Positions 1 through 64,000 of a DNA stretch of 64,000 nucleotides are shown here, piece by piece. Within the stretch, counting starts at the first letter, position 1. Every line of letters starts with the position of its first letter. The DNA is from Pyrinomonadaceae bacterium (GTDB lineage Bacteria; Acidobacteriota; Blastocatellia; Pyrinomonadales; Pyrinomonadaceae). The notes below the pieces were generated by a model. The model was not told where the DNA came from. It ran no database searches and worked only from the letters and a program-made list of their open reading frames with translations. Where the stretch lies: assembly GCA_025054715.1 (NCBI GenBank), contig JANWYH010000001.1, positions 432,001 through 496,000 on the forward strand, read 5' to 3'. A program made the translations under genes and the position numbers.

Positions 1-746
1 CACTGGCCGCGAACGGTTGTTTTTCGGCGGGTGCTGGAATGGTGACGCTAGCTGTTCCAAGGAAAATAAAGTTTGCTGTAGCCTCGAAAACAATCAATGA
101 AATTATAGTCAGAGCCATAGAAGATGAGACATTTTTTTTCGAAGATTATGAATGCGTAGCGGTAGGCTGCGGTCTTGAGTCTAGTGAAGAAACTAAACAG
201 CTAGTTCGTAGACTCGTCGAAGGTCGAACCTCGGCGATGATTCTGGATGCGGAAGCACTGAATTCGCTATCGCCTTTTGATTTAAAATCGGAAAGCAATT
301 TGCCTTTGATTTTAACGCCGCACATTGGCGAATTTGAGCGTCTTCTGGGAAGGAAAGTTTCTGATCGGGTAAAGGATGCCGCAGAATTTGCGGTTAGACA
401 CGGGGTAATCTTGCTATTAAAAGGCGAAAGAAATTTGATAATAAAACCTGACGGAACAGTGGTAGTGATTCCGACAGGTGATTCGGGCGTTTCGAGAGCT
501 GGAGCGGGCGATACTTTAACTGGGATTCTATCTGCTTTTGTTGCGCAGACTGTCGCTCGCTGTGGGCTTAAGGCAGAGGAGATATTTGAGTCAGTTGTAG
601 CTGGAACATACATTGCAGGTTTAGCCGCGGAGATTGCATCAAAGAAGTTTTCAAGAAGATTTATGACCCCGACTTCTGTCTTAGATTGTCTTAAGCAGGC
701 TATTATTGAGGTAACGGGTGAAGATGGAGAAAGCATTTCTTTGTAA
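1..746 (+). CDS. nnr: NAD(P)H-hydrate dehydratase domain (NnrD), 5' end outside the window
   Basis: C-terminal part of the ATP/ADP-dependent dehydratase that repairs hydrated NAD(P)H (ribokinase-like fold). The reading frame is open from base 3 to the stop at 744-746. It reads GCFSAGAGMVTLAVP before and across the first ATG (39), a conserved stretch of the family, so the ATG at 39 is an internal methionine and the gene starts upstream. Visible motifs are LTPHIGEFERL and, near the C terminus, SRAGAGDTLTG, the nucleotide-binding GxGD loop. In many bacteria this domain is fused behind an epimerase domain (NnrE); whether that is so here cannot be seen. It overlaps tsaE, a common pairing. Family confident; full architecture unknown. 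Confidence 0.88.
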   Translation, partial: LAANGCFSAGAGMVTLAVPRKIKFAVASKTINEIIVRAIEDETFFFEDYECVAVGCGLESSEETKQLVRRLVEGRTSAMILDAEALNSLSPFDLKSESNLPLILTPHIGEFERLLGRKVSDRVKDAAEFAVRHGVILLLKGERNLIIKPDGTVVVIPTGDSGVSRAGAGDTLTGILSAFVAQTVARCGLKAEEIFESVVAGTYIAGLAAEIASKKFSRRFMTPTSVLDCLKQAIIEVTGEDGESISL

Positions 747-1227
747 GACGCCAGAGGAAACTTTTGAATTGGGAAAAGAAATCGGCAAATGCCTTTCTGG
801 CGGAGAAGTGATTTTGCTTTTCGGCGGTCTTGGTTCAGGTAAAACCTTGCTAACTAAGGGGATAGTTTCGAGTCTTGGTTATGATGAAAACGACGTTAAT
901 TCTCCTTCCTTTACGCTTGTGAATACTTATGAGGCTGAGAAGGGAAGAGTTTATCATCTAGACCTTTGGAGATTGAGTAATGAATTAGATGTCGGCTTTT
1001 CAACGGGGCTTGACGAAATTTTATCCGGTGAAGCCATAGTTATAATCGAATGGGCGGAGAAGCTTTCAAATTATGATTTTGATCGTTCCAAAAGTGTAGA
1101 AATTAGGATAGAGGAAGATGAAGACGAAAGGAGAAAAATCACTATTTCTGGTAGGCTTGTGGAAGACTGTATCATAAATTTTGTTGGCAAATATTCCGAG
1201 TATGATTCACCGAGACATTTTAGTTAA
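718..1227 (+). CDS. tsaE: tRNA threonylcarbamoyladenosine biosynthesis ATPase TsaE
   Basis: P-loop ATPase that works with TsaD and TsaB to make t6A37 on ANN-decoding tRNAs. The 169-residue product carries Walker A GGLGSGKT near residue 36, followed by NSPSFTLVNTYE and VYHLDLWRL, both typical of TsaE, and IIEWAEKL near residue 105. Length is close to the family norm of about 150, with a slightly longer acidic tail. It overlaps the end of nnr by 29 bases. The GTG at 718 has GAGG six bases upstream; an ATG at 724 in the same frame is an equally possible start. No tsaB or tsaD is nearby. Followed by a 219-base intergenic stretch. Confidence 0.9.
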   Translation: MKMEKAFLCKTPEETFELGKEIGKCLSGGEVILLFGGLGSGKTLLTKGIVSSLGYDENDVNSPSFTLVNTYEAEKGRVYHLDLWRLSNELDVGFSTGLDEILSGEAIVIIEWAEKLSNYDFDRSKSVEIRIEEDEDERRKITISGRLVEDCIINFVGKYSEYDSPRHFS

Positions 1228-1381
1228 ACCCAAACATAGAACATCGGTTACGATGCCTGCGAAGTGTTTGAGTCGTAGAAATTCAGTCTTGATGCTATAT
1301 TTCAGGCGTGTGTCTTCAAAAATCTCGTAGCTTCGGTCATGCAAAACGCAAGAGCTTTTCTACAGAAGAATTTAGATGAGT

Positions 1382-1411
1382 TTGGATAAGATGCTGTTTT
1401 CGACGTAAAAT
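1382..1411 (+). promoter_or_regulatory. Putative sigma70 promoter for the thiolase operon
   Basis: TTGGAT (1382-1387) and TAAAAT (1406-1411) are separated by 18 bases, in the 219-base gap before the thiolase. A Shine-Dalgarno-like GAGGAAAGG (1428-1436) follows, about 10 bases before the start. The rest of the gap (1228-1381) shows no open frame or strong hairpin. Both hexamers are imperfect, so this is a tentative call. Confidence 0.4.
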
Positions 1412-1446
1412 GAAGTTTAATTTTTTCGAGGAAAGGAAAAACTACG

Positions 1447-2646
1447 ATGAAAGAAGCAGTTATAATAAGCGCAGTTAGAACGCCTACGGGTAAATTTCAA
1501 GGGTTATTGAAAGGTTTTACTGCTACGGATTTAGGAGCAATAGTTGTAAGAGAGGCGGTGAAACGAGCAGGGATAAAGCCGGAAGATGTTGATGAAGTTA
1601 TAATGGGATGCGTAATTCAAGCTGGACTAGGACAAGCTCCGGCTAGACAGGCAGCATTGAAGGCAGGGCTGCCGCCAGAGGTATCAGCTCTTACAATCAA
1701 CATGGTTTGTGGTTCTGGACTTCGTGCCGTCGCGTTGGCTGCACAAGCCATAAAGCTTGGCGATGCCGATTTTGTTGTCGCTGGTGGTATGGAATCAATG
1801 TCAAATGCGCCCTATGCTTTGCCTGGAGCGAGAGATGGCTATCGGATGGGACACCAAAATGTAGTGGACTTAATGATTCATGATGGTTTATGGTGTCCTT
1901 TTGAAAATTGGCATATGGGAAATACGGCTGAAGTAGTGGCTCAAAAATACCAAATTACGCGCGGTGAGCAAGATGAATTCGCTTATAATTCTCACCGAAA
2001 AGCTACAGAAGCGCAAAAAACTGGAAAATTTCAGCAGGAGATAGTCCCAATTGAGATTCCTCAAAAAAAGGGTGAGCCAATAATTCTAGACTATGATGAA
2101 CCTGTTAGACCTGATACTACTGTTGAGGCTTTGTCAAAACTGAAGCCTGCTTTCCAAAAAGATGGCACTGTAACGGCAGGTAATGCGCCGGGAGTGAATG
2201 ATGGAGCTTCTGCGGTTGTTGTAACATCAGCTGAAAAAGCTGCAGAGTTAGGCATTGAGCCGCTGGCTAGGATTGTTTCTTATGCTACTTCGGGAATTGA
2301 GCCTAGAATGATAATGATGGCACCGGTTGAAGGTGTTCGTCGAGCAGTTGAAAGGGCAGGCTGGAAGCTTTCTGAAGTCGATCTTTTCGAGCTTAATGAG
2401 GCTTTTTCGGTGCAAGCATTGGGCGTTATGAGGGAGCTTGGGATTGATCCAGAGAGGGTTAATGTGAATGGCGGTGCAGTTGCTCTTGGTCATGCGATCG
2501 GAAGCTCGGGTAGTCGGGTTCTTACTACGCTTCTTTACGAGATGAAACGAAGAGGCGTGCGTCGCGGTGTTGCCGGGCTTTGTCTCGGCGGCGGAAACTC
2601 TGTTGCAATGGCAGTCGAAAGGGATGGGTTTGGAGGTTCGAGATGA
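1447..2646 (+). CDS. Acetyl-CoA C-acetyltransferase (thiolase)
   Basis: Type II thiolase, interconverting acetoacetyl-CoA (or other 3-ketoacyl-CoA) plus CoA with acetyl-CoA. The 399-residue length is normal. The catalytic triad is visible: nucleophile C88 in [11 protein letters not shown]349 in [10 protein letters not shown] and C379 in CLGGGNS. A good ribosome site (GAGGAAAGG) precedes the ATG. The stop overlaps the sucC start by four bases (ATGA), so the two are translationally coupled. Such thiolases act in beta-oxidation, ketone-body turnover or the first step of polyhydroxybutyrate or mevalonate synthesis; nothing adjacent decides which, although an acyl-CoA dehydrogenase and a crotonase lie elsewhere in the window. 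Substrate range uncertain, family certain. Confidence 0.93.
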
Positions 2647-3818
2647 AAATTCATGAATATCAAGCAAAAGAGCTTTTGAAAAGTTTTGGGGTTACGGTTC
2701 CGCGCGGGATTGTTGTGAAAACGCCTGATGAAGCCGAAAAGGCAGCGCGTGAGCTTGGAACAGAAATTATTGTAGTGAAGGCGCAGATTCACGCAGGCGG
2801 ACGTGGAAAGGCTGGTGGTGTTAAACTTGCAAAATCTCCCGAAGAAGCACGAAAGCTAGCTTCTGAAATGCTCGGGAAACGCTTAGTTACTCATCAAACA
2901 GGTCCCGAAGGTCGAGAAGTTAAAACCTTACTCATCGAAGAAGGGCTACCCATAGAACGTGAGTTTTATTTGGGTATAACTTTAGATCGTCAACAAGGGC
3001 GTAACGTTTTTATGGCGTCTGCGGCAGGTGGGATGGACATAGAAGAAGTAGCGGCTGTTTCTCCAGAAAAAATCCTGAAAGAAACCATAAGTCCGTCAGT
3101 CGGTTTCCTCCCTTTTCAGGCTCGCAAACTGGCTTTTGGGCTTGGAGTTCCATCTGATCTTGTTAGTCAAGCCGTTAGTTTCATGTTAAGACTTTACGAA
3201 GCTTATGAAAGGATGGATGCTTCTTTAGTTGAGATAAATCCTTTCTTGCTCACAAAAGACAACAGGTTGATTGCTTTGGATGCGAAAGTGAATTTTGATG
3301 ACAATGCTATTTTTAGACACAGGGAGTATCTGGAACTAAGAGACTTAAATGAGGAAGAGCCATTAGAGACAGAAGCTTCAAAATATGGTCTAAATTACAT
3401 AAAGCTTGATGGTAACATCGGTTGCATGGTCAATGGAGCTGGACTTGCCATGGCAACGATGGACATAATAAAACTTCATGGTGGCGAACCCGCTAACTTT
3501 CTTGACGTTGGCGGAAGTGCATCACAAGAAAGAGTTGAACAAGCTTTTCGCATTTTGCTTGCCGATAAAAACGTCAAGGCGGTCTTGATCAATATCTTTG
3601 GCGGGATAGTCCGAACAGACATGGTTGCTCGCGGTGTAGTAGCTGCTGCGAAAAATTTAGAGGTAAAGGTTCCGGTGATTGTAAGACTTGAGGGGACAAA
3701 CGTTGAAGAAGGCAATAGAATCATTGCTGAATCAGGGCTGAATTTCATCGTAGCTAGCAGCATGAGCGACGCAGCGAAGAAGGCTGTTGCGGCGGCAGGA
3801 CTGGTGGCTACTGGGTAA
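2643..3818 (+). CDS. sucC: Succinate-CoA ligase [ADP/GDP-forming] beta subunit
   Basis: TCA-cycle enzyme subunit forming ATP or GTP from succinyl-CoA. The start [12 protein letters not shown] at 2643 is the canonical SucC N terminus, so the upstream in-frame codons (from 2580) are not used. 391 residues, the normal length. N-terminal ATP-grasp domain with [17 protein letters not shown]-terminal CoA-ligase domain with FLDVGGSAS and [10 protein letters not shown]. It overlaps the thiolase stop (ATGA). The alpha subunit gene sucD, which normally follows directly, is not here: the next gene is a metallo-beta-lactamase protein. SucD must be encoded elsewhere for this subunit to work. Confidence 0.95.
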
Positions 3819-3822
3819 AATT

Positions 3823-5211
3823 ATGGCTGAAATCGGTTTTTATGGTGGAGTTGGAACCGTCACTGGCTCAAAATACCTTCTTTCAGTAAATGGAAAGAAA
3901 ATTCTAGTCGAGTGTGGACTTTTTCAGGGCGAGAAGCACCTGCGAGAAAAAAATTGGGAAGCCCCGCCTTTTGAGCCTTCTGAGATAGATGCTGTCATAT
4001 TGACGCATGCGCATATTGATCACAGTGGTTATCTGCCGCGGTTAGTAAAGCTCGGATATAAGGGTAAAGTCTTTACTTCTCGCGCGACAGCCGATTTGTT
4101 AAAGATCCTGCTTCCTGACTCAGCAAGGCTCCAGGAGGAAGAAGCCGATTATAGAAACCGTCACGGGTTGACTTCCCACTCACCGGCGCTGCCGCTTTAC
4201 AGCGAAGAAGATGCTCGGCAGGCGTTGAAGCTTCTTATGGGCGTTCCAAATAACGGACAAGCGGTTGAAATCTGTGACGGTGTTCGGGCAAGCTTTCGCA
4301 TTGCTGGTCACATTCTAGGAGCAAGTCTCGTGTTAGTGGAAATTGAAGAAAAAAACTCACTGAAATTTTTATTTTCTGGTGATCTCGGTCATTACGATCA
4401 ACCTATCTTACGTGATCCTTCACCGCCAGTAGAATGTGATTACCTGATGGTTGAGTCAACCTACGGTGACAGATTACATGGCGAGGTTTCACCAAAAGAG
4501 CAGATGGCACGGATTGTGAATGAGGCTCATCAAAAGGGTTCTCCTGTGCTGATACCGGCATTTGCGGTTGGAAGAACACAAGAAATCTTATATCTTCTTC
4601 GCGAGTTAGAAGACGAGGGGAGAATTCCAACTTTGCCTATAATTGTCGATTCTCCGATGGCTTTGCAAGCAATTCAAGTTTATAATCGCTGGACCGAAGA
4701 GCACGATGAAGAATATGCGTCGCTTTTAGCTAAAAAAATTCATCCTCTTAAGACACACCGGATGCGGTTTACTTCAACACGTCAAGAGTCTAAAGACTTA
4801 AACAACATGGAAGGAGCAAGAATTATAATATCCTCTTCTGGGATGCTTACAGGTGGGCGTGTACTTCATCATGCGATGAGGATTTTGCCTAATGAGAATG
4901 CAATTTTGGTTTTTGTTGGTTATCAAGCAGCTGGAACGCGTGGCAGGCTTATTCTTGACGGGGCTCGCGAGGTGAAAATCATGAAGCAAATGGTGCCAGT
5001 TCGCTGTCGAATAGAGGTTATCGAAGGATTTTCCGCTCATGCTGACTGGAAAGGAGTCTTGCGTTGGCTTGAAGGCTTGCAGAAAGCACCTAAAATGGTT
5101 TTCACGACACACGGAGAGCCTGAAGCCTCTTCTGCAATGGCTGAAAGAATTCAGGATAGATTCGGTTGGAAAGTCGTTGTTCCACAATATGGTCAGAAAC
5201 TTCCACTTTAG
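3823..5211 (+). CDS. Beta-CASP metallo-beta-lactamase, probable RNA exonuclease/endonuclease
   Basis: 462-residue protein of the CPSF/RNase J-like superfamily. The lactamase domain carries the zinc motif H62-A-H64-I-D66-H67 (LTHAHIDHSGYLPRL), followed by FSGDLGHYD. The beta-CASP part has FAVGRTQEIL and SSSGMLTGGR, and the C-terminal zinc-ligand motifs FSAHADWKG and TTHGEPEA. This layout matches the bacterial 'MBL fold RNA-specific metallohydrolase' family related to CPSF-73, likely acting in RNA processing or decay. The chosen ATG at 3823 begins MAEIGFYGGVGTVTGS, the conserved N terminus; the longer in-frame form from 3787 would overlap sucC. It sits four bases after sucC and six before thiL, so all belong to one transcript. 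Substrate unknown. Confidence 0.85.
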   Translation: MAEIGFYGGVGTVTGSKYLLSVNGKKILVECGLFQGEKHLREKNWEAPPFEPSEIDAVILTHAHIDHSGYLPRLVKLGYKGKVFTSRATADLLKILLPDSARLQEEEADYRNRHGLTSHSPALPLYSEEDARQALKLLMGVPNNGQAVEICDGVRASFRIAGHILGASLVLVEIEEKNSLKFLFSGDLGHYDQPILRDPSPPVECDYLMVESTYGDRLHGEVSPKEQMARIVNEAHQKGSPVLIPAFAVGRTQEILYLLRELEDEGRIPTLPIIVDSPMALQAIQVYNRWTEEHDEEYASLLAKKIHPLKTHRMRFTSTRQESKDLNNMEGARIIISSSGMLTGGRVLHHAMRILPNENAILVFVGYQAAGTRGRLILDGAREVKIMKQMVPVRCRIEVIEGFSAHADWKGVLRWLEGLQKAPKMVFTTHGEPEASSAMAERIQDRFGWKVVVPQYGQKLPL

Positions 5212-5216
5212 CCAAG

Positions 5217-6158
5217 ATGCGAAAAGAGTTTGAGTTTATAGATTTTTTGAAGCACCGTTTCAGACTAAGTAAGATAGGTGACGATTGTGCTGTTTTGCAA
5301 GTAGAAGAAGAAAAGGAGCTAGTAGTTACCGCTGATCTTTTAGTTGAGGGTGTGGATTTTCTAATTGATTGGGCAGATGCTACACAGATAGGACATAAAG
5401 CACTTGCAGTGTCTCTTTCTGATATTGCTGCAATGGGAGCAAATCCTCGTTGGGCGCTGGTTTCGATCGGGGTAAGCCAGGAGCTTTGGAAAACGGACTT
5501 TGTCGAAAAATTTTACGAAGGATGGTTTTCTTTGGCAAAAGATTTTTCTGTTGAGCTTGTAGGCGGGGACATTTCGAAAAGTGAAATTTTGGTTATTGAT
5601 TCTGTAGTTATTGGTGAAGTAGAAAAAGGGAAAGCGATAAGGCGGGATGGGGCTAAAGTCAATGATAAAATTTTTGTTACAGGCTTTCTAGGAGAAGCTG
5701 CCGCAGGTTTAAGGCTTCTTAAAAACCGCAAGTCAGAACCTAAAAGGTTAATTTTGCGGCAGTTAGAGCCGATGCCACGCATCAAAACAGGAAGGCTCAT
5801 CTGTCAAAATTCCATTGCAAGTTCCATGATTGACATAAGTGATGGTCTTTCTACGGATCTTTGGCATATTTGCAAGATGAGCCACGTCGGAGCAAGAATC
5901 TTTGCCGACGCTATTCCAATGAGCGAAGAACTCCAAAGAATATTTAACTTTCCAGAGAGTCTGGAGCTTGCTCTTCACGGAGGAGAAGATTTTGAATTGC
6001 TTTTTACGGTAAATCCCGAAAACGTTGATAAGTTGAGTAGCCTTTCAAAAGAAACACAAATAACTCTTATTGGTGAAGTTGTGGCTAGTAGTCAAATAGA
6101 GCTAGTCTTTAAAGATAAGATAGACATCCTCGCGCCCAAAGGTTTTCAGCATTTTTAA
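5217..6158 (+). CDS. thiL: Thiamine-monophosphate kinase
   Basis: Phosphorylates thiamine monophosphate to the active cofactor thiamine pyrophosphate. 313 residues, the usual size. Visible motifs are IGDDCAVLQ at the N terminus, VTADLLVEGVDF, HKALAVSLSDIAAMGANPRW (the classic ThiL/AIR synthase-like segment), GGDIS, IDISDGLSTDL and LHGGEDFELLF. The ATG at 5217 lies five bases after the previous stop; longer in-frame starts fall inside the metallohydrolase gene and are rejected. Last gene of the thiolase-sucC-MBL-thiL run, ended by a strong hairpin terminator two bases downstream. No other thiamine genes are adjacent, apart from the glycine oxidase thiO at 56.4 kb. Confidence 0.93.
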   Translation: MRKEFEFIDFLKHRFRLSKIGDDCAVLQVEEEKELVVTADLLVEGVDFLIDWADATQIGHKALAVSLSDIAAMGANPRWALVSIGVSQELWKTDFVEKFYEGWFSLAKDFSVELVGGDISKSEILVIDSVVIGEVEKGKAIRRDGAKVNDKIFVTGFLGEAAAGLRLLKNRKSEPKRLILRQLEPMPRIKTGRLICQNSIASSMIDISDGLSTDLWHICKMSHVGARIFADAIPMSEELQRIFNFPESLELALHGGEDFELLFTVNPENVDKLSSLSKETQITLIGEVVASSQIELVFKDKIDILAPKGFQHF

Positions 6159-6159
6159 A

Positions 6160-6188
6160 GGGTGAGCGTCTAAACTCACCCTATTTTT
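6160..6188. terminator. Intrinsic terminator shared by thiL (+) and sqr (-)
   Basis: Perfect 7-bp stem GGGTGAG (6160-6166) / CTCACCC (6175-6181) with an 8-base loop, followed on the + strand by TATTTTT. On the minus strand the hairpin is followed by a weaker T/A-rich tract. It lies exactly between two convergent stops, so it probably serves both transcripts, mainly thiL. Confidence 0.87.
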
Positions 6189-7365
6189 AGGCTCTTCCGC
6201 GTAACATCCCGTACCAGTAAAGCGGTGGTAAAACATATTTTTTCAAAAGAAACATCGAGTATCTTTCTTTGCTTTGATCAAACGGGAAAGTTTCGCGTGG
6301 ATTTAGATCGTAGTCAAATTCAGCAAGGATTAAGCTATCGTAACCAGTAACGAGCGGGCAAGATGTGTAACCATCATAGGTTGCTGTGAGCGGCTCACCT
6401 TTCATTAAGCTTAAAAGGTTTTTAACCAAAACAGGAGCCTGTTTGCGAATAGCGGCACCCGTTTTAGAAGTTGGCAAATTACTAGCATCACCGATACCAA
6501 AGACGTTCGGGTATTTTTTATGTTGCAGAGTTGACTTATCAACGTCAACCCAACCAGCACTATCGGCAAGTGGGCTGTTTTTAATAAAGTCCGGTGGTCC
6601 CATTGGAGGGGTTACATGGATCATGTCGTAGGGTTGAACTAGCTCCTCATTTGTATCAAGGTTTATAAAAACGGCTTCTTTCTTTTCTGGTCTTATTTCG
6701 GTCAGATTATGTTTGAACAGAGTTTCGATGCCAGTTTCTTGACAATGCTTCATTAGTGCGTCTGCATATTTTTTGACACTGAAAATCGAAGGCATTCCGC
6801 TTATGAATTTAACTTTTATCTTGTCACGAACACCGTGTATCCTGAAGTAATCTTCAGCCAAATAAGCAATTTTTTGAGGAGCACCACCGCATTTTATGGG
6901 CGTGTTAGGCTGTGTAAAGACAGCAATTCCTTCTTTAAGATTTTGTATATTTTCCCAAGTAGAATCAACTGTTTCATAAGCGTAGTTACTGCAGACTCCA
7001 TTTTTGCCGAGTGATTCTTTCAAACCCTTTACCTTATCCCAGTTTATTTGAATTCCGGGGCATACGACCAGATATTCATAGGTGATTGTTTCATTTTTAT
7101 CGGTTATAACCTGATTTTCTTCAGGGCGAAATTCTGTTACTCTCGACTGAATCCATCTTACTCCATCAGGTATGTAATCTTTTTCTTCTCTTTCGGAGTT
7201 TTCTTTTGGAAAAATTCCTCCACCTACGAGTGTCCATAGTGGTTGATAGTAATGTTTAGTCGAAGGCTCGATAATAGCTATCTCATCTTCGCCTAATTTT
7301 CGCCTTAACTGGGCAGCAACCGTTATCCCTGCCGTTCCTCCACCTACTATTACTACTTTATACAT
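6187..7365 (-). CDS. sqr: Sulfide:quinone oxidoreductase, type II (mitochondrial SQOR-like)
   Basis: Membrane-associated FAD enzyme oxidising sulfide and passing electrons to quinone. 392 residues. Rossmann FAD motif VVIVGGGTAGITVA at the N terminus, GIGDASNLPTSKTGAA near residue 291 as the second FAD contact, and a C-terminal segment KKYVLPPLYWYGMLRG that probably anchors it. Two cysteines, C159 in IKCGGAPQK and C336 in YTSCPLVTGYDS, match the conserved pair of the type II (human SQOR-like) group; the third cysteine typical of type I enzymes is not evident. The start has a strong Shine-Dalgarno (GGAGGGAAAG) and two duplicated promoters upstream. Likely role is sulfide detoxification or use as an electron donor. 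Confidence 0.9.
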   Translation of the reverse strand: MYKVVIVGGGTAGITVAAQLRRKLGEDEIAIIEPSTKHYYQPLWTLVGGGIFPKENSEREEKDYIPDGVRWIQSRVTEFRPEENQVITDKNETITYEYLVVCPGIQINWDKVKGLKESLGKNGVCSNYAYETVDSTWENIQNLKEGIAVFTQPNTPIKCGGAPQKIAYLAEDYFRIHGVRDKIKVKFISGMPSIFSVKKYADALMKHCQETGIETLFKHNLTEIRPEKKEAVFINLDTNEELVQPYDMIHVTPPMGPPDFIKNSPLADSAGWVDVDKSTLQHKKYPNVFGIGDASNLPTSKTGAAIRKQAPVLVKNLLSLMKGEPLTATYDGYTSCPLVTGYDSLILAEFDYDLNPRETFPFDQSKERYSMFLLKKYVLPPLYWYGMLRGRA

Positions 7366-7393
7366 GACTCTTTCCCTCCAATTAGTTTTTCAC

Positions 7394-7492
7394 TTTGATC
7401 ATATGCTTAAATAATTTCCTTCGCAAGTTTAAAAGTTTTATTAAATCGTAATATTCGTTAATTCTTTGATTATATGCTTAAATAATTTTCTT
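7394..7492 (-). repeat. Two direct copies of a 28-bp promoter repeat upstream of sqr
   Basis: Copies at 7394-7421 and 7465-7492 match at 26 of 28 positions, 71 bp apart; they differ at the fourth base of TTTGAT(C/T) and near the 3' end. Read on the minus strand each contains the -10 hexamer and the spacer of a sigma70 promoter. This looks like a segmental duplication of a promoter, not a mobile repeat. Confidence 0.75.
7398..7426 (-). promoter_or_regulatory. sqr proximal promoter P1
   Basis: On the minus strand TTGCGA (7426-7421) and TATGAT (7403-7398) are separated by exactly 17 bases. Transcription would begin near 7391, leaving a leader of about 25 bases with the GGAGGGAAAG ribosome site before the sqr ATG. 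Confidence 0.6.
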
Positions 7493-7497
7493 TGAAA
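7469..7497 (-). promoter_or_regulatory. sqr distal promoter P2
   Basis: On the minus strand TTTCAA (7497-7492) and a consensus TATAAT (7474-7469) are separated by 17 bases. The spacer is nearly identical to that of P1, as part of the repeated 28-mer. The -10 is better and the -35 worse than in P1. Confidence 0.5.
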
Positions 7498-7874
7498 GAG
7501 CTTAATTAGGTGATTTTCTAGACGACTTGGCATGAAAACTAGTAGGATGGGAATCTCGAAACAGTGTTTCTATAAGTGAAGCCAAAGTCAGACTAAGAGC
7601 CCATTATTTTTGAGATTGAAAGCTATTTTCTGTAAACCCTAAGTTCTCGTTAAAATAAGCACTACTAGGAAAGTTGTTTCTTAAAGCGCTAGAATGGAAA
7701 TCACCGTGAAGGAAGAGTATAAGGACGATTAAGTATTCTCGTTGCTATCAGTTTGGGATATGGTGGTAATTAAACGCCTCACGAAGTAAGATACCTGATG
7801 CTCTATGGGCTACACTTGCAACTCAAAAGGGGCTCCTTTGTTGGAGGCAAAGGTTTACCTATCGGCTATCTTTC

Positions 7875-7902
7875 TTGCGTGATGTTATATTTTAACTATA
7901 GA
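7875..7902 (+). promoter_or_regulatory. Possible promoter of the PLD-HerA gene
   Basis: TTGCGT (7875-7880), a 16-base spacer, and TATAGA (7897-7902), followed by the strong ribosome site GGAGGAGGAAAG just before the ATG at 7925. The leader would be short, about 15 bases. Tentative. Confidence 0.35.
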
Positions 7903-7924
7903 ATCTTGGAGGAGGAAAGAAAGG

Positions 7925-9916
7925 ATGGAGATTCTCACTAGTGATGAAATGATGGATAAAATTCTGGAGCTTGTCAAGGGAGCAGAGAGAAGCATTAAGA
8001 TAGCTTCTGCATGGATAAAGGGAAGGCACTTTGGAAGCGTGCTTGATTCTATCAGGGAGAAGGAGCAAAGTATTTCCCTTGAGATTATCCTGAGAGCCTC
8101 AGAGCTAGAGGACATGCGGATAACTGACGGAGGCGTATTCAAGAAAATAAGAGAAACAGGAGGTAAGATTTATCTGTGTGGTAGGCTTCATGCAAAGTTT
8201 ATTCTGGTGGACGAATGCAAAGTTGTGGTTGGTTCTGCTAACTTTACCGATAGCGGGCTTAGCGACAGCAAAAGCGGAAACTTAGAAGCGGGAACTTACT
8301 ATCAGGGAGCGGAAGATGATGATCAGGTTAAGAAACTGTTTGAGTATTTTGAGAGCATAAAGAAAGAACACTCCCTTGAACTGAACGAAAACCTTGTGGG
8401 GTTTGTACTGAATCCGGTGAGACCGGGGCACTTTGAGTTTCTTCTCCTGAATGAAGAGTTTACAGTTCACTCCTACGTAGAGGTGACACATAGAAGAGTA
8501 AAGTACCTTGGTAGGATAAGCTCTATCCATGCACACGATCTTGGCTTTTTCTCTAACCCCTTCTCTCAGAGTGATAACGGTGCTACTGCCCCAGTGGAAG
8601 ATCTTAGAAGAATACTCTCTGAAGATGGAGAGAAGAGCTGGAGAAAGGCGGCTCTCTATGCCTACTTTAGCGATAACAAAAGCCCATTCAGAATTGCAAG
8701 GGCAGAAGTAGTATGCGTGGTCCAAGAGGATTCCTTCAGCATGCCCGAGTATCCCTTTGATGCTGGCCTTCCCGTTTACAAGGCAGATAAGGAAACTATT
8801 GATACGGTGTTTCGCTCTAGATTGAATGGGGAGACGATGCCTCTAGTAGTAGGAAAAATAAGAGGCACAGACCTTCAAACTCGCATAGATCTTTGTGAAG
8901 TACTCAGGAGACACATGATGGTCACAGGCGTTACAGGGGCTGGAAAGAGCCATTTTGTAAAGACCATGATAAGAGAGATTCTGCATGAGTATACCGAACA
9001 CGTTCAAGTGATAGTCCTTGACCCCCATGGAGAGTATAGACAAGAATTTAATGATGGTGAGATTTACGTTTTCGAGGAAGTGCTTTTTCCTGTTAGAGGG
9101 GATGAGGTGAAAGAGCTTATTGCGGAGTCTGGTTTTGGCACGCTTGTAACCGGTAACTCAAACGAAGCACAATACATTAAGTCCAGCTTAGAAAAGTACA
9201 TAAGACCTTCAGCGAGCAAGACTTCCCTGATAGAAAAAAGCCTTAAAGATGTCTTGAGGGAAATAATCACTAATTCTCCTCCACCTGCAAGAGCCAGCGT
9301 ATCTGCAGAAGATAAAGAGAGAATAGTGAAAGAAATCATAGATTATCTTGAGGAGGTATATGGTGAAGGTTCTCTTAGTTGTCAGCCCGAAGTGTGTGAA
9401 AAGATAAATAATATAATCAACAGTTGTAAATCTCTGGTAATAGTAGATATGTCTCGAGTTACAAATTCCGATACCAGAACTAACCTTGCAGGTCTTTTGC
9501 TTCAGGAGATACTCAGACAAAACAGACAGGACCCCTCTAAAAAGAAGCTCGTAGTTATTGAGGAAGCTCAAAACTTTGCTCCAGAGAGATCCTACGGTGA
9601 CACCTCCGCAAGCAAGGAAAACCTTTCTCTTACCACTCTGCAAAGGCTTGCCACGGAGGGAAGGAAGTTTGGCATAGGGCTTGTAGTAGTCACCCAGCGG
9701 CCAGCACAGGTTAGCAAATCTGTGCTTTCGCAGATGAATACCCAGGTAGTCTTCAGAACCATAAGTAAACAGAATCTGGACGTTCTTGAGAGCTACATGG
9801 AAGACACTGGAAGAGGGCTTGTTGAACTTCTTCCTTCCTTCCCCACGGGCGTAGGTATAATAAGTGGTGTCGCGGTGCCATTTCCGATGGTGTTTGAGAG
9901 CAACGATGGAAACTAA
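7925..9916 (+). CDS. Fusion of a phospholipase D-like nuclease domain with a HerA-type DNA translocase
   Basis: 663 residues with two recognisable parts. Residues 1-150 are a single PLD (HKD) domain: H89-x-K91-x4-D96 and G103-S-x-N106 (LHAKFILVDE, VVGSANFTDSG). Residues about 155-270 look like the HAS-barrel that precedes HerA ATPases. Residues about 300-655 are the hexameric HerA/FtsK-like motor: Walker A GVTGAGKS (335-342), LDPHGEYR (365-372), Walker B VVIEEAQNFAP (543-553) with E546/E547, and TEGRKFGIGLVVVTQRP. HerA motors pump DNA for partner nucleases (NurA, or defence effectors such as SIR2 or DUF4297); here the nuclease domain is in cis. No partner gene is adjacent. Arginine is written mostly AGA/AGG, unlike the mixed CGT/CGA/AGA of neighbours, and both flanks are unusually long and gene-free, suggesting acquisition by transfer, perhaps from a thermophile. 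Role in anti-phage defence or DNA repair is inference. Confidence 0.85.
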   Translation: MEILTSDEMMDKILELVKGAERSIKIASAWIKGRHFGSVLDSIREKEQSISLEIILRASELEDMRITDGGVFKKIRETGGKIYLCGRLHAKFILVDECKVVVGSANFTDSGLSDSKSGNLEAGTYYQGAEDDDQVKKLFEYFESIKKEHSLELNENLVGFVLNPVRPGHFEFLLLNEEFTVHSYVEVTHRRVKYLGRISSIHAHDLGFFSNPFSQSDNGATAPVEDLRRILSEDGEKSWRKAALYAYFSDNKSPFRIARAEVVCVVQEDSFSMPEYPFDAGLPVYKADKETIDTVFRSRLNGETMPLVVGKIRGTDLQTRIDLCEVLRRHMMVTGVTGAGKSHFVKTMIREILHEYTEHVQVIVLDPHGEYRQEFNDGEIYVFEEVLFPVRGDEVKELIAESGFGTLVTGNSNEAQYIKSSLEKYIRPSASKTSLIEKSLKDVLREIITNSPPPARASVSAEDKERIVKEIIDYLEEVYGEGSLSCQPEVCEKINNIINSCKSLVIVDMSRVTNSDTRTNLAGLLLQEILRQNRQDPSKKKLVVIEEAQNFAPERSYGDTSASKENLSLTTLQRLATEGRKFGIGLVVVTQRPAQVSKSVLSQMNTQVVFRTISKQNLDVLESYMEDTGRGLVELLPSFPTGVGIISGVAVPFPMVFESNDGN

Positions 9917-10118
9917 AAGAAGAGGCCTAAAAGCAATTTATCTTGTTGGAGCTCCTAAGCTAGTTTTGATCCAGATAGTCCGATGATAACGATAATTCAA
10001 GTGATTAAGAAGGTGGTTAAGTTATGGAGTCTATCGAGGATAAGGTGTGAGTGGACTTGTTTCCCATGGCGCTACTGATAATAGTCTTGAGACTTTTCAA
10101 ATGCTTCTTGACTAAATC

Positions 10119-10147
10119 TTGACAAAATCGTAAATTATTTTTTGTAA
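10119..10147 (+). promoter_or_regulatory. Putative promoter of the Fur-family gene
   Basis: A perfect TTGACA (10119-10124) is followed after 17 bases by TTGTAA (10142-10147), 22 bases before the ATG at 10169. The -10 is weak. The rest of the 252-base gap 9917-10168 shows no gene or strong hairpin. Confidence 0.45.
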
Positions 10148-10168
10148 GTCTAAGCTTGGGTTGATTTT

Positions 10169-10591
10169 ATGGAGCGTTTGAATTTGAAAACAGTAGAAAA
10201 GCTGGCGAAGGAACATGGTATGAAGATGACGCCGCAGCGACGAGCAATAATAATGTATCTGCAGTCGGCGAAGAATCATCCTACGCCAGAAGACATCTTA
10301 AAAGTAGTAAACAGAAGATTTCCGATGGCTTCTCGAGCAACCGTTTATAACACAATTAACTGGTTGAAGGAACGTGGGTTACTGAAAGAGATTTTTGAAG
10401 GTGGAATTATGCGCCTTGATCCTAACTTCCATAGCCATCATCACTTTATCTGCCGTAAATGCGGTAAGGTTGAAGATATAGAGTTTGAGATGGTCCCTGA
10501 TATAGATGTTACTGAGCTTTCAAGAATTGGTGCTGTAGAAAATTTTGAACTGACTTTTCGAGGGTTATGCAAGAATTGTCAGTTGAAATAA
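10169..10591 (+). CDS. Fur/PerR-family metal-dependent transcriptional repressor
   Basis: 140-residue regulator. Winged helix at residues about 10-80, with MTPQRRAIIMYL and the recognition helix SRATVYNTINWL. The dimerisation half carries MRLDPNFHSHHHFICRKCGK, with clustered histidines for the regulatory metal and the first CxxC, and a C-terminal CKNC that completes a structural Cys4 zinc site. The HSHHHF arrangement and the aspartate in RLDPN resemble PerR (peroxide sensing by iron-catalysed histidine oxidation) more than classical Fur, but sequence alone does not settle this. It stands alone, without an adjacent peroxidase or iron transporter; the nearest redox gene is sqr. No clear ribosome site precedes the ATG. 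Confidence 0.88.
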   Translation: MERLNLKTVEKLAKEHGMKMTPQRRAIIMYLQSAKNHPTPEDILKVVNRRFPMASRATVYNTINWLKERGLLKEIFEGGIMRLDPNFHSHHHFICRKCGKVEDIEFEMVPDIDVTELSRIGAVENFELTFRGLCKNCQLK

Positions 10592-10867
10592 TGCAGGAAA
10601 GCCCTATTCTTTAACAGCGGGCAGAAATAATGTTGATTCGAAAATAATTAAAAGTGACTAGCGAGTAAGAGGATAGTCATTAAAGCAAACAAAGGAAACG
10701 AGGCTGACTCAAATAATAAAAGGTCTTATCCCACCTTAAATAGATGAGAAATTAGCTTAGCTCGGAGATGATAGCCACTACGCAGATATTGAGAAAGAGT
10801 TCCTATGTGCATGCCTCCTGATGAAGTAAGAAGCTCTGTCTTCTCTGCAAAGTGAAGTATTTCAGAG
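10592..10867. other. Gene-free stretch between fur-family gene and M28 peptidase
   Basis: About 280 bases between convergent genes, ahead of the terminator hairpin. It contains a weak hairpin AAGGT/ACCTT near 10719-10736 and a perfect 9-bp inverted repeat TCTTCTCTG (10839-10847) / CAGAGAAGA (10863-10871) whose second arm overlaps the terminator stem. No coding frame or known RNA was recognised. Confidence 0.5.
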
Positions 10868-10907
10868 AAGAAACTGCCATGCGCTAGCCAAGCAATGGCA
10901 GTTTCTT
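10868..10907. terminator. Bidirectional terminator hairpin of the peptidase gene
   Basis: Perfect 13-bp inverted repeat AAGAAACTGCCAT (10868-10880) / ATGGCAGTTTCTT (10895-10907) with a 14-base loop, four bases beyond the peptidase stop. Pyrimidine-rich tails follow on both strands (GTTTT on +, CTCT on -). Probably ends both the peptidase and the fur-family transcripts. Confidence 0.75.
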
Positions 10908-10910
10908 GTT

Positions 10911-12725
10911 TTAGTCTGTATAATGGGCGTGTTCCAAAGGTTCATAAAGGAAGCCGACGGTTAGGAAACTTGGAAAGACATCTGGAATTTCTTCATGTTC
11001 AACTAGGTGACCACAAATCGAATGGTTAAGTCTAGAGTTTCTGAAAGCAAGTTTTTCAAGTTCTGATTGAACGTCGAAGATTCTAAAGAATGAAGATTGT
11101 TCCATTGGTTTTCTGGGCAGTTTTTCGTCCATCATTGCGGTGTTATAGACGAAAGTAGCCATAATCACAGCGGAGCGTTTCAGGTCTTCCTCTATTAATC
11201 GGTCGGAGACATCTTGTGTTGTGTGCCATGTTCTAGCAAAATATTCGATCGGGTCTTGAATGAACTGAAATCCTGGAATTCCAACGGCATCGAAAGCAAG
11301 ATGATCAGTTCCTCCGGTTGAATTTATTGTTACGGTTGAAGCACCCCAATCCTTGAAAGGCTCGAACCATTTTTTGAAAATAGGTCTTAGCGCTTCGTTT
11401 CCTTGAAGAAAGATACCTCTTATCTGTCCAGTTCCGTTGTCGAGATTATAATAGGCGGAAATTTTGTCATAGTCAGCTTTTTTGTTTATCTGTCTAGAGA
11501 CTACGCCACCCATCATAGCTTGCATTGCTGAGCTATCCGAACCATCACCAATTGTAGCAAAATTTTTTGCGACATAGCCGCGTGATCCGAGAAGTCCTTG
11601 TTCTTCTCCAGTCCAAAGCGCGACTCTGATTGTGCGTCTAGGTTTCAAGCCGATTGCTTGAAGGATTCTGACAGCTTCCATTACAACGGCTGAACCAGCT
11701 GCGTTGTCAGTAGCGCCTGTGCCCGCGTGCCACGAGTCAAGGTGAGCGCCTAGCATTACAACTTCATCTTTCAGGTCTGTTCCGGGAATTTCAGCGATCG
11801 TATTGTAACCACGAAGGTCGTCTTCGTAAAACTTAGCTTCGAGATTAACAGTCATTGTTACTGGGATGCCTTGTTTTAGGAGGCGACAAATACGGTTGTA
11901 TTGCTCTACCTCCGCAACAATCTGAGGGATCGTTGGCTGTGCATTTTTTGAATAGACTCTAACTCCACCGAAAGGGTTTGGTTGTCCTTGTGATGGGTAA
12001 GGTGAAGCTCCCATGACTCTAATGGTGCCGGAGTCGGTGCTAGAACTTGGCTCTACTAAAACTGCAGCGCCTTCTTCAAAGTAAAAGCGGAGTTTTCTGG
12101 TGTTGAATTGAAATTGTCCCATTTGCTGTTGAGTTGGGCGGCGTGGTTCTTGCATTTCAGGAGTTTTTGCGGATTCCATTTTTGCGAGTTCTTCATCACT
12201 TCTGCGAGAGGCGACCGGATTAAACCCGGGCTTTATTTCTACGGGCGACGTAGTAAAAACAATTTTTCCTTTTAGTTTTCCTTTGTATTGCTCAAGCTCT
12301 TGTTCGTTTTTTGCGTCAACAAAAATCACTTCGCTGGTTATGCTTATTGAAGGAGACCATGCTTTCGGATAAGAGCGAAAGACTATATATTCGTCTGGAG
12401 TCTGAATTGCGGCGTAAAATTTTTTTAACTCCCAGCCACGACCAAATTCACCCCAGTCGTCGAGTGTTACGTTTTTTAGTCCCCATTTTTCAAATTGCTC
12501 TTTTGTCCAGAGACTTGCTCTCCTCTGTCCAGGCGAGTTTGTTAGTCTTGGACCGATTACGTCAGTAAGATATCGGGCTACTTGCATCACTTGCGAACGA
12601 TTCATGCCTTCATCTTTGATTTTCTGAATCGTAGCTTCATCGGGAACGAAAATTTCGCCTACAAAAGCAAAACTCGGTGAAAATAAAGCTAAAAGCAGAA
12701 CTAAACTTATACTTTTGCGAAACAT
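10911..12725 (-). CDS. Secreted M28-family zinc metallopeptidase
   Basis: 604 residues with an N-terminal signal peptide (MFRKSISLVLLLALFSPSFA), so exported. A PA-type insert (about 100-290) precedes the M28 catalytic domain: H328-x-D330 in LGAHLDSWH, D340 in ATDNAAGS, E374/E375 in WTGEEQGLLGSRGY, a fourth ligand in NLDNGTG, and H in STGGTDHLAF. Such enzymes are aminopeptidases or carboxypeptidases taking up peptides from outside. AGGAG precedes the start. After the usual family end (DEKLPRKP) there is an extra tail of about 60 residues that I do not recognise. Follows the acyl-CoA dehydrogenase/DinB pair on the same strand after 102 bases. Confidence 0.88.
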   Translation of the reverse strand: MFRKSISLVLLLALFSPSFAFVGEIFVPDEATIQKIKDEGMNRSQVMQVARYLTDVIGPRLTNSPGQRRASLWTKEQFEKWGLKNVTLDDWGEFGRGWELKKFYAAIQTPDEYIVFRSYPKAWSPSISITSEVIFVDAKNEQELEQYKGKLKGKIVFTTSPVEIKPGFNPVASRRSDEELAKMESAKTPEMQEPRRPTQQQMGQFQFNTRKLRFYFEEGAAVLVEPSSSTDSGTIRVMGASPYPSQGQPNPFGGVRVYSKNAQPTIPQIVAEVEQYNRICRLLKQGIPVTMTVNLEAKFYEDDLRGYNTIAEIPGTDLKDEVVMLGAHLDSWHAGTGATDNAAGSAVVMEAVRILQAIGLKPRRTIRVALWTGEEQGLLGSRGYVAKNFATIGDGSDSSAMQAMMGGVVSRQINKKADYDKISAYYNLDNGTGQIRGIFLQGNEALRPIFKKWFEPFKDWGASTVTINSTGGTDHLAFDAVGIPGFQFIQDPIEYFARTWHTTQDVSDRLIEEDLKRSAVIMATFVYNTAMMDEKLPRKPMEQSSFFRIFDVQSELEKLAFRNSRLNHSICGHLVEHEEIPDVFPSFLTVGFLYEPLEHAHYTD

Positions 12726-12803
12726 ATTTTTCTCCTTTGCTCTGACTCAGGAAAAGTTTACGAAACTTTTTTGAAAAGGTTTCTTTTTGAAAAGACAAAA
12801 AGC

Positions 12804-12823
12804 TTAAGTTACTGGTTACTTAA
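12804..12823 (-). terminator. Possible weak terminator after the DinB gene
   Basis: A dyad TTAAGT-x-AC..GT-x-ACTTAA, four bases beyond the DinB stop, followed on the minus strand by GCTTTTTG. The stem is AT-rich and interrupted by a mismatch, so strength is doubtful. Confidence 0.3.
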
Positions 12824-12827
12824 AAAT

Positions 12828-13316
12828 TTAGGTTTCATCCGCAGACGGTCCGTAAATAGAAGGAACGGGAATATCATTTAGCCTTAGATAAACGGAAAGC
12901 TGACCTCTATGATGTATAACATGGTTAAAGACTACGCTTCGTAGAACTTGGGCTCGTGGCATCGAAAACACCACTTTTTCACCTCTTCTTAATGTCCATG
13001 GTTTTGCCATTTCTTCTGTAGAAACTTTTGATAAGACTTCGATAGCATCTTTAAGGTTTTTGTCGAAGAACTCCATCAATTCAGAGTTAGTTTTTGGAGT
13101 GAACGGTTCATAGTCTCTGGCATTTAGATCGAATTCCTCCTTTTCCAGAACTTCTCTTATCCAGCCGATCATTTCAGCTATGTGAACGGCTAATCTTCCC
13201 ATAGTCATTGACTTTTCATGCGGGCGCCAATCAAACTTTTCCTTTGGGATACGCTCAAATACTTTACGCGTTGTTTTTGATTCTTGCTCCAACTCAGCAA
13301 TAAAATTGTTTTGCAT
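12828..13316 (-). CDS. DinB/YfiT-family metal-binding protein
   Basis: 162-residue four-helix-bundle protein of the DinB superfamily. Candidate metal-binding histidines are H45 (RLAVHIAEM) and the pair in VFNHVIHHRGQLSVYL, the signature of the family. Members act as thiol-dependent transferases or hydrolases (for example bacillithiol or mycothiol S-transferases), but most, including this one, have no defined substrate. An excellent ribosome site (AAGGAGG) lies inside the 14-base gap after the acyl-CoA dehydrogenase, so the two genes are co-transcribed. Family confident, function unknown. Confidence 0.82.
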   Translation of the reverse strand: MQNNFIAELEQESKTTRKVFERIPKEKFDWRPHEKSMTMGRLAVHIAEMIGWIREVLEKEEFDLNARDYEPFTPKTNSELMEFFDKNLKDAIEVLSKVSTEEMAKPWTLRRGEKVVFSMPRAQVLRSVVFNHVIHHRGQLSVYLRLNDIPVPSIYGPSADET

Positions 13317-13330
13317 GTTCTTGTGCCTCC

Positions 13331-14479
13331 TTAATTGTTGGATTTCAGAATCTGTTTTGCTATTACGAGCCTTTGGATTTCGCTAGTACCCTCGCCGATT
13401 GTGCAAAGTTTTGAATCTCTCCAGTATTTTTCAACTGGGTAATCTTTTGTGTATCCATAGCCGCCGTGAATTTGAATAGCTTCCTCTGCGACCTTGACGG
13501 CGATTTCTGATGCAAAAAGCTTTGCCATTGAGGAGTATTTCGTGACCTTTTTGCCGGCATCTTTCATAGCGGCGGCTTGAAGAGTTAATAGTCTTGCAGC
13601 TTCAATCTGCGTTGCCATATCGGCTAATTTGAACTGTATTGCTTGAAACTCAGCTATCGGACGACCGAATTGCACACGCTCCTTTGCATATTTCAAGGCA
13701 GCTTCATAGGCTCCTTGTGCGATGCCGACGGCAAGAGCAGCGATTGAGATTCTTCCTCCGTCAAGAATCTGCATTGCTTGCAAAAATCCTTCTCCTTCGT
13801 TACCTAATAGATTTTCTTCAGGAACGTAGCAATCTTCAAAAACTACAGATGCAGTTTCTGAAGCTCGCATGCCTAGTTTGTTTTCTTTCTTTTCAGCTCT
13901 GAAGCCTTGCATTGTTTTATCGAAAATAAAGGCTGAAATGCCTTTGTTACCTTTCTCTTTGTCGGTTACGGCAACTGCTACAAGCGTCTGGCAAGATATA
14001 GCGTGAGTGATAAAATTTTTTGAGCCATTTACAATCCATCCGCCGTTTGAACGAATAGCAGTTGTCTTAGTTCCTGAGGCATCTGAACCTGCTTGTGCCT
14101 CTGTAAGCCCCCAAGCTCCAAAATGCTCACCGCGAACAAGAGGAATCAAGTATTTTTGCTTTTGTTTTTCGCTTCCAAACATGTAAATATGATTTGAGCA
14201 TAAGGAATTGTGAGCAGCCACGGATAAACCAATCGAAGCATCTACTCTGCCAAGCTCTTCGATTATTGTTGCATATTCAACGTAACCTAAGCCGGCTCCG
14301 CCATATTCTTCTGGAAAGATGATTCCCATGAGTCCAAGCTCAGCTAACTTCGGCAATAACTCAATGGGAAAATGCTGGGTTTCATCCCACTCCATGACAT
14401 GCGGGCGAATCTCACTTTCTGCAAATTCACGAACGCTGTATTTTATCTGAAGCTGTTCTTCGTTTAGTTCAAACGTCAT
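13331..14479 (-). CDS. Acyl-CoA dehydrogenase (short-chain/butyryl type)
   Basis: FAD enzyme introducing the 2,3-double bond in acyl-CoA, the first step of beta-oxidation. 382 residues. Visible are the N-terminal helical domain with [11 protein letters not shown], the FAD/substrate loop [29 protein letters not shown], and the C-terminal [15 protein letters not shown]. The catalytic base E363 lies in the EGTSEIQR motif, as in short- and medium-chain enzymes. AGAGGTG precedes the ATG. Co-transcribed with the DinB gene. Exact chain length cannot be told. Confidence 0.93.
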
Positions 14480-14611
14480 ACACCTCTAATTGTAAAAGTT
14501 TTGTAAATTCCTAGTATCAGATTACCTTATTGCTACAAAAAATAAAACTTCGGCGTGCGTGATCTTAAAGAAACTTCTCTTATTTGTTTTCGAAGTGTAT
14601 GATAGTTTTTT

Positions 14612-15373
14612 ATGAGATATTGTCCGAAGTGTGGGCGAAACTACTCGGAAGATTTTGCTTTTTGCCTTGAGGATGGTTCGCCTTTATTGTTGCAATCTTC
14701 ACAACAGTCGCCGATGATTAATACTTTTTCTTCTCTAGAGGCAACGAGATTGCAAGCACCTTTTTATCAAGCTCGGCAAGAAAAAAAGTCGAGGTTAGGT
14801 ATCGTGACTGTGTTTGTCGTTTTGTTTGCCGGCTTTCTTGTAGCTTTGGGCGCAGCCATGCTTCTACTTGTTGGAACTAGCACAAATCAAGCGAATGTAA
14901 ATCGGTCAGAGGTCACGCCTTCTCAACAAAACTACCAAAACTCTAATGCTACTGACGTTACAAGTTCCGAAACCACAAATGCTAATGTTACTAATGTCAC
15001 CGGCTCTGAAAAAGCGAGAGATGAAACGAGTAAAGTCAAGGGTGATGAAATAACCGGCACATATAACGGTGTAGCTAAAAATCAACTTGGACAGAAAATC
15101 GGTTTTACCTTGAAGCTTGTTCAGAAAGGTTCTTCGATTGGTGGGAATGTCATTATAGCAAAACCTTTTGTCGGTTCTGGAAGGATAGTTTCCGGTTACA
15201 AAGATGGAGAGAGGATTGCTTTTACGTCTTATAATTCTGAATACAAGATAACGTTTCGTTGGGAAGGAGTAGTAAAGGGCAATGTTATTGAGGGTAGATA
15301 CACAGGCACTACTCCTGATCAGAGGATTGTCCCTAATCCAGAGTATGCTTCATGGCGTGCTAAAAGAGAATAG
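14612..15373 (+). CDS. Zinc-ribbon membrane-anchored protein of unknown function
   Basis: 253 residues. The N terminus has a short zinc-ribbon-like motif (C4PKC7GRNYSEDFAFC18LEDG), common at the start of acidobacterial membrane proteins. A single transmembrane helix (about 67-92, GIVTVFVVLFAGFLVALGAA) is followed by a Ser/Thr/Asn-rich linker (about 93-145) and a C-terminal beta-rich domain (about 146-253: ITGTYNGVAKNQLGQ, GVVKGNVIEGRYTG). The C-terminal domain would lie in the periplasm with the ribbon inside the cell. No enzymatic residues are apparent. Divergent from the acyl-CoA dehydrogenase and 65 bases ahead of trmFO. Confidence 0.75.
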   Translation: MRYCPKCGRNYSEDFAFCLEDGSPLLLQSSQQSPMINTFSSLEATRLQAPFYQARQEKKSRLGIVTVFVVLFAGFLVALGAAMLLLVGTSTNQANVNRSEVTPSQQNYQNSNATDVTSSETTNANVTNVTGSEKARDETSKVKGDEITGTYNGVAKNQLGQKIGFTLKLVQKGSSIGGNVIIAKPFVGSGRIVSGYKDGERIAFTSYNSEYKITFRWEGVVKGNVIEGRYTGTTPDQRIVPNPEYASWRAKRE

Positions 15374-15438
15374 TTATTGAAAGTCTTTGAGAACTTGCCT
15401 AAATATTAGCTAAGAGCCTTCTATCGGGAGCGTTTCTG

Positions 15439-16779
15439 ATGAAAAAAATAAATGTAATAGGCGGTGGTTTGGCTGGAGCAGAAGCGGCTTGGCAGGCAGC
15501 GAATATGGGCGTTCGGGTTGAGCTTTATGAAATGCGTCCTCTCAAACAAACGCCTGCTCACCGAACAGGTCTTTTTGCCGAGATAGTTTGCTCGAATTCT
15601 CTAAAGTCGGACGAAAAGGGCACAGCACCTCATCTTCTGAAACAGGAGCTTCGTCTTGGTGGCTCGTTGATAATGCAAGCTGCTGATGCTAATAGAGTTC
15701 CTGCAGGAGCGGCTTTGGCGGTTGATCGTCAACGCTTTGCCGAATTTATAACGTCGAAAATTCTTTCTCATCCTAACATAAAAGTAATACGAGAAGAGGT
15801 AACTAAAATTCCTCATGATGAAATAACAATCATTGCCACGGGTCCGCTAACGAGTGATGCGCTGACTGAAGATATAATAAGGTTTACTGGTAGCGATCAG
15901 CTTTACTTTTATGACGCTATTGCTCCGATTATTTCAGCCGATTCGATTGATATGAGTGTGGCTTTCAAAGCGGCTCGTTATGGGAAAGGTGGGGATGATT
16001 ACATAAACTGCCCGATGAATAAGGAACAATACGAAAGGTTTTATTATGAGCTAATAAACGCAAAATCCGTTCCACTTAAGCGTTTTGAGGAGACGCGTTG
16101 GTTTGAGGCGTGCTTACCGATTGAGGAGATAGCTCGTCGAGGTATTGACACTTTGCGCTTCGGTCCGATGAAGCCTAAAGGATTGATTGATCCGAAGACA
16201 GGGCGAGAACCTTATGCTGTTGTTCAGTTAAGGGCGGAAAACTTGATGGCTGATGCCTATGGGATGGTAGGCTTTCAGAATCATCTTCGCTATCCCGAAC
16301 AGCAAAGAGTTTTTCGTCTAATACCAGGTCTTGAAAATGCGGAATTCTTGCAATATGGTCAGATTCATCGCAACACATACATAAATTCGCCGAAAATATT
16401 GTTTGAAACCTTGCAAACTCGAAAAAAAACGAATATTTTCTTTGCAGGACAAATTACGGGCGTAGAAGGCTATCTTGAATCCGTAGGAACAGGCTGGCTT
16501 GCAGGTATCAATGCTGCTAGATTGGCTCTTGGAAAAGAGCCTATCAAAGCTCCGAAGACCTCGGCAATCGGCGCTTTATGTCGTTATGTTTCCAGCGTAG
16601 AGACCGACAATTTTCAGCCTGTTAATATCACATTTGGTTTACTTGAGCCTCTGCCAGAAGAGATTAGAAGAAACTATCGTCAAAAGCGGGAAAGGCATCT
16701 AAAACAAATAGAAATAGCTCTGACAGATTGGGAGAAGCTGTTAGATGAGATTCGTCCTGCAGCAATTGCGAACTTTTGA
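15439..16779 (+). CDS. trmFO: Methylenetetrahydrofolate-tRNA-(uracil-5-)-methyltransferase TrmFO
   Basis: Folate- and FAD-dependent enzyme forming m5U54 (ribothymidine) in the tRNA T-loop. 446 residues, the normal size. FAD motif INVIGGGLAGAEAAWQ at the N terminus, EMRP, then EIVCSNSLKS with the conserved C51. A second conserved Cys is in FEACLPIEEIARRG. FAGQITGVEGYLES, near residue 337, is the GidA-like signature. The ribosome site GGGAG precedes the ATG. The end overlaps the VWA gene by 35 bases. Confidence 0.95.
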   Translation: MKKINVIGGGLAGAEAAWQAANMGVRVELYEMRPLKQTPAHRTGLFAEIVCSNSLKSDEKGTAPHLLKQELRLGGSLIMQAADANRVPAGAALAVDRQRFAEFITSKILSHPNIKVIREEVTKIPHDEITIIATGPLTSDALTEDIIRFTGSDQLYFYDAIAPIISADSIDMSVAFKAARYGKGGDDYINCPMNKEQYERFYYELINAKSVPLKRFEETRWFEACLPIEEIARRGIDTLRFGPMKPKGLIDPKTGREPYAVVQLRAENLMADAYGMVGFQNHLRYPEQQRVFRLIPGLENAEFLQYGQIHRNTYINSPKILFETLQTRKKTNIFFAGQITGVEGYLESVGTGWLAGINAARLALGKEPIKAPKTSAIGALCRYVSSVETDNFQPVNITFGLLEPLPEEIRRNYRQKRERHLKQIEIALTDWEKLLDEIRPAAIANF

Positions 16780-17833
16780 GCTCTTATCCGAGCTTGTCTT
16801 GATTTTGACGGTATGTTTTGTCTTTGCAATAGGTATTTTCGGACAAAGTGGGCGGATCAGAGAAAAACAACAAGAAAAACGTAGCCAGATAGAAGTAGTA
16901 ACTCCTCAGGACGTAAGAAGAGAGCAAAAAACTTCTGAAAATCACGATGATGTAATTCGGGTTGAATCAATACTCGTTCCGATACCCGTTTCCGTAACAG
17001 ACAAAAATGGAAATTTCGTAAGTGGGCTGAAACGAGACGACTTTTTACTGGAAGATAACGGCAAGCCGGTTGAGATTGAGAGTGTTTCAATATCGGAAAA
17101 TTTGCCTCTTAGAATCGCATTGCTTTTTGATAATAGTTCGAGCATTTCCTCCGCTTTGGATTTTGAGAAAAAGGTTGTTAAGTCGTTTTTGAGAAAGCTA
17201 GTTCGCACCGGTATTGACATGGCATCGCTTTTTTCTATCTCGACCACAGGTCGTTTGGAGCATCCTTTGACTGGAAACGTTTCTTCTTTGATAAGCACTT
17301 TAGAAAATCTGGGGAAGCCATCCGGAGCGACAGCTCTTTTCGATACAGTCATACAGGCGAGCGAATATCTGCGTGACTTTGATGGAAAGCGTGTGATTCT
17401 GATAGTCTCAGATGGTGACGATAACATAAGCAATGCGACGCTCGAAGACACCATAAGAACTGTTTTGAAAAATGATTGTGTGGTTTACGTAATTATGACT
17501 TCAGATTTTGAAAATTTCAAAAGAACTGGACGAAGAGAAAAGAGTGCAAACGTAACTTTTTTGATGGCGGAAAGGAGAATGCAGAAGCTTTCTTTAGAGA
17601 CTGGAGGGGCAGTTTACTCGCCATTTGACGAGAATGAAATGCAACAAGCTTTTCAACAAATAAGTAGTGAAATTCTTCAACAATACATTCTGAACTATTA
17701 TCCTGAAGTTGAAAATTTTTCGGCAGGTGGCATTAGGAATCTTTCAGTTAGAGTAAGAGACAGGTCTGATTTAGCTTTACGTTTTAGAAAAAGTTACTAC
17801 TTGCCTGACAAGGTCCTAAAATCGACTCCGTAA
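16745..17833 (+). CDS. VWFA-domain protein of the acidobacterial type
   Basis: 362 residues. One hydrophobic segment (about 13-33) forms a signal or anchor. After a basic linker comes the stretch PVSVTDKNGNFVSGLKRDDF, typical of the 'VWFA-related Acidobacterial domain' family, then a von Willebrand A domain with the metal-ion motif D129-x-S131-x-S133 (FDNSSSI) and VSDGDDN. These exported proteins are abundant in Acidobacteriota and are thought to mediate protein contacts; no specific partner is known. The start is 35 bases inside trmFO; shorter in-frame starts would cut into the hydrophobic segment. Ends in a 221-base convergent gap without a clear terminator. Confidence 0.85.
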   Translation: MRFVLQQLRTFELLSELVLILTVCFVFAIGIFGQSGRIREKQQEKRSQIEVVTPQDVRREQKTSENHDDVIRVESILVPIPVSVTDKNGNFVSGLKRDDFLLEDNGKPVEIESVSISENLPLRIALLFDNSSSISSALDFEKKVVKSFLRKLVRTGIDMASLFSISTTGRLEHPLTGNVSSLISTLENLGKPSGATALFDTVIQASEYLRDFDGKRVILIVSDGDDNISNATLEDTIRTVLKNDCVVYVIMTSDFENFKRTGRREKSANVTFLMAERRMQKLSLETGGAVYSPFDENEMQQAFQQISSEILQQYILNYYPEVENFSAGGIRNLSVRVRDRSDLALRFRKSYYLPDKVLKSTP

Positions 17834-18054
17834 TTTCGGGCATCTTCGAAAATTACATGGGGAAAAAGAGCAGGGAGTGAGCTTGTAAACAACGTTTCTA
17901 CAAGACGAAACTATACATGAAACTAACTTGCACACGTAGGTTTTTGGAAAACAATGATTCTTTTTGAAGATGACTTGAGTGATATAGGTTGTGAAGTAAA
18001 AACCTGAAGTCTTATTTGACAGGGATGAATGTTTATCTAAGCGGACTCTAAATC

Positions 18055-21000
18055 TCACTCGTCGATGACAGGTTGATGTCTTCGTGCTTTTCTTTTTTCT
18101 GCTTTCCATCGCTTCAGCACTTCTTCTGGATTGAATTTTTTAGAGATTCCGTCTCTTAAATTTTCTACTTCATGCTGAACGCGTGCAGCGATGAGTCTGT
18201 ATGCTTCTGTTTTCGGTATATTTCTCGTCATTTCAAAGAGTTCTTCGTATTCTAGAAATCTTCCTATTTTAGCTCCTATGGTTGCGCCGAAGCTTTCTCG
18301 CTTTGGAATCACTGTTCCTTTCGGAAAAGCCTCGTAAGTGCCCCACAAATAAACCGGTAAGATTCCAACCTTGCAATTTAAGGCTAGATAGCCTATAACT
18401 GGTTTGAATTCTTTTATTTCACCTGTAAGAGAGCGAGTTCCTTCGGGAAATATCAATGCATTATAGCCTTCGTTGAGAATTCTTGTTACGTGACGTAATG
18501 ACTGCCGCAGGTTTCCCGATCTTTCGATGGGCACGAGAGTTGTAAAATTGTTCATGAATGCGCGTTTATATTTTGTGTCAAACCAATAATCCGCTGCTGC
18601 AACAGCTACGGTTTGTTTGGCAGTCTCTTTGCCTAGAGCCTTTTTCACAAGCCCTGTGTCAAGGTGCGATGCGTGATTTGGGGCGACAATGAAGTTCGTA
18701 TGGACTGGGATGTTGGCTCTACCTTCGATTACTGTATCTAAGATACCATCGTAGATTGCCATCTGAGCAAGATCAATTAGTGTGTTTCCAACTTGACGCA
18801 CTATCCAAGGCAAACGGATATCGTCACCTTCTTTTGGTTCTTCGGTTTTTTCATCGGCGATTATCTTTGTTTTTTCGACCCTTTGGACAATACTTAACAG
18901 CTCGGAAACAGTTTGAACTTCATTGAGTTTTTCTGGTAATGTAACTTTACCTCCAGCATCTTCGATGGCGGCTTGAAGCTCGACAAACATTAAACTATCA
19001 AAGCCTAAATCAACAAGTCTGGAACTGAATTTCACATCAGAAAGCGGACGATTCGCCACACTTGCAACAATTTTACGGAGCCACAAACCGGTTTCATCTC
19101 CATTTGTCTCGACTTTAAGATTTGCTAATTTCTTCGATTTGGCTTCGAGTTCTCGCAAGATTTTAACTACTTCGCTTCTTTTCACTTTTCGCGTTGCCGT
19201 GCGCGGTAGCTCGTAGGGTGTTATGTGCATAACTTTTACACGCTTAAAGAAGGGAAGCGAAGCAGAAACTTCTCTGAAGTGTTCTTCAACCTTTTGGTTT
19301 ATCTCGGCTCTCGTGAGTGCGATGTCATATTCGTAATTTGGAACCACTAGAGCGGCTACCTTCTCGCCGCTGTCTTCATCTGGCAAGCCTACAACGGAGA
19401 TTTCTTTTATGTATGGTGATTTGCCGTATAATTCTTCAATTTCGTCCGGGTAGATGTTTTTGCCATTTGAATCAATTATGACGTCTTTTAGTCTGCCTAG
19501 AATGTAGAGGTTTCCATCTTCGTCAATTCTTCCTAAATCACCAGTCCGAAGCCATCTGTCTTGTATAGCTTCCTGCGTAGCTTCTTCATTTTTGTAGTAG
19601 CCCAGCATTATGTTTTGTCCGCGTGCCAGAATCTCGCCGACGCCGTTTTCATCTGGTGCATCAATTTTTACTTCAACTCCTGGCAGCGGTTTTCCGACGC
19701 TTCCTTCAATTAGTTTGTTGCCGGGACGCGTTACGGTCAGCACAGGCGAAGCTTCTGTAAGTCCGTAGCCTTGTAATATGTTAAATCCAAGTCCGTGAAG
19801 CTCTCTTTGAACTTTTTCTGATAATGCTGAGCCGCCCGAGATTAGGTAACGTATTCGTCCACCCATTCCTTCATGTATCGGGAAAAAGAGAATGGGTCCT
19901 AAATTAAATGGCGTGTTGTCGCGAAGCCAAGCATTAAATTCGATAATGTTATCAGCAATATCAGCAAGCCAATCGCCGCGTTCTCTAAGCCGCGTCTTTA
20001 TTCGGCGATGCAGCATTTCCCAAAGGGCTGGAACTCCTATCATTCCAGTAATTTGACCACTTTCAAGAGCGCGTGCTAGCTCTTCTGCTGAAAGCTCGTC
20101 TAGGTAATGAATTTGTGTTCCGTTTGAAAATGGAGTTAGAAAACCTGCTGAAAATTCAAAGGTATGATGTAAAGGCAAGACCGAAAGAACGGCATCATTT
20201 ATTCCCATTTCTAGCACGCTCGATAACATTGAGACCATGTTGACGAAATTCTTATGCGAGAGCATTACGGCTTTAGGCTTTCCAGTTGTTCCAGAAGTGA
20301 AAATCAAGGAAGCTGGTGAATTCGCCAAAACTTTATTCGGCAAAAGCTCTAGCCTTCTAGCTTCTTCGGTTGCCGAAGGCATCTCAAAAACTTCTTCGAA
20401 TGTCCACACTGGTATCTTTATTTTTGCCTCTTTCAAAGCCTCTGCTAAATCAATGTTCTTATCGGCTACCTTTTGAGAAACGATAATCGCAGAAGCCTCA
20501 CTAAGACGAGCAAATTCAGCTATTTCTTTTGCAGAGCATGAAGGGTCAACCGGGACTGCTACTGCTCCACTTCTTATTATGCCAAAATATGAGATTCCCC
20601 ACTCGGGCATGTTGTGTGAGCAAAGCAGAACCTTATCGCCTGGCTTTATGCCTTCATTTGCTAAAAAGCCTGCAGCTCGCAAAGCAAGTTCTCTTACGTC
20701 TTCGTAGGTATATTGTTCGCGACGGCAGTTGCGTTCGATTCTCATGCAAGTGCGTGTGGAAAATCGCTTGGTTGCCGTTTCAAAAAGGTCTATCAGGTCT
20801 TTATAGGTGTAGGCTCTCTTTTCGGGCTTTTTCAGTTCTTCTTCTAATGTTGGTAATACCCATCGTCTAACGCCTGGGAAATGAATCTTCAGCCAGTAGT
20901 CGTACCAATCAATTTTTTCCGGATACCAAGGAAGTAAATGCTTTTCGTCTTCTTCGATTGACGCCATTAGAGCACGGACGTTATCAGCCCTAAACTCATA

Positions 21001-22473
21001 CTCGTTGTCAACCATGAAAGGCTTAAAAAGTGCGAAGGCGTCGATGGTTTCTTTTGTTGAACGCTCAAATTCTTCGACCGATTTTTTCAGGTCTGAAATT
21101 ATGTGGGAAAATCTCCCACCAGCCCATCGAGGCTTCGCTTCTTCAAGCAAGTTTTTTGCATGCTTTGCAATGCGGTTTAACATTGGAGCGGAAAATTTTT
21201 CATAAGTTTCTTGAGAAACCGGCAGGGCTTCCATTGCAGCAGATAGCTTGTTGAGTATCTTATTGCCTGTTTCTTTTTCTTTGTAGTATTCGCGTTTGTA
21301 GAGTCCAAGAAGTCCAACAATTCGCTTCATGTCTATCGGGTTTGAATCGCCTGAACAAGCTTGATAGACAAGAGGCGGGTTGTCATCAACTAAAGCTTTT
21401 GCAGCGGCAGCGATTATAACGCTTGCCACCATGTCAACAGGAATAATGTCAAGGACCAGTTTTTCATTTACAGGTATTACAGGTTGACCACGCAAGGCGA
21501 TGAAGATCAATGGTGCAGTTGTTGTAAATCCTTCATTCCAGCCGGCAAATGGGTATTCGACGGCTGATTCAACAATGCTTGGACGGACAAGAATTTTTAC
21601 TATGTCTTCTTGTTGTGCGATTATTTGTTCAGCTAAAGATTTTGAATATGTATATATGTTTGTCCAGCCCCAATAATCAGCTCTTTCTGCACCTAGTTCT
21701 GTTGTTCTTTCGCGAATCCACATTTTTCGTTCTCGAAAGATAGCCGATTTGAGTTCAGCTTCATCATCTGGGTCGCGTCCTTCTTCCTCAAAACGGCGTC
21801 TTGCAGCTTCTCGAAAACGCGCCATTTGCACTGCATCGTCGGCTTCTCGGCGAGCCTGCTCTGAAAGTCTTGCACAATCTTCTATTTCCTTGTTAACGTC
21901 AAATCGAGTTCCTCGAAGTTCATCTTTTCTAGGAAAATAACCGACGACAGGCTCGTTTTCCCAAATAGTCCCGCTTCTTTTACCAGCGACAAAGCAAGTA
22001 GAAACATGAACAAGGCAAGGTCGGCGCATCATTCTTGCAAGCGTTATTATGTTGTATGAACCGACGACATTTGTTCTCAAAGCGCTTTCTAGCGGTGGAT
22101 TGAAGGTTACATTGCCTGCTCCGTTAATGATTATGTCGCAATCGGACATTATTTTTTGTGCTTCTTCTTCCGAAAGACCTAAAAATTCGTTTCCGACATC
22201 ACCGTTTATTGGAATTACCTTTTCTCGGATAAAATCTTCAAAACTCGAGCCGAATTTAGCCCGTAGAGGATCGAATGGTGGGCTAGTTAAAATGCTAGTC
22301 CAGAAACGATTCTTCGATTCGGCGGCGTCACGTGCTCGAACGGTTGCATAAATCTTTCTAATGTTCGGAAAATTATGCAAGAGCATTGAAAGCGTGACTT
22401 TACCGACAAAGCCTGTTCCACCGATGAATAAAACCTTTTTTCCTTCGAAAATTTTAGTAGGTGAAAGCTTCAT
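18055..22473 (-). CDS. ElbD-like megaenzyme: acyl reductase - acyl-AMP ligase - ACP - PlsC acyltransferase
   Basis: 1472 residues, four domains in order. (1) About 10-400: NAD(P)H thioester reductase of the fatty acyl-CoA reductase type, GGTGFVG (18-24), Y274-x3-K278, with a charged helical insert of about 70 residues (190-265). (2) About 560-1110: acyl-activating AMP ligase, FTSGTTGKPKAVMLSH (725-740), GYGLTEASP (902-910), GRLKDVI (993-999). (3) About 1125-1200: acyl carrier domain, GFDSL with phosphopantetheine serine S1160. (4) About 1225-1440: PlsC-type acyltransferase, NHASHLD (1266-1272), FPEGTR (1342-1347). The set resembles ElbD of Myxococcus xanthus, implicated in ether-lipid synthesis, and would let one protein activate, carry, reduce and transfer a fatty acid. 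It overlaps the preceding small membrane-protein gene by four bases. Confidence 0.88.
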   Translation of the reverse strand: MKLSPTKIFEGKKVLFIGGTGFVGKVTLSMLLHNFPNIRKIYATVRARDAAESKNRFWTSILTSPPFDPLRAKFGSSFEDFIREKVIPINGDVGNEFLGLSEEEAQKIMSDCDIIINGAGNVTFNPPLESALRTNVVGSYNIITLARMMRRPCLVHVSTCFVAGKRSGTIWENEPVVGYFPRKDELRGTRFDVNKEIEDCARLSEQARREADDAVQMARFREAARRRFEEEGRDPDDEAELKSAIFRERKMWIRERTTELGAERADYWGWTNIYTYSKSLAEQIIAQQEDIVKILVRPSIVESAVEYPFAGWNEGFTTTAPLIFIALRGQPVIPVNEKLVLDIIPVDMVASVIIAAAAKALVDDNPPLVYQACSGDSNPIDMKRIVGLLGLYKREYYKEKETGNKILNKLSAAMEALPVSQETYEKFSAPMLNRIAKHAKNLLEEAKPRWAGGRFSHIISDLKKSVEEFERSTKETIDAFALFKPFMVDNEYEFRADNVRALMASIEEDEKHLLPWYPEKIDWYDYWLKIHFPGVRRWVLPTLEEELKKPEKRAYTYKDLIDLFETATKRFSTRTCMRIERNCRREQYTYEDVRELALRAAGFLANEGIKPGDKVLLCSHNMPEWGISYFGIIRSGAVAVPVDPSCSAKEIAEFARLSEASAIIVSQKVADKNIDLAEALKEAKIKIPVWTFEEVFEMPSATEEARRLELLPNKVLANSPASLIFTSGTTGKPKAVMLSHKNFVNMVSMLSSVLEMGINDAVLSVLPLHHTFEFSAGFLTPFSNGTQIHYLDELSAEELARALESGQITGMIGVPALWEMLHRRIKTRLRERGDWLADIADNIIEFNAWLRDNTPFNLGPILFFPIHEGMGGRIRYLISGGSALSEKVQRELHGLGFNILQGYGLTEASPVLTVTRPGNKLIEGSVGKPLPGVEVKIDAPDENGVGEILARGQNIMLGYYKNEEATQEAIQDRWLRTGDLGRIDEDGNLYILGRLKDVIIDSNGKNIYPDEIEELYGKSPYIKEISVVGLPDEDSGEKVAALVVPNYEYDIALTRAEINQKVEEHFREVSASLPFFKRVKVMHITPYELPRTATRKVKRSEVVKILRELEAKSKKLANLKVETNGDETGLWLRKIVASVANRPLSDVKFSSRLVDLGFDSLMFVELQAAIEDAGGKVTLPEKLNEVQTVSELLSIVQRVEKTKIIADEKTEEPKEGDDIRLPWIVRQVGNTLIDLAQMAIYDGILDTVIEGRANIPVHTNFIVAPNHASHLDTGLVKKALGKETAKQTVAVAAADYWFDTKYKRAFMNNFTTLVPIERSGNLRQSLRHVTRILNEGYNALIFPEGTRSLTGEIKEFKPVIGYLALNCKVGILPVYLWGTYEAFPKGTVIPKRESFGATIGAKIGRFLEYEELFEMTRNIPKTEAYRLIAARVQHEVENLRDGISKKFNPEEVLKRWKAEKRKARRHQPVIDE

Positions 22474-22892
22474 AGCTCGTCAACTCTTTTTAAGCTTTCT
22501 ATGACGTCTGAATACTTCTTTTTCCAGTTAGTAATAGATTCTTCAGAAAGCGTGCCGATAAGCTCGGAGATACGAGAAACCGATTCTGAAATTCTTTTTA
22601 CCCTTTGTACCTCTAAGCCTGCCGTGCTCAGTGAAATTGAAGTCAGCTGATTATTTATGACTTCCTGAAGCATGCCTCTTATTTCTTCTATTGCTTCTTG
22701 TCTTACTTTGCGTTGCCTTCTGCGAATGATCCAAAAGATTACTCCATGTAACAAGCCAACGATAATTGCTGTGATTCCCGCAACTTGCCACCATGAGACA
22801 GATTCTGGAAAGAATAGTTTTGGGATAGCAAAAATTACTATCAAACCGACTCCGCTTAAAATTAGTTCTATGTTGTTGAGAAAATGTTTCAT
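22470..22892 (-). CDS. Small two-TM membrane protein with coiled-coil tail
   Basis: 140 residues, unrecognised. Two hydrophobic helices near the N terminus (LILSGVGLIVIFAIPKLFF and WWQVAGITAIIVGLLHGVIF) are followed by a basic RRRQRK stretch, which places the rest in the cytoplasm, and a helical, probably coiled-coil tail (EEIRGMLQEVINNQL onward). The ATG at 22892 has GAGG seven bases upstream and is preferred over a TTG at 22904. Its stop overlaps the megaenzyme start (ATGA), implying coupled translation and perhaps a membrane dock for that enzyme; the latter is speculation. Confidence 0.7.
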   Translation of the reverse strand: MKHFLNNIELILSGVGLIVIFAIPKLFFPESVSWWQVAGITAIIVGLLHGVIFWIIRRRQRKVRQEAIEEIRGMLQEVINNQLTSISLSTAGLEVQRVKRISESVSRISELIGTLSEESITNWKKKYSDVIESLKRVDEL

Positions 22893-22900
22893 AAAGAACC

Positions 22901-24502
22901 TCAATCTGTAACGTTGCAGATGCCAATCATGGGTTGATGAAGCATTGTTATTTCGGCACTCCTTCCCATTATAGAACGGGCCATAGCTATGGCTTCGGTT
23001 AGGTTATCAGCTCTTTCCCAGCCTAAAATTTCTGGAACATGGGCATTTTCAGCACCTGCAACTATGACTTTTCCAACGTGCTGACGACCGTTTTCTCCCC
23101 AATACCACATAAAAAAAGGATGTGCTCCGTGATAGGCATTGCCGCGACGATACATCTCAATATATGCAGGGTTTTCAGCAAATTCACGCTCGTATTTTTC
23201 GCGAAGATAAAAAGCATCCCGGGACTCCGGCAAGAGACGATGAAAGAACTCGATATAAGAAGGATGAAACTTATGATCGAATTCATCAAAGCAAGGATGC
23301 GTAATAATCAAAACGCCGCCTTTTTTCAGCAAGGGCTTGTTGCGATACATGTTAAAGTGATAACCTAGCGCCATTACTTGAACGAGCAGAGGGTTTAGAG
23401 CTGAATAAACATTGTAAGGTGAAATGTCAGGAATTCCCGTTATTAGAATATCGCATTGACCTTTGACAGGTATTTCGTATTGTTGAAAATTCTTTTCCAA
23501 AATTTTCTCATGGACTGGTTCAGTGGCCCCAGCATAGCATGCTATCAATTCGTATTGAGCCGGGATCTGATGAAGCAGTTTTCGTCGAGCTATTCTTGGA
23601 AGGCGTGAAAAAGTGCGTTTTAGGACTTCCCATTTCATTCTATCGGCAAAGGTAAATTCATCTTCATTGCGAGTTAAAATGTCATAGCCTTCAGGAAACA
23701 TCTTATTGTTAAGGGCTGTTTCTATGTGGAAGACGTTTAGATTTTCGTCAACTAATTTTCCGAGGCGTTCGATTTTGTGATTAAGCTCCGAGTTTGCTGG
23801 ATCCATGTAAGAGTTTGAGTTTCTAATCGTTTGTGGTTCATGATGTGCTCTCAGAGATTCGTAATCGCAAAGCCCGACTGCAACGGACTTATGTCCGCCA
23901 TCCATCGGCACAAGGTTTATATTCAGGTAAATCAAAAGATCGCTTTCGGCGCATCGGCGGTTGATGCGAAGCGGTTCGCCGTGTCTTGTGTATCCTATCG
24001 TTACCAGGTTTTCTTCGTCTTCCGCATCGTGATTGTAGTAACGGTCAGGGTAGAAGGCTTTGAAAATTTTATCGCCAACCATGCGTCGCATTTCCCATTC
24101 GGTCATCTTGCGATGCAGTGAGTTAGCTATTACGAGGTGAATATCGTCAACACCATTCGCGGCGCAAATGTCTAAGACTACCTCAAGCATCGTTTGCCTT
24201 AAGTCAGGGGTTGCCATCGGTGGAAGTGGCAGACTTATGTCGTCCATTGCTATCGTGACTCGCATTCCTGGGCGAAGCTGAGCATAAAGTGGGTCTGCGT
24301 CTATCGGATGATTAACGGCGTATCTAATTGCCGCTTCTCGATTTGGCAAGCCTTTGATTGTCGGATTAGGATAAATTACTCGCGTTCCGATAGGAAGGTG
24401 CTCCAATATGAAATCTTCGCCGTAGGGTAAAATGCGAGGAGCACTATCGCGGTCTATGTAAACTATGGATTCATGACTTTTTCGTCTAAGTTGTAAAACC
24501 AT
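22901..24502 (-). CDS. LarA-like (lactate racemase N-terminal domain / DUF2088) protein
   Basis: 533 residues. The N-terminal half resembles the LarA nickel-pincer racemase fold: [19 protein letters not shown], then [18 protein letters not shown] (the histidine-bearing helix of the family) and [14 protein letters not shown]. The second half (about 270-533) includes [18 protein letters not shown] and [20 protein letters not shown]. Real LarA needs a nickel-pincer cofactor made by LarB/C/E; none of these is seen nearby, and the protein is longer than LarA (about 425). It may racemise or epimerise another hydroxy acid or polyol. The setting, eight bases before the small membrane gene and then the megaenzyme, suggests a part in lipid or head-group metabolism. 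Exact reaction unknown. Confidence 0.75.
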
Positions 24503-24547
24503 CTTTCATTTCTGTTACAAAGAAGTTTCAAAGCGATTATAGCAAAT

Positions 24548-25213
24548 TCAATCTAACTCGAGAATAGCCCAGTTATGCTGAAGAGCAACCTGACGAAGTC
24601 TAAAGTCAGGATTTACAGCAACAGGATGACCTACGATCGAAAGCATAGGTAAATCTGATATTGAATCGGAGTAAGCAAAAGATTCTGAAAGCACGATACC
24701 CTCGCGTTCAGCATATTCTCTTATCCATCTTGCTTTTGTAGCAGAAGCCATCACCGGTGGTAAAACTCTTCCCGTAGCATATCCATTGACAAATTCGAGA
24801 CGATTAGCTGCATATTCGTCAATTTCAAGATATTTCATAAGCTTTTCAATGGTAAAATCCAAAGCGCCTGTTAGAACTATCTGTCTAAAACCAGCTTTTT
24901 TTGACTTTTGGATCAAGTCGCGTGCTCCCTCGTATATGGCTGGTTTTAAGACCTTCTCGAAAAGCTCGTCGGCGAAATATCGGAGCCTATCTGCTGATTC
25001 GCCTTTGTAGCTTCTGAAAAAAAACTCGTTGAAAACATTTCTAGAGTAGAGATCTGTAAGTCCAAAAAGCGGTAGCTTCAAAACGGTTTCTGAGGTCTTT
25101 TTAACCGTTTTCCATAATCCCTGCTGACGAAGAGAATAAAAGGCGAGCGTGTGGACAAGGTTTGACCGAATTAAAGTTCCTTCCAAATCGTAAAATGCCG
25201 CTTTCTTCTTCAT
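24548..25213 (-). CDS. HAD-IB family hydrolase (SerB-like phosphatase fold)
   Basis: 221 residues. HAD motif I is present as FYD9LE11GT, with the second acidic residue Glu rather than the usual Asp. Motif II is the Thr in QIVLTGALDFTIEK. Motif IV, YSDSISDLPML, is typical of phosphoserine phosphatase-like subfamily IB. A helical cap lies between residues 15 and 95. The gene leads a four-gene minus-strand run with the LarA-like protein, the membrane protein and the ElbD-like megaenzyme, so a lipid-phosphate or glycerol-phosphate substrate is plausible but unproven. The D-to-E change may alter transferase or phosphatase character. Confidence 0.82.
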   Translation of the reverse strand: MKKKAAFYDLEGTLIRSNLVHTLAFYSLRQQGLWKTVKKTSETVLKLPLFGLTDLYSRNVFNEFFFRSYKGESADRLRYFADELFEKVLKPAIYEGARDLIQKSKKAGFRQIVLTGALDFTIEKLMKYLEIDEYAANRLEFVNGYATGRVLPPVMASATKARWIREYAEREGIVLSESFAYSDSISDLPMLSIVGHPVAVNPDFRLRQVALQHNWAILELD

Positions 25214-25366
25214 CTCTATTCGTCAACAAGCTAAGAATTCCAACGCGAAAGAATAAAAATATAGCAAAAAAATTCGCCTTTTGATTAGTTCTTTGCAGTA
25301 AGAACTAAAAATTTTACGAATCTGTGACAATTGAGCTTGTCTTTCAGCTGTTTAGGATTGAAGCCG

Positions 25367-26158
25367 TCATTTTTCGAAAATTAAGTGATAAGTTAGATGA
25401 AAGCCGAAAAACAGAACAACACCACCCAAAACGGAGAGGGAAACGATTGGACGACGTCCGCCGTGATGATTTATCTCTGGGATTAAATCACTTGCCGCGA
25501 CATAAAGAGTTATGCCACTGGCAAAAGGCAAAATATATACACTTGAAAGACTGCTATATTTTCCTAAGGCTAGAAATATCAATGTTCCCAGAAAAGTAGT
25601 AAATCCGATAAAAAATGTTACTTTCAATGCATGTTTGTAGCTTTTTCCTGATGCAAGAAACATCGAAGCCACGGTAAAACCTTCAGGAATTTTATGCAAG
25701 AATATCGCTAAAAAAACAATCACGCCAGTTTTGTAATCAAGCATATAAGCCGCAGCTATGGAAACTCCATCAAAGAAAGTGTGAACTGCAATTCCAGCAA
25801 CCGCCGTGTAAGCAGTCGTTACAGAAATCAAACCTTTTTCGGAAATTTCCTCACCTAAATGAAAATGCGGTGCAATAGTGTGCTCAAGAAGATGGGTTAG
25901 AAGATAACCGGATAAAAGCAAAATCATCGGAAGAAAAAACTCTCGATCGCCCTGCTCGTATCTTATTCTGATTATTTTCGGTAAAATCTCGGCAAATATG
26001 ACGGCTATCATAAATCCTGCCCCGAAGGCTAGAAGGTAACCGAGCAGCGATTTAAGCTTTTTGTAAAGCTCTGAAGGAAATAAGATTAAGCCACCAAGGA
26101 TATTACCGATTCCAGCTAAAAAACCTAAAGCCAGCAAGTCCATTAAGTTTGCTTTCAT
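25367..26158 (-). CDS. ZIP-family divalent metal transporter
   Basis: 263 residues with about eight hydrophobic helices. The two metal-site helices of ZIP transporters are visible: VHTFFDGVSIAAAY (TM4) and LHKIPEGFTVASMF (TM5, HxxPEG). A histidine-containing stretch (EHTIAPHFHLGEE) sits between helices, typical of metal-binding loops. It probably takes up zinc or another divalent cation, or exports metal as some bacterial ZIPs do. The ATG at 26158 was chosen; it lacks a good ribosome site, and a TTG at 26167 or an ATG at 26143 is possible. Divergent from the dcw cluster. No metalloregulator is adjacent. Confidence 0.85.
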   Translation of the reverse strand: MKANLMDLLALGFLAGIGNILGGLILFPSELYKKLKSLLGYLLAFGAGFMIAVIFAEILPKIIRIRYEQGDREFFLPMILLLSGYLLTHLLEHTIAPHFHLGEEISEKGLISVTTAYTAVAGIAVHTFFDGVSIAAAYMLDYKTGVIVFLAIFLHKIPEGFTVASMFLASGKSYKHALKVTFFIGFTTFLGTLIFLALGKYSSLSSVYILPFASGITLYVAASDLIPEINHHGGRRPIVSLSVLGGVVLFFGFHLTYHLIFEK

Positions 26159-26264
26159 AAGGCACAATAGCTAACTTTACAGCAGGCTCGTCTGACTTTC
26201 AAAAAAGTTATGAATGAATTGATGCTTAAAACTGTTTAAGTGACAAAAACAGCAAATAAAGTGC

Positions 26265-26294
26265 TTGACAGAAGCGCTCAAATAATTCTAATAT
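26265..26294 (+). promoter_or_regulatory. Promoter of the division and cell wall cluster
   Basis: A perfect TTGACA (26265-26270) and TAATAT (26289-26294) are separated by 18 bases. Transcription would begin near 26301, immediately before the MraZ repeats, giving a leader of about 100 bases ahead of mraZ. Confidence 0.7.
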
Positions 26295-26302
26295 GCTTAA
26301 AG

Positions 26303-26327
26303 AGTGGTCTTAAGTGGACTGTAGTGG
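26303..26327 (+). promoter_or_regulatory. MraZ operator: three AGTGG direct repeats at 10-bp period
   Basis: AGTGG occurs at 26303, 26313 and 26323, exactly 10 bp apart with 5-base spacers, just downstream of the -10 element. E. coli MraZ is known to bind direct TGGGN repeats with 5-base spacers at its own promoter, and mycoplasma MraZ binds AAAGTGG-type repeats, so this is almost certainly the autoregulatory operator of the cluster. Its position over the initial transcribed region fits repression. Confidence 0.78.
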
Positions 26328-26401
26328 TTTATAAAAGAGACTTCAAAGACTAATGAAGGAACCGAAGAAGTGCTTAAATTTTAAGCAGTTTGTTTCTAAT
26401 A

Positions 26402-26845
26402 ATGTTACGTGGGAATTACACAGCACGTGTGGACGAAAAAGGGCGGTTAAAGGTGCCGATTCACTTTCGTCGCAAAATAGAAGAAAAATATGGATCGAAT
26501 CAAGTTTATGTTACGAGTTTGAGGGGAGACAGTGTTCAGATATTTCCTTTGTTGGAGTGGGAAAAAGTAGAGCAGAAGCTTTCTATATTGCCCACGAACG
26601 AAACCGCCCGGATAATTTACGTAACTAGCACTAGTTTTTGGGGGCAAGAATCGGAGATTGACAATCAAGGTAGAATTTTAATTCATCCCTTACTTAGGCG
26701 GAAAGCCGAAGTTTACGGAGATGTTGCCGTTTTGGGTCAGCTTACCTATTTAAATGTTTGGAATTTGGAAAAGATTGAGAAATTTCTTATTGAAAATCCT
26801 TTTACGGATGAACACGCAGAAGTTTTGGCAAGACTTGGTATTTGA
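26402..26845 (+). CDS. mraZ: Transcriptional regulator MraZ
   Basis: Ring-forming AbrB/SpoVT-fold DNA-binding protein that represses the dcw operon. 147 residues from the ATG at 26402, giving MLRGNYTARVDEKGRLKVP, which aligns with the canonical MFRGxxxxxLDxKGRxxxP start. The second repeat is visible as SEIDNQGRILIHPLLR (near residue 85). The longer in-frame TTG start at 26390 adds four residues not found in the family. No good ribosome site is seen. A three-repeat operator lies about 75 bases upstream. The stop is three bases before the rsmH start. Confidence 0.93.
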   Translation: MLRGNYTARVDEKGRLKVPIHFRRKIEEKYGSNQVYVTSLRGDSVQIFPLLEWEKVEQKLSILPTNETARIIYVTSTSFWGQESEIDNQGRILIHPLLRRKAEVYGDVAVLGQLTYLNVWNLEKIEKFLIENPFTDEHAEVLARLGI

Positions 26846-26847
26846 AA

Positions 26848-27753
26848 ATGGGTTTTGAAGAACAAAAACAGAAATATTCTCATAAGCCTGTGCTTTTGAG
26901 TGAGGCATTAGACTATCTTAAGCCTTGGCACGGTGGAGTGTTTGTTGATGCGACTTTAGGTTTAGGTGGTCATTCGCAGGCGCTACTTTCATCTTCTTCT
27001 GACTTAACTTTGATAGGTTTAGACAAGGACGCACGAGTGATCGAGTTAGTTACTGAAAGGCTTAAGAGTTTCTCTGATAGATTCAAGGCTGTGCATTCGG
27101 ACTTTGCTGAAATAAAGCGAATTCTAGAAGCTTTGGATATTGATGGTGTAGATGGTATCTTAGCGGATTTAGGCGTTTCGTCATTTCAGCTTGAATCGAG
27201 AGAACGAGGTTTTAGTTTTCGATTTTGCGCGCCATTAGACATGAGAATGGATGAGACCTCATCTAACTCTACCGCAGCTGATTTGCTAAGAACATTAAGC
27301 GAGAAAGAGCTTGCTGACATTATCTTTGAGTATGGTCAAGAGCGTTATGCTAGAAAAATAGCACGCAGGATTGTTGAAAGAAGAAGTTTGGGAAAATTTG
27401 TTGAAACAACGGAAGACTTGGTGAAGGTAGTAGAAAGTGTGGTTGGAAAAAGAAGCGGTAGAATTCATTCGGCGACGCGTGTGTTTCAGGCTTTGAGGAT
27501 AGCTGTTAACGATGAACTCGGAAGTCTCAAAAAGTTTGTATTCGATGCGATTGATGTCTTGAAAACCGGCGGTCGTCTAGTTGTAATAAGTTTTCATTCT
27601 CTAGAGGATCGAATTGTCAAAAGGGCTTTTTCTGAGCTTTCAGGTAAGAAGATAAGAATTTTAACGCGCAAACCTATAAGACCGAGCCGAAATGAAATTA
27701 GCGAAAATCCGAGGGCTCGCAGCGCAAAATTAAGAGCATGTTTGAAGCTATGA
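26848..27753 (+). CDS. rsmH: 16S rRNA (cytosine1402-N4)-methyltransferase
   Basis: SAM-dependent enzyme methylating N4 of C1402 in the ribosomal P site (old name mraW). 301 residues from the ATG at 26848. Motifs: YSHKPVLLSEALDYL at the N terminus, FVDATLGLGGHSQALL (SAM site), LADLGVSSFQLES, FRFCAPLDMRMD, and VISFHSLEDRIVKRAF at the C-terminal side. Second gene of the dcw cluster, three bases after mraZ; its end overlaps ftsL. A TTG at 26842 is a less likely start. Confidence 0.95.
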   Translation: MGFEEQKQKYSHKPVLLSEALDYLKPWHGGVFVDATLGLGGHSQALLSSSSDLTLIGLDKDARVIELVTERLKSFSDRFKAVHSDFAEIKRILEALDIDGVDGILADLGVSSFQLESRERGFSFRFCAPLDMRMDETSSNSTAADLLRTLSEKELADIIFEYGQERYARKIARRIVERRSLGKFVETTEDLVKVVESVVGKRSGRIHSATRVFQALRIAVNDELGSLKKFVFDAIDVLKTGGRLVVISFHSLEDRIVKRAFSELSGKKIRILTRKPIRPSRNEISENPRARSAKLRACLKL

Positions 27754-28184
27754 AAGGTAGATTGCAAAAAATAAAGCGTGAAACGGATGTGATTACATGG
27801 CGTTATAGCCTTGTTTTTCTGATTGTTATTGTGTTGCTAGGAACTGGTTTTCTGTATGCAGCTAAGGCTCATTTTTCTGCAATGAATTATAGTATGAAGA
27901 ATGAGCGGTTGCAGAAGGAAATCGAAGAGCTCGAGAACAATCAAAGAAAACTGAAGCTTAAAAAGGAAATAGCTTCCTCCCCTTCTGAAGTAGAAAAGGC
28001 GGCGCGAAGGCTCGGATTTCGTCAAATGTCTCCGCAAGATATACAGGTTTTAAGCAAGGCAAAGTCCGTTAACAATAATTCATCCGAAGAGCTTTCCAGG
28101 GAAGCAGTAAGAAGGCAGAAAGATGGGCAAAGCGCTGAGGAAAAGCAAATCAAGTATGCTAAAACAGGAGACCTAAAAGAGTAG
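27750..28184 (+). CDS. ftsL: FtsL-like cell division protein
   Basis: Bitopic division protein that forms a complex with FtsB and FtsQ and helps activate FtsWI. 144 residues: short cytoplasmic part, one transmembrane helix (about 21-40, YSLVFLIVIVLLGTGFLYAA), then a coiled-coil (MKNERLQKEIEELENNQRKL) and the motif EVEKAARRLGF typical of FtsL. The low-complexity tail (about 100-144) is rich in Ser, Glu and Lys. The name rests on topology and position between rsmH and ftsI, since FtsL sequences diverge widely. The ATG at 27750 overlaps the rsmH stop (ATGA); an ATG at 27738 is possible. Confidence 0.82.
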   Translation: MKGRLQKIKRETDVITWRYSLVFLIVIVLLGTGFLYAAKAHFSAMNYSMKNERLQKEIEELENNQRKLKLKKEIASSPSEVEKAARRLGFRQMSPQDIQVLSKAKSVNNNSSEELSREAVRRQKDGQSAEEKQIKYAKTGDLKE

Positions 28185-30053
28185 ATGCCGGCATCTATTC
28201 GCAAAAAAGATTTTCGTCAAGAAACATTCGTTAGGTTTTTACTTATCGTTGCTTTATTTACAATCTGGCTCGGAATCATAGGAATCAGACTTGTTTATCT
28301 GCAGATAAGTCAACATGAGTTTTTCAAAGAGCGCGCCATCAGTCAACGTCGTGACAAAGTAAGAAAGAGAATGATGCGCGGGACGATTTATGATCGTTCA
28401 GGGCGTGCCTTGGCTATGAGCGTAAAAGCTCGCTCTTTGTTCTTAAATCCGCAAGAAATAGAAAATCCTTTCATCGCGGCTGAAATTCTTGCGTCAGTTT
28501 TCAAATTCAAAAAGGAAGAGATATTGAAGGAGTTGCTGAAGGCAAAGCAAGAAGGTAAAAGGTTTTTCTGGGTGGGTCGCAAGATAGAAGAAGAACAAGC
28601 AAAAAGAATAAGCGAGACCCTACAAAGGGAGGCTCAAGCTAAAGGGCTTTCAGTAATCAAAGAGCAAATAACAGGTTTTTACTGGCAAGAAGACCAGAAA
28701 AGAGTTTATCCTTTGGGTAGTTTAGCGGCAAATGTCATAGGTTTTAGCAACATAGATGATGTGGGGCAAGCAGGAATTGAGCTTTCTCAAGAGAGTAATC
28801 TTCGGGGAGCGGTTGTTAGAAAGTGGCAAGAAAGAGATCGTTTAGGAAGAGTTTTCGACTCTGAAATGGAAGAAAAAGAGCCGCCGAAGGATGTGTATCT
28901 TACCATTTCGGCTTCTATTCAACATAGGGTTGAGGAAGCGTTAAAGGAGGGAGTAGAGAAGGCGAAGGCGAAGTCGGGTATTGCGATCGTGATCGAGCCA
29001 AAAACTGGCGAAATTTTAGCGATGGCTAATTATCCGAGTTTTGATCCAAATTTTTACAGCCGCTTTTCAAGCGAGCTATTTTCAAATCGTGCTATTCAGA
29101 ACGTATTTGCTCCCGGTTCTACTTTTAAGGTTGTTTCATACGGAGCCGCTCTAGATAGAGGACTTATCGCACCTGATGAAGTAGTTGACTGTGGAAATGG
29201 AGTAATTCAGATCGCTGACAGGAAATTCAAAGATACTCATTGTCGAAAAAGCTTTCAAGATTCGATAGTTGTTTCGAGTAACATTGCTGCAATAAGAGCG
29301 GCACAGAGACTTGGTGAGGATGGTTTTTACAGTTATTTAAGGGCATTTGGTTTTGGAGAGCAAACCGGAATTGAGCTTCCTGCCGAGAGCACAGGAATTT
29401 TGAGTCAAAAAGAGCGATGGAGTTCTGCAAGTTTAGCCTCTATTGCAATAGGTTATGAAATAGGTGTTACAGCTTTGCAGATGGCGCTAGTTTTCGCAAC
29501 TGTAGCAAATGACGGTGTGATGATGAAACCTCGCATTGTAAAGGAAATTCGTTACAGTGAAGGGACTTACCGAAAGATGGAGCCCGAGGCAAGAAAGGTT
29601 TTAGAGGAGCAGACTGCCTCTGTTTTGCGGAAGATGCTGTATCAAGTAGTTTTACGTGGCACTGGTAGGCTTGCCGATCCTGATGGGTACACGGCGGCCG
29701 GAAAAACAGGCACCGCGTGGAAATATGACGAAAAACTGAAAAAATACAATTCAGAAAAATATGTATCTTCATTCATAGGTTTCGCACCTGTACAGAAACC
29801 AGCGGCTGTCGTTGCAGTGGTTTTAGATGAACCTCGCACCGAAAGAAGAAACGGCGGCGACGTAGCTGCTCCAATTTTTCGGCGCATAATGGAGCAGATT
29901 TTGCCTGAATTGCAAATTCCGCCTGATGAGGCTTTAGTTGCAGAAGAAAAGATAGAGACTTCTAATACGGATTTTTCTGAAGTGCCTCGGGTAGCGGTTC
30001 AGGATTCAGACCGTAAAACTGACGAAAAAAGAAGGAGGAAAAGAGAAGATTGA
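28185..30053 (+). CDS. ftsI: Peptidoglycan D,D-transpeptidase FtsI (PBP3)
   Basis: Septal class B penicillin-binding protein cross-linking peptidoglycan. 622 residues: N-terminal transmembrane anchor (about 18-40), pedestal domain beginning RGTIYDRSGRALAMS, then the transpeptidase with S312-T-F-K315 (APGSTFK), SSN (VVSSNIAA) and KTGT (AAGKTGTAW). No C-terminal PASTA repeats; the end is basic (RKTDEKRRRKRED). Starts directly after the ftsL stop. The stop overlaps the murF start by four bases. murE, which usually follows ftsI, is absent here. Confidence 0.95.
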   Translation: MPASIRKKDFRQETFVRFLLIVALFTIWLGIIGIRLVYLQISQHEFFKERAISQRRDKVRKRMMRGTIYDRSGRALAMSVKARSLFLNPQEIENPFIAAEILASVFKFKKEEILKELLKAKQEGKRFFWVGRKIEEEQAKRISETLQREAQAKGLSVIKEQITGFYWQEDQKRVYPLGSLAANVIGFSNIDDVGQAGIELSQESNLRGAVVRKWQERDRLGRVFDSEMEEKEPPKDVYLTISASIQHRVEEALKEGVEKAKAKSGIAIVIEPKTGEILAMANYPSFDPNFYSRFSSELFSNRAIQNVFAPGSTFKVVSYGAALDRGLIAPDEVVDCGNGVIQIADRKFKDTHCRKSFQDSIVVSSNIAAIRAAQRLGEDGFYSYLRAFGFGEQTGIELPAESTGILSQKERWSSASLASIAIGYEIGVTALQMALVFATVANDGVMMKPRIVKEIRYSEGTYRKMEPEARKVLEEQTASVLRKMLYQVVLRGTGRLADPDGYTAAGKTGTAWKYDEKLKKYNSEKYVSSFIGFAPVQKPAAVVAVVLDEPRTERRNGGDVAAPIFRRIMEQILPELQIPPDEALVAEEKIETSNTDFSEVPRVAVQDSDRKTDEKRRRKRED

Positions 30054-31501
30054 AGCTGCAGAAAGCGATAAATTTGATGAAAGCTGAGATTGGGCGTTTC
30101 GATAGAAGCTTGCTTGATCAGGACTTTTATCGTGTGTCAATAGACTCACGGCAAACCGTGCAGGGAGATTTGTTTTTTGCATTTTCGCAACCCGATTACA
30201 GGAGAAATTGTTTTAATGGTGATTTTGCAGATTCGACCGTTTATGTGCCATCTGCTTTTGAGCGAGGTGCTGTTGCTGCAGTAGTTCGCCCGGATCGGTT
30301 TCAAGAGCACAAGGCTATTCTAAATGCTTTTTCTGAACGATTAATTTTTGTTGAGGATGTAATTTACGCATTGCAACTTTTAGCTAAAGGTGTTTATGAA
30401 GAATGGGGAAAGAGGGTAGTCGGGATAACTGGAAGTGCTGGTAAAACAACGGCGAAAGAGATAACAGCTAGGGTTTTAAGTTCTGCTGGTTTTAGTGTTT
30501 TAAGTAACGAGAAAAACTACAACAATAACATAGGTCATCCTCTTACGGTTTTGCGCCTGTTAAAAGAGAATTTTCATGACGTTGCGGTTCTTGAGATGGC
30601 GATGTCAACTCCGCATAACGAGATTGCAAGACTTTGTCGCATTACGCCGCCAGATGTTGCTGTTGTGTTGAATGTTCTGCCAGTTCACATAGAGCATTTA
30701 GGTTCGATAGAAAACATTGCGAAGGCAAAGGCAGAGATTGTGGAGGGAATGAAAAGTGGAGGTGTTGCGGTTCTTAATGCTGATGATGAGCGGGTGTCTC
30801 AGATGAGACGGCTAAGCAAAGGTGATGTTTTGACCTTCGGTATTGAGAAGAAAGCAGATGTTTCTGCAGAGGACGTTATTTCTAAGGGTTTTGAAGGGAC
30901 TAACTTTAAGCTAGTTACTCCGAAGGGTAAAATAGAAGTTTTATTACCATTAGGTGGTAGGCATAACATAATGAATGCGCTTGCTGCTTCCGCAGTTGCT
31001 TTGGTTTTTGGGCTTTCGTTAGAGCAGATTGCTACGGGTCTTTCAAAGGTTACTGCAGTGTCTCAACGCGGTGAGGTTTTGCGATTTAAAGAAGGCTTTA
31101 TCGTTATAAATGACTCTTACAACTCAAATCCTGATTCTTTGATTTCGATGGTAAAAACTTTAGTTGAAAATGCAACAAAATCGAATCGAAAAATAGTTGT
31201 AGCCGGTGAGATGCTAGAATTAGGTGACGCTGCAAAGCAGGTGCATTATGAAACTGGCGCAAAAATAGCCTCGGCAGGAATTAATTTATTGATCGGTGTG
31301 CGTAATCTTGCAGAAGAACTCGTAAAAGGGGCAAAAGATGCAGGTCTTGAGAATGCTATTTTTGTTGAAGATTCTGAAAAAGCGGCTGAGCTTCTTTTAG
31401 AGGAAATCCGACAGTCAGATGCTGTCTTAATTAAAGGATCACGTGGTGTAAGAATGGAAAAGATCGTAGAAAAGCTTTTGGAAAGATTTAGCTTGGACTG
31501 A
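30050..31501 (+). CDS. murF: UDP-MurNAc-tripeptide-D-alanyl-D-alanine ligase
   Basis: Adds D-Ala-D-Ala to UDP-MurNAc-tripeptide, the last cytoplasmic step of nucleotide precursor synthesis. 483 residues. Mur ligase layout: N-terminal domain with SIDSRQTVQGDLFFAF, ATP-binding GITGSAGKTTAKE, central NEKNYNNNIGHPLT, and C-terminal NDSYNSNPDSL and AGEMLELGDAA. Start is TTG at 30050, overlapping the ftsI stop and supported by AGGAGG at 30033-30038, 11 bases upstream. Followed after three bases by mraY. Confidence 0.95.
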   Translation: MKLQKAINLMKAEIGRFDRSLLDQDFYRVSIDSRQTVQGDLFFAFSQPDYRRNCFNGDFADSTVYVPSAFERGAVAAVVRPDRFQEHKAILNAFSERLIFVEDVIYALQLLAKGVYEEWGKRVVGITGSAGKTTAKEITARVLSSAGFSVLSNEKNYNNNIGHPLTVLRLLKENFHDVAVLEMAMSTPHNEIARLCRITPPDVAVVLNVLPVHIEHLGSIENIAKAKAEIVEGMKSGGVAVLNADDERVSQMRRLSKGDVLTFGIEKKADVSAEDVISKGFEGTNFKLVTPKGKIEVLLPLGGRHNIMNALAASAVALVFGLSLEQIATGLSKVTAVSQRGEVLRFKEGFIVINDSYNSNPDSLISMVKTLVENATKSNRKIVVAGEMLELGDAAKQVHYETGAKIASAGINLLIGVRNLAEELVKGAKDAGLENAIFVEDSEKAAELLLEEIRQSDAVLIKGSRGVRMEKIVEKLLERFSLD

Positions 31502-31504
31502 AAA

Positions 31505-32653
31505 ATGCTTTACTACATTCTTTACAGGTTGATATATCAGGAGCAGTGTGCTACAGGGTGTGAGTCCTATTTTTTGAAGGCTTTGAATGTCGTTCAGTAT
31601 GTTACTTTTAGAACGGCAATGGTTACTGCTACTTCGCTTTTGGTGACTCTTATTTTTGGTAGTTTCGTTATTCGCAAGCTTGCTGAGTTGAAGTTTGGTC
31701 AAGAAATTCGTGAAGAAGGCCCTCAATCTCACCAAAGGAAAAAAGGAACACCGACGATGGGAGGGGTGCTAATAATTGGCTCTGTTTTCGTAGCGACGCT
31801 TCTTTGGGCAAGGTTAGATAGTTTGTATTTGTGGATAGCGCTAATTGCTACAACGCTTTTTGCTTTTATAGGTTTTCTTGATGATTACATAAAAATTGTA
31901 AAGCGAAGGAGTTTAGGTCTTACTGGACGACAGAAACTACTCGGGCAGTTGCTCGTTGCAATCGGAGTTTGGTTGGTTTTATGGTTGTGGGGAAATTATC
32001 CTTGGAATTTAAGCATACCGTTTTTCAAGGCAACGGCTGAGCCTTTTGGGATAACTTACATAGGTCCTTGGATTTATCTTGCTTTCATCGTTTTTGTGCT
32101 TTTAGGTTCATCGAATGCGGTTAATTTGACTGATGGTCTTGACGGTCTTGCGGCTAGCATGACTTTTATTGCGATGTCGGCTCTCACTGCTCTTACATAT
32201 GTTTCCAGTGATAGGCGCTGGGCTGATTATTTAGACATAACTCACAGACCTGAAGCGGCAGAGCTAACTATTTTTTGTGGAGCAATGGTCGGAGCTTCTT
32301 TGGGGTTTTTGTGGTATAACGCACCGAAAGCAGAGGTTTTTATGGGCGATGTTGGTAGTCTTTCCATTGGCGGGGCAATCGGAACGGTCGCTGTACTAAC
32401 CAAACAAGAATTCTTATTACCCTTTATTGGCGGTGTTTTTATAATTGAAGCTCTCTCGGTGATGCTTCAGGTTTCTGTATTTAAGCTCACGAAAGACCCG
32501 AAAACTGGCGTTGGTAAACGCATCTTCCGCATGACGCCGCTTCATCATCATTTTGAAATGAAAGGGTGGGAGGAGCCTAAAATAGTTTTCCGGTTTGTCA
32601 TAATAGGTATTTTATTTGCTTTGTTAAGTCTTTCGACTTTGAAATTAAGGTGA
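31505..32653 (+). CDS. mraY: Phospho-N-acetylmuramoyl-pentapeptide transferase
   Basis: Integral membrane enzyme forming lipid I from undecaprenyl phosphate and UDP-MurNAc-pentapeptide. 382 residues with about ten hydrophobic helices. Signature motifs: [23 protein letters not shown] with the catalytic aspartates, [28 protein letters not shown] and the C-terminal [12 protein letters not shown]. The insert between 10 and 40 ([17 protein letters not shown]) is longer than in some homologues. The stop overlaps the murD start (TGATG). Confidence 0.96.
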
Positions 32654-34026
32654 TGCAGCTACAAGGAAAAAAAACTTTAGTTTTAGGGGCGGGGAAAAGC
32701 GGTGTTGCGGCTTCGCGCTTTCTTGCGGAACGTGGTGCAATAGTTGCTTTGCACGACAAAAAGCCTCTTGCTGAGTGGTCAGAGCAGGCTCTAAAGCTTA
32801 AGGACAAATACAGAATAGGGCTTATTTGTGGGCAGATTCCTTCATGGCTGCTCGACCAGATTGAGCTTTTGGTTGTAAGTCCTGGAGTTCCGACGAACTC
32901 TATTCCAGTCAGATATGTTGACAGAAAAGGTGCTGAAGTAATTGGTGAGGTGGAGCTTGCTTATAGATTTTTGAAAGGGAAAATTGTAGGTATTACGGGA
33001 ACGAATGGAAAAACCACAACAACGACTTTAATAGGAGAAATTCTCAAAAGTGCTGGTTTTAAAGTTCAGGTTGCTGGAAACATCGGCACTCCTCTGATAG
33101 AGGTTGTTGGTAGCAGTGATGATGAGACATGGAATGTAATTGAGCTATCGAGCTTCCAGCTTGAGACGATAAGTTTATTCCGACCAAATATAGCCGTTGC
33201 CTTAAATGTAACTCCGAACCATCTCGATAGATACAACTTTTTTTCCGACTATGCTGCGGCAAAGCATCGTATTTTTATGAATCAAACTAGTGAAGATATT
33301 GCCATTCTAAATGCAGACAATGAAGTAACTGCAAGCTGGGCTAAGGGTTTGAAGGCAAAGGTTGTTTTATTTTCAGCTAAAAACGAGCTAGATGAAGGAT
33401 TTTTCTTAAGAGGTGATGAGATTATTTTTAGAGACGGGATTAGTGAGAAGGTTGTTTCGAGGCGTAGTGAGATTTTGTTGAAGGGGCTTCACAATCTTGA
33501 GAACGTTCTTGCTTCTGTTGCTGCGGCTACCTTTTGTGGGGTTGATTTTGATGTTATGCGTGATGTTCTAAGCCGTTTTCAGGGGGTTGAGCATCGTCTT
33601 GAGCTTGTAGGTTCGATTCGTGGAGTAAGATTCTACAACGATTCTAAGGCTACTAGTGTAGATGCTACTTTAAAAGCGCTAGAAGCTTTAGGTGGCGAAT
33701 CCGGCAAGATAGTACTGATTCTAGGTGGACGTGGCAAAAATGCTCCTTACAAACCTCTTATTCAATTGGTGGAAAAGCTAGTCAGGGCGATCGTTTTAAT
33801 AGGCGAAGATGCAGATAGAATTGAAGCAGAGCTTTCAGGAAAAGCTGATATGACTAGGGCTAATTCGATGGAGGATGCGGTAAGAAAAGCTTTTCAGATG
33901 GCTAGTGAAAATGACATAGTTCTTCTTTCACCTGCTTGTGCAAGTTTTGACATGTTTGAATCATTCGAGCATCGAGGTAGAGCCTTTAAGCAAGCTTTTT
34001 TGAAACTAAAAGAAGAGGAGAGTTGA
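32653..34026 (+). CDS. murD: UDP-N-acetylmuramoyl-L-alanine-D-glutamate ligase
   Basis: Adds D-glutamate to UDP-MurNAc-L-Ala. 457 residues from the ATG at 32653, with LVLGAGKSGVAASRFL at the N-terminal Rossmann-like domain, ATP-binding GITGTNGKTTTTT, ELSSFQLETI, LNVTPNHLDRY and FYNDSKATSVDAT, all typical of MurD. It overlaps mraY by one base; a GTG at 32650 is a less likely start. One-base overlap with ftsW follows. Confidence 0.95.
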   Translation: MQLQGKKTLVLGAGKSGVAASRFLAERGAIVALHDKKPLAEWSEQALKLKDKYRIGLICGQIPSWLLDQIELLVVSPGVPTNSIPVRYVDRKGAEVIGEVELAYRFLKGKIVGITGTNGKTTTTTLIGEILKSAGFKVQVAGNIGTPLIEVVGSSDDETWNVIELSSFQLETISLFRPNIAVALNVTPNHLDRYNFFSDYAAAKHRIFMNQTSEDIAILNADNEVTASWAKGLKAKVVLFSAKNELDEGFFLRGDEIIFRDGISEKVVSRRSEILLKGLHNLENVLASVAAATFCGVDFDVMRDVLSRFQGVEHRLELVGSIRGVRFYNDSKATSVDATLKALEALGGESGKIVLILGGRGKNAPYKPLIQLVEKLVRAIVLIGEDADRIEAELSGKADMTRANSMEDAVRKAFQMASENDIVLLSPACASFDMFESFEHRGRAFKQAFLKLKEEES

Positions 34027-35183
34027 TGGCGAAAAAACTCCAAATGGATTGGCTTTTGTTTTCTGTGACTGCTGCACTTGCCATTTTTGGAGTCGTCATG
34101 GTCTATTCTGCTTCTGCAATGATTTCTCTACGGGAAACTCGTGGCGAGACGGGGTTTTTCTACTTTTATAAACAGTTGATCTTCGTTGCAGTCGGATTTT
34201 TATTGATGTGGGTTGGCGCAAAAACTGACTATCATATCTTTCAGAAGAAGCTGGTGGTTTATGTTTTGTTAATAATTACCATAATGCTCTTAGCGGTGGT
34301 TTATGCTTTTTCGCCCGTAAATGGCGCGAGAAGGTGGATTCGGTTTTCCGGTTTTTCATTTCAGCCATCAGAGCTTTCAAAGCTTGCTTTGTCGATTTTC
34401 CTAGCTTGGTATTTCACTGAGAAATCGCCCGAGAGGATTAAAGATGTTTTGTCATGCTTGCCAGTGGTTGCAATCCTTTTAGGTTTGGTTTTATTTGAGC
34501 CTGACTTTGGGACAACCTTGATTCTTACAGGGATTTTTATTGTGGTTTATTTTAGTGCCGGAGCAAAAATTACGCATTTACTGCTTTTCGCACTACCTTT
34601 GATTGTTGCGCTGATGGCTTTCTTATGGTTTTCGCCTTTGAGAATGCAACGTGTAATGTCATTTCTTGAGCCTTGTAGTGAAGAAAATTCACAGGGTATA
34701 GGTTATCAAGTTTGTCAATCGCTTTACGCTATAGGTTCGGGGGGAGTTTTTGGGGAAGGGTTTGCTAAAAGTCAACAGAAGTTATTTTACCTGCCTTATC
34801 CTTACTCAGATTTTATATTTGCTGTTATAGGGGAAGAGCTGGGACTAATAGGAACTATGACAATTGTGATAGCTTTTGCGATCTTTCTATGGTGTGGAAC
34901 GCGCGCAGCTGTTGGTGCGCCCGATAGATTCGGAATGCTTCTCGGTATCGGAATAGTAACTGGAATCTTAATTCAGGCACTTTTTAATCTTTCTGTTGTT
35001 TTATCGCTTCTTCCGGCAAAAGGAGTAACATTGCCGTTTCTTTCTTATGGTGGTTCGTCTATGGTTGTGACCTTATTTTCGGTTGGAATTTTGTTAAATC
35101 TTTCAAAGCACGTTGGAATTCACAGCATACAGTATGTTAACGAAAAACCTTTTTCGGTGCGCAGGAAGCGTTTGAGGAATTAA
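34026..35183 (+). CDS. ftsW: Lipid II polymerase FtsW (SEDS family)
   Basis: Septal peptidoglycan glycosyltransferase working with FtsI. 385 residues, about ten transmembrane helices. SEDS motifs: MVYSASAM near the start, FQPSELSKLALSIFLA, LVLFEPDFGTTLILT, FIFAVIGEELGLIGT and the C-terminal LPFLSYGGSSMV. Starts one base inside murD (TGATG), with the end two bases before the murG start. Identification as FtsW rather than RodA rests on the dcw location next to murG and murC. Confidence 0.94.
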   Translation: MAKKLQMDWLLFSVTAALAIFGVVMVYSASAMISLRETRGETGFFYFYKQLIFVAVGFLLMWVGAKTDYHIFQKKLVVYVLLIITIMLLAVVYAFSPVNGARRWIRFSGFSFQPSELSKLALSIFLAWYFTEKSPERIKDVLSCLPVVAILLGLVLFEPDFGTTLILTGIFIVVYFSAGAKITHLLLFALPLIVALMAFLWFSPLRMQRVMSFLEPCSEENSQGIGYQVCQSLYAIGSGGVFGEGFAKSQQKLFYLPYPYSDFIFAVIGEELGLIGTMTIVIAFAIFLWCGTRAAVGAPDRFGMLLGIGIVTGILIQALFNLSVVLSLLPAKGVTLPFLSYGGSSMVVTLFSVGILLNLSKHVGIHSIQYVNEKPFSVRRKRLRN

Positions 35184-35184
35184 A

Positions 35185-36267
35185 ATGAGGGTTTTAATGG
35201 CTGCCGGTGGAACAGGAGGGCATATTTATCCGGGGATTGCAGTAGCAAGAGAAATTTTAAGTCGCAATCCCGAAAGTGAGGTTCGTTTTGTTGGGACAGC
35301 GCGCGGACTCGAAGCTCGCATAGTTCCTGAAAATGGGTTCAGTCTATCTGTGATTGATAGCGCGGGGCTTAAAAATGTAGGTTTTTTAGGTAAAATTAAA
35401 GGGCTTTTGATCTTACCTAAAAGCTTTTTCCAATCTTGGCGGTTGATAAAAAGCTTCAAGCCAAATGTTGTTGTAGGCGCCGGTGGATATGTTTCGGGGC
35501 CAGTCGTTCTGACTGCGTTTTTGATGAGAATTCCTACGGTCATTATGGATTCAAACGCTCTTCCCGGCTTTACTAATCGGATTCTTGCCCCATTCGTAAC
35601 AAGAGCGGCTTTGGCTTTTGAAGATGCTTTACCGTTTTTCGGAGACAAAGGTGTTGTTACAGGAAATCCTGTTAGACAGGAATTTTTCGACATTAAGCCA
35701 AGAGAGCCGAATGGGAAGCTTTCAATTCTAGTTTTCGGAGGGTCGCAAGGTGCTAGAGCAATAAACGAAGCCATGACGCAGGCGCTTTTTGATCTGAAAG
35801 ATTACAAGGAGAACCTAAGAATAGTTCATCAGACGGGCGAGCGGGACTTTGAGCAAGTAAGGGAAGCTTATAAAAGAGAAGGTTGGGACAATACAGATGT
35901 TGTTGCATACATTCATAACATGCCCGAAAGATTCGCAGAAGCTGATCTTGTAATTTGTCGTGCTGGTGCAACGACCTGTGCGGAGCTCGCCGCGGCAGGT
36001 AGAGCTTCAATTATGATACCGCTTCCTACGGCAGCCGATGATCATCAAAGGCGTAATGCCGAGGCTTTGCAGAAAATTGGTGCTACTGAAATGATTTTGC
36101 AAAAGGATTTGAACGGGAAGATTTTGTCAGAAAAAATAATATCTTTCATTAAATCTCCTGAAAGGTTGAGAAAGATGGCGGAGTCTGCAAGGAAAGTTGC
36201 TAAAAGGGATGCCGCTCAAAAAACCGTGGAACTGATAGAAGAGGTGTCTAAATGTTTCGCAACGTAA
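35185..36267 (+). CDS. murG: UDP-GlcNAc:undecaprenyl-pyrophosphoryl-MurNAc-pentapeptide GlcNAc transferase
   Basis: Inner-leaflet GT28 glycosyltransferase converting lipid I to lipid II. 360 residues. N-terminal [18 protein letters not shown] (acceptor/diphosphate loop), [11 protein letters not shown], then the donor domain with [32 protein letters not shown] and [23 protein letters not shown] precedes the ATG. It overlaps murC by 16 bases. Confidence 0.96.
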
Positions 36268-37643
36268 AACACGTGCATTTTGTTGGTATAGGTGGAATAG
36301 GAATGTCTGGGATTGCTGAGCTTTTGTGCAATCTTGGTTTCAAGGTTTCGGGCTCAGACCTGAAGAAAGGAGTTGTTACTGATAGGCTGGAACGTTTGGG
36401 TGCGGTCGTTTACGAAGGGCATAGGGCTGAGAATATTGCTTCGGCTGATGTTGTTGTTTATTCATCTGCGGTTAAAGAAGATAATCCTGAGGTAAGTGCA
36501 GCACGGCAAAGGAATATACCGGTAATTCCAAGAGCTGAGATGCTCGCCGAACTGATGCGTCTTAGACCATACAGCGTGGCAGTTGCTGGTTCTCACGGTA
36601 AAACGACTACAACTTCGATGATAGCGACGATTCTAGGTCATGCCGGCATTGATCCAACGACAATCGTCGGTGGAGTAGTTGATACGCTAGGCTCTAATGC
36701 CCGTTTGGGACAAAGCGAGTGGTTTGTCGCAGAGGCTGATGAAAGTGATCGTTCATTTCTGCTACTTTATCCGACTATTGCGGTTATTACCAACATTGAC
36801 CGCGAGCACATGGATTCATACAAGGACATGGATGATGTTATAAACTGCTTTGCTAGCTTCGCAAACAAGGTGCCATTTTATGGCGCTTCTGTTATTTGTC
36901 TTGACGATCCAAACGTTCAAGCGATGGTTCCGAAAATAAAGCGCCGTCGAATAACCTACGGATTGTCGTCTCAAGCCGATGTTTCTGCACATGACATTGA
37001 GTATAACAATCGTTTCGGTTCGAGTTTTTCTGTTTCTCATTTAGGAGAAAGCCTTGGAAGAATAAGTTTGTCCGTTCCGGGAAGACACAACGTTTATAAT
37101 GCTTTAGCTGCTATCGCGGTAGCGCTTGAACTAGAAGTGTCTTTTAGTGTCATAGCAGAAAGTCTTTCGAGTTTTAAGAATGCTAATCGCAGATTTCAAT
37201 TTAAGGGAGAAGTTAGTGGTGTAATGGTGATTGACGATTACGGTCATCATCCAACAGAAATTTTAGCTACTTTAGAGGCAGCAAAGGCAAGTGCGCATGA
37301 GAGGCGAACTGTTGTGATTTTTCAACCTCATCGCTACACTAGAACACACGACTTAATGGATGAATTCGCAAGATGTTTCAACAATGCCGATAAACTCTTT
37401 GTTTTAGATATCTATCCGGCAAGCGAGCAGCCAATAGATGGAGTTAATGCTGAGGTGCTGACCGAAAGAATAAGATACTTTGGGCATAAAAGTGTAAGCT
37501 ATGTTGGCTCTGTAGATGAAGCGATTGAAAAGATTTTACCTGAAATTCGTCCTGGTGACTTAGTGATAACTTTAGGAGCTGGAAACATCACAAAACTTTC
37601 GGATGAGCTTATTAAGAGACTAAAAGATGAAGCGAAGTCGTAA
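36252..37643 (+). CDS. murC: UDP-N-acetylmuramate-L-alanine ligase
   Basis: First amino-acid ligase of peptidoglycan synthesis, adding L-Ala to UDP-MurNAc. 463 residues: [18 protein letters not shown] at the N terminus, ATP-binding [38 protein letters not shown] and [11 protein letters not shown]. It starts within murG (GAGGTG ribosome site) and overlaps ftsQ by 17 bases. In many bacteria murB and ddl follow murC; here ftsQ comes directly. Confidence 0.96.
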
Positions 37644-38406
37644 AAAAAGTGTAACGAAATACAAAAAAAGGCGAGTAGGCTTTTTCTTTTCAACAATCCT
37701 GCCTTTAAGCCTAGTTTCGCTGATTTTATTTGGTCTTGGATTTTTATTGATGGTGATTTACAGAAGTTTTACACATTCAGAATTTTTCAGCCTCAAACGA
37801 ATAGAAATAGAAGGAATAAATCGCATTCCTCGCGATGAGATCGAGCGAGTGATTAGGGCTGAGACTATAGGTGTTGGAGTTTGGAATGCTGATATAAGCT
37901 TAATAAAGCACCAGCTTGAAAAAAATTCTATGGTGAAGGAAGCCATTGTTACAAGGCAACTACCTGATACGCTGCGGGTTAAAATTACAGAGCGAGTGCC
38001 TTTCGTGATAGTTCAAGGCACGCAAGGTTATTTTTGGATCGACGACGAGGCAAAAGTAATTAAAAAGGCTACCGAAAACGAAATTAGAGAAAATATAATA
38101 TTATCGGGCTGGGAAGAAGAAGGTAGTCAAAAAAATGAGCGTCGGATTGAGTTGGCAAAACTTATGCTTTCTGATTTTAGTAAATTAGGCGTTAAGGAAA
38201 AAGTGAAAGCAATAGACCTTTCATCTTTACAGGAACCAAAGGTTTTAGTCGAAGACTCGGGCGTGTTGATTCCGATATTCCTAGGTAACGAAAACTTTGG
38301 GCAATTACTTCGCAAAGCTTTAGAAGTTTTAGAAGGAAGGGGAAAAGAAATCGAATCCGTTTTTTCGCAAGGTGGACATCCTATAGTTCGATTTAGAAGA
38401 ATTTGA
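37627..38406 (+). CDS. ftsQ: Cell division protein FtsQ/DivIB
   Basis: Bitopic divisome scaffold linking FtsA/FtsZ-side and periplasmic proteins. 259 residues: very basic cytoplasmic start ([16 protein letters not shown]), one transmembrane helix (about 19-45), a POTRA domain (about 55-125, [19 protein letters not shown] and [19 protein letters not shown]), and the FtsQ beta domain ([11 protein letters not shown] onward). The position between murC and ftsA supports the call. An ATG within the end of murC is used. Confidence 0.92.
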
Positions 38407-38418
38407 GAGGAAGTAGTC

Positions 38419-39657
38419 ATGGGACGGACAATTCATGCTGTAGGCTTGGACATAGGAACGAGTAAAGTTAGGTGCATTATAGCCGAAGTGACTGAAAAAT
38501 CCACACTAGATGTCATAGGTGTGGGTGAAGCAGAATCAAAAGGCGTAAGAAGAGGCATAGTCACATATACGGAATCGGTAGTTGAGTCAATCAAACATGC
38601 TGTAGCAGAAGCAGAAAGAATGGGTGGTGTGGAAATTCAAAGAGCGACGGTTAGCATATCGGGAGAGCATTTTCAGAGCGAAAACAAACAAGGTGTGGTA
38701 GCTGTGGCGGGTGCTGGTCGTGAGATAACAGAAGAGGATGTTTCAAGAGCGATAGAGTCAGCTAGTGCAGTTGCTGTTCCGGCTGGTTGGGAAATAGTGG
38801 ATGTTATTCCTCAAGAGTTCATAATTGATGGACAAGATGGAATCATTGAGCCTGTGGGTATGATCGGCTCTAGGCTAGAAAGTCGAGTTCACGTTATTAC
38901 GAGTCCGAGTGCTGGAAGGCAAAATCTTGTTAAGGCTGTTCACAATTCAGGTATTGGGATAGAAAAAATAGTGCTTGAGCCGTTGGCTTCGGCGGAAAGC
39001 GCTTTAACTGAAGAAGATAAAGAATATGGAACAGCTCTTGTCAATATGGGTTCGGAAATAACGAGCTTGATGATTTTCGATCGCGGTGCTGTAAGACACA
39101 CTGCTTTTTTTCCTTTTGGCGGGATGTATCTAACTAGAGACATAGCACATGGGCTTCGAGTCTCTATACCTGAAGCCGAGAATATAAAAAGAAGGTTTGG
39201 CTGTGCAGCTTCATTTCTGATGGATGAGAGGGAAAAACAGGAAGTCATAGAAATTACTCCGGTTGGAAGGAACGAGAAACGCGGTCTTTCAAAAGAGATT
39301 TTATGCGATATAATCTCGCCCAGAGTCGTTGAGCTTTTACAGCACATTGCTCATGAAATTACCTCTTCAAAAATGCGAATATCAGGAGGAGTGGTTCTAA
39401 CAGGTGGAAGCGTTATGGTCAGGGGATTTGTTGAAATAGCAGAACAAGTTTTCGATGCGCCGACTCGGCTCGGCATACCTGATAAGTCCGTTTTCAGCGG
39501 TTTAGCTGATAACATTTTCACGCCTGAATGGACTACTGCCTGCGGGCTGGCAATGACTTCAATGAACCTTAAAATGCAGATGCTATCTGAGCCGAAGTCT
39601 GCAACAAAAAAGATAGCAGAGCTGTTCGGAAGTTTTTTTAAGGAAAAATTCCTTTAA
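38419..39657 (+). CDS. ftsA: Cell division protein FtsA
   Basis: Actin-fold ATPase tethering FtsZ to the membrane. 412 residues. GLDIGTSKVRCIIAEV (phosphate 1), the 1C domain with GVRRGIVTYTESVVES and the EEDVSRAIESA region, ALVNMGSEITSLMIF (phosphate 2), GGVVLTGGSVMVRGF (adenosine motif), and a C-terminal SFFKEKFL that may be the membrane-targeting amphipathic tail. AGGAAG precedes the ATG. A 158-base gap then separates it from ftsZ; a TTGACA at 39739-39744 may be part of an extra ftsZ promoter, but the matching -10 is poor. Confidence 0.95.
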   Translation: MGRTIHAVGLDIGTSKVRCIIAEVTEKSTLDVIGVGEAESKGVRRGIVTYTESVVESIKHAVAEAERMGGVEIQRATVSISGEHFQSENKQGVVAVAGAGREITEEDVSRAIESASAVAVPAGWEIVDVIPQEFIIDGQDGIIEPVGMIGSRLESRVHVITSPSAGRQNLVKAVHNSGIGIEKIVLEPLASAESALTEEDKEYGTALVNMGSEITSLMIFDRGAVRHTAFFPFGGMYLTRDIAHGLRVSIPEAENIKRRFGCAASFLMDEREKQEVIEITPVGRNEKRGLSKEILCDIISPRVVELLQHIAHEITSSKMRISGGVVLTGGSVMVRGFVEIAEQVFDAPTRLGIPDKSVFSGLADNIFTPEWTTACGLAMTSMNLKMQMLSEPKSATKKIAELFGSFFKEKFL

Positions 39658-39815
39658 TTGTAACCTACTGCTAGATTTTTCCTATCAAGTTGTCTTATGC
39701 TTTTCAAAGTAGGCACAACATATTGAGTGAGGAGCAATTTGACAGGTTATTTGGGAAGTGAATTCTTGGTGTGATTTTGATTTTCTTGTAAAACAATTAG
39801 AAAGGGTTTTGTAAA

Positions 39816-40925
39816 ATGAAAAACAGCAACTCTGTCAGATTTCAACTGGATGAGCCTCAATTTACTGGGGCAAGGATAAAAGTCATAGGTGTCGGTGGTA
39901 GCGGTGGAAATGCCATAAATCACATGATAGACGCCAAGGTTAAAGGTGTTGAGTTTGTTGCAATTAACACAGACATTCAAGATTTGAAGAAATCAAAGGC
40001 ACCTTTGAAAATCCAGATAGGGGAAAAATTGACCAGAGGCTTGGGTGCTGGGGCGAATCCTGAGATTGGTCGCGAAGCAGCAATTGAGGATGCGGAAAAG
40101 ATTATGGAGGTTTTGAAGGACACTGACATGGTGTTTATTACAGCTGGCCTTGGGGGAGGCACAGGAACGGGCGCTGCACCGGTTATAGCATCCTTTGCTG
40201 TCGAAATGGGAGTGTTAACGGTTGCAGTCGTTACTAAACCCTTTGCTGTTGAGGGAAAAAAGAAGATGCAGCAGGCAGAACAAGGTGTCAATGAGCTTAA
40301 AGGTGTTGTTGACACCTTACTTGTAATACCTAATTCTAAGCTGAAAGAGTTAGAAGAAAACATATCAATAAAACAAGCTTTTCAGCGAGCAAATGATCTG
40401 CTGTTGCAGGCGGTTCAGGGTATTAGTGATTTGATCACGGAAACTGGAGTTATAAACCTTGATTTTGCAGATGTTCGGACTGTTATGAAAGGGATGGGTC
40501 TAGCTTTGATGGGAGTTGGAACAGCAAGAGGTGAAAAAGGTGTAGTTAAGGCTATGAAGGCTGCATTAGATTCTAGGCTTCTTGAAGAAAGCTCTATAAG
40601 AGGGGCGAAAGGAGTACTTATAAACTTTACTTGCGGTGATGATATTCCGCTCAATGACGTTGAGGAAGCTCTAGGTTTGGTTCAGGCGGAAGCAGATGAG
40701 CAGGCTAACATAATTTTTGGCTTAATTAATCTTCCTTCGCTTGAGGATCAAGTAAAAGTCACGCTGATAGCTACCGGGTTTGATCAAATAGTTCAGCAAG
40801 ATTTACAGCCGAAACAAGAAGAAAAACTAAGACATTATGATTTTCGTAAAAACTATTTAATTTCTGAAATGCCGGATAAGAAAGAATTAGACATTCCTAC
40901 CTTTATAAGAAGACAGGCTGATTAA
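39816..40925 (+). CDS. ftsZ: Cell division protein FtsZ
   Basis: Tubulin-like GTPase forming the Z-ring. 369 residues: IKVIGVGGSGGNAINHMI at the N terminus, tubulin signature GGGTGTGAAPV, NLDFADVRTVM (T7 region), and a short linker ending in the conserved C-terminal peptide IPTFIRRQAD that binds FtsA and other partners. The ribosome site AGAAAGGG precedes the ATG. Separated from ftsA by 158 bases and from the Hfq-like gene by 64, so it may have its own expression control. Confidence 0.97.
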   Translation: MKNSNSVRFQLDEPQFTGARIKVIGVGGSGGNAINHMIDAKVKGVEFVAINTDIQDLKKSKAPLKIQIGEKLTRGLGAGANPEIGREAAIEDAEKIMEVLKDTDMVFITAGLGGGTGTGAAPVIASFAVEMGVLTVAVVTKPFAVEGKKKMQQAEQGVNELKGVVDTLLVIPNSKLKELEENISIKQAFQRANDLLLQAVQGISDLITETGVINLDFADVRTVMKGMGLALMGVGTARGEKGVVKAMKAALDSRLLEESSIRGAKGVLINFTCGDDIPLNDVEEALGLVQAEADEQANIIFGLINLPSLEDQVKVTLIATGFDQIVQQDLQPKQEEKLRHYDFRKNYLISEMPDKKELDIPTFIRRQAD

Positions 40926-40989
40926 ATCGGGGTTGAAAGATTGCTTAAAGTTTTGATACCATTAACTAACTTACAGGTTGTAAAATTCT

Positions 40990-41301
40990 ATGGAAAAAAC
41001 AGGGCAACAAGAACGGAAAATGAGTAGAAAAACTCCACCACCTACAGAGACAAACGCTGAAATTTACTATTACAAGAAGCAGATAGATTCTCATACTCCG
41101 ATGGTAATTGTCCTTCAGGATGGAGAAGAAATAGAAGGAACTATAGAATGGTATGATAAAGGAGCCTTGAAGATAAATCGCAAAGATGCTCCCAACATAA
41201 TGCTTCTAAAGCACAATATCAAGTACATGTATAAAGCCGAAGAAAAGATCGACGTCAAACGGGACAAGGAATCGAAAACAAAAAATAGCAAGAAAGAGTG
41301 A
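40990..41301 (+). CDS. Divergent Hfq-like Sm-domain RNA-binding protein
   Basis: 103 residues. The core (about 20-85) follows the Hfq/Sm pattern: Sm1 [21 protein letters not shown] corresponds to VPVxxxLxNGxxLxGxIxxFD, and Sm2 [14 protein letters not shown] takes the place of the canonical MVYKHAIST. The usual proximal-face YKHA is therefore LKHN, and the N-terminal Q/F residues are replaced by YYYKKQ. The charged tail ([14 protein letters not shown]) resembles disordered Hfq tails. Most likely an RNA chaperone variant. Start ATG 40990; an ATG at 41020 is possible. The stop overlaps the pdxA GTG (GTGA). Confidence 0.72.
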
Positions 41302-42338
41302 GGAAAACTGACTTATCCAGCCTGAAAGAAGCGGCACCTAGAGTGGCTATAACTATGGGGGATGCTGCTGGTATAGGTGCGGAAGTAGTTTTGAAGGCTT
41401 GTTCGCAAGAATTTCTCCGCCACTTAGCAAAGATAGTAATTGTAGGAGATGCACAATTTTTGTTGGAATTTGCACATCGCTTTGGTCTATACAGCGATTT
41501 TTTAATTGTCGATTCAGTAAAAGAACTAGAAGGTCTAGATAAACCTGCAGTATATGATTTAAAAAATTTGCCTCTTGATGTTGAAATGGGTAGGCCTTCT
41601 GCGATTTGTGGCAAAGCTTCGGCAGAGTATATTGAAGCCGCAGTCGATTTGTGGAAATGTGGTGTGATTGACGCTGTAGTGACTGCTCCGATAAGTAAAA
41701 AATCTCTCTTTATGGCTGGTTATCAATATCCGGGGCATACGGAGTTTCTTGCTAAATTAAGTGGAGTGCAGCGAGTTGCGATGTCTTTTTTTGTTGAAAA
41801 TCTGCGTGTTGCACTCCTTTCGACTCACCTGTCTCTTTCCGACGCAATAAAGCTTGTAAAGAAGGAAAATCTGATTGAGTTTATACTTTTTACTAATAAA
41901 GAGCTTGGGAAGTTCTTTCCTAGAAAGATTAAAATTGCTGTTGCCGGGCTTAATCCTCATGCTTCGGAAGAAGGTTTGTTTGGCAGAGAGGAAAGGGAAG
42001 AAATAGAACCCGCAGTTAGGCATTGTCGGGAAAGTTACGGCTTGGAAGTTTATGGTCCTTTTTCGCCGGATACTATTTTTCTTCGGGCTTTTCGTGGAGA
42101 GTTTGATGTTGTGATAGCTTGCTATCATGATCAAGCAACTATAGCGGTAAAATGTTTATCTTTTGGAAAAGGAGTCAATGTTACTTTAGGACTTCCATTT
42201 ATTAGAACATCGGTTGACCACGGAACGGCTTTTGATATTGCGGGAAAGAGTGTAGCCGATCCGGGTAGCATGATTGAAGCTATAAAGACTGCTGCAAGTC
42301 TGGTCTTAATGCAGAAAGAAGCGAGGTCTCTCACTTGA
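41298..42338 (+). CDS. pdxA: 4-hydroxythreonine-4-phosphate dehydrogenase
   Basis: Pyridoxal 5'-phosphate synthesis (DXP-dependent route), oxidising 4-phosphohydroxy-L-threonine. 346 residues. Motifs: [40 protein letters not shown] with the metal-ligand histidine, [29 protein letters not shown] and [16 protein letters not shown]. The start is GTG at 41298 within a four-base overlap with the Hfq-like stop. In E. coli pdxA sits with surA/ksgA; this location behind ftsZ and hfq is unusual. No pdxJ is in the window. Confidence 0.94.
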
Positions 42339-42736
42339 TGAACGTTGAGAAAGAGAAGCCGAAAGTTTTGGTTGCAGATGACGACCCTGCAATTCTTCGC
42401 CTCATGAAAGCTGTTCTTGAAAGAGAAGGTTTTTTAGTCGTAACAGCTCGTGATGGGCGTGATGCTTACAAAATTTTGCAAGAAGAAGACTCTTTACAAG
42501 GCGCAATCTTGGATGTAATAATGCCTTACATCCAAGGGACTGAGCTAGTAAGGTACATGAAAACAGACGACAGGCTAAAAAACATTCCTGTTATAGTGAT
42601 GACTGCCGAACAAAACCCAAGGCTTTCTGCTGAAAGCATAAATGCTGGAGCAGTGGCTTTTTTACCTAAACCCTTTACTACAGTTCAACTTCAAGAGATT
42701 CTAAGAAAATTCTTTGTAAAAAGCAGAAGCATATAG
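42338..42736 (+). CDS. Single-domain response regulator (CheY-like receiver)
   Basis: 132 residues, a receiver domain only. Acidic pocket D14-D15-D16 (VLVADDDPAI), phospho-acceptor D59 (GAILDVIMP), T89 (VIVMTAEQ) and K111 (FLPKPF). No output domain, so it probably acts by protein contact or phosphorelay. The start ATG overlaps the pdxA stop by one base (TGATG). It precedes a second receiver protein by 79 bases, with an AT-rich inverted repeat AAAAACAC/GTGTTTTT (42741-42777) between them that could be a weak terminator. Confidence 0.88.
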   Translation: MNVEKEKPKVLVADDDPAILRLMKAVLEREGFLVVTARDGRDAYKILQEEDSLQGAILDVIMPYIQGTELVRYMKTDDRLKNIPVIVMTAEQNPRLSAESINAGAVAFLPKPFTTVQLQEILRKFFVKSRSI

Positions 42737-42815
42737 TTTGAAAAACACCTAAAAACATCTTTTCTTTGAGTGTTTTTGTGTGTAAAATCATAAAGGTTGA
42801 AGGAGAAGGAGAAAG

Positions 42816-43877
42816 GTGTCAAAGAAATTGTTGTTGGCTGATGATTCAGTAACTATACAGAAGGTAGTGAATTTGACGTTCGCAGATGAGGGCATAGAAG
42901 TTCTTACGGCTAGCGACGGAAACACGGCTATTGAGATGCTGATGATTTACAAGCCCGATATAGTCATAGCTGATGTGAATATGCCCGGACTTAATGGCTA
43001 TCAGCTCTGTGAAAAAATAAAAACTGATGAAAGACTTAAGAATATTCCGGTTATTCTTCTGGTGGGTTCTTTTGAGCCGTTTAACGAGGAGGAAGCTAGA
43101 AGAGTTGGTGCAGACGATTTTCTCACAAAGCCTTTTCAATCAATTCGTCAGTTGGTCAATAAAGTGTCCTCGCTTTTGGAGAGCTCTGCTGTAAATGGTC
43201 AGGAATTAAAACAGGAAGAGCTTGCTGATGATGAAGTTAATCTTGCAAGTGTAGCCGAAGATGAAACGATTAAAGCGGAATCTCCTTCTGACTATGTTTC
43301 TTCTGAGGTAACGTACGAAGAGAAAACTGAAAGAGAGCTTGCTGTTACAGCCCCATTGTCTAGTGAAGAAATAAGAGAGATGGCCGTGCAACAAGAGCCT
43401 CAGATTGCAGAAGGTTCTTATGCAGGTGAGATTGAAGAATCGGCAAAAGTTATTGAAAAGACTGCAGAGGAAGTAGCTGAAGAATCTGAAATTTTGGAAT
43501 CCAAAGATTATACCTCTTCAGAAATTTCATCCGAAGAGCCTCTTCAAAAGCTAGAATCTTCAGTGGAAATACCAAGCCCAGAGAAGATTGCTCTTCTTGA
43601 GTTAGATGAAGACGAAATTCTAGAGCTTCCGTCTTTATCTCCGTCTTCATCTGTTGAAAGTTATACTGAAGCTGATAGATATCAAGAAAGACCTCCTGAA
43701 TCAACCACATCTCAAGTTGTTATCCTACCGCCTGAGGTTATTGATGCAATTGCGCAGAAGATAGTTGAAAAGTTTGTTGAGAAAACCATTAAAGAGATTG
43801 CATGGGAAGTCGTTCCACAACAGGCAGAGCTAATCATCAAAAAAATGGTTGAAGAAAAGCTCAAAAAACAAAACTAG
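42816..43877 (+). CDS. Response regulator with long acidic linker and C-terminal helical domain
   Basis: 353 residues. Receiver at 1-120: D9-D10, phospho-acceptor D53 (IVIADVNMP), K105 (FLTKPF). At the switch position usually Thr/Ser there is LLVGS (G84, S85). A long glutamate/serine-rich, probably disordered linker (about 125-300) leads to a C-terminal helical segment VVILPPEVIDAIAQKIVEKF...IAWEVVPQQAELIIKKM, a pattern seen in response regulators of Acidobacteriota and deltaproteobacteria, perhaps for polar or motility complexes. Start is GTG at 42816, supported by AAGGAGAAGGAG upstream. No kinase gene is adjacent. Confidence 0.82.
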   Translation: MSKKLLLADDSVTIQKVVNLTFADEGIEVLTASDGNTAIEMLMIYKPDIVIADVNMPGLNGYQLCEKIKTDERLKNIPVILLVGSFEPFNEEEARRVGADDFLTKPFQSIRQLVNKVSSLLESSAVNGQELKQEELADDEVNLASVAEDETIKAESPSDYVSSEVTYEEKTERELAVTAPLSSEEIREMAVQQEPQIAEGSYAGEIEESAKVIEKTAEEVAEESEILESKDYTSSEISSEEPLQKLESSVEIPSPEKIALLELDEDEILELPSLSPSSSVESYTEADRYQERPPESTTSQVVILPPEVIDAIAQKIVEKFVEKTIKEIAWEVVPQQAELIIKKMVEEKLKKQN

Positions 43878-43912
43878 CCAGCCTTTCGATGCAAAAGCAT
43901 TGTGGATAGAAA

Positions 43913-45037
43913 ATGTTGATTTATAGTCTTTTTCAGAGCTTACCGTGGCTCATCCGCTATCCTTTCGAGCGAGTTAGGAAAAAACTCTTCGAGAGGTTTG
44001 ACGGCAAAACACATCTTATATTTGTAATAGCGAATCACTTCGAGCCTAGTTGGCAAGAAGTCGGATTTTGCAGTATCGAGCAGCAGCTGAAAAGGATGGA
44101 GTCATGGAAGAAACAAGCTTTTTTGATAGGAGAAAGTTTGGTTGATAATGATGGAACCAGGTTTCGGCATACTTATTTTTTTCCTGCCGAGCAGTATGAA
44201 AGAAGAATTTTTGAGCATCTGTCTGAGATTGAATCTAGACGACTAGGTGAAGTTGAAGTGCATCTTCATCATGGAGTTGAAAGGCCGGATACGGCTGAGC
44301 GACTCCGAGAAACCTTAGTAAATTTCCGAGACCTTATAGCTTACGAGCATGGTTGTCTTTCCTTCTGGGAGTCTGAGAGAAAGCCTCGTTATGCTTTTGT
44401 TCACGGTAATCTGGCACTTGCAAATTCTGCTGGTGGAAAGTTTTGCGGCGTTGATTCTGAGATGCAGATTTTGCATGAGACGGGCTGTTACGCCGACTTT
44501 ACTCTGCCATCAGCACCCGATCCTTCTCAAGTGCCTGTGATTAATCAAATCTATGAATGTGCTTTGCCTTTTGAGCAAAGAGCACCTCATCGTCGAGGAA
44601 GGCGCCTTAAAGTAGGCGACGGACAACCTAAAATGCCGATAATTTTTCAAGGTCCTTTACTGCTGAACTGGAGAAAGCCTAGGATTGAAAATGGTTCTTT
44701 GTCTGAAAGTTACGGAAAAGCGGATGAAAGATTGAAGAAATGGATTTCGTCGAAAATCACGATTAAAGGAAGACCCAATTGGATTTTTATTAAACTTTTT
44801 TGTCATGGCTTTTTTCCTTCCGATAGAGAAGCGTGTATAGGCGAGAAGGCAAGGCAATTCTTCACCGAGATTTTAGAGTTTTGTTATAAGAGCCGTAAAT
44901 ACGAAGTTCATTTTGCTACAGCTAGAGAAGCGGTAAATATGGTTTTGGCGGCAGTTGATGGTCATAATGGCAGTCCGAATGACTTCCGAGACTACAAACT
45001 GAAACCTATAAGGTTCTTTGCTTCTAGAGAAAAGTAA
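43913..45037 (+). CDS. Polysaccharide deacetylase-like (NodB-fold) protein, unknown substrate
   Basis: 374 residues, a family often annotated as hypothetical in exopolysaccharide loci. Visible features: LIFVIANHFEPSW near residue 35, RHTYFFPAEQYE, the histidine-rich strand EVEVHLHHG (possible metal site), YAFVHGNLALANSAGG and CYADFTLPSAPDPSQ, a pattern related to deacetylase (beta/alpha)7 barrels. No signal peptide, although a short hydrophobic start (LIYSLFQSLPWLI) could associate with membranes. It is followed directly by a heparinase II/III-like gene, a recurring pair in polysaccharide clusters. Enzymatic activity is inferred only from fold and context. Confidence 0.65.
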   Translation: MLIYSLFQSLPWLIRYPFERVRKKLFERFDGKTHLIFVIANHFEPSWQEVGFCSIEQQLKRMESWKKQAFLIGESLVDNDGTRFRHTYFFPAEQYERRIFEHLSEIESRRLGEVEVHLHHGVERPDTAERLRETLVNFRDLIAYEHGCLSFWESERKPRYAFVHGNLALANSAGGKFCGVDSEMQILHETGCYADFTLPSAPDPSQVPVINQIYECALPFEQRAPHRRGRRLKVGDGQPKMPIIFQGPLLLNWRKPRIENGSLSESYGKADERLKKWISSKITIKGRPNWIFIKLFCHGFFPSDREACIGEKARQFFTEILEFCYKSRKYEVHFATAREAVNMVLAAVDGHNGSPNDFRDYKLKPIRFFASREK

Positions 45038-45080
45038 AGTAAACTATGAGCGGAAGTTTTTTCACGGTTTCAGCAGTCGG

Positions 45081-47492
45081 ATGGACCCTTTCAGAATAGT
45101 AAGAAAAATAAAAGATGGTTCGCTAGAGGAAATTCGCACGCGCAGCAGCCAAGCTTTTTCAGTTTACTCTGAGAAAATAGGTTTTGGAAAGAAACTGCTT
45201 TCAGACGAAGAGTTTTTGTCAAGTCTTAACAAGGAGTTATTAGGCGGCAAGGTTGATGGTGAAGGCTTAAGGCGATTTTTTTATCTTGATTCACGGAAAA
45301 GATTTTTTAAGTCCTTTGCTGATGAGCAGAAAATTTCAAAGGTCTTATCAGTGCTTGATGTTGAGGCACGCAAGTTTTTCATAGAGCGTGCTGAAATGAT
45401 CTTAAGAGGACGAATAAGTCTTCTCGGATATGAAAATCTAAATTTTGATACGCCGATAAATTGGCATTATGAGCCTGTATCATCTAAGCACATTTTGCTA
45501 AAGCCTTGGTATGAGTTTAAAGAATTGGAGACTGAGGACACTGGTGATAAAAAGATAGTTTGGGAGCTTAATCGTCATCAGCACTTTTTTACTTTAGGAG
45601 TTGCTTATCAGCTGACAAACGATGAAATTTTTGCGGAGACTTTTGTAAATCATCTTGGAAGCTGGATGGAACAAAACCCGCCTGGACTAGGCATTAATTG
45701 GGTAAGTAGTCTTGAGGCAGCTTTTCGGTTGATTTCTTGGATATGGGCGTTTCACTTTTTTGAAAAGTCTCCGCTGTTTTCTGCAGATTTATTTCTTAAA
45801 GCCATCAAATTCCTGCAATTTCACGGCTATCGAATAGAGACTTATCTTTCGACATTTTACAGTCCGAACACACATCTTACGGGGGAAGCTTTAGGATTGT
45901 TTTATCTTGGCACTCAGATGCCGTTCTTACCTGAAGCTGAGCACTGGCGCAGGCTCGGCGAGAAAATTTTGTTGGATCAAATCGAGAAACAAGTGTGGTC
46001 AGATGGAGTTTATTTTGAACAGTCTTCTTGGTATGCGCGTTACACTGCTGACTTTTACATTCATTTTTTGATTTTGAAAATGCTTCTCGGTGAGAAGTCG
46101 GATTTAAGCTTTTTGAAGAAAAGACTGCAGCTTCTTGTGGATTTTTTGATGTATATTACTAGACCGGACGGGACCACACCACTCATAGGTGACGACGATG
46201 GGGGTAAAATGTTGCCTCTGTCAAATCGGAGGATAAATGATTTCCGACCGACTTTAGCTACTGCTTCTGTTTTATTCAATCGCGGTGATTATAAATTCGT
46301 GGCAGGAAAAGCCATAGAAGAGCTCGCATGGCTATTAGGGGATGAAGGGCTTAAACTTTTTGAAGCAATCAGAGAGTGTGAACCTACAGAAACTTCAAAG
46401 TTTTTTGAGATTGGCGGCTATTTTGTGATGCGTGACGGATGGGATAAAACGGATAATTTCATGATAATAGACGGCGGGAAAATGGGAGAATTAACTGGCG
46501 GGCATTCGCATGCAGACACTCTCTCGATAGAACTTGCAGCTTTAGGAAAAACCACTTTAGTTGATCCCGGAACTTATACCTATCATGAGTCAGAAGCTAT
46601 TCGCAATTATTTCCGTTCGACTCTAGCACACAACACTCTTTCGATTGATAGAGAATCTTCTTCCGAACCGGGTGAAAAGTTTAGCTGGAAGACAAAAGCT
46701 AATGTTGTTGTTCACAAACGAATAATAGAAGAAAGGTTTGATTTTTTTGAAGCCTCTCATGACGGTTATAGAAGACTGAATCCACCTGCGATTCACACAA
46801 GGTCGGTCCTATTTTTGAAAAATGATTACTGGATAATTAGAGACTTTGTAGGAACGGCGGGTCAACATGATTATTACTTGAATTTTCGTTTTAACGTGGG
46901 AACGGGTAGCCTGTTCTATAGGAAAGAGGTAGAGGGGACATGCTTTGTAGAAAAGGTAGATAATGAAAAGATTTTGAGAATTTTTAGTTTCGGTGATAAT
47001 GGTGATTGGCATTTTCGGGAAGGATGGATTTCAGATTGTTACGGTAGGAAATTTAAAGCTCCTGTTTTTCAATTTATTTCAAGTGGCAATGGCCCACAAG
47101 AATTCTTCACCTTTATTTTACCTGATTTTGCGGATAGCGAAGAAAAACCTTATGTCAGTGAGGTAAAAGTTACCGAAGCAAGGGCTTTCGCGATAAATTT
47201 CAGGCAGTATCGGGACATTTTTCTTTTCACTGACGGCGAACAAAAAATTCATACGGAGTTTTTATCTACGGATTTTCGGTTCTGTTGGATGAGACTTGGT
47301 GAAGAAAAGCTACCAGAAGAATATATTTTCGTTGACGGAAAGAGTTTCTTTTTGTTGGGTCGTGAGATTTTCAGTCGTTCGTATAGAATTGATTTTGCAG
47401 TTGCGAGAAGGTATGGCGATCGTTTGAATGTTAAAACTGCGGATAGTATTTTCGCGGTATCTTTACCTGAAAACTACAAAATGCATTTATGA
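45081..47492 (+). CDS. Heparinase II/III-family polysaccharide lyase-like protein
   Basis: 803 residues from the ATG at 45081 (MDPFRIVRKIKDGSLEE). An alpha-toroid domain (about 100-400, with WHYEP, ELNRHQHFFTLGVAYQLT, and YSPNTHLTGEALGLFYLG) precedes the heparinase II/III-like beta domain with GGHSHADTLSIELAALGK and DPGTYTYHE, holding the expected His/Tyr residues. Members cleave uronic-acid polysaccharides such as alginate or heparin, or edit the cell's own exopolysaccharide. No signal peptide is seen, so a role in intracellular trimming is possible. A TTG at 45018, inside the upstream gene, would add 21 residues. The stop overlaps the SDR gene (ATGA). Confidence 0.82.
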   Translation: MDPFRIVRKIKDGSLEEIRTRSSQAFSVYSEKIGFGKKLLSDEEFLSSLNKELLGGKVDGEGLRRFFYLDSRKRFFKSFADEQKISKVLSVLDVEARKFFIERAEMILRGRISLLGYENLNFDTPINWHYEPVSSKHILLKPWYEFKELETEDTGDKKIVWELNRHQHFFTLGVAYQLTNDEIFAETFVNHLGSWMEQNPPGLGINWVSSLEAAFRLISWIWAFHFFEKSPLFSADLFLKAIKFLQFHGYRIETYLSTFYSPNTHLTGEALGLFYLGTQMPFLPEAEHWRRLGEKILLDQIEKQVWSDGVYFEQSSWYARYTADFYIHFLILKMLLGEKSDLSFLKKRLQLLVDFLMYITRPDGTTPLIGDDDGGKMLPLSNRRINDFRPTLATASVLFNRGDYKFVAGKAIEELAWLLGDEGLKLFEAIRECEPTETSKFFEIGGYFVMRDGWDKTDNFMIIDGGKMGELTGGHSHADTLSIELAALGKTTLVDPGTYTYHESEAIRNYFRSTLAHNTLSIDRESSSEPGEKFSWKTKANVVVHKRIIEERFDFFEASHDGYRRLNPPAIHTRSVLFLKNDYWIIRDFVGTAGQHDYYLNFRFNVGTGSLFYRKEVEGTCFVEKVDNEKILRIFSFGDNGDWHFREGWISDCYGRKFKAPVFQFISSGNGPQEFFTFILPDFADSEEKPYVSEVKVTEARAFAINFRQYRDIFLFTDGEQKIHTEFLSTDFRFCWMRLGEEKLPEEYIFVDGKSFFLLGREIFSRSYRIDFAVARRYGDRLNVKTADSIFAVSLPENYKMHL

Positions 47493-48265
47493 GTTCATTT
47501 TGGAAGGGAAAGACTGTTTTTATAACCGGAGCTTCCAGCGGGATTGGAGCTGAGATGGCAAGGCAAGTATCCGCTATGGGCGCTACGGTCGGGTTGCTTG
47601 CTCGACGTTTTGAAGAGCTTGAAAAGCTGAGAAATGAGATTGAATCTCTAGGCGGGAAGGCTCGCGTTTTTGCCGTAGATGTAACCAACTATGAAAGCTG
47701 TGTTCAAGCCGTAGAAAGCTTTGTTACTGAGTTCGGGAAAATAGATATTTTGGTAGCGAATGCTGGAATTGCCGGCAAAGTCGTCAATGCTTGGGAGATT
47801 GAGCCTAAAAATTTCGAGCAAGTCATAAGGGTAAACCTTTTGGGGGCTGTGAACATTGTTAGGGCTGTCTTACCTTATATGTTGGAGAGAAACGAGGGAC
47901 AGCTTGTTGCTATTTCGAGCCTTGCGGGATTTAGAGGACTTCCAAAGTCTGCGTCTTACTGCGCCAGCAAATCTGCAATGAATGCTTTTTTTGAAAGCGT
48001 TAGAGTTGATCTTTTCTCAAGTCGAATAAGTGTCAGCATTATTCAGCCCGGATTTATCAGAACGCCTTTGACTGCTGGCAGACGAAGCAAGATGCCGTTT
48101 TTAATGGAATTAGAGCCTGCAACAAGGAAAATCGTTAAAGCAATAGAAAAGCGCAAAAAATTTTATGCTTTTCCATTTCCTTTGGCAACGCTAGTGCGAT
48201 TGGCGAGGTTCTTTCCGGCATCGCTTTACGATCGTATGGTTTCAAAAAGAAGCTATAGGCAATAA
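47489..48265 (+). CDS. Short-chain dehydrogenase/reductase (classical SDR)
   Basis: 258 residues. NAD(P)-binding TGASSGIG (13-20), NAG at 91-93, and the catalytic set S143 or S144, Y157 and K161 (YCASK). The C-terminal SIIQPGFIRTPLT is typical of classical SDRs that act on lipid or sugar ketones. A basic, hydrophobic C-terminal part (KKFYAFPFPLATLVRLARFF) may touch the membrane. Coupled to the heparinase-like gene by a four-base overlap, so probably works on the same polysaccharide or lipid pathway; substrate unknown. Confidence 0.9.
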   Translation: MSSFWKGKTVFITGASSGIGAEMARQVSAMGATVGLLARRFEELEKLRNEIESLGGKARVFAVDVTNYESCVQAVESFVTEFGKIDILVANAGIAGKVVNAWEIEPKNFEQVIRVNLLGAVNIVRAVLPYMLERNEGQLVAISSLAGFRGLPKSASYCASKSAMNAFFESVRVDLFSSRISVSIIQPGFIRTPLTAGRRSKMPFLMELEPATRKIVKAIEKRKKFYAFPFPLATLVRLARFFPASLYDRMVSKRSYRQ

Positions 48266-48312
48266 GGGCGGCTTGATTTATTATCAAAAAATTTTTAGCT
48301 TATGATTTTATT

Positions 48313-48729
48313 ATGAAGAACTTATTTCATCTGGCTTTTCCAGTAAAAGACTTAGAGGAAGCTAGACGATTTTACGTAGATGTTTTAGGTTGTAAAGAAG
48401 GAAGAAGCTCTGAAAGCTGGATAGATTTTGATCTTTATGGGCATCAAGTGGTAGCGCACTTAGCTCCTGAAATAGCCGGTCGTCTCGCTCACAATGAGGT
48501 TGATAGAGACAGTGTTCCGGTTCCGCACTTTGGAGTTATTTTGACTATGGAAGAATGGAAATCTCTTGCAGAAAGACTTAAGCAAAAGGGCGTCGAATTT
48601 GTAATTGAGCCGAAAATAAGGTTTGCTGGACAGCCAGGTGAACAGGCTACGATGTTTTTTCTTGATCCGAGTGGTAATGCTTTGGAATTCAAAGCTTTTG
48701 CAGATTTTTCGCGCGTGTTCGAGAAATGA
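48313..48729 (+). CDS. VOC-superfamily (glyoxalase/dioxygenase-like) protein
   Basis: 138 residues with the paired beta-alpha-beta-beta-beta modules of the vicinal oxygen chelate fold: [20 protein letters not shown] at the start, and [12 protein letters not shown] with [15 protein letters not shown] in the second half. H7, H62 (or nearby) and E131 are candidate metal ligands. Similar small VOC proteins include glyoxalases, fosfomycin resistance proteins and dioxygenases; nothing here picks one. The stop overlaps the HDAC-family gene start (ATGA). Confidence 0.83.
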
Positions 48730-49667
48730 AAACTGCAATTATTCACCATCCAATTTATGAAAAACATGATACTGGTTTTGGTCATCCTGAAACTTCTGAT
48801 CGTTACAGGGTAATAATCGAATCGTTAAGACGAAGTCCTTTCTGGCAAGATTTTGTTGAAGTAGCTGCCGAAAAGGCAAAGCAAGGCGTAATTCAAGCGG
48901 TTCACACGACGGAGCATTTTAAGTATGTTGAGCGAGCGGTTGCTGAGGGACGTGGTTTCCTAGATGCGGATACGGTTGTATCGGTTCACTCTTTTGATGC
49001 GGCACTCTATGCAGCTGGCGGTGTTTGCAGTGCTATTGATGCGGTAATGCAGTCTAAGGCTAACAATGCTTTTGTGGTTGCTCGTCCGCCGGGTCATCAT
49101 GCTACGGCTCAAAGTTCGATGGGGTTTTGTCTTTTCAACAACGTTGCCGTTGGGGCTAGATATGCGCAGAATTTCTATGAAGAGATCGAGCGGGTAGCGA
49201 TTGTTGATTGGGACGTGCATCACGGTAACGGCACACAGGCTATTTTTTATGATGATCCAACCGTTTTCTTCTTTTCGATTCACCAATATCCTTGGTATCC
49301 CGGGACTGGTTCGAGAGGTGAGACGGGATATGGGCGAGGTAAGGGTTTTACCTTGAACATTCCGGTAAAGGCAGGGACACCTGCAAAAGAGCATCGTAGG
49401 ATGTTTGAAGGGGCGATAAGTGAGATTGCAAATAAATTCAAACCTGATCTCATAATTATCTCTGCAGGTTTTGATGCTCACTTGTCTGATCCTTTAGGGC
49501 AACTACGGCTCGAAGACGAAGATTTCGTCGAGATGACAAAAGTAGTAAAACAGTGGGCTAAGCAAGCTTGCAATGACCGAATAATTTCAGTTCTTGAAGG
49601 TGGTTACAATTTGCGAACGCTTGGAGAGACGGTGAAAAGTCATGTTGTTGAATTAAGTCGCGACTGA
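48726..49667 (+). CDS. Histone deacetylase-family (acetoin utilisation/acetylpolyamine) amidohydrolase
   Basis: 313-residue zinc hydrolase. Visible: [28 protein letters not shown] (active-site His pair), [11 protein letters not shown] (zinc ligands Asp and His), [12 protein letters not shown], and ISAGFDAH with the third zinc Asp. Bacterial members remove acetyl groups from polyamines, acetoin-related enzymes (AcuC) or other small amides. The gene starts within the VOC gene's stop. No acetyltransferase is adjacent. Family certain, substrate open. Confidence 0.9.
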
Positions 49668-49721
49668 TTTTTTACTCTTCCGCTAAGGGATGTGTTAAGC
49701 TATGATGCGGGAGGGGAGGAA

Positions 49722-50003
49722 ATGCCAGATTTAGAAATAAAGTGTTTACATTGCAAGCAGGTATTCGTTTTTACAGAGAAAGAGCAAGAGGTATTTTATA
49801 GAAACAACTGGCATCAACCGCAGTATTGCCCGAAATGTCGCTCAAAAAAGCTCATGAAAAGCGAGAACGCACCTAAGAAATTTGAGATAATCTGTGATCA
49901 TTGCGGAAAGAAGGATTTGGTTCCATTTCAGCCTAAAGTTGGTAGAGAAGTTCTCTGTCGAAATTGTCATGAGGCTTTGAGAGCCAAAACGAGGTACTTA
50001 TGA
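49722..50003 (+). CDS. Double zinc-ribbon protein, unknown function
   Basis: 93 residues with four CxxC knuckles: CLHC, CPKC, CDHC and CRNC. The first half resembles the 'probable zinc-ribbon' family (CLHCKQVFVFTEKEQEVFY), the second the CxxCxDxxxVPFxPxxGR family (CDHCGKKDLVPFQPKVGR). The ATG at 49722 follows a strong ribosome site (GGGAGGGGAGG); an in-frame start at 49692 has none. The stop overlaps the crotonase start by four bases. Probable small regulatory or RNA/ribosome-associated protein, but no function is known. Confidence 0.83.
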   Translation: MPDLEIKCLHCKQVFVFTEKEQEVFYRNNWHQPQYCPKCRSKKLMKSENAPKKFEIICDHCGKKDLVPFQPKVGREVLCRNCHEALRAKTRYL

Positions 50004-50788
50004 AAACAGTTGAGCTTGAGTTAAAAGGAAAAATTGCTGTTATTAAGTTAAACCGTCCTGAAAGCCTAAATGCTCTTTCTTCAGAGTTGATAGGTGAGCT
50101 TCATGAGGCTATCAGTGAGGCAATCAGTAAGAGTGTTAGGGCAATTATTTTGACGGGTTCAGGCAGAGCCTTCTGCTCAGGCGGAGATTTGCGTGAGATG
50201 AAAGCAATGTGGGAGCGGGAAGGCAGAATAGAAGCATTTTTAGAAGAACCTTTGCGACTCCTTCGCGATTTGATTTTGCTGATTAGGAGAACTCCATTGC
50301 CTTTCGTTGCCGCAGTTAATGGTATTTCAGCGGGGGGTGGCACAAATCTTGCTCTAGCCTGCGATATTGTAATCGCTTCGGAAGATGCTGTTTTTAACGA
50401 GGCATTTGTGAAAATAGGACTTACACCGGATTGTGGCGGAAGCTTCTTTTTACCTCGTCTTGTCGGTGAAAAACGAGCTGCGGAGCTTTTTATGCTCGGC
50501 GAATCAGTTACGGCTCAGAAAGCATTTGAAATTGGAATGATAAATCGAGTTGTTAAAACAGAAAACTTGATGAATGAAGCATTGAAGCTTGCTGAAAAAC
50601 TAACGCAAATGCCAACAGCTTCAATTGGCAGGATAAAAGCTCTTTTAAATGCTTCTTTTGCTAATACGCTCGAAGAGCAAATAGAAATGGAAAACGAGAT
50701 GCAGATAGAATCAGGTCGCAGTGCAGACTTTCGCGAAGGGGTTATGGCATTTTTTGAAAAGCGACTGCCAAAGTTTGAAGGTCGGTAA
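50000..50788 (+). CDS. Enoyl-CoA hydratase/isomerase family protein (PaaG-like)
   Basis: 262-residue crotonase-fold enzyme. Oxyanion-hole motifs SGRAFCSGGDLREM and NGISAGGGTNLALACD are present. The two catalytic glutamates of true enoyl-CoA hydratase are not: the first (GCEL position) is Asn in GGGTNL, and the second is replaced around FNEAFVKIGL. Instead there is an aspartate in GLTPDCGGSFFLPRLVG, as in PaaG-type 1,2-epoxyphenylacetyl-CoA isomerases and related enoyl-CoA isomerases. Isomerase activity is therefore more likely than hydration. Coupled to the zinc-ribbon gene. Converges on cdsA with an 8-base gap and no terminator. Confidence 0.87.
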   Translation: MKTVELELKGKIAVIKLNRPESLNALSSELIGELHEAISEAISKSVRAIILTGSGRAFCSGGDLREMKAMWEREGRIEAFLEEPLRLLRDLILLIRRTPLPFVAAVNGISAGGGTNLALACDIVIASEDAVFNEAFVKIGLTPDCGGSFFLPRLVGEKRAAELFMLGESVTAQKAFEIGMINRVVKTENLMNEALKLAEKLTQMPTASIGRIKALLNASFANTLEEQIEMENEMQIESGRSADFREGVMAFFEKRLPKFEGR

Positions 50789-50796
50789 ACTCCATT

Positions 50797-51651
50797 TTAG
50801 AAATAAAACCTAGCGAAGTAATAAAGAATTGGAGCGTTGAACAATAAGCTGTCAAGGCGATCGAGAAAGCCACCGTGTCCCGGCAAAATGCTAGCGGCGT
50901 CTTTTATTTTAGCGCCGCGTTTTATAGCACTTTCCGTAAGATCTCCAAAAAGACCAATGATTGACATCAGCAAAGCTAGCAGTATTGAAACTTTGTATGA
51001 AAGTTCTGGGAAAAAAGTGGCTGAAGACACTGCTGCAAGAAGGCAGGCTAGAAGAATTCCGCCAATGGTTCCTTCCCATGTCTTTCCAGGAGAGATTTTT
51101 GGAGCAAGTTTTCTTTTTCCTAAGTATCGCCCGACGTAGTACGCACCTGTGTCAGCCCCCATTATGACTAAGAAGAAGTAACCAAGCAGCTTAGACGAAA
51201 GATAAGAGACGGCGCTTTTCGTAAATCCTGTGCTTACAGCGACAAGAAAGCCACCTAAAAAGGCAACGTAAAGTACTCCTAGTAAGGTTACGCCAGTGCC
51301 GATCAGCATCCTTGAGAAATCCTTTTGAAATCGGAATGTTTGACTAACAAGAAGAACGGCGATGAAAATAAATAAAACCAAGAGCAACAGATCAGGCATT
51401 TGTTTTGGCGCGTCAAATAGAAAGGCAATAAAAAATGCGGTTGCGCCTAGATAAGCAGCTGGTGCATCCGCTTTTAGTTCCATTTTCTTTGTAATTGAGA
51501 AAAATTCAAAAAGACCTGCACTCAGTCCGAAAGCAGCTATTATGAGAAATAACGTATTAGCATATTCAGATTGCGGTATCAAATAAGGCAGTATTATGGA
51601 AAAAATCAGTATCGGCAGCGCAAAGAGGGCGGTTAAAATTCTCTTGTTCAT
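50797..51651 (-). CDS. cdsA: Phosphatidate cytidylyltransferase (CDP-diacylglycerol synthase)
   Basis: Makes CDP-diacylglycerol from phosphatidate and CTP, the branch point of bacterial phospholipid synthesis. 284 residues, about eight transmembrane helices. The family signature is at the C-terminal side: SAIKRGAKIKDAASILPGHG followed by GFLDRLDSLLF. MGADTGAYYVGRYLGKRK and ISPGKTWEG are also typical. Last of the minus-strand run def - small gene - semialdehyde dehydrogenase - cdsA; eight bases after the dehydrogenase stop and without its own ribosome site, so likely translated by coupling. Confidence 0.95.
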   Translation of the reverse strand: MNKRILTALFALPILIFSIILPYLIPQSEYANTLFLIIAAFGLSAGLFEFFSITKKMELKADAPAAYLGATAFFIAFLFDAPKQMPDLLLLVLFIFIAVLLVSQTFRFQKDFSRMLIGTGVTLLGVLYVAFLGGFLVAVSTGFTKSAVSYLSSKLLGYFFLVIMGADTGAYYVGRYLGKRKLAPKISPGKTWEGTIGGILLACLLAAVSSATFFPELSYKVSILLALLMSIIGLFGDLTESAIKRGAKIKDAASILPGHGGFLDRLDSLLFNAPILYYFARFYF

Positions 51652-51659
51652 TGTTTTTG

Positions 51660-53237
51660 TTAGATTTTTTGGGCTATTGATTTACCCTGCAAAAAGTGAA
51701 GCAAATATTCGCTGCCGCCAGCTTTCGAGTCAGTTCCGCTCATATTAAAGCCGCCAAATGGATGTACACCTACCAATGCGCCCGTGCATTTTCTATTAAA
51801 GTAGAGATTACCTACGTGAAATTCTCTTTTCGCCCGATCAAGTTTTTCTTGAGAAGTTGAATAAACTGAACCAGTGAGTCCATATTCAGTATCGTTTGCT
51901 ACAGCTAATGCCTCATCGTAATCCTTTACTTTGATAACAGCAAGGACAGGAGCAAATATCTCGACTTGTTCTATTGTCGAACCTGGTTTTACATTTTCGA
52001 TTATGGTAGGCTCGACGTAAAATCCTACAGAGTTATCACCTTTTCCACCAAGAAGAAGTTTACCCCCTTCTTCGATTCCTTTTTGAATCATTGTAAGGGC
52101 TTTATCAAAGGCTTTTTGATTGATAACAGCAGTCATTTGAGTATCTGGACTTGTCGGATCGCCTATTTTTAGGCTTTGGGTAAGTTCTATGACCTTTTCG
52201 AGAAGTGCGTCATAAACTTTTTCATCCACGATTAGCCTAGAACATGCCGAGCATTTCTGACCTTGAAATCCGAAGGCAGATTGGACAATGCCAGTTGCAG
52301 CTTCTTCGAGATTAGCGTCGTCACAAACTATTATGGCGTCTTTCCCGCCCATTTCTGCAATAACTCGCTTCATCCATTTCTGACCGGGGCGAGTTTTAGC
52401 CGCTTCTTCGTAAATTTTAAGTCCGACAGCTTTCGATCCAGTAAAAGATATGAAGCGAATTCGAGGATGCGCTACTAAAAGCTCGCCGACCAAAGTGCCG
52501 CTTCCTGCAAGGAAGTTAACTACTCCTTTCGGTAAGCCTATCTCTTCGAGAATCTCCATAAACTTATATGCGACCGTAGGAGCGTCCGGCGAAGGTTTAA
52601 GTATCGTTGTGTTTCCTGTAACCACAGCGCTCATAGTCATTCCACACATGATTGCGAGTGGGAAGTTCCATGGTGGAATGATTGCTCCAACTCCAAGCGG
52701 AATGTATATTAACTCATTCTTTTCTGGAAGCGGGGAAGGAATCAAAGGTTGGGGTTTACCCCATCGAAGCATTTCACGGCCGTAGAATTCGAGAAAATCT
52801 ATTGCTTCAGCCGTATCAGCGTCGGCTTCAGCCCAAGTTTTGCCGACTTCGAAAATCATCCATGCTGAAAAATAATGTTTTCTATGCCTTAATAATTCTG
52901 CTGCGCGAAACAGATATTCAGCTCTTTCTTCTGGAGGGGTGCATTGCCACGTTTTGAAAGCTTCCGTAGCTGTTTCTACAGCCTTTTCTACAAGGTTCTC
53001 AGCGTCAGAGTCAGCATCGCAAAAAACGCCGACGACCTGCAATTTGTTTGCAGGATTTATGCTTTGAAATTTCTTTTCAAGCCAAATTCTTTCACCGCCT
53101 ATTATAAGCGGATACTCTTTTCCTAGTTCGCTTCTTACTTGCTCGATTGCTTCGAGCATTGCCTTGCGATTTTCTGCTTTTGAAAAGTCTGTGAATGGTT
53201 CGTTTCTAAACTCATTAATAATTCTCTTTGTTTGCAT
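51660..53237 (-). CDS. L-glutamate gamma-semialdehyde dehydrogenase (P5C dehydrogenase)
   Basis: Aldehyde dehydrogenase oxidising glutamate semialdehyde (from proline or arginine) to glutamate with NAD+. 525 residues, matching the stand-alone RocA/PruA type rather than bifunctional PutA. Features: the N-terminal MQTKRIINEFRNEPFTDFSK extension typical of this subfamily, IPPWNFPLAI with N191, FTGSKAVGLKIYE, E295 in AEMGGKDAII, and the nucleophile C329 in QGQKCSACSR. AGAGG precedes the ATG. No proline dehydrogenase gene is adjacent. Second last in the def-led operon. Confidence 0.92.
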   Translation of the reverse strand: MQTKRIINEFRNEPFTDFSKAENRKAMLEAIEQVRSELGKEYPLIIGGERIWLEKKFQSINPANKLQVVGVFCDADSDAENLVEKAVETATEAFKTWQCTPPEERAEYLFRAAELLRHRKHYFSAWMIFEVGKTWAEADADTAEAIDFLEFYGREMLRWGKPQPLIPSPLPEKNELIYIPLGVGAIIPPWNFPLAIMCGMTMSAVVTGNTTILKPSPDAPTVAYKFMEILEEIGLPKGVVNFLAGSGTLVGELLVAHPRIRFISFTGSKAVGLKIYEEAAKTRPGQKWMKRVIAEMGGKDAIIVCDDANLEEAATGIVQSAFGFQGQKCSACSRLIVDEKVYDALLEKVIELTQSLKIGDPTSPDTQMTAVINQKAFDKALTMIQKGIEEGGKLLLGGKGDNSVGFYVEPTIIENVKPGSTIEQVEIFAPVLAVIKVKDYDEALAVANDTEYGLTGSVYSTSQEKLDRAKREFHVGNLYFNRKCTGALVGVHPFGGFNMSGTDSKAGGSEYLLHFLQGKSIAQKI

Positions 53238-53245
53238 AATAACCT

Positions 53246-53464
53246 CTAACGATAGCGATCAATTTCCTTAAGTTCCCAAGAGTCAAGTAATTCTGGAATC
53301 ATTGGTTCAGCTTCCTTTTGCCAAGCAACAATGAAACGAGGTTCTTGCCCGTCGCTATTTTGCTTTACATAACTTAAAATTAGAACCCAACCTGAATCAA
53401 GGTAGAGATTCAATTCTCTTATAGATTTAATCTCTACGACCTTTTTTGTTTCTTCTAGTCCCAT
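53246..53464 (-). CDS. Small conserved protein of unknown function
   Basis: 72 residues, not recognised. It begins directly after the def stop (TAA-ATG, no gap) and ends eight bases before the semialdehyde dehydrogenase start, so it is clearly part of the operon. Pattern: IRELNLYLDSGWVLILSYVK then PRFIVAWQKEAEP, i.e. an alpha-beta-beta element with conserved-looking GWVL and AWQK. No cysteine pair, signal peptide or membrane helix. No ribosome site, so translation is probably coupled to def. Confidence 0.62.
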   Translation of the reverse strand: MGLEETKKVVEIKSIRELNLYLDSGWVLILSYVKQNSDGQEPRFIVAWQKEAEPMIPELLDSWELKEIDRYR

Positions 53465-53992
53465 TTAAGACACAAGGGTTTCCCACTTACCTGTTTTTTG
53501 AAATTCTTTTATTTTTCGCTTTGCCATTGCACGCTTTAGCGGAGTCATGCGATTAAGAAATACTATTCCGTCACAATGATCGGTTTCGTGCAGGACGCAT
53601 CTTGCTTCGAGACCGGTAAAGTCTAATTCTTGAAGTTCTCCTTTGAGATTTTGAAATCTAACAATTACACGCATTTCGCGTTTTATTTGTGTGTAAATAC
53701 CGGGAAAGGACAAGCAACCTTCGTTTCCTATTTGCTCGCCTTCTGTAGTGACTATTTCAGGATTTATTATTACAAATCTTCTCGAAGGGTCTTGCCCAGA
53801 AGAGCAGTCCATCACGAAGAAGCGGTTGGATATACCAACTTGCGGTGCCGCTAGTCCGACGCCTCCGGCTGCATACATGGTTTCAAACATATCTGAAACG
53901 AGTCTTTCGAGCTTGTAATCAAAAGTCTCGACGGGTTTACCGACTTTTAGCAAAACACTTGCCGGATAGTGAACAATTTTAAGCAAAGCCAT
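53465..53992 (-). CDS. def: Peptide deformylase
   Basis: Removes the N-formyl group from new proteins. 175 residues, normal length. All three motifs are present: GVGLAAPQVG (44-53), EGCLSFPG with metal ligand C93, and HETDH with H135, E136 and H139 (HExxH; the usual form is HEIDH or HELDH). The C-terminal basic helix (RMTPLKRAMAKRKIKEF) is typical. No fmt gene follows, unlike many genomes. First gene of a four-gene minus-strand operon; a possible promoter (TTGCTT, 18 bases, TAAAAT) lies in the divergent gap before the glycosyltransferase. Confidence 0.95.
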   Translation of the reverse strand: MALLKIVHYPASVLLKVGKPVETFDYKLERLVSDMFETMYAAGGVGLAAPQVGISNRFFVMDCSSGQDPSRRFVIINPEIVTTEGEQIGNEGCLSFPGIYTQIKREMRVIVRFQNLKGELQELDFTGLEARCVLHETDHCDGIVFLNRMTPLKRAMAKRKIKEFQKTGKWETLVS

Positions 53993-54066
53993 AACTTACA
54001 ACAGAAATTTTACAAATCTTTTGTGAAAGAAAGCAAGAACTTGCCGAAAACTTTGCCGCAGTTTAG

Positions 54067-54094
54067 TTGACTATTCCGATAACGGATGTATTAA
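54067..54094 (+). promoter_or_regulatory. Promoter of the glycosyltransferase gene
   Basis: TTGACT (54067-54072), 16-base spacer, TATTAA (54089-54094). Transcription would begin near 54101, so the ATG at 54115 is the first usable start. The TTG at 54067 that would extend the reading frame is the -35 box itself. Confidence 0.5.
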
Positions 54095-54114
54095 GCTTTT
54101 ATCTTGGCAAAAAT

Positions 54115-55263
54115 ATGCGTAGAGTTCTGATCTTTTGCGACTACTATCCGCCAGGGCATGAAAGTAGCGGTGGAATGCGTACTATAGTCAATACCGTAGA
54201 AAGACTCGGAGATGAATTTGATTTTTGGATAGTTACTCGTCGTCACAATGGCGTGGACTATACGGGGCTTAAAATCGGTGATTGGAACGATTTTGGTAAA
54301 GCGAAAGTCTTTTATACTCAAAACAGAAGTTTAGGTGCTCTGAAAAGAATCATCGAGTCAGTCTCGCCTAGCTCCATTTACTGCAATAGCTTTTTCTCTA
54401 CCTTTACAGTTATAGTTGTTTTACTAAGGAGATTAAGACTTATAGATGATAGGATTCCTTTAATCATAGCTCCTGAAGGAGAATTAATGGAGAGTGCCCT
54501 AAGCTTAAAGCGCTGGAAGAAAGCCATTTATAGAAAAGTAGCAAAGCTTTTAGGCTTATACGAAAGGATAATCTGGAAGGTTACATCGGAGCTAGAAAAG
54601 AGGGATGTAGAGCGGCTTAATCTAGCTAGCAAGAAAATCTTTATAGTTCCAAATATGCCGCCCAAAAAGGTTTTCAAAGATTTCAGCATTCATCTAAAAC
54701 CTGTAAAAAAGCCGAAGGAAGTCAAGTTAGTTTTTCTGTCTAGAATACATCCGACAAAAAATTTGTTGTTTTTCCTTGAATTGCTTAAGCACAGCGAGCA
54801 CAAGATTTTATTTGATGTGTATGGTCTAAGTGAGGATAAAAGCTACTATCAAAGGTGCAAAAATCTTGCTAGTAAGGTAAACGGTCTTGCCGAAATAAGA
54901 TTCAAGGGAGAGATAAAGAACAAAGATGTTATTTCTACGCTACTTAATTACCATTTTTTTGTTTTGCCAACTTTGGGGGAAAACTTCGGTCATGTGGTAG
55001 TGGAAGCTTTATCGGCGGGCTGTCCTTTGATAATTAGTGACACTACTCCTTGGAGAAATCTAGAGGAAAAAAGGATAGGTTGGGATTTGCCGTTGGATAA
55101 CACTGAAAAGTGGAAAGAAGTTCTGAAAATCTGCGTGGATATGGATGATGCGCTATACAAGGAGATGTCATTTAAGGCAAGGCAATTTATAGAATCATGG
55201 CTTAAGAATAATCAAATAGAAGACGCAATGAGAAAGGTTTTGACATGTGATCAGTTAATATAA
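54115..55263 (+). CDS. GT4-family glycosyltransferase
   Basis: 382 residues with the two Rossmann-like domains of GT-B enzymes. N-terminal domain: VLIFCDYYPPGHESSGGMRT. C-terminal donor domain: LVFLSRIHPTKNLLFFLELL and the E-x7-E motif in PTLGENFGHVVVEALSAGCP, typical of GT4 retaining transferases. Probably adds a sugar to a surface polysaccharide or lipid. It stands alone between divergent def and convergent isocitrate dehydrogenase, with no other polysaccharide gene directly adjacent, so acceptor and donor are unknown. The start was chosen at ATG 54115 because of the promoter at 54067-54094. Confidence 0.85.
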   Translation: MRRVLIFCDYYPPGHESSGGMRTIVNTVERLGDEFDFWIVTRRHNGVDYTGLKIGDWNDFGKAKVFYTQNRSLGALKRIIESVSPSSIYCNSFFSTFTVIVVLLRRLRLIDDRIPLIIAPEGELMESALSLKRWKKAIYRKVAKLLGLYERIIWKVTSELEKRDVERLNLASKKIFIVPNMPPKKVFKDFSIHLKPVKKPKEVKLVFLSRIHPTKNLLFFLELLKHSEHKILFDVYGLSEDKSYYQRCKNLASKVNGLAEIRFKGEIKNKDVISTLLNYHFFVLPTLGENFGHVVVEALSAGCPLIISDTTPWRNLEEKRIGWDLPLDNTEKWKEVLKICVDMDDALYKEMSFKARQFIESWLKNNQIEDAMRKVLTCDQLI

Positions 55264-55361
55264 GGCTTTTGATAACCACAATTACTTGCAAGTAGCCGTT
55301 TGCAAATAGATTTAGACGGTAATCTTAGTTACGCGAAGAGTTAGCCGTTTTGTTTTGCTTT

Positions 55362-56363
55362 TTACGAAAGCTTTTCGATTACTGCGTTAGCAAATTCTGC
55401 AGTTTTGGAGTTTCCGCCCATGTCTTTTGTTCGAACCTTCCCTTCTTTGTAAACCTCGATAAGGGCATTTTCTATGTTGTTAGCTATGTCATGCTTTTCA
55501 ATGTGGCGAAGCATCATAATCGCTGATAGCAAAATGGCGGTAGGATTTGCAATGCCTTGTCCGGCGATGTCGGGCGCTGAGCCGTGGACTGCTTCAAAAA
55601 CGGCTCCTTGCTCACCTATGTTTGCACCCGGAGCAAGACCGAGTCCTCCGATTAAACCGGCACAAAGGTCTGACACTATGTCGCCATAAAGATTTTCCAT
55701 AACAATAACATCGAATTGTTCAGGCTTCATCACAAGTTGCATACAAGCGTTATCTATTATTTTGTCTTCTGCCTGGATTTCTGGGTATTCTGATGCAGCT
55801 CGATAGAAGCATTCGAGGAAAAGCCCGTCTGAAAGCTTCATTATGTTTGCCTTGTGAAATGCCGTTACCTTCCGACGTTTATTTTTTCTAGCATATTCAA
55901 AGGCGTATTTGGAAATTCTTAAAGAAGCTTTCTCGGTAATAATTTTCAGCGATTCGACCACGCCTGGAACGACAACGTGTTCAAGTCCAGAATAAAGGTC
56001 TTCAGTATTTTCGCGAATTATTACGAGGTCTAGCTCGGGGTAACGGCAAGGAACGTTAGGTAGCGCTCTTACGGGTCTGACGTTTGCGTAAAGGTCAAGA
56101 GCTTTTCTAAGTGCAACATTGACTGAAGTAAATCCCTTTCCGACAGGCGTCGTTAAAGGTCCTTTCAATGCAATACGATTTCTTTTAATTGATTCTAAGG
56201 CTTCGTCTGGAATAGTTGTTCCTTGTTTTTCAAGGGCTTGTGCGCCTATGATATGCGTTTCCCAATCTATCTCAGCGCCTGCAGCTTCCAGAACTCTAAC
56301 CGTTGCTGCAATAATTTCTGGCCCGATGCCGTCACCTGGAATCAATGTAACCTTCTGTCGCAT
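55362..56363 (-). CDS. NAD-dependent isocitrate dehydrogenase (IDH3/isopropylmalate-DH-like subclass)
   Basis: Oxidative decarboxylation of isocitrate to 2-oxoglutarate. 333 residues, the short single-subunit form close to mitochondrial IDH3 and LeuB. Features: LIPGDGIGPEII, the substrate helix FTSVNVALRKALDLYANVRP (the S-V-N at the phosphorylation-loop position marks isocitrate rather than isopropylmalate enzymes), RENTEDLYSG, DIVSDLCAGLIGGLGLAPGA and HGSAPDIAGQGIANP. Cofactor NAD+ is inferred from the family. A homoisocitrate or 3-isopropylmalate role is possible but less likely. Minus strand, divergent from thiO by 68 bases. Confidence 0.88.
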   Translation of the reverse strand: MRQKVTLIPGDGIGPEIIAATVRVLEAAGAEIDWETHIIGAQALEKQGTTIPDEALESIKRNRIALKGPLTTPVGKGFTSVNVALRKALDLYANVRPVRALPNVPCRYPELDLVIIRENTEDLYSGLEHVVVPGVVESLKIITEKASLRISKYAFEYARKNKRRKVTAFHKANIMKLSDGLFLECFYRAASEYPEIQAEDKIIDNACMQLVMKPEQFDVIVMENLYGDIVSDLCAGLIGGLGLAPGANIGEQGAVFEAVHGSAPDIAGQGIANPTAILLSAIMMLRHIEKHDIANNIENALIEVYKEGKVRTKDMGGNSKTAEFANAVIEKLS

Positions 56364-56431
56364 AAAATTCTCTGAAAGATTTTCGCATTTAACATAGCCT
56401 AAGCCATAATGTTACTTTGTAGTTTCAGAAA

Positions 56432-57550
56432 ATGCCAGTATTTAGTGAAGTTTTAATCGTCGGTGGCGGAATAATTGGACTAGCTTTGGCGAGAGCCTTA
56501 AAAATCAAAGGTTTCAAGAAAATAACGATTGTGGACAAGAGTAACTTCGGTCAGGAAGCTTCTTATGCTGCAGCTGGTATGCTGTCTCCACAGGTAGAGG
56601 CTGATCGGGATGATTCTTTTTTTAGGTTCTGCTTGCAAGCAAACCGTATTTATCCTAGTTTCGTTAAGGAGCTAGAAGAAGAAACCGGAATAGATGTTGA
56701 ATTCAACGCGCAAGGAACTTTTTTATTAGCTTTTTGTGAGGAGGAAAGTTTGAAGCTAATGAATCGCTATAAATGGCAGAAAGAGGCGGGGTTGAACGTT
56801 GAATATCTAGAGGCGGGTGAGATAAGACGGCTCGAACCTTTCGTCTCTCCAAGTGTATTTAGCGGTTTGTTCTTTTCGGATGACGGTCAGGTAGAAAACC
56901 GAAAACTGGTCGTGGCGCTTCAAAAATACGCCAGATTAAAACAGATAGAGATGGTAAAAGACACGCAAATAGTAGGCCTTGAAACTGAAAACGAGACGGT
57001 TCTGGCTATAACCGATAAAGGTGGAAGTTTCCTTGCTGAGGTGGTAATTTTAGCTGCAGGTGCTTTTACTTCTCAGTTAATTATTGATGGCATTCAGCAA
57101 GTGCCAAGCGTTAAACCAATTCGAGGCCAGATGATAGCTTTTCAAGCGCCTAAACAAGCCTTCAAACATGTCATATACACTGAACGGGGTTATCTCGTTC
57201 CAAGAAAAAGCGGGAGAATTCTCGTTGGAGCTACAATAGAAGATGTTGGCTTTGATAAAAGCGTGACCGAACGGGGAATACAATTTCTTTTGAACGTCAG
57301 CAGGCAAATTTCCCCTTCGCTAAGCAGTTTGAAAATAGCTGAAAAATGGGCAGGTTTAAGACCTATGGCTGAAGATGGTCTTCCGATTATTGGTGAGTTG
57401 CCATACTGCAAAAATGTCTTTGTGGCGACCGCACATTACAGAAACGGCATTCTACTTGCTCCGTTAACAGCTGAGATTCTTGCAGCGCGGATTGCTGAAA
57501 ATGCGGAATCCGTTTACTTGAAAGAATTTAGTCCAGCGAGGTTTGTATGA
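56432..57550 (+). CDS. thiO: Glycine oxidase ThiO (FAD-dependent amino acid oxidase)
   Basis: Oxidises glycine to the imine used in thiazole formation for thiamine. 372 residues of the DAO fold: LIVGGGIIGLALARALK at the N terminus, SYAAAGMLSPQVEA (a strong ThiO/glycine oxidase marker), KPIRGQMIAFQAP, GYLVPRKSGRILVGATIE and AGLRPMAEDGLPIIG followed by HYRNGILLAPLTAEI. It overlaps the thioredoxin-like gene downstream (ATGA). Other thiazole genes (thiS, thiG) are not adjacent. A general D-amino acid oxidase function is less likely. Confidence 0.9.
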   Translation: MPVFSEVLIVGGGIIGLALARALKIKGFKKITIVDKSNFGQEASYAAAGMLSPQVEADRDDSFFRFCLQANRIYPSFVKELEEETGIDVEFNAQGTFLLAFCEEESLKLMNRYKWQKEAGLNVEYLEAGEIRRLEPFVSPSVFSGLFFSDDGQVENRKLVVALQKYARLKQIEMVKDTQIVGLETENETVLAITDKGGSFLAEVVILAAGAFTSQLIIDGIQQVPSVKPIRGQMIAFQAPKQAFKHVIYTERGYLVPRKSGRILVGATIEDVGFDKSVTERGIQFLLNVSRQISPSLSSLKIAEKWAGLRPMAEDGLPIIGELPYCKNVFVATAHYRNGILLAPLTAEILAARIAENAESVYLKEFSPARFV

Positions 57551-58947
57551 GAGTTTTGTTGATTTTTTTAATTTTCGTGTTTTCAATTCAGGCACAGATA
57601 GAAGGTTCAAAGTCCGTCTTGCTTTCTGATAGAGAACCACAAAAAACTGCTGAAGAAATGTTTGCAGAAGTCTTGAATTATCCGAAAGTGGCTTTGGAAA
57701 ATTTAGAAAAATCTGGTAAGTTGCTTAACGAAAAGGCTTACAGTGATATTGTCGAAGGGCAAAAACAGCTTGCTTTAGAATACGCTCAGAAAATTTTGGC
57801 ACAGGAGAAACCATCTGCAGCAAACCTTTACTATCTTGGCATTTTGTTTTCGATAGCCGGAGATGATGAAAAAGCAGAGACATTTTTCAAGGAGTTTCTT
57901 CAGACTGCCGAAGATAAGCAAAAAAAGCAAGATGCGCTTGCAAACCTAGTAATTATCTTTGCAAAGCGTAAGGATTGCGTTAAATCGGATAGATTTTTGA
58001 CTGAGTATTTGTCAGGCGAATTGAACTCAGAAGGTCTTGACGAAAAAAGTCTTCAAACAAAAGTTTTCCTGCATTCTTTTGTGGCTAGCTGCTATTTCGA
58101 CAAAAAAAGTTACGAACAGGTAATTCCTCATGGAGAAGCTGCATACAATCTTTTAAGGGAGTCTCGCTTTTCGGTTAGCCTCTCAAGGCTTGCCGAGCTA
58201 GAAAGCTTGCTTTTTGAAGCTTATAGGTTCAACGGCAATAGAGCGAAAGCGGAGCAGATACTAGAGAATCTGCGTAAGACTGCAATCTCGAGCGGTTCTG
58301 GCGATCTTTACTATAAGGCTGTTGATGAGAAGATAAAATATCTAATAGAAATTGGTGAAAAGCAAAAAGCCCTCGACTTTTACAGCAATGCCTTGATTCA
58401 GGTGGAAAATGACCTAAAAGAGAAATCAGCGAAAAATTATGTAATAAGCAGGCTGAAAAGAAGACAGAAACACTACGAGATTCTAGGTGAGAAAGCTTTT
58501 GAAATACAAAATGTTGATAGATGGTTTCCGTCAAAAGTTGGGCTATCTGAGATGAAGGGAAAAGTTATTCTTATAGATTTCTGGGCGACTTGGTGCGGTC
58601 CTTGTATTTCAATGTTTCCGAAGCTGAAGAGCCTAAGAGAACTTTACAAAGACAAAGGCTTTGAGATTATTGGTGTAACTCGATATTACGGAGAGGTTGA
58701 AGGTGTCAGTGCTGATAGAAAAAGCGAGTTAGAGTTTATAGAGAAATTTAAGGAAAAGTTTAGACTTGATTATCCCGTAGCGGTTGCGTTTGATGTTATA
58801 AATCATCATAATTACGGCGTGCAGGGATTGCCGACAACCGTAATCATAGATCGGCAAGGCAGAATAAGATACTTAGAAGCAGGTGTAAACGAAAACCAGC
58901 TAAAACGAATTCAAGAATGGATAGAAAGACTTTTAGATGAGAGGTGA
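57547..58947 (+). CDS. Exported TlpA/ResA-like thioredoxin with helical repeat N terminus
   Basis: 466 residues. Short signal peptide (MRVLLIFLIFVFSIQAQ), so the protein acts in the periplasm. Residues about 25-310 are a mostly helical region with TPR-like spacing (AANLYYLGILFSIAGDDEKA; KSYEQVIPHGEAAYNLL). The C-terminal thioredoxin domain (about 330-466) has the active site W349-CGPC353 in FWATWCGPCISMFP and the cis-proline region GVQGLPTTVIIDRQG. Probably reduces or delivers disulfides to a periplasmic partner such as cytochrome c. It overlaps thiO at its start by four bases. Confidence 0.83.
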   Translation: MRVLLIFLIFVFSIQAQIEGSKSVLLSDREPQKTAEEMFAEVLNYPKVALENLEKSGKLLNEKAYSDIVEGQKQLALEYAQKILAQEKPSAANLYYLGILFSIAGDDEKAETFFKEFLQTAEDKQKKQDALANLVIIFAKRKDCVKSDRFLTEYLSGELNSEGLDEKSLQTKVFLHSFVASCYFDKKSYEQVIPHGEAAYNLLRESRFSVSLSRLAELESLLFEAYRFNGNRAKAEQILENLRKTAISSGSGDLYYKAVDEKIKYLIEIGEKQKALDFYSNALIQVENDLKEKSAKNYVISRLKRRQKHYEILGEKAFEIQNVDRWFPSKVGLSEMKGKVILIDFWATWCGPCISMFPKLKSLRELYKDKGFEIIGVTRYYGEVEGVSADRKSELEFIEKFKEKFRLDYPVAVAFDVINHHNYGVQGLPTTVIIDRQGRIRYLEAGVNENQLKRIQEWIERLLDER

Positions 58948-58954
58948 TGAGAAA

Positions 58955-59611
58955 ATGGAGTCAAGAAGAGCTCCTCTAAGGACCACGAAAGATAAAACCA
59001 AGGCTTTTTATGATCAAATTGCTGATGTTCAGCCATTTATGCAAAAGATAATGGGTTATAGAGCTTCACTATCAAAGTATCTGAGGTCTTTAGAGTTGAA
59101 AATTGATTCTAATTCGATTGTTATGGATGCAGGATGTGGGACAGGACTTGCGACATTTTCTCTTTACAGTGCTGGCTATTGTCCAAAAATAATTTATGCG
59201 TTGGATCTGTCGTTTAATTCTTTGAAGGTTGCTAGGCAAGATTTCAAAAAAGACAAACAAACAAGAAATTATCGAATAGAGCCAATTCAAGGTGACCTAC
59301 TTTGCCTGCCTTTTGGAGATGAAACCTTTGACTTTGTAATTACTTGTGGAGCACTTGAGTATGTCCCTTTGCGAAAGGGTTTAGAAGAAATCGCAAGAGT
59401 TCTCAAGCCAAAAGCAAAAATGATTCTAATACCTGTTTGCACCTCACCAGTAAGTGCCATTCTTGAGGTAATTTACAAGTTCAAAGCCTACACAAACAGA
59501 GAAATTAAGGATGCTGCTTGTAGTTATTTTAGGATACTAAAAAAGCACAAGTTTTCTGTTACGGAGCCCATAGGTTGGTCTAAAAACTGCTTTCTACTAG
59601 AGAAAAAGTAG
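58955..59611 (+). CDS. Class I SAM-dependent methyltransferase
   Basis: 218 residues. SAM motif I VMDAGCGTGLATFSLY, acidic motif II YALDLSFNSLKVAR, and post-motif FGDETFDFVITCGALEYVP (motif IV). No subfamily mark is visible; sequence style resembles methyltransferase type 11 (UbiE-like), which can modify quinones, lipids or small molecules. The ATG at 58955 has GAGGTGATGAG upstream; an ATG at 58937 overlapping the upstream gene is possible. It lies within eight bases of the thioredoxin-like gene and precedes a glycerophosphodiesterase, so a lipid role is conceivable. Confidence 0.82.
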   Translation: MESRRAPLRTTKDKTKAFYDQIADVQPFMQKIMGYRASLSKYLRSLELKIDSNSIVMDAGCGTGLATFSLYSAGYCPKIIYALDLSFNSLKVARQDFKKDKQTRNYRIEPIQGDLLCLPFGDETFDFVITCGALEYVPLRKGLEEIARVLKPKAKMILIPVCTSPVSAILEVIYKFKAYTNREIKDAACSYFRILKKHKFSVTEPIGWSKNCFLLEKK

Positions 59612-59628
59612 TAAAAAGGAAATCGGTC

Positions 59629-60408
59629 GTGCTTAAATCTAACGGAAAACCACCTTTGATAATTGCTCACAGAGGTTTTTCTGCAACCGCACCAGAAAAC
59701 AGTTTAATTGCTTTCCGAAAGGCATTGGAAGCAAAAGCTGATGGTATCGAAATGGACGTTCGACTAACTCGTGAGCTAGTTCCTATTGTTTTTCATGATC
59801 AGAGCCTGAAGCGGGTCGCCAGTTTTCCAAAGCCCGTTTCTGCTCTTAGCCTTGATGAGATTCGGAAAGTAAATCTCGGATTATGGTTTAATCGGCGTTT
59901 TCCGTCAAAAGCTTCAAATGAGTTTCTTTCCGAAAGAATCCCGACATTGGAAGAAGCCTTGATTCTTCTTGAGAACCATGACGTAAAAATTTACCTAGAA
60001 CTTAAGGCGTCTCAAAGAGTCGATTCTTCAACGACGGTGGAAAAAGTGCTCGAAGTTATTTCCAAGAAGAAGATAAAGCTATCGCAACTGGTTTTCAAAA
60101 GTTTTGAAGAGAAAATTTTAAGGGTTTTGCGTGAGAGGCTTCCAGAAGCTAAAATTGCAGCACTTTTTGCCCCTAAATTGGGTTTTTCAAGAAAGAAAAT
60201 GTTAAGTTTTGTAAAACAGATGAAGGTTGATGAAGTTTCTATTCATTTTTTGCTTGCAAATAGAAAGCTCGTCAAGGAAGCAAAATCGGAAGGTCTAAAG
60301 GTTATCGTATGGACAGTAAATGATCCGATTTGGCTTCAAAGAGCTATAGAGACTCGTATAGATGCGGTCATTACAAACGATCCGTTGAAGTTCAAACTTA
60401 TGATTTGA
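59629..60408 (+). CDS. Glycerophosphodiester phosphodiesterase
   Basis: Hydrolyses glycerophosphodiesters to sn-glycerol 3-phosphate and an alcohol. 259 residues of the GDPD TIM barrel: LIIAHRGFSATAPENSLIAF (catalytic HR and E/N), DGIEMDVRLTRE with the metal ligands, and IVFHDQSLKRV with the second catalytic His. C-terminal TVNDPIWLQRAIE...DAVITNDPLKF is typical. No signal peptide, so a cytosolic UgpQ-like role. Start is GTG at 59629 with AAGGAA upstream. Confidence 0.9.
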   Translation: MLKSNGKPPLIIAHRGFSATAPENSLIAFRKALEAKADGIEMDVRLTRELVPIVFHDQSLKRVASFPKPVSALSLDEIRKVNLGLWFNRRFPSKASNEFLSERIPTLEEALILLENHDVKIYLELKASQRVDSSTTVEKVLEVISKKKIKLSQLVFKSFEEKILRVLRERLPEAKIAALFAPKLGFSRKKMLSFVKQMKVDEVSIHFLLANRKLVKEAKSEGLKVIVWTVNDPIWLQRAIETRIDAVITNDPLKFKLMI

Positions 60409-60473
60409 TTTTATTCTGCTTAAGTGGAAAACTATTTTTGGTAATTAGCCGAGCCTTTGAAAGAGTTTTGACG

Positions 60474-61967
60474 ATGTCTCGCAAGGTTGGAGAGCTTGCC
60501 CGAAGAATTAACGCAAAGCTTTACGGCGATGCGGAAATGACTGTCTTGGACGTAACTCATGACTCACGTCAAGCGCGAGAAGGTTACATTTTTGTTGCAA
60601 TCCGCGGGCTAACAGTGGACGGAAATCGTTTTGTAAGTGATGTAATGAGGCGTGGGGCTGTAGGCGTTATTTCCGAGCTTGAACCGCCTGTTGGGTTTCA
60701 AGGTGTATGGCTTCAGGTTAAAAACGCTCGCATTGCACTTGCAGAAGCAGCCGACTTTATTCACTACAGCCCATCAAGAGGTTTGAAACTCGTTGGAATC
60801 ACAGGCACAAATGGAAAAACAACAACAACATATTTAATGTTTGCCTTGGGTGAAGCGAATGGAGAGAAATCAGCCATGATTACAACTGTTGAATATAGAA
60901 TAGGCGATGAAACTATGACTGCAGTAAGAACCACTCCAGAAGCTTCGGATACGCAAAGATTCTTGCGTCGGGCTCTTGAAGCTGGTTGTAAGCTTGCTGC
61001 TATGGAAGCCTCGTCCCAAGCTCTACATCTTCACCGTTGCAATGAGTTAGCCTTTAAGGTGGCGATTTTTACGAATCTAACGCGTGATCATCTCGACTAT
61101 CACAAAACGATGGAGAACTATTTTGATGCGAAAAAAATGCTTTTTGACGGAAGGATTGGAACTATACCTGAAGCCTGCGTAATAAATACCGACGACGAAT
61201 GGGGAAGGCGTCTAATTTCAGAACTTCAACAAAAAGGACAAAAATGCGTAACTTTTGCAATAGAAACTGAAGGAGCAGACTTTAGCGCCAATGAGATAAA
61301 TGTTTCTTTACTAAGCGGAACAAAGTTTTTAATGAAGACTCCGAAAGGTGTGTTTTCTGTTAGTTCGCCTCTAATAGGTAAACCGCATGTTTATAATATC
61401 TTGGCAGCTACGGCAGCAGCAATCGAGTTAGGTTACGACATTGAGGCGTGCATAAAGGGAATAGAAGGTTGCTTTGGAGCGCCAGGAAGATTCGAGCGTG
61501 TTCCTTGTGATGTAGATTTTGCAGTTATCGTTGACTATGCGCACACGGACGATGCTCTTTTGAACACCTTAAAAACGGCTCGTGAGCTAGCACAAGGTAG
61601 AGTAATAACCGTCTTTGGTTGCGGTGGCGATCGAGACAGGTCAAAACGTGCTCCGATGGGTGCAGTTGCCGGCAAATACAGCGATCTCGTCATAATCACT
61701 TCTGATAATCCTAGAACCGAAGATCCGTTGAAAATAATTTCTGAAATTGAAGAGGGCATAAAGACTACGAGCTGTCCTTATCTGAAAATCTCAGATCGAA
61801 GAGAGGCTATCTACGCAGCAATTCAAAAGGCGAAAAAAAATGATGTTGTAATCATTGCGGGAAAAGGACATGAAACTTATCAGATAATCGGAAATGAAAA
61901 GTATTTCTTCGATGACCGCGAGGTTGCGCGCCAAGCGATAGAAACAATTAAAGAGATTGCATACTAG
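60474..61967 (+). CDS. murE: UDP-MurNAc-L-alanyl-D-glutamate-2,6-diaminopimelate ligase
   Basis: Adds meso-diaminopimelate to UDP-MurNAc-L-Ala-D-Glu. 497 residues from the ATG at 60474. N-terminal LDVTHDSRQAREGYIFVAIR, ATP-binding GITGTNGKTTTTYL, TPEASDTQRFLR, EASSQALHLHR, FTNLTRDHLDYHKTMENYF and the DNPRTEDP motif. DNPR is the hallmark of the meso-DAP (not lysine) type. The longer frame from 60330 overlaps the GDPD gene. This is the murE missing from the dcw cluster. Its stop abuts hutH with no gap. Confidence 0.95.
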   Translation: MSRKVGELARRINAKLYGDAEMTVLDVTHDSRQAREGYIFVAIRGLTVDGNRFVSDVMRRGAVGVISELEPPVGFQGVWLQVKNARIALAEAADFIHYSPSRGLKLVGITGTNGKTTTTYLMFALGEANGEKSAMITTVEYRIGDETMTAVRTTPEASDTQRFLRRALEAGCKLAAMEASSQALHLHRCNELAFKVAIFTNLTRDHLDYHKTMENYFDAKKMLFDGRIGTIPEACVINTDDEWGRRLISELQQKGQKCVTFAIETEGADFSANEINVSLLSGTKFLMKTPKGVFSVSSPLIGKPHVYNILAATAAAIELGYDIEACIKGIEGCFGAPGRFERVPCDVDFAVIVDYAHTDDALLNTLKTARELAQGRVITVFGCGGDRDRSKRAPMGAVAGKYSDLVIITSDNPRTEDPLKIISEIEEGIKTTSCPYLKISDRREAIYAAIQKAKKNDVVIIAGKGHETYQIIGNEKYFFDDREVARQAIETIKEIAY

Positions 61968-63500
61968 CTAGATGAGATCAAGCTCTCTGTTGCGAACGAG
62001 CGCCACAACCGAGTCAATAATCGGCTTCATAAAAGTATCTTTTTCGATAAACGGTGCGACAGATCGTATTTTTTCGTAAGCTAAGCTGGTTATTTTACCG
62101 AGTCGTTTATTTTCACCTATAGCTCTGCGTCTAAAGTCAATTCCCTGTGCAGCTGCTAATAATTCCAGAGAGAGGACATATTCAAGGTTTTCATTTATTT
62201 GACGGAGTTTAAGCGCGGAAGTAAGTCCCATTGAGACGTGATCTTCAACGTTTGCTGAAGTAGGAATCGTGTCAACCGAAGCCGGATGAGCAAGGATTTT
62301 GTTTTCAGAGCAAAGAGCTGCAGCCGTGTATTGAACAATCATAAATCCGGAGTTAAGTCCGCTTTGTTGCGTAAGGAATGCTGGTAAGACATGTGAGTTC
62401 GAAGCTTCATCAGTAAGTCGCATTATTCTGCGCTCGCTTATGTTGCAAAGCTCTGCAAGAGCAATAGCTAAATAATCAAAAGCGAGAGCTAAGGGCTCCC
62501 CGTGAAAGTTTCCACCCGAAATTACCTCGATGCTTTCATCATTATTAATGAAGATCAAAGGATTATCGGTTACGGAGTTAAGCTCGATCTCAAGCAGCCA
62601 TTCAGCATAAGCGACGGCATCACGGCAAGCTCCGTGAACTTGGGGTATGCACCGAAGCGTATAAGCGTCTTGAATGTTTGACGGATCGAATCCGCGCACA
62701 AACTCGCTTCCTTCGAGAATCTGGCGGAGCCTATTGGCACATTCTAATTGTCTTGGGTGTGGTCGGAGTTTATGTATGCGTTCATCAAAAGCCGACAGCG
62801 TTCCATTGAGTGCTTCTAAACTTAGGCAACCGGCAATGTCAGCCAAGTTTGCAAGTCGTCTTGCTCGGTGCGTCTCTAGCACTCCGATAGCGGTCATTAC
62901 GCTCGTTCCGTTTGTCAGAGCCAAGCCTTCCTTAGCTTTCAAGTTTATCGGTTCGAGCCCAGCTATTTTCAAGGCTTCCTTTGAGTCAAGTATCTCTCCT
63001 GAAATTTCAGCTTTTCCTTCTCCTATCAACGTAGCGGCGAAGTGGGCAAGTGGGGCTAAATCACCTGAAGCTCCTAGGCTTCCTTTTTCTGGTATTACTG
63101 GATGAACACCGCGATTTAGTAGCTCAAGAACTAGTTCTAAAGTTTCTAGTCTTATGCCTGAAAATCCTCGTGCAAGCGTGTTTGCCCGAATTAGCATTAT
63201 AGCTCTGGTTGTTTGTCTATCAAATGGTTTTCCGACACCTACAGAGTGGCTTAAAATGATATTTTTCTGTAGTGTTTCTGCTTCGTCTTTTGGAATGATT
63301 TTGTCTTTAAGAGCGCCAAAGCCTGTGGTTATGCCATATGCTATCTCGCCTTTTCTTAGGAGTTCATCAACAGCTTTTGCGCATCTATGCACTTTTCGCT
63401 TCGCTTCCTCTGAAAGCAGAACTCGCGGCTCACCAGGGGCGCCAAAAGCGACTTTCAAAACTTTGTCAAAACTTAAGTTTTCTCCATTCAAAATTATCAT
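61968..63500 (-). CDS. hutH: Histidine ammonia-lyase
   Basis: First step of histidine degradation: L-histidine to urocanate plus ammonia. 510 residues. The autocatalytic MIO cofactor triad A144-S145-G146 is in GSLGASGDLAPLAH, Y55 in AYGITTGFGALKD is the conserved active-site tyrosine, and TDNPLIF with NFHGEPLALA are typical. An AGG-type ribosome site precedes the ATG. It lies 12 bases after hutI in the same operon. The stop directly abuts the murE stop, with no room for a terminator. Confidence 0.95.
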   Translation of the reverse strand: MIILNGENLSFDKVLKVAFGAPGEPRVLLSEEAKRKVHRCAKAVDELLRKGEIAYGITTGFGALKDKIIPKDEAETLQKNIILSHSVGVGKPFDRQTTRAIMLIRANTLARGFSGIRLETLELVLELLNRGVHPVIPEKGSLGASGDLAPLAHFAATLIGEGKAEISGEILDSKEALKIAGLEPINLKAKEGLALTNGTSVMTAIGVLETHRARRLANLADIAGCLSLEALNGTLSAFDERIHKLRPHPRQLECANRLRQILEGSEFVRGFDPSNIQDAYTLRCIPQVHGACRDAVAYAEWLLEIELNSVTDNPLIFINNDESIEVISGGNFHGEPLALAFDYLAIALAELCNISERRIMRLTDEASNSHVLPAFLTQQSGLNSGFMIVQYTAAALCSENKILAHPASVDTIPTSANVEDHVSMGLTSALKLRQINENLEYVLSLELLAAAQGIDFRRRAIGENKRLGKITSLAYEKIRSVAPFIEKDTFMKPIIDSVVALVRNRELDLI

Positions 63501-63512
63501 CGAAACCTGAAT

Positions 63513-64000
63513 TTATCCAATGACGACTTTACCTTTTTTGAATACTTTTTCAACTAAATTAGAGCCAAACTCATAGGCTATTTCACGATAATCTCTCGTG
63601 TCAAATAAAACCATATCCGCTTGCTTGCCGACTTCTATGGAACCAACTTTTTCGCCTAGACCAAGCGCGAATGCAGCATTTATGGTTGCGGCGTTGATTG
63701 CTTCGCAAGGAAGAAGCTTTTGATACCGACAAGCAATTGCTATAGCCAATGGCATCGAGAGACAAGGTGAACTGCCGGGGTTGTAGTCTGTAGAAATAGC
63801 AATGGCACAGCCTTTGTCTATCATCTTGCGAGCATTTGCAAATTCCGTAGAACCAAGATTGAAGTTTACTGCTGGCGTTATAACACCGATAGTTGAAGAT
63901 TCGGCAAGAAGAGTGATTTCCTGATCGCTTATTTTGTCTAGGTGATCAACAGAGGTTGCACCAAGCAAAATAGCCATTTTCGTTCCTCCTAAATTCGTAA
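63513..64000 (-). CDS. hutI: Imidazolonepropionase, C-terminal part (5' end outside the window)
   Basis: Zinc amidohydrolase converting imidazolone-5-propionate to formiminoglutamate in histidine degradation. The frame is open to the window edge and reads NLGGTKMAILLGATSVDHL. Upstream of the Met at 63977 this still matches the family, so that Met is internal; the AGGAGG just before it encodes residues and is not the ribosome site of a short gene. Other marks: ISTDYNPGSSPCLSMPLAI, with the catalytic/metal Asp, and ATINAAFALGLGEKVGSIEVGKQAD. About 160 of roughly 400 residues are visible. Co-transcribed with hutH. Confidence 0.9.
   Translation of the reverse strand, partial: TNLGGTKMAILLGATSVDHLDKISDQEITLLAESSTIGVITPAVNFNLGSTEFANARKMIDKGCAIAISTDYNPGSSPCLSMPLAIAIACRYQKLLPCEAINAATINAAFALGLGEKVGSIEVGKQADMVLFDTRDYREIAYEFGSNLVEKVFKKGKVVIG

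Follow-up and report, generated by a model that had tools for sequence, protein, structure and literature searches.

The window analysed here, a stretch of 64,000 nucleotides from a Pyrinomonadaceae bacterium, encodes a protein that joins a reductase, an acyl ligase, an acyl carrier domain and an acyltransferase in a single chain, and so raises the question of which lipid such a chain would make. Synthesis of ether-linked membrane lipids by bacteria is an open question, with consequences for climate proxies based on branched tetraether lipids, and the system with which we compare this locus is the elb operon of Myxococcus xanthus (elbA-E), reportedly described by Lorenzen and colleagues in 2014. 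We judge, with a probability of about three in four, that the gene belongs to an elb-like operon serving ether-linked membrane lipids in an acidobacterium of the Blastocatellia/Pyrinomonadaceae, and that its product is a multidomain enzyme of the ElbD type. Orthology with M. xanthus ElbD is proposed from protein architecture and operon order; the enzyme probably participates in ether formation.

A four-domain protein on the minus strand

A preliminary description, made from the nucleotide sequence, had placed an ORF of 1472 residues at 18055-22473 and assigned it four domains with their catalytic signatures preserved. Coordinates and length proved exact; ORF analysis of the window adds the orientation, left unstated there, in that the intact and complete frame lies on the minus strand, the plus strand across the same interval containing many stops. 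The gene and its parts are:

18055..22473, minus strand: elbD-like gene, reductase-ligase-ACP-acyltransferase, 1472 aa (ORF and domains; in 28/28 sampled family genomes)
20839..22473, minus strand: fatty acyl reductase (NAD_binding_4 + FAR_C/Sterile), residues 1-545 (Pfam; AlphaFold; fold match 7eoz)
19186..20781, minus strand: AMP-forming acyl ligase, residues 565-1096 (Pfam AMP-binding, E 8e-81, and C-domain; motifs)
18895..19083, minus strand: acyl carrier domain with phosphopantetheine site S1160, residues 1131-1193 (PP-binding, E 3e-10; conservation of S1160)
18346..18729, minus strand: PlsC-type acyltransferase with H1267/D1272 and EGTRS, residues 1249-1376 (Pfam Acyltransferase, E 2e-20; conserved residues)

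Since the whole protein recurs at 85% identity in a genome of the same genus, the ORF is not a product of chance. Pfam delimits NAD_binding_4 at residues 18-353 (E 1e-52), Sterile/FAR_C at 467-540, AMP-binding at 565-960 and its C-domain at 1011-1096. The reductase bears GGTGFVG at 18-24 (G18-x-x-G-F-x-G24) and Y274-x3-K278; the ligase TSGTTGKPK (726-734), YGLTE (903-907) and TGD (977-979); the carrier DLGFDSL, which contains S1160; and the acyltransferase NHASHLD, with H1267/D1272, followed by EGTRS (1344-1348). All four domains and their signatures are thus present as first described, the residue numbers Y274 and S1160 included, and they are conserved in relatives: the motif residues hardly vary among the 38 sequences with a reductase and the 55 with a ligase, S1160 being invariant in 55/55 of the latter and the acyltransferase residues invariant as well.

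The gene neighbourhood and its LarA homologue

Three further genes on the same strand precede the elbD-like gene:

22470..22904, minus strand: 144-aa protein with a weak DUF4381 match, overlapping each neighbour by 4 bp
22901..24502, minus strand: LarA homologue (LarAH_14_15_16), candidate ElbC, 533 aa (NF052592, 818 bits against a cut-off of 740; fold match 9q3k)
24548..25213, minus strand: HAD-IB phosphatase (TIGR01490), ElbB-like, 221 aa

With the elbD-like gene they form a unit, all on the minus strand, interrupted by one 45-bp gap and two 4-bp overlaps. The gene for the 144-aa protein, recognisable in the same genus only, was rejected as a conserved component of the operon. The set conserved in relatives is HAD, LarA homologue (LarAH), ElbD and an NAD-dependent epimerase (ElbE): among loci with more than 6 kb of upstream sequence, LarAH lies upstream of ElbD in 33/34 and HAD in 32/34, and in the 42 whose downstream sequence exceeds 6 kb, ElbE follows in 38. 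Inserted genes occur at some of these loci, where the gap between LarAH and ElbD ranges from 6 to 5219 bp, and a lipid kinase (DAGK/YegS) recurs with the epimerase as a partner. The window genome keeps the linkage to HAD and LarAH; its ElbE gene lies about 410 kb from the ElbD cluster (C11:40308-41324; ORF L141:8308-9327), having moved away in the window's genus, a separation that counts against the elb reading. At its distant site this ElbE gene overlaps a phosphatidylserine decarboxylase gene.

The preliminary description had likened the protein to myxobacterial ElbD and named the gene a candidate for an ether-lipid pathway. Domain content and order bear out the likeness, as does the match between gene order in relatives and that of the M. 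xanthus operon, and the candidacy is strengthened by the conserved HAD-LarAH-ElbD-epimerase set.

The gene between HAD and ElbD is the better conserved of the pair, LarAH being 85-93% identical across most of the family as against 70-77% for ElbD. Besides passing the NCBIfam model LarAH_14_15_16, the protein carries the attributes by which nickel-pincer (NPN) members of the LarA superfamily are recognised, namely a Lar_N domain, the NPN-anchoring lysine and the Ni-ligand histidine. Residues were matched through pairwise alignments and known LarA motifs: H130 (first catalytic histidine), K205 (NPN lysine) and H221 (Ni ligand) are retained and near-invariant in 62 sequences, and R75 of LarA, the NPN/carboxylate arginine, aligns with leucine. 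Motif comparison over the corresponding 14 residues showed the second catalytic histidine (H174 of LarA) to be absent, so that the protein lacks the two-histidine arrangement (H108 and H174 of LarA) of classical lactate/hydroxyacid racemases. LarAH groups 14 and 15 have already been noted to lack H174, and a Frankia LarAH14 showed 0/7 racemase activities (PMC7583248). The structural model (pLDDT 87) finds its best matches among single-histidine LarA-like enzymes such as 9q3k, a class of NPN enzymes (PDB 9q2u/9q3k, 9q3j) whose substrate is unknown (PMC12393405). With these LarAH shares the fold (TM 0.77/0.85), the first histidine, the NPN lysine and the Ni-ligand histidine; it differs from them in sequence (22% identity), in a shorter Asn loop, in the leucine at the R75 position and in a context of lipid rather than sugar genes. 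Both larC and larE, for cofactor synthesis, are present in the window genome; LarC had no match in three family genomes that have LarAH (G142, G190, G220).

Genomes of subdivision-4 Acidobacteria are reported to carry the complete elb operon (PMC10087280); since LarAH is the gene that regularly separates HAD from ElbD, it is plausible that ElbC, too, is homologous to LarA. We hold more tentatively, at rather short of even odds, that this single-histidine protein performs a nickel-pincer hydride transfer in bacterial ether-lipid formation; if so, membrane-lipid synthesis would gain its first organonickel enzyme, and the uncharacterised ElbC a function. We found no earlier report that the gene between elbB and elbD encodes a LarA homologue devoid of the second catalytic histidine and better conserved than ElbD, and it appears that nobody has tied such a nickel-cofactor-type enzyme to ether lipids. 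A search for literature joining ether lipids with lactate racemase returned none, a weak sign of novelty, as most subscription journals lay outside its reach.

Distribution and unfused reductases

Of the 63 loci that a scan of genome contigs retrieved, almost every one bore the label Acidobacteriota, Pyrinomonadaceae or Blastocatellia; tblastn of plasmids returned no full-length homologue. Within a sample of 396 Acidobacteriota genomes, P-type ElbD, defined as a full-length protein at 50% identity or more, occurs in 28/28 genomes of the window's family (f1), in 2/2 of family f7 and in one genome of another class (G027), and is absent from the remaining families of the window's class. LarAH (at least 60% identity) and ElbE (at least 43%) each occur in 34 genomes, and these are the identical 34: the 31 with P-type ElbD and three others (G132, G096 and G189). 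As these genomes are related, their agreement does not amount to a series of independent events. A complete HAD-LarAH-ElbD-ElbE set is also found in genome G087 (locus L127).

The window's family would, by inference, include Pyrinomonas, a known maker of ether lipids: in P. methylaliphatogenes K22, ether and membrane-spanning types make up more than 40% of the lipids (PMC4644332). Ether-bound iso-diabolic acid is reported in most subdivision-4 cultures (PMC13274423), and other families of the class lack P-type ElbD; the latter may therefore not be the group's sole route, and some of the ether lipids reported from subdivision 4 may have another origin.

In the three genomes without P-type ElbD the reductase stands alone, in ORFs of about 500-630 aa with Pfam domains NAD_binding_4 and Sterile, and the gene order is HAD, LarAH, fatty acyl reductase, ElbE (not at every locus) and DAGK. 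Of the megaenzyme, these three lineages keep the reductase alone beside the partner set; we found no earlier report of this arrangement. A second clade of full-length ElbD, at about 30-34% identity, was examined in 14 genomes and shares part of the neighbours (DAGK, HAD, a zinc alcohol dehydrogenase and LarAH), as in the order DAGK-ElbD-HAD-ADH-LarAH at one locus (L116) and in parts of the set at three more (L110, L111, L119). In the reductase tree the three lone reductases group with the P-type clade against this distant clade with support of 100, under a midpoint root that leaves the direction unsure. In the unrooted tree of the ligase-ACP-acyltransferase portion both full-length clades join, again with support of 100, to the exclusion of 20 homologues of about 900 aa that lack the reductase. 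Together the two trees suggest either an old fusion, since lost in the lineages of the three genomes, or two separate origins of it.

The likely product and known systems

DPW of rice is a fatty acyl-ACP reductase that forms an alcohol. Its NADP-bound structure (7eoz) is the best PDB fold for the AlphaFold model of residues 1-545 (mean pLDDT 89), with TM 0.74/0.83 and E 1e-31 by Foldseek, and is also the top PDB match of the full chain by phmmer; PKS/NRPS and CAR reductase domains rank behind it, with query TM of about 0.4-0.5 against 0.74. Such a fold suits the main rival reading, that the enzyme makes a fatty alcohol or other reduced fatty product (a wax, a free alcohol or a modified lipid) rather than a glycerol ether. 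A reductase-ligase-ACP-acyltransferase chain could make such products, and ElbD homologues occur in Pontiella, where no ether lipids are detectable (PMC11868695). For the M. xanthus enzyme an aldehyde has been proposed as product. Its behaviour in vitro also weighs against the ether reading: the ligase and the ACP were active, but neither acyltransferase activity nor fatty alcohol was seen (PMC9131029). We nevertheless regard a non-ether product as unlikely, given the elb gene order, the recurrent lipid-kinase and epimerase partners and the overlap of the ElbE gene with that for phosphatidylserine decarboxylase, which points to phospholipids.

Far less probable is a place in a plasmalogen (vinyl ether) pathway. 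ElbD does act upstream of CarF in M. xanthus plasmalogen synthesis (PMC9131029), but only 2 of the 58 genomes of the class have the CarF/TMEM189-type desaturase (PF10520), and the window genome is not one of them. Nor did the window genome yield a Ger-type DUF2229 protein (PF09989) or a recognisable AGPS; two FAD-oxidase_C proteins considered as AGPS candidates were rejected, both being closer to glycolate oxidase/LctD. ElbD is thus the only known ether route recognised there, and no enzyme recognised would let the ether step proceed by the animal AGPS reaction. Within the class DUF2229 is confined to families f4 and f8 and never accompanies P-type ElbD; we do not claim mutual exclusion, as most of these DUF2229 ORFs span just about 400-490 aa and may not be Ger, and across the phylum several genomes have DUF2229 together with the distant ElbD clade.

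A role in natural-product synthesis, as an NRPS/PKS-like enzyme whose reductase is of the terminal type, is likewise very improbable: ligase and carrier domains are common to NRPS, and genome miners call such genes NRPS-like (PMC9426513), but the reductase is N-terminal rather than placed after the carrier, is FAR-like with a Sterile domain, lies structurally far nearer 7eoz than PKS/NRPS or CAR domains, which disfavours the polyketide-type reductase named at the outset as a refuting outcome, and the gene's presence in every sampled family genome is unlike that of an accessory cluster.

Under the ElbD reading, the ligase would adenylate a fatty acid, probably iso-branched, and load it on the enzyme's own ACP at S1160; the N-terminal reductase would use NADPH to convert the ACP- or CoA-bound chain to aldehyde or alcohol; the PlsC-type domain would acylate a glycerol-phosphate-type acceptor; and the HAD phosphatase, the LarA homologue and the ElbE epimerase/dehydrogenase, the last of them encoded elsewhere in the window genome, would complete conversion to an alkyl glycerol ether. 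Earlier publications would have led one to expect the window gene, the presence of ElbD in this group being already documented. What is usefully added is a defined and strongly conserved group of partners (HAD, LarA homologue, reductase, ElbE and often a lipid kinase), together with the three lineages in which the reductase is unfused: a short list of genes for deletion or reconstitution that includes a candidate nickel-cofactor enzyme without a known substrate.

In M. xanthus, elbB-C-D-E encode an HAD protein, a product of unknown type, ElbD and an NAD epimerase, and elbD mutants lose most ether lipids (PMC9131029). The window protein has the same four domains in the same order (FAR1-like reductase, ACS, ACP and AGPAT-like acyltransferase), and relatives of the window genome likewise have HAD upstream, one intervening gene and the NAD epimerase downstream. 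The window differs in that no elbA-like gene was seen in its cluster, its genome has no CarF, elbE is distant, and its intervening gene is a LarA homologue, whereas the published description of M. xanthus ElbC goes no further than calling it unknown. Sinninghe Damste et al. (2018), as cited in PMC10087280, PMC8788747 and PMC11868695, reported elb operon homologues from subdivision-4 Acidobacteria; the window organism belongs to the same phylum and, by inference, to the same taxonomic group, but its operon is split. The same four-domain architecture recurs in elbD-like clusters of sponge Acidobacteriota and Poribacteria, which are flanked by hydrolases, dehydratases and oxidoreductases (PMC9426513), and one of those sponge clades may correspond to the distant full-length clade described here.

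The HAD phosphatase and its upstream neighbour

24548-25213, minus strand: HAD phosphatase, motif DLEGT in place of DxDGT
25367-26167, minus strand (as the HAD gene): ZIP-type metal transporter

The replacement of the acid/base Asp by Glu is common to the HAD phosphatases of the window's family and a second family (f7), among the relatives displayed in the alignment; the enzyme from a genome of another class (G027) reads DMDGT, and those of the unfused-reductase and distant ElbD clades carry Asp at this position. A gap of 153 bp separates the transporter gene from the HAD gene downstream of it, and the neighbourhood comparison revealed no such transporter near the cluster in relatives; a tie to nickel supply is speculative. 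No match to LarC, of nickel-pincer cofactor synthesis, was obtained in three family genomes (G142, G190, G220; 97-98% complete), though all three contain the LarA homologue.

Related genes beyond the cluster

L136:11740-12822: second protein with an NAD_binding_4 domain (E 6e-45), 360 aa long
L141:7710-9327: ElbE orthologue and phosphatidylserine decarboxylase gene, overlapping by 8 bp

Both loci are in the window genome. The former gene adjoins a quinone-oxidoreductase-like gene, with a PlsC gene a few kb away. The ElbE orthologue is located apart from the elbD cluster; a variant arrangement, HAD-LarA homologue-standalone reductase-ElbE-DAGK, occurs in three other acidobacterial genomes (loci L154, L155 and L156).
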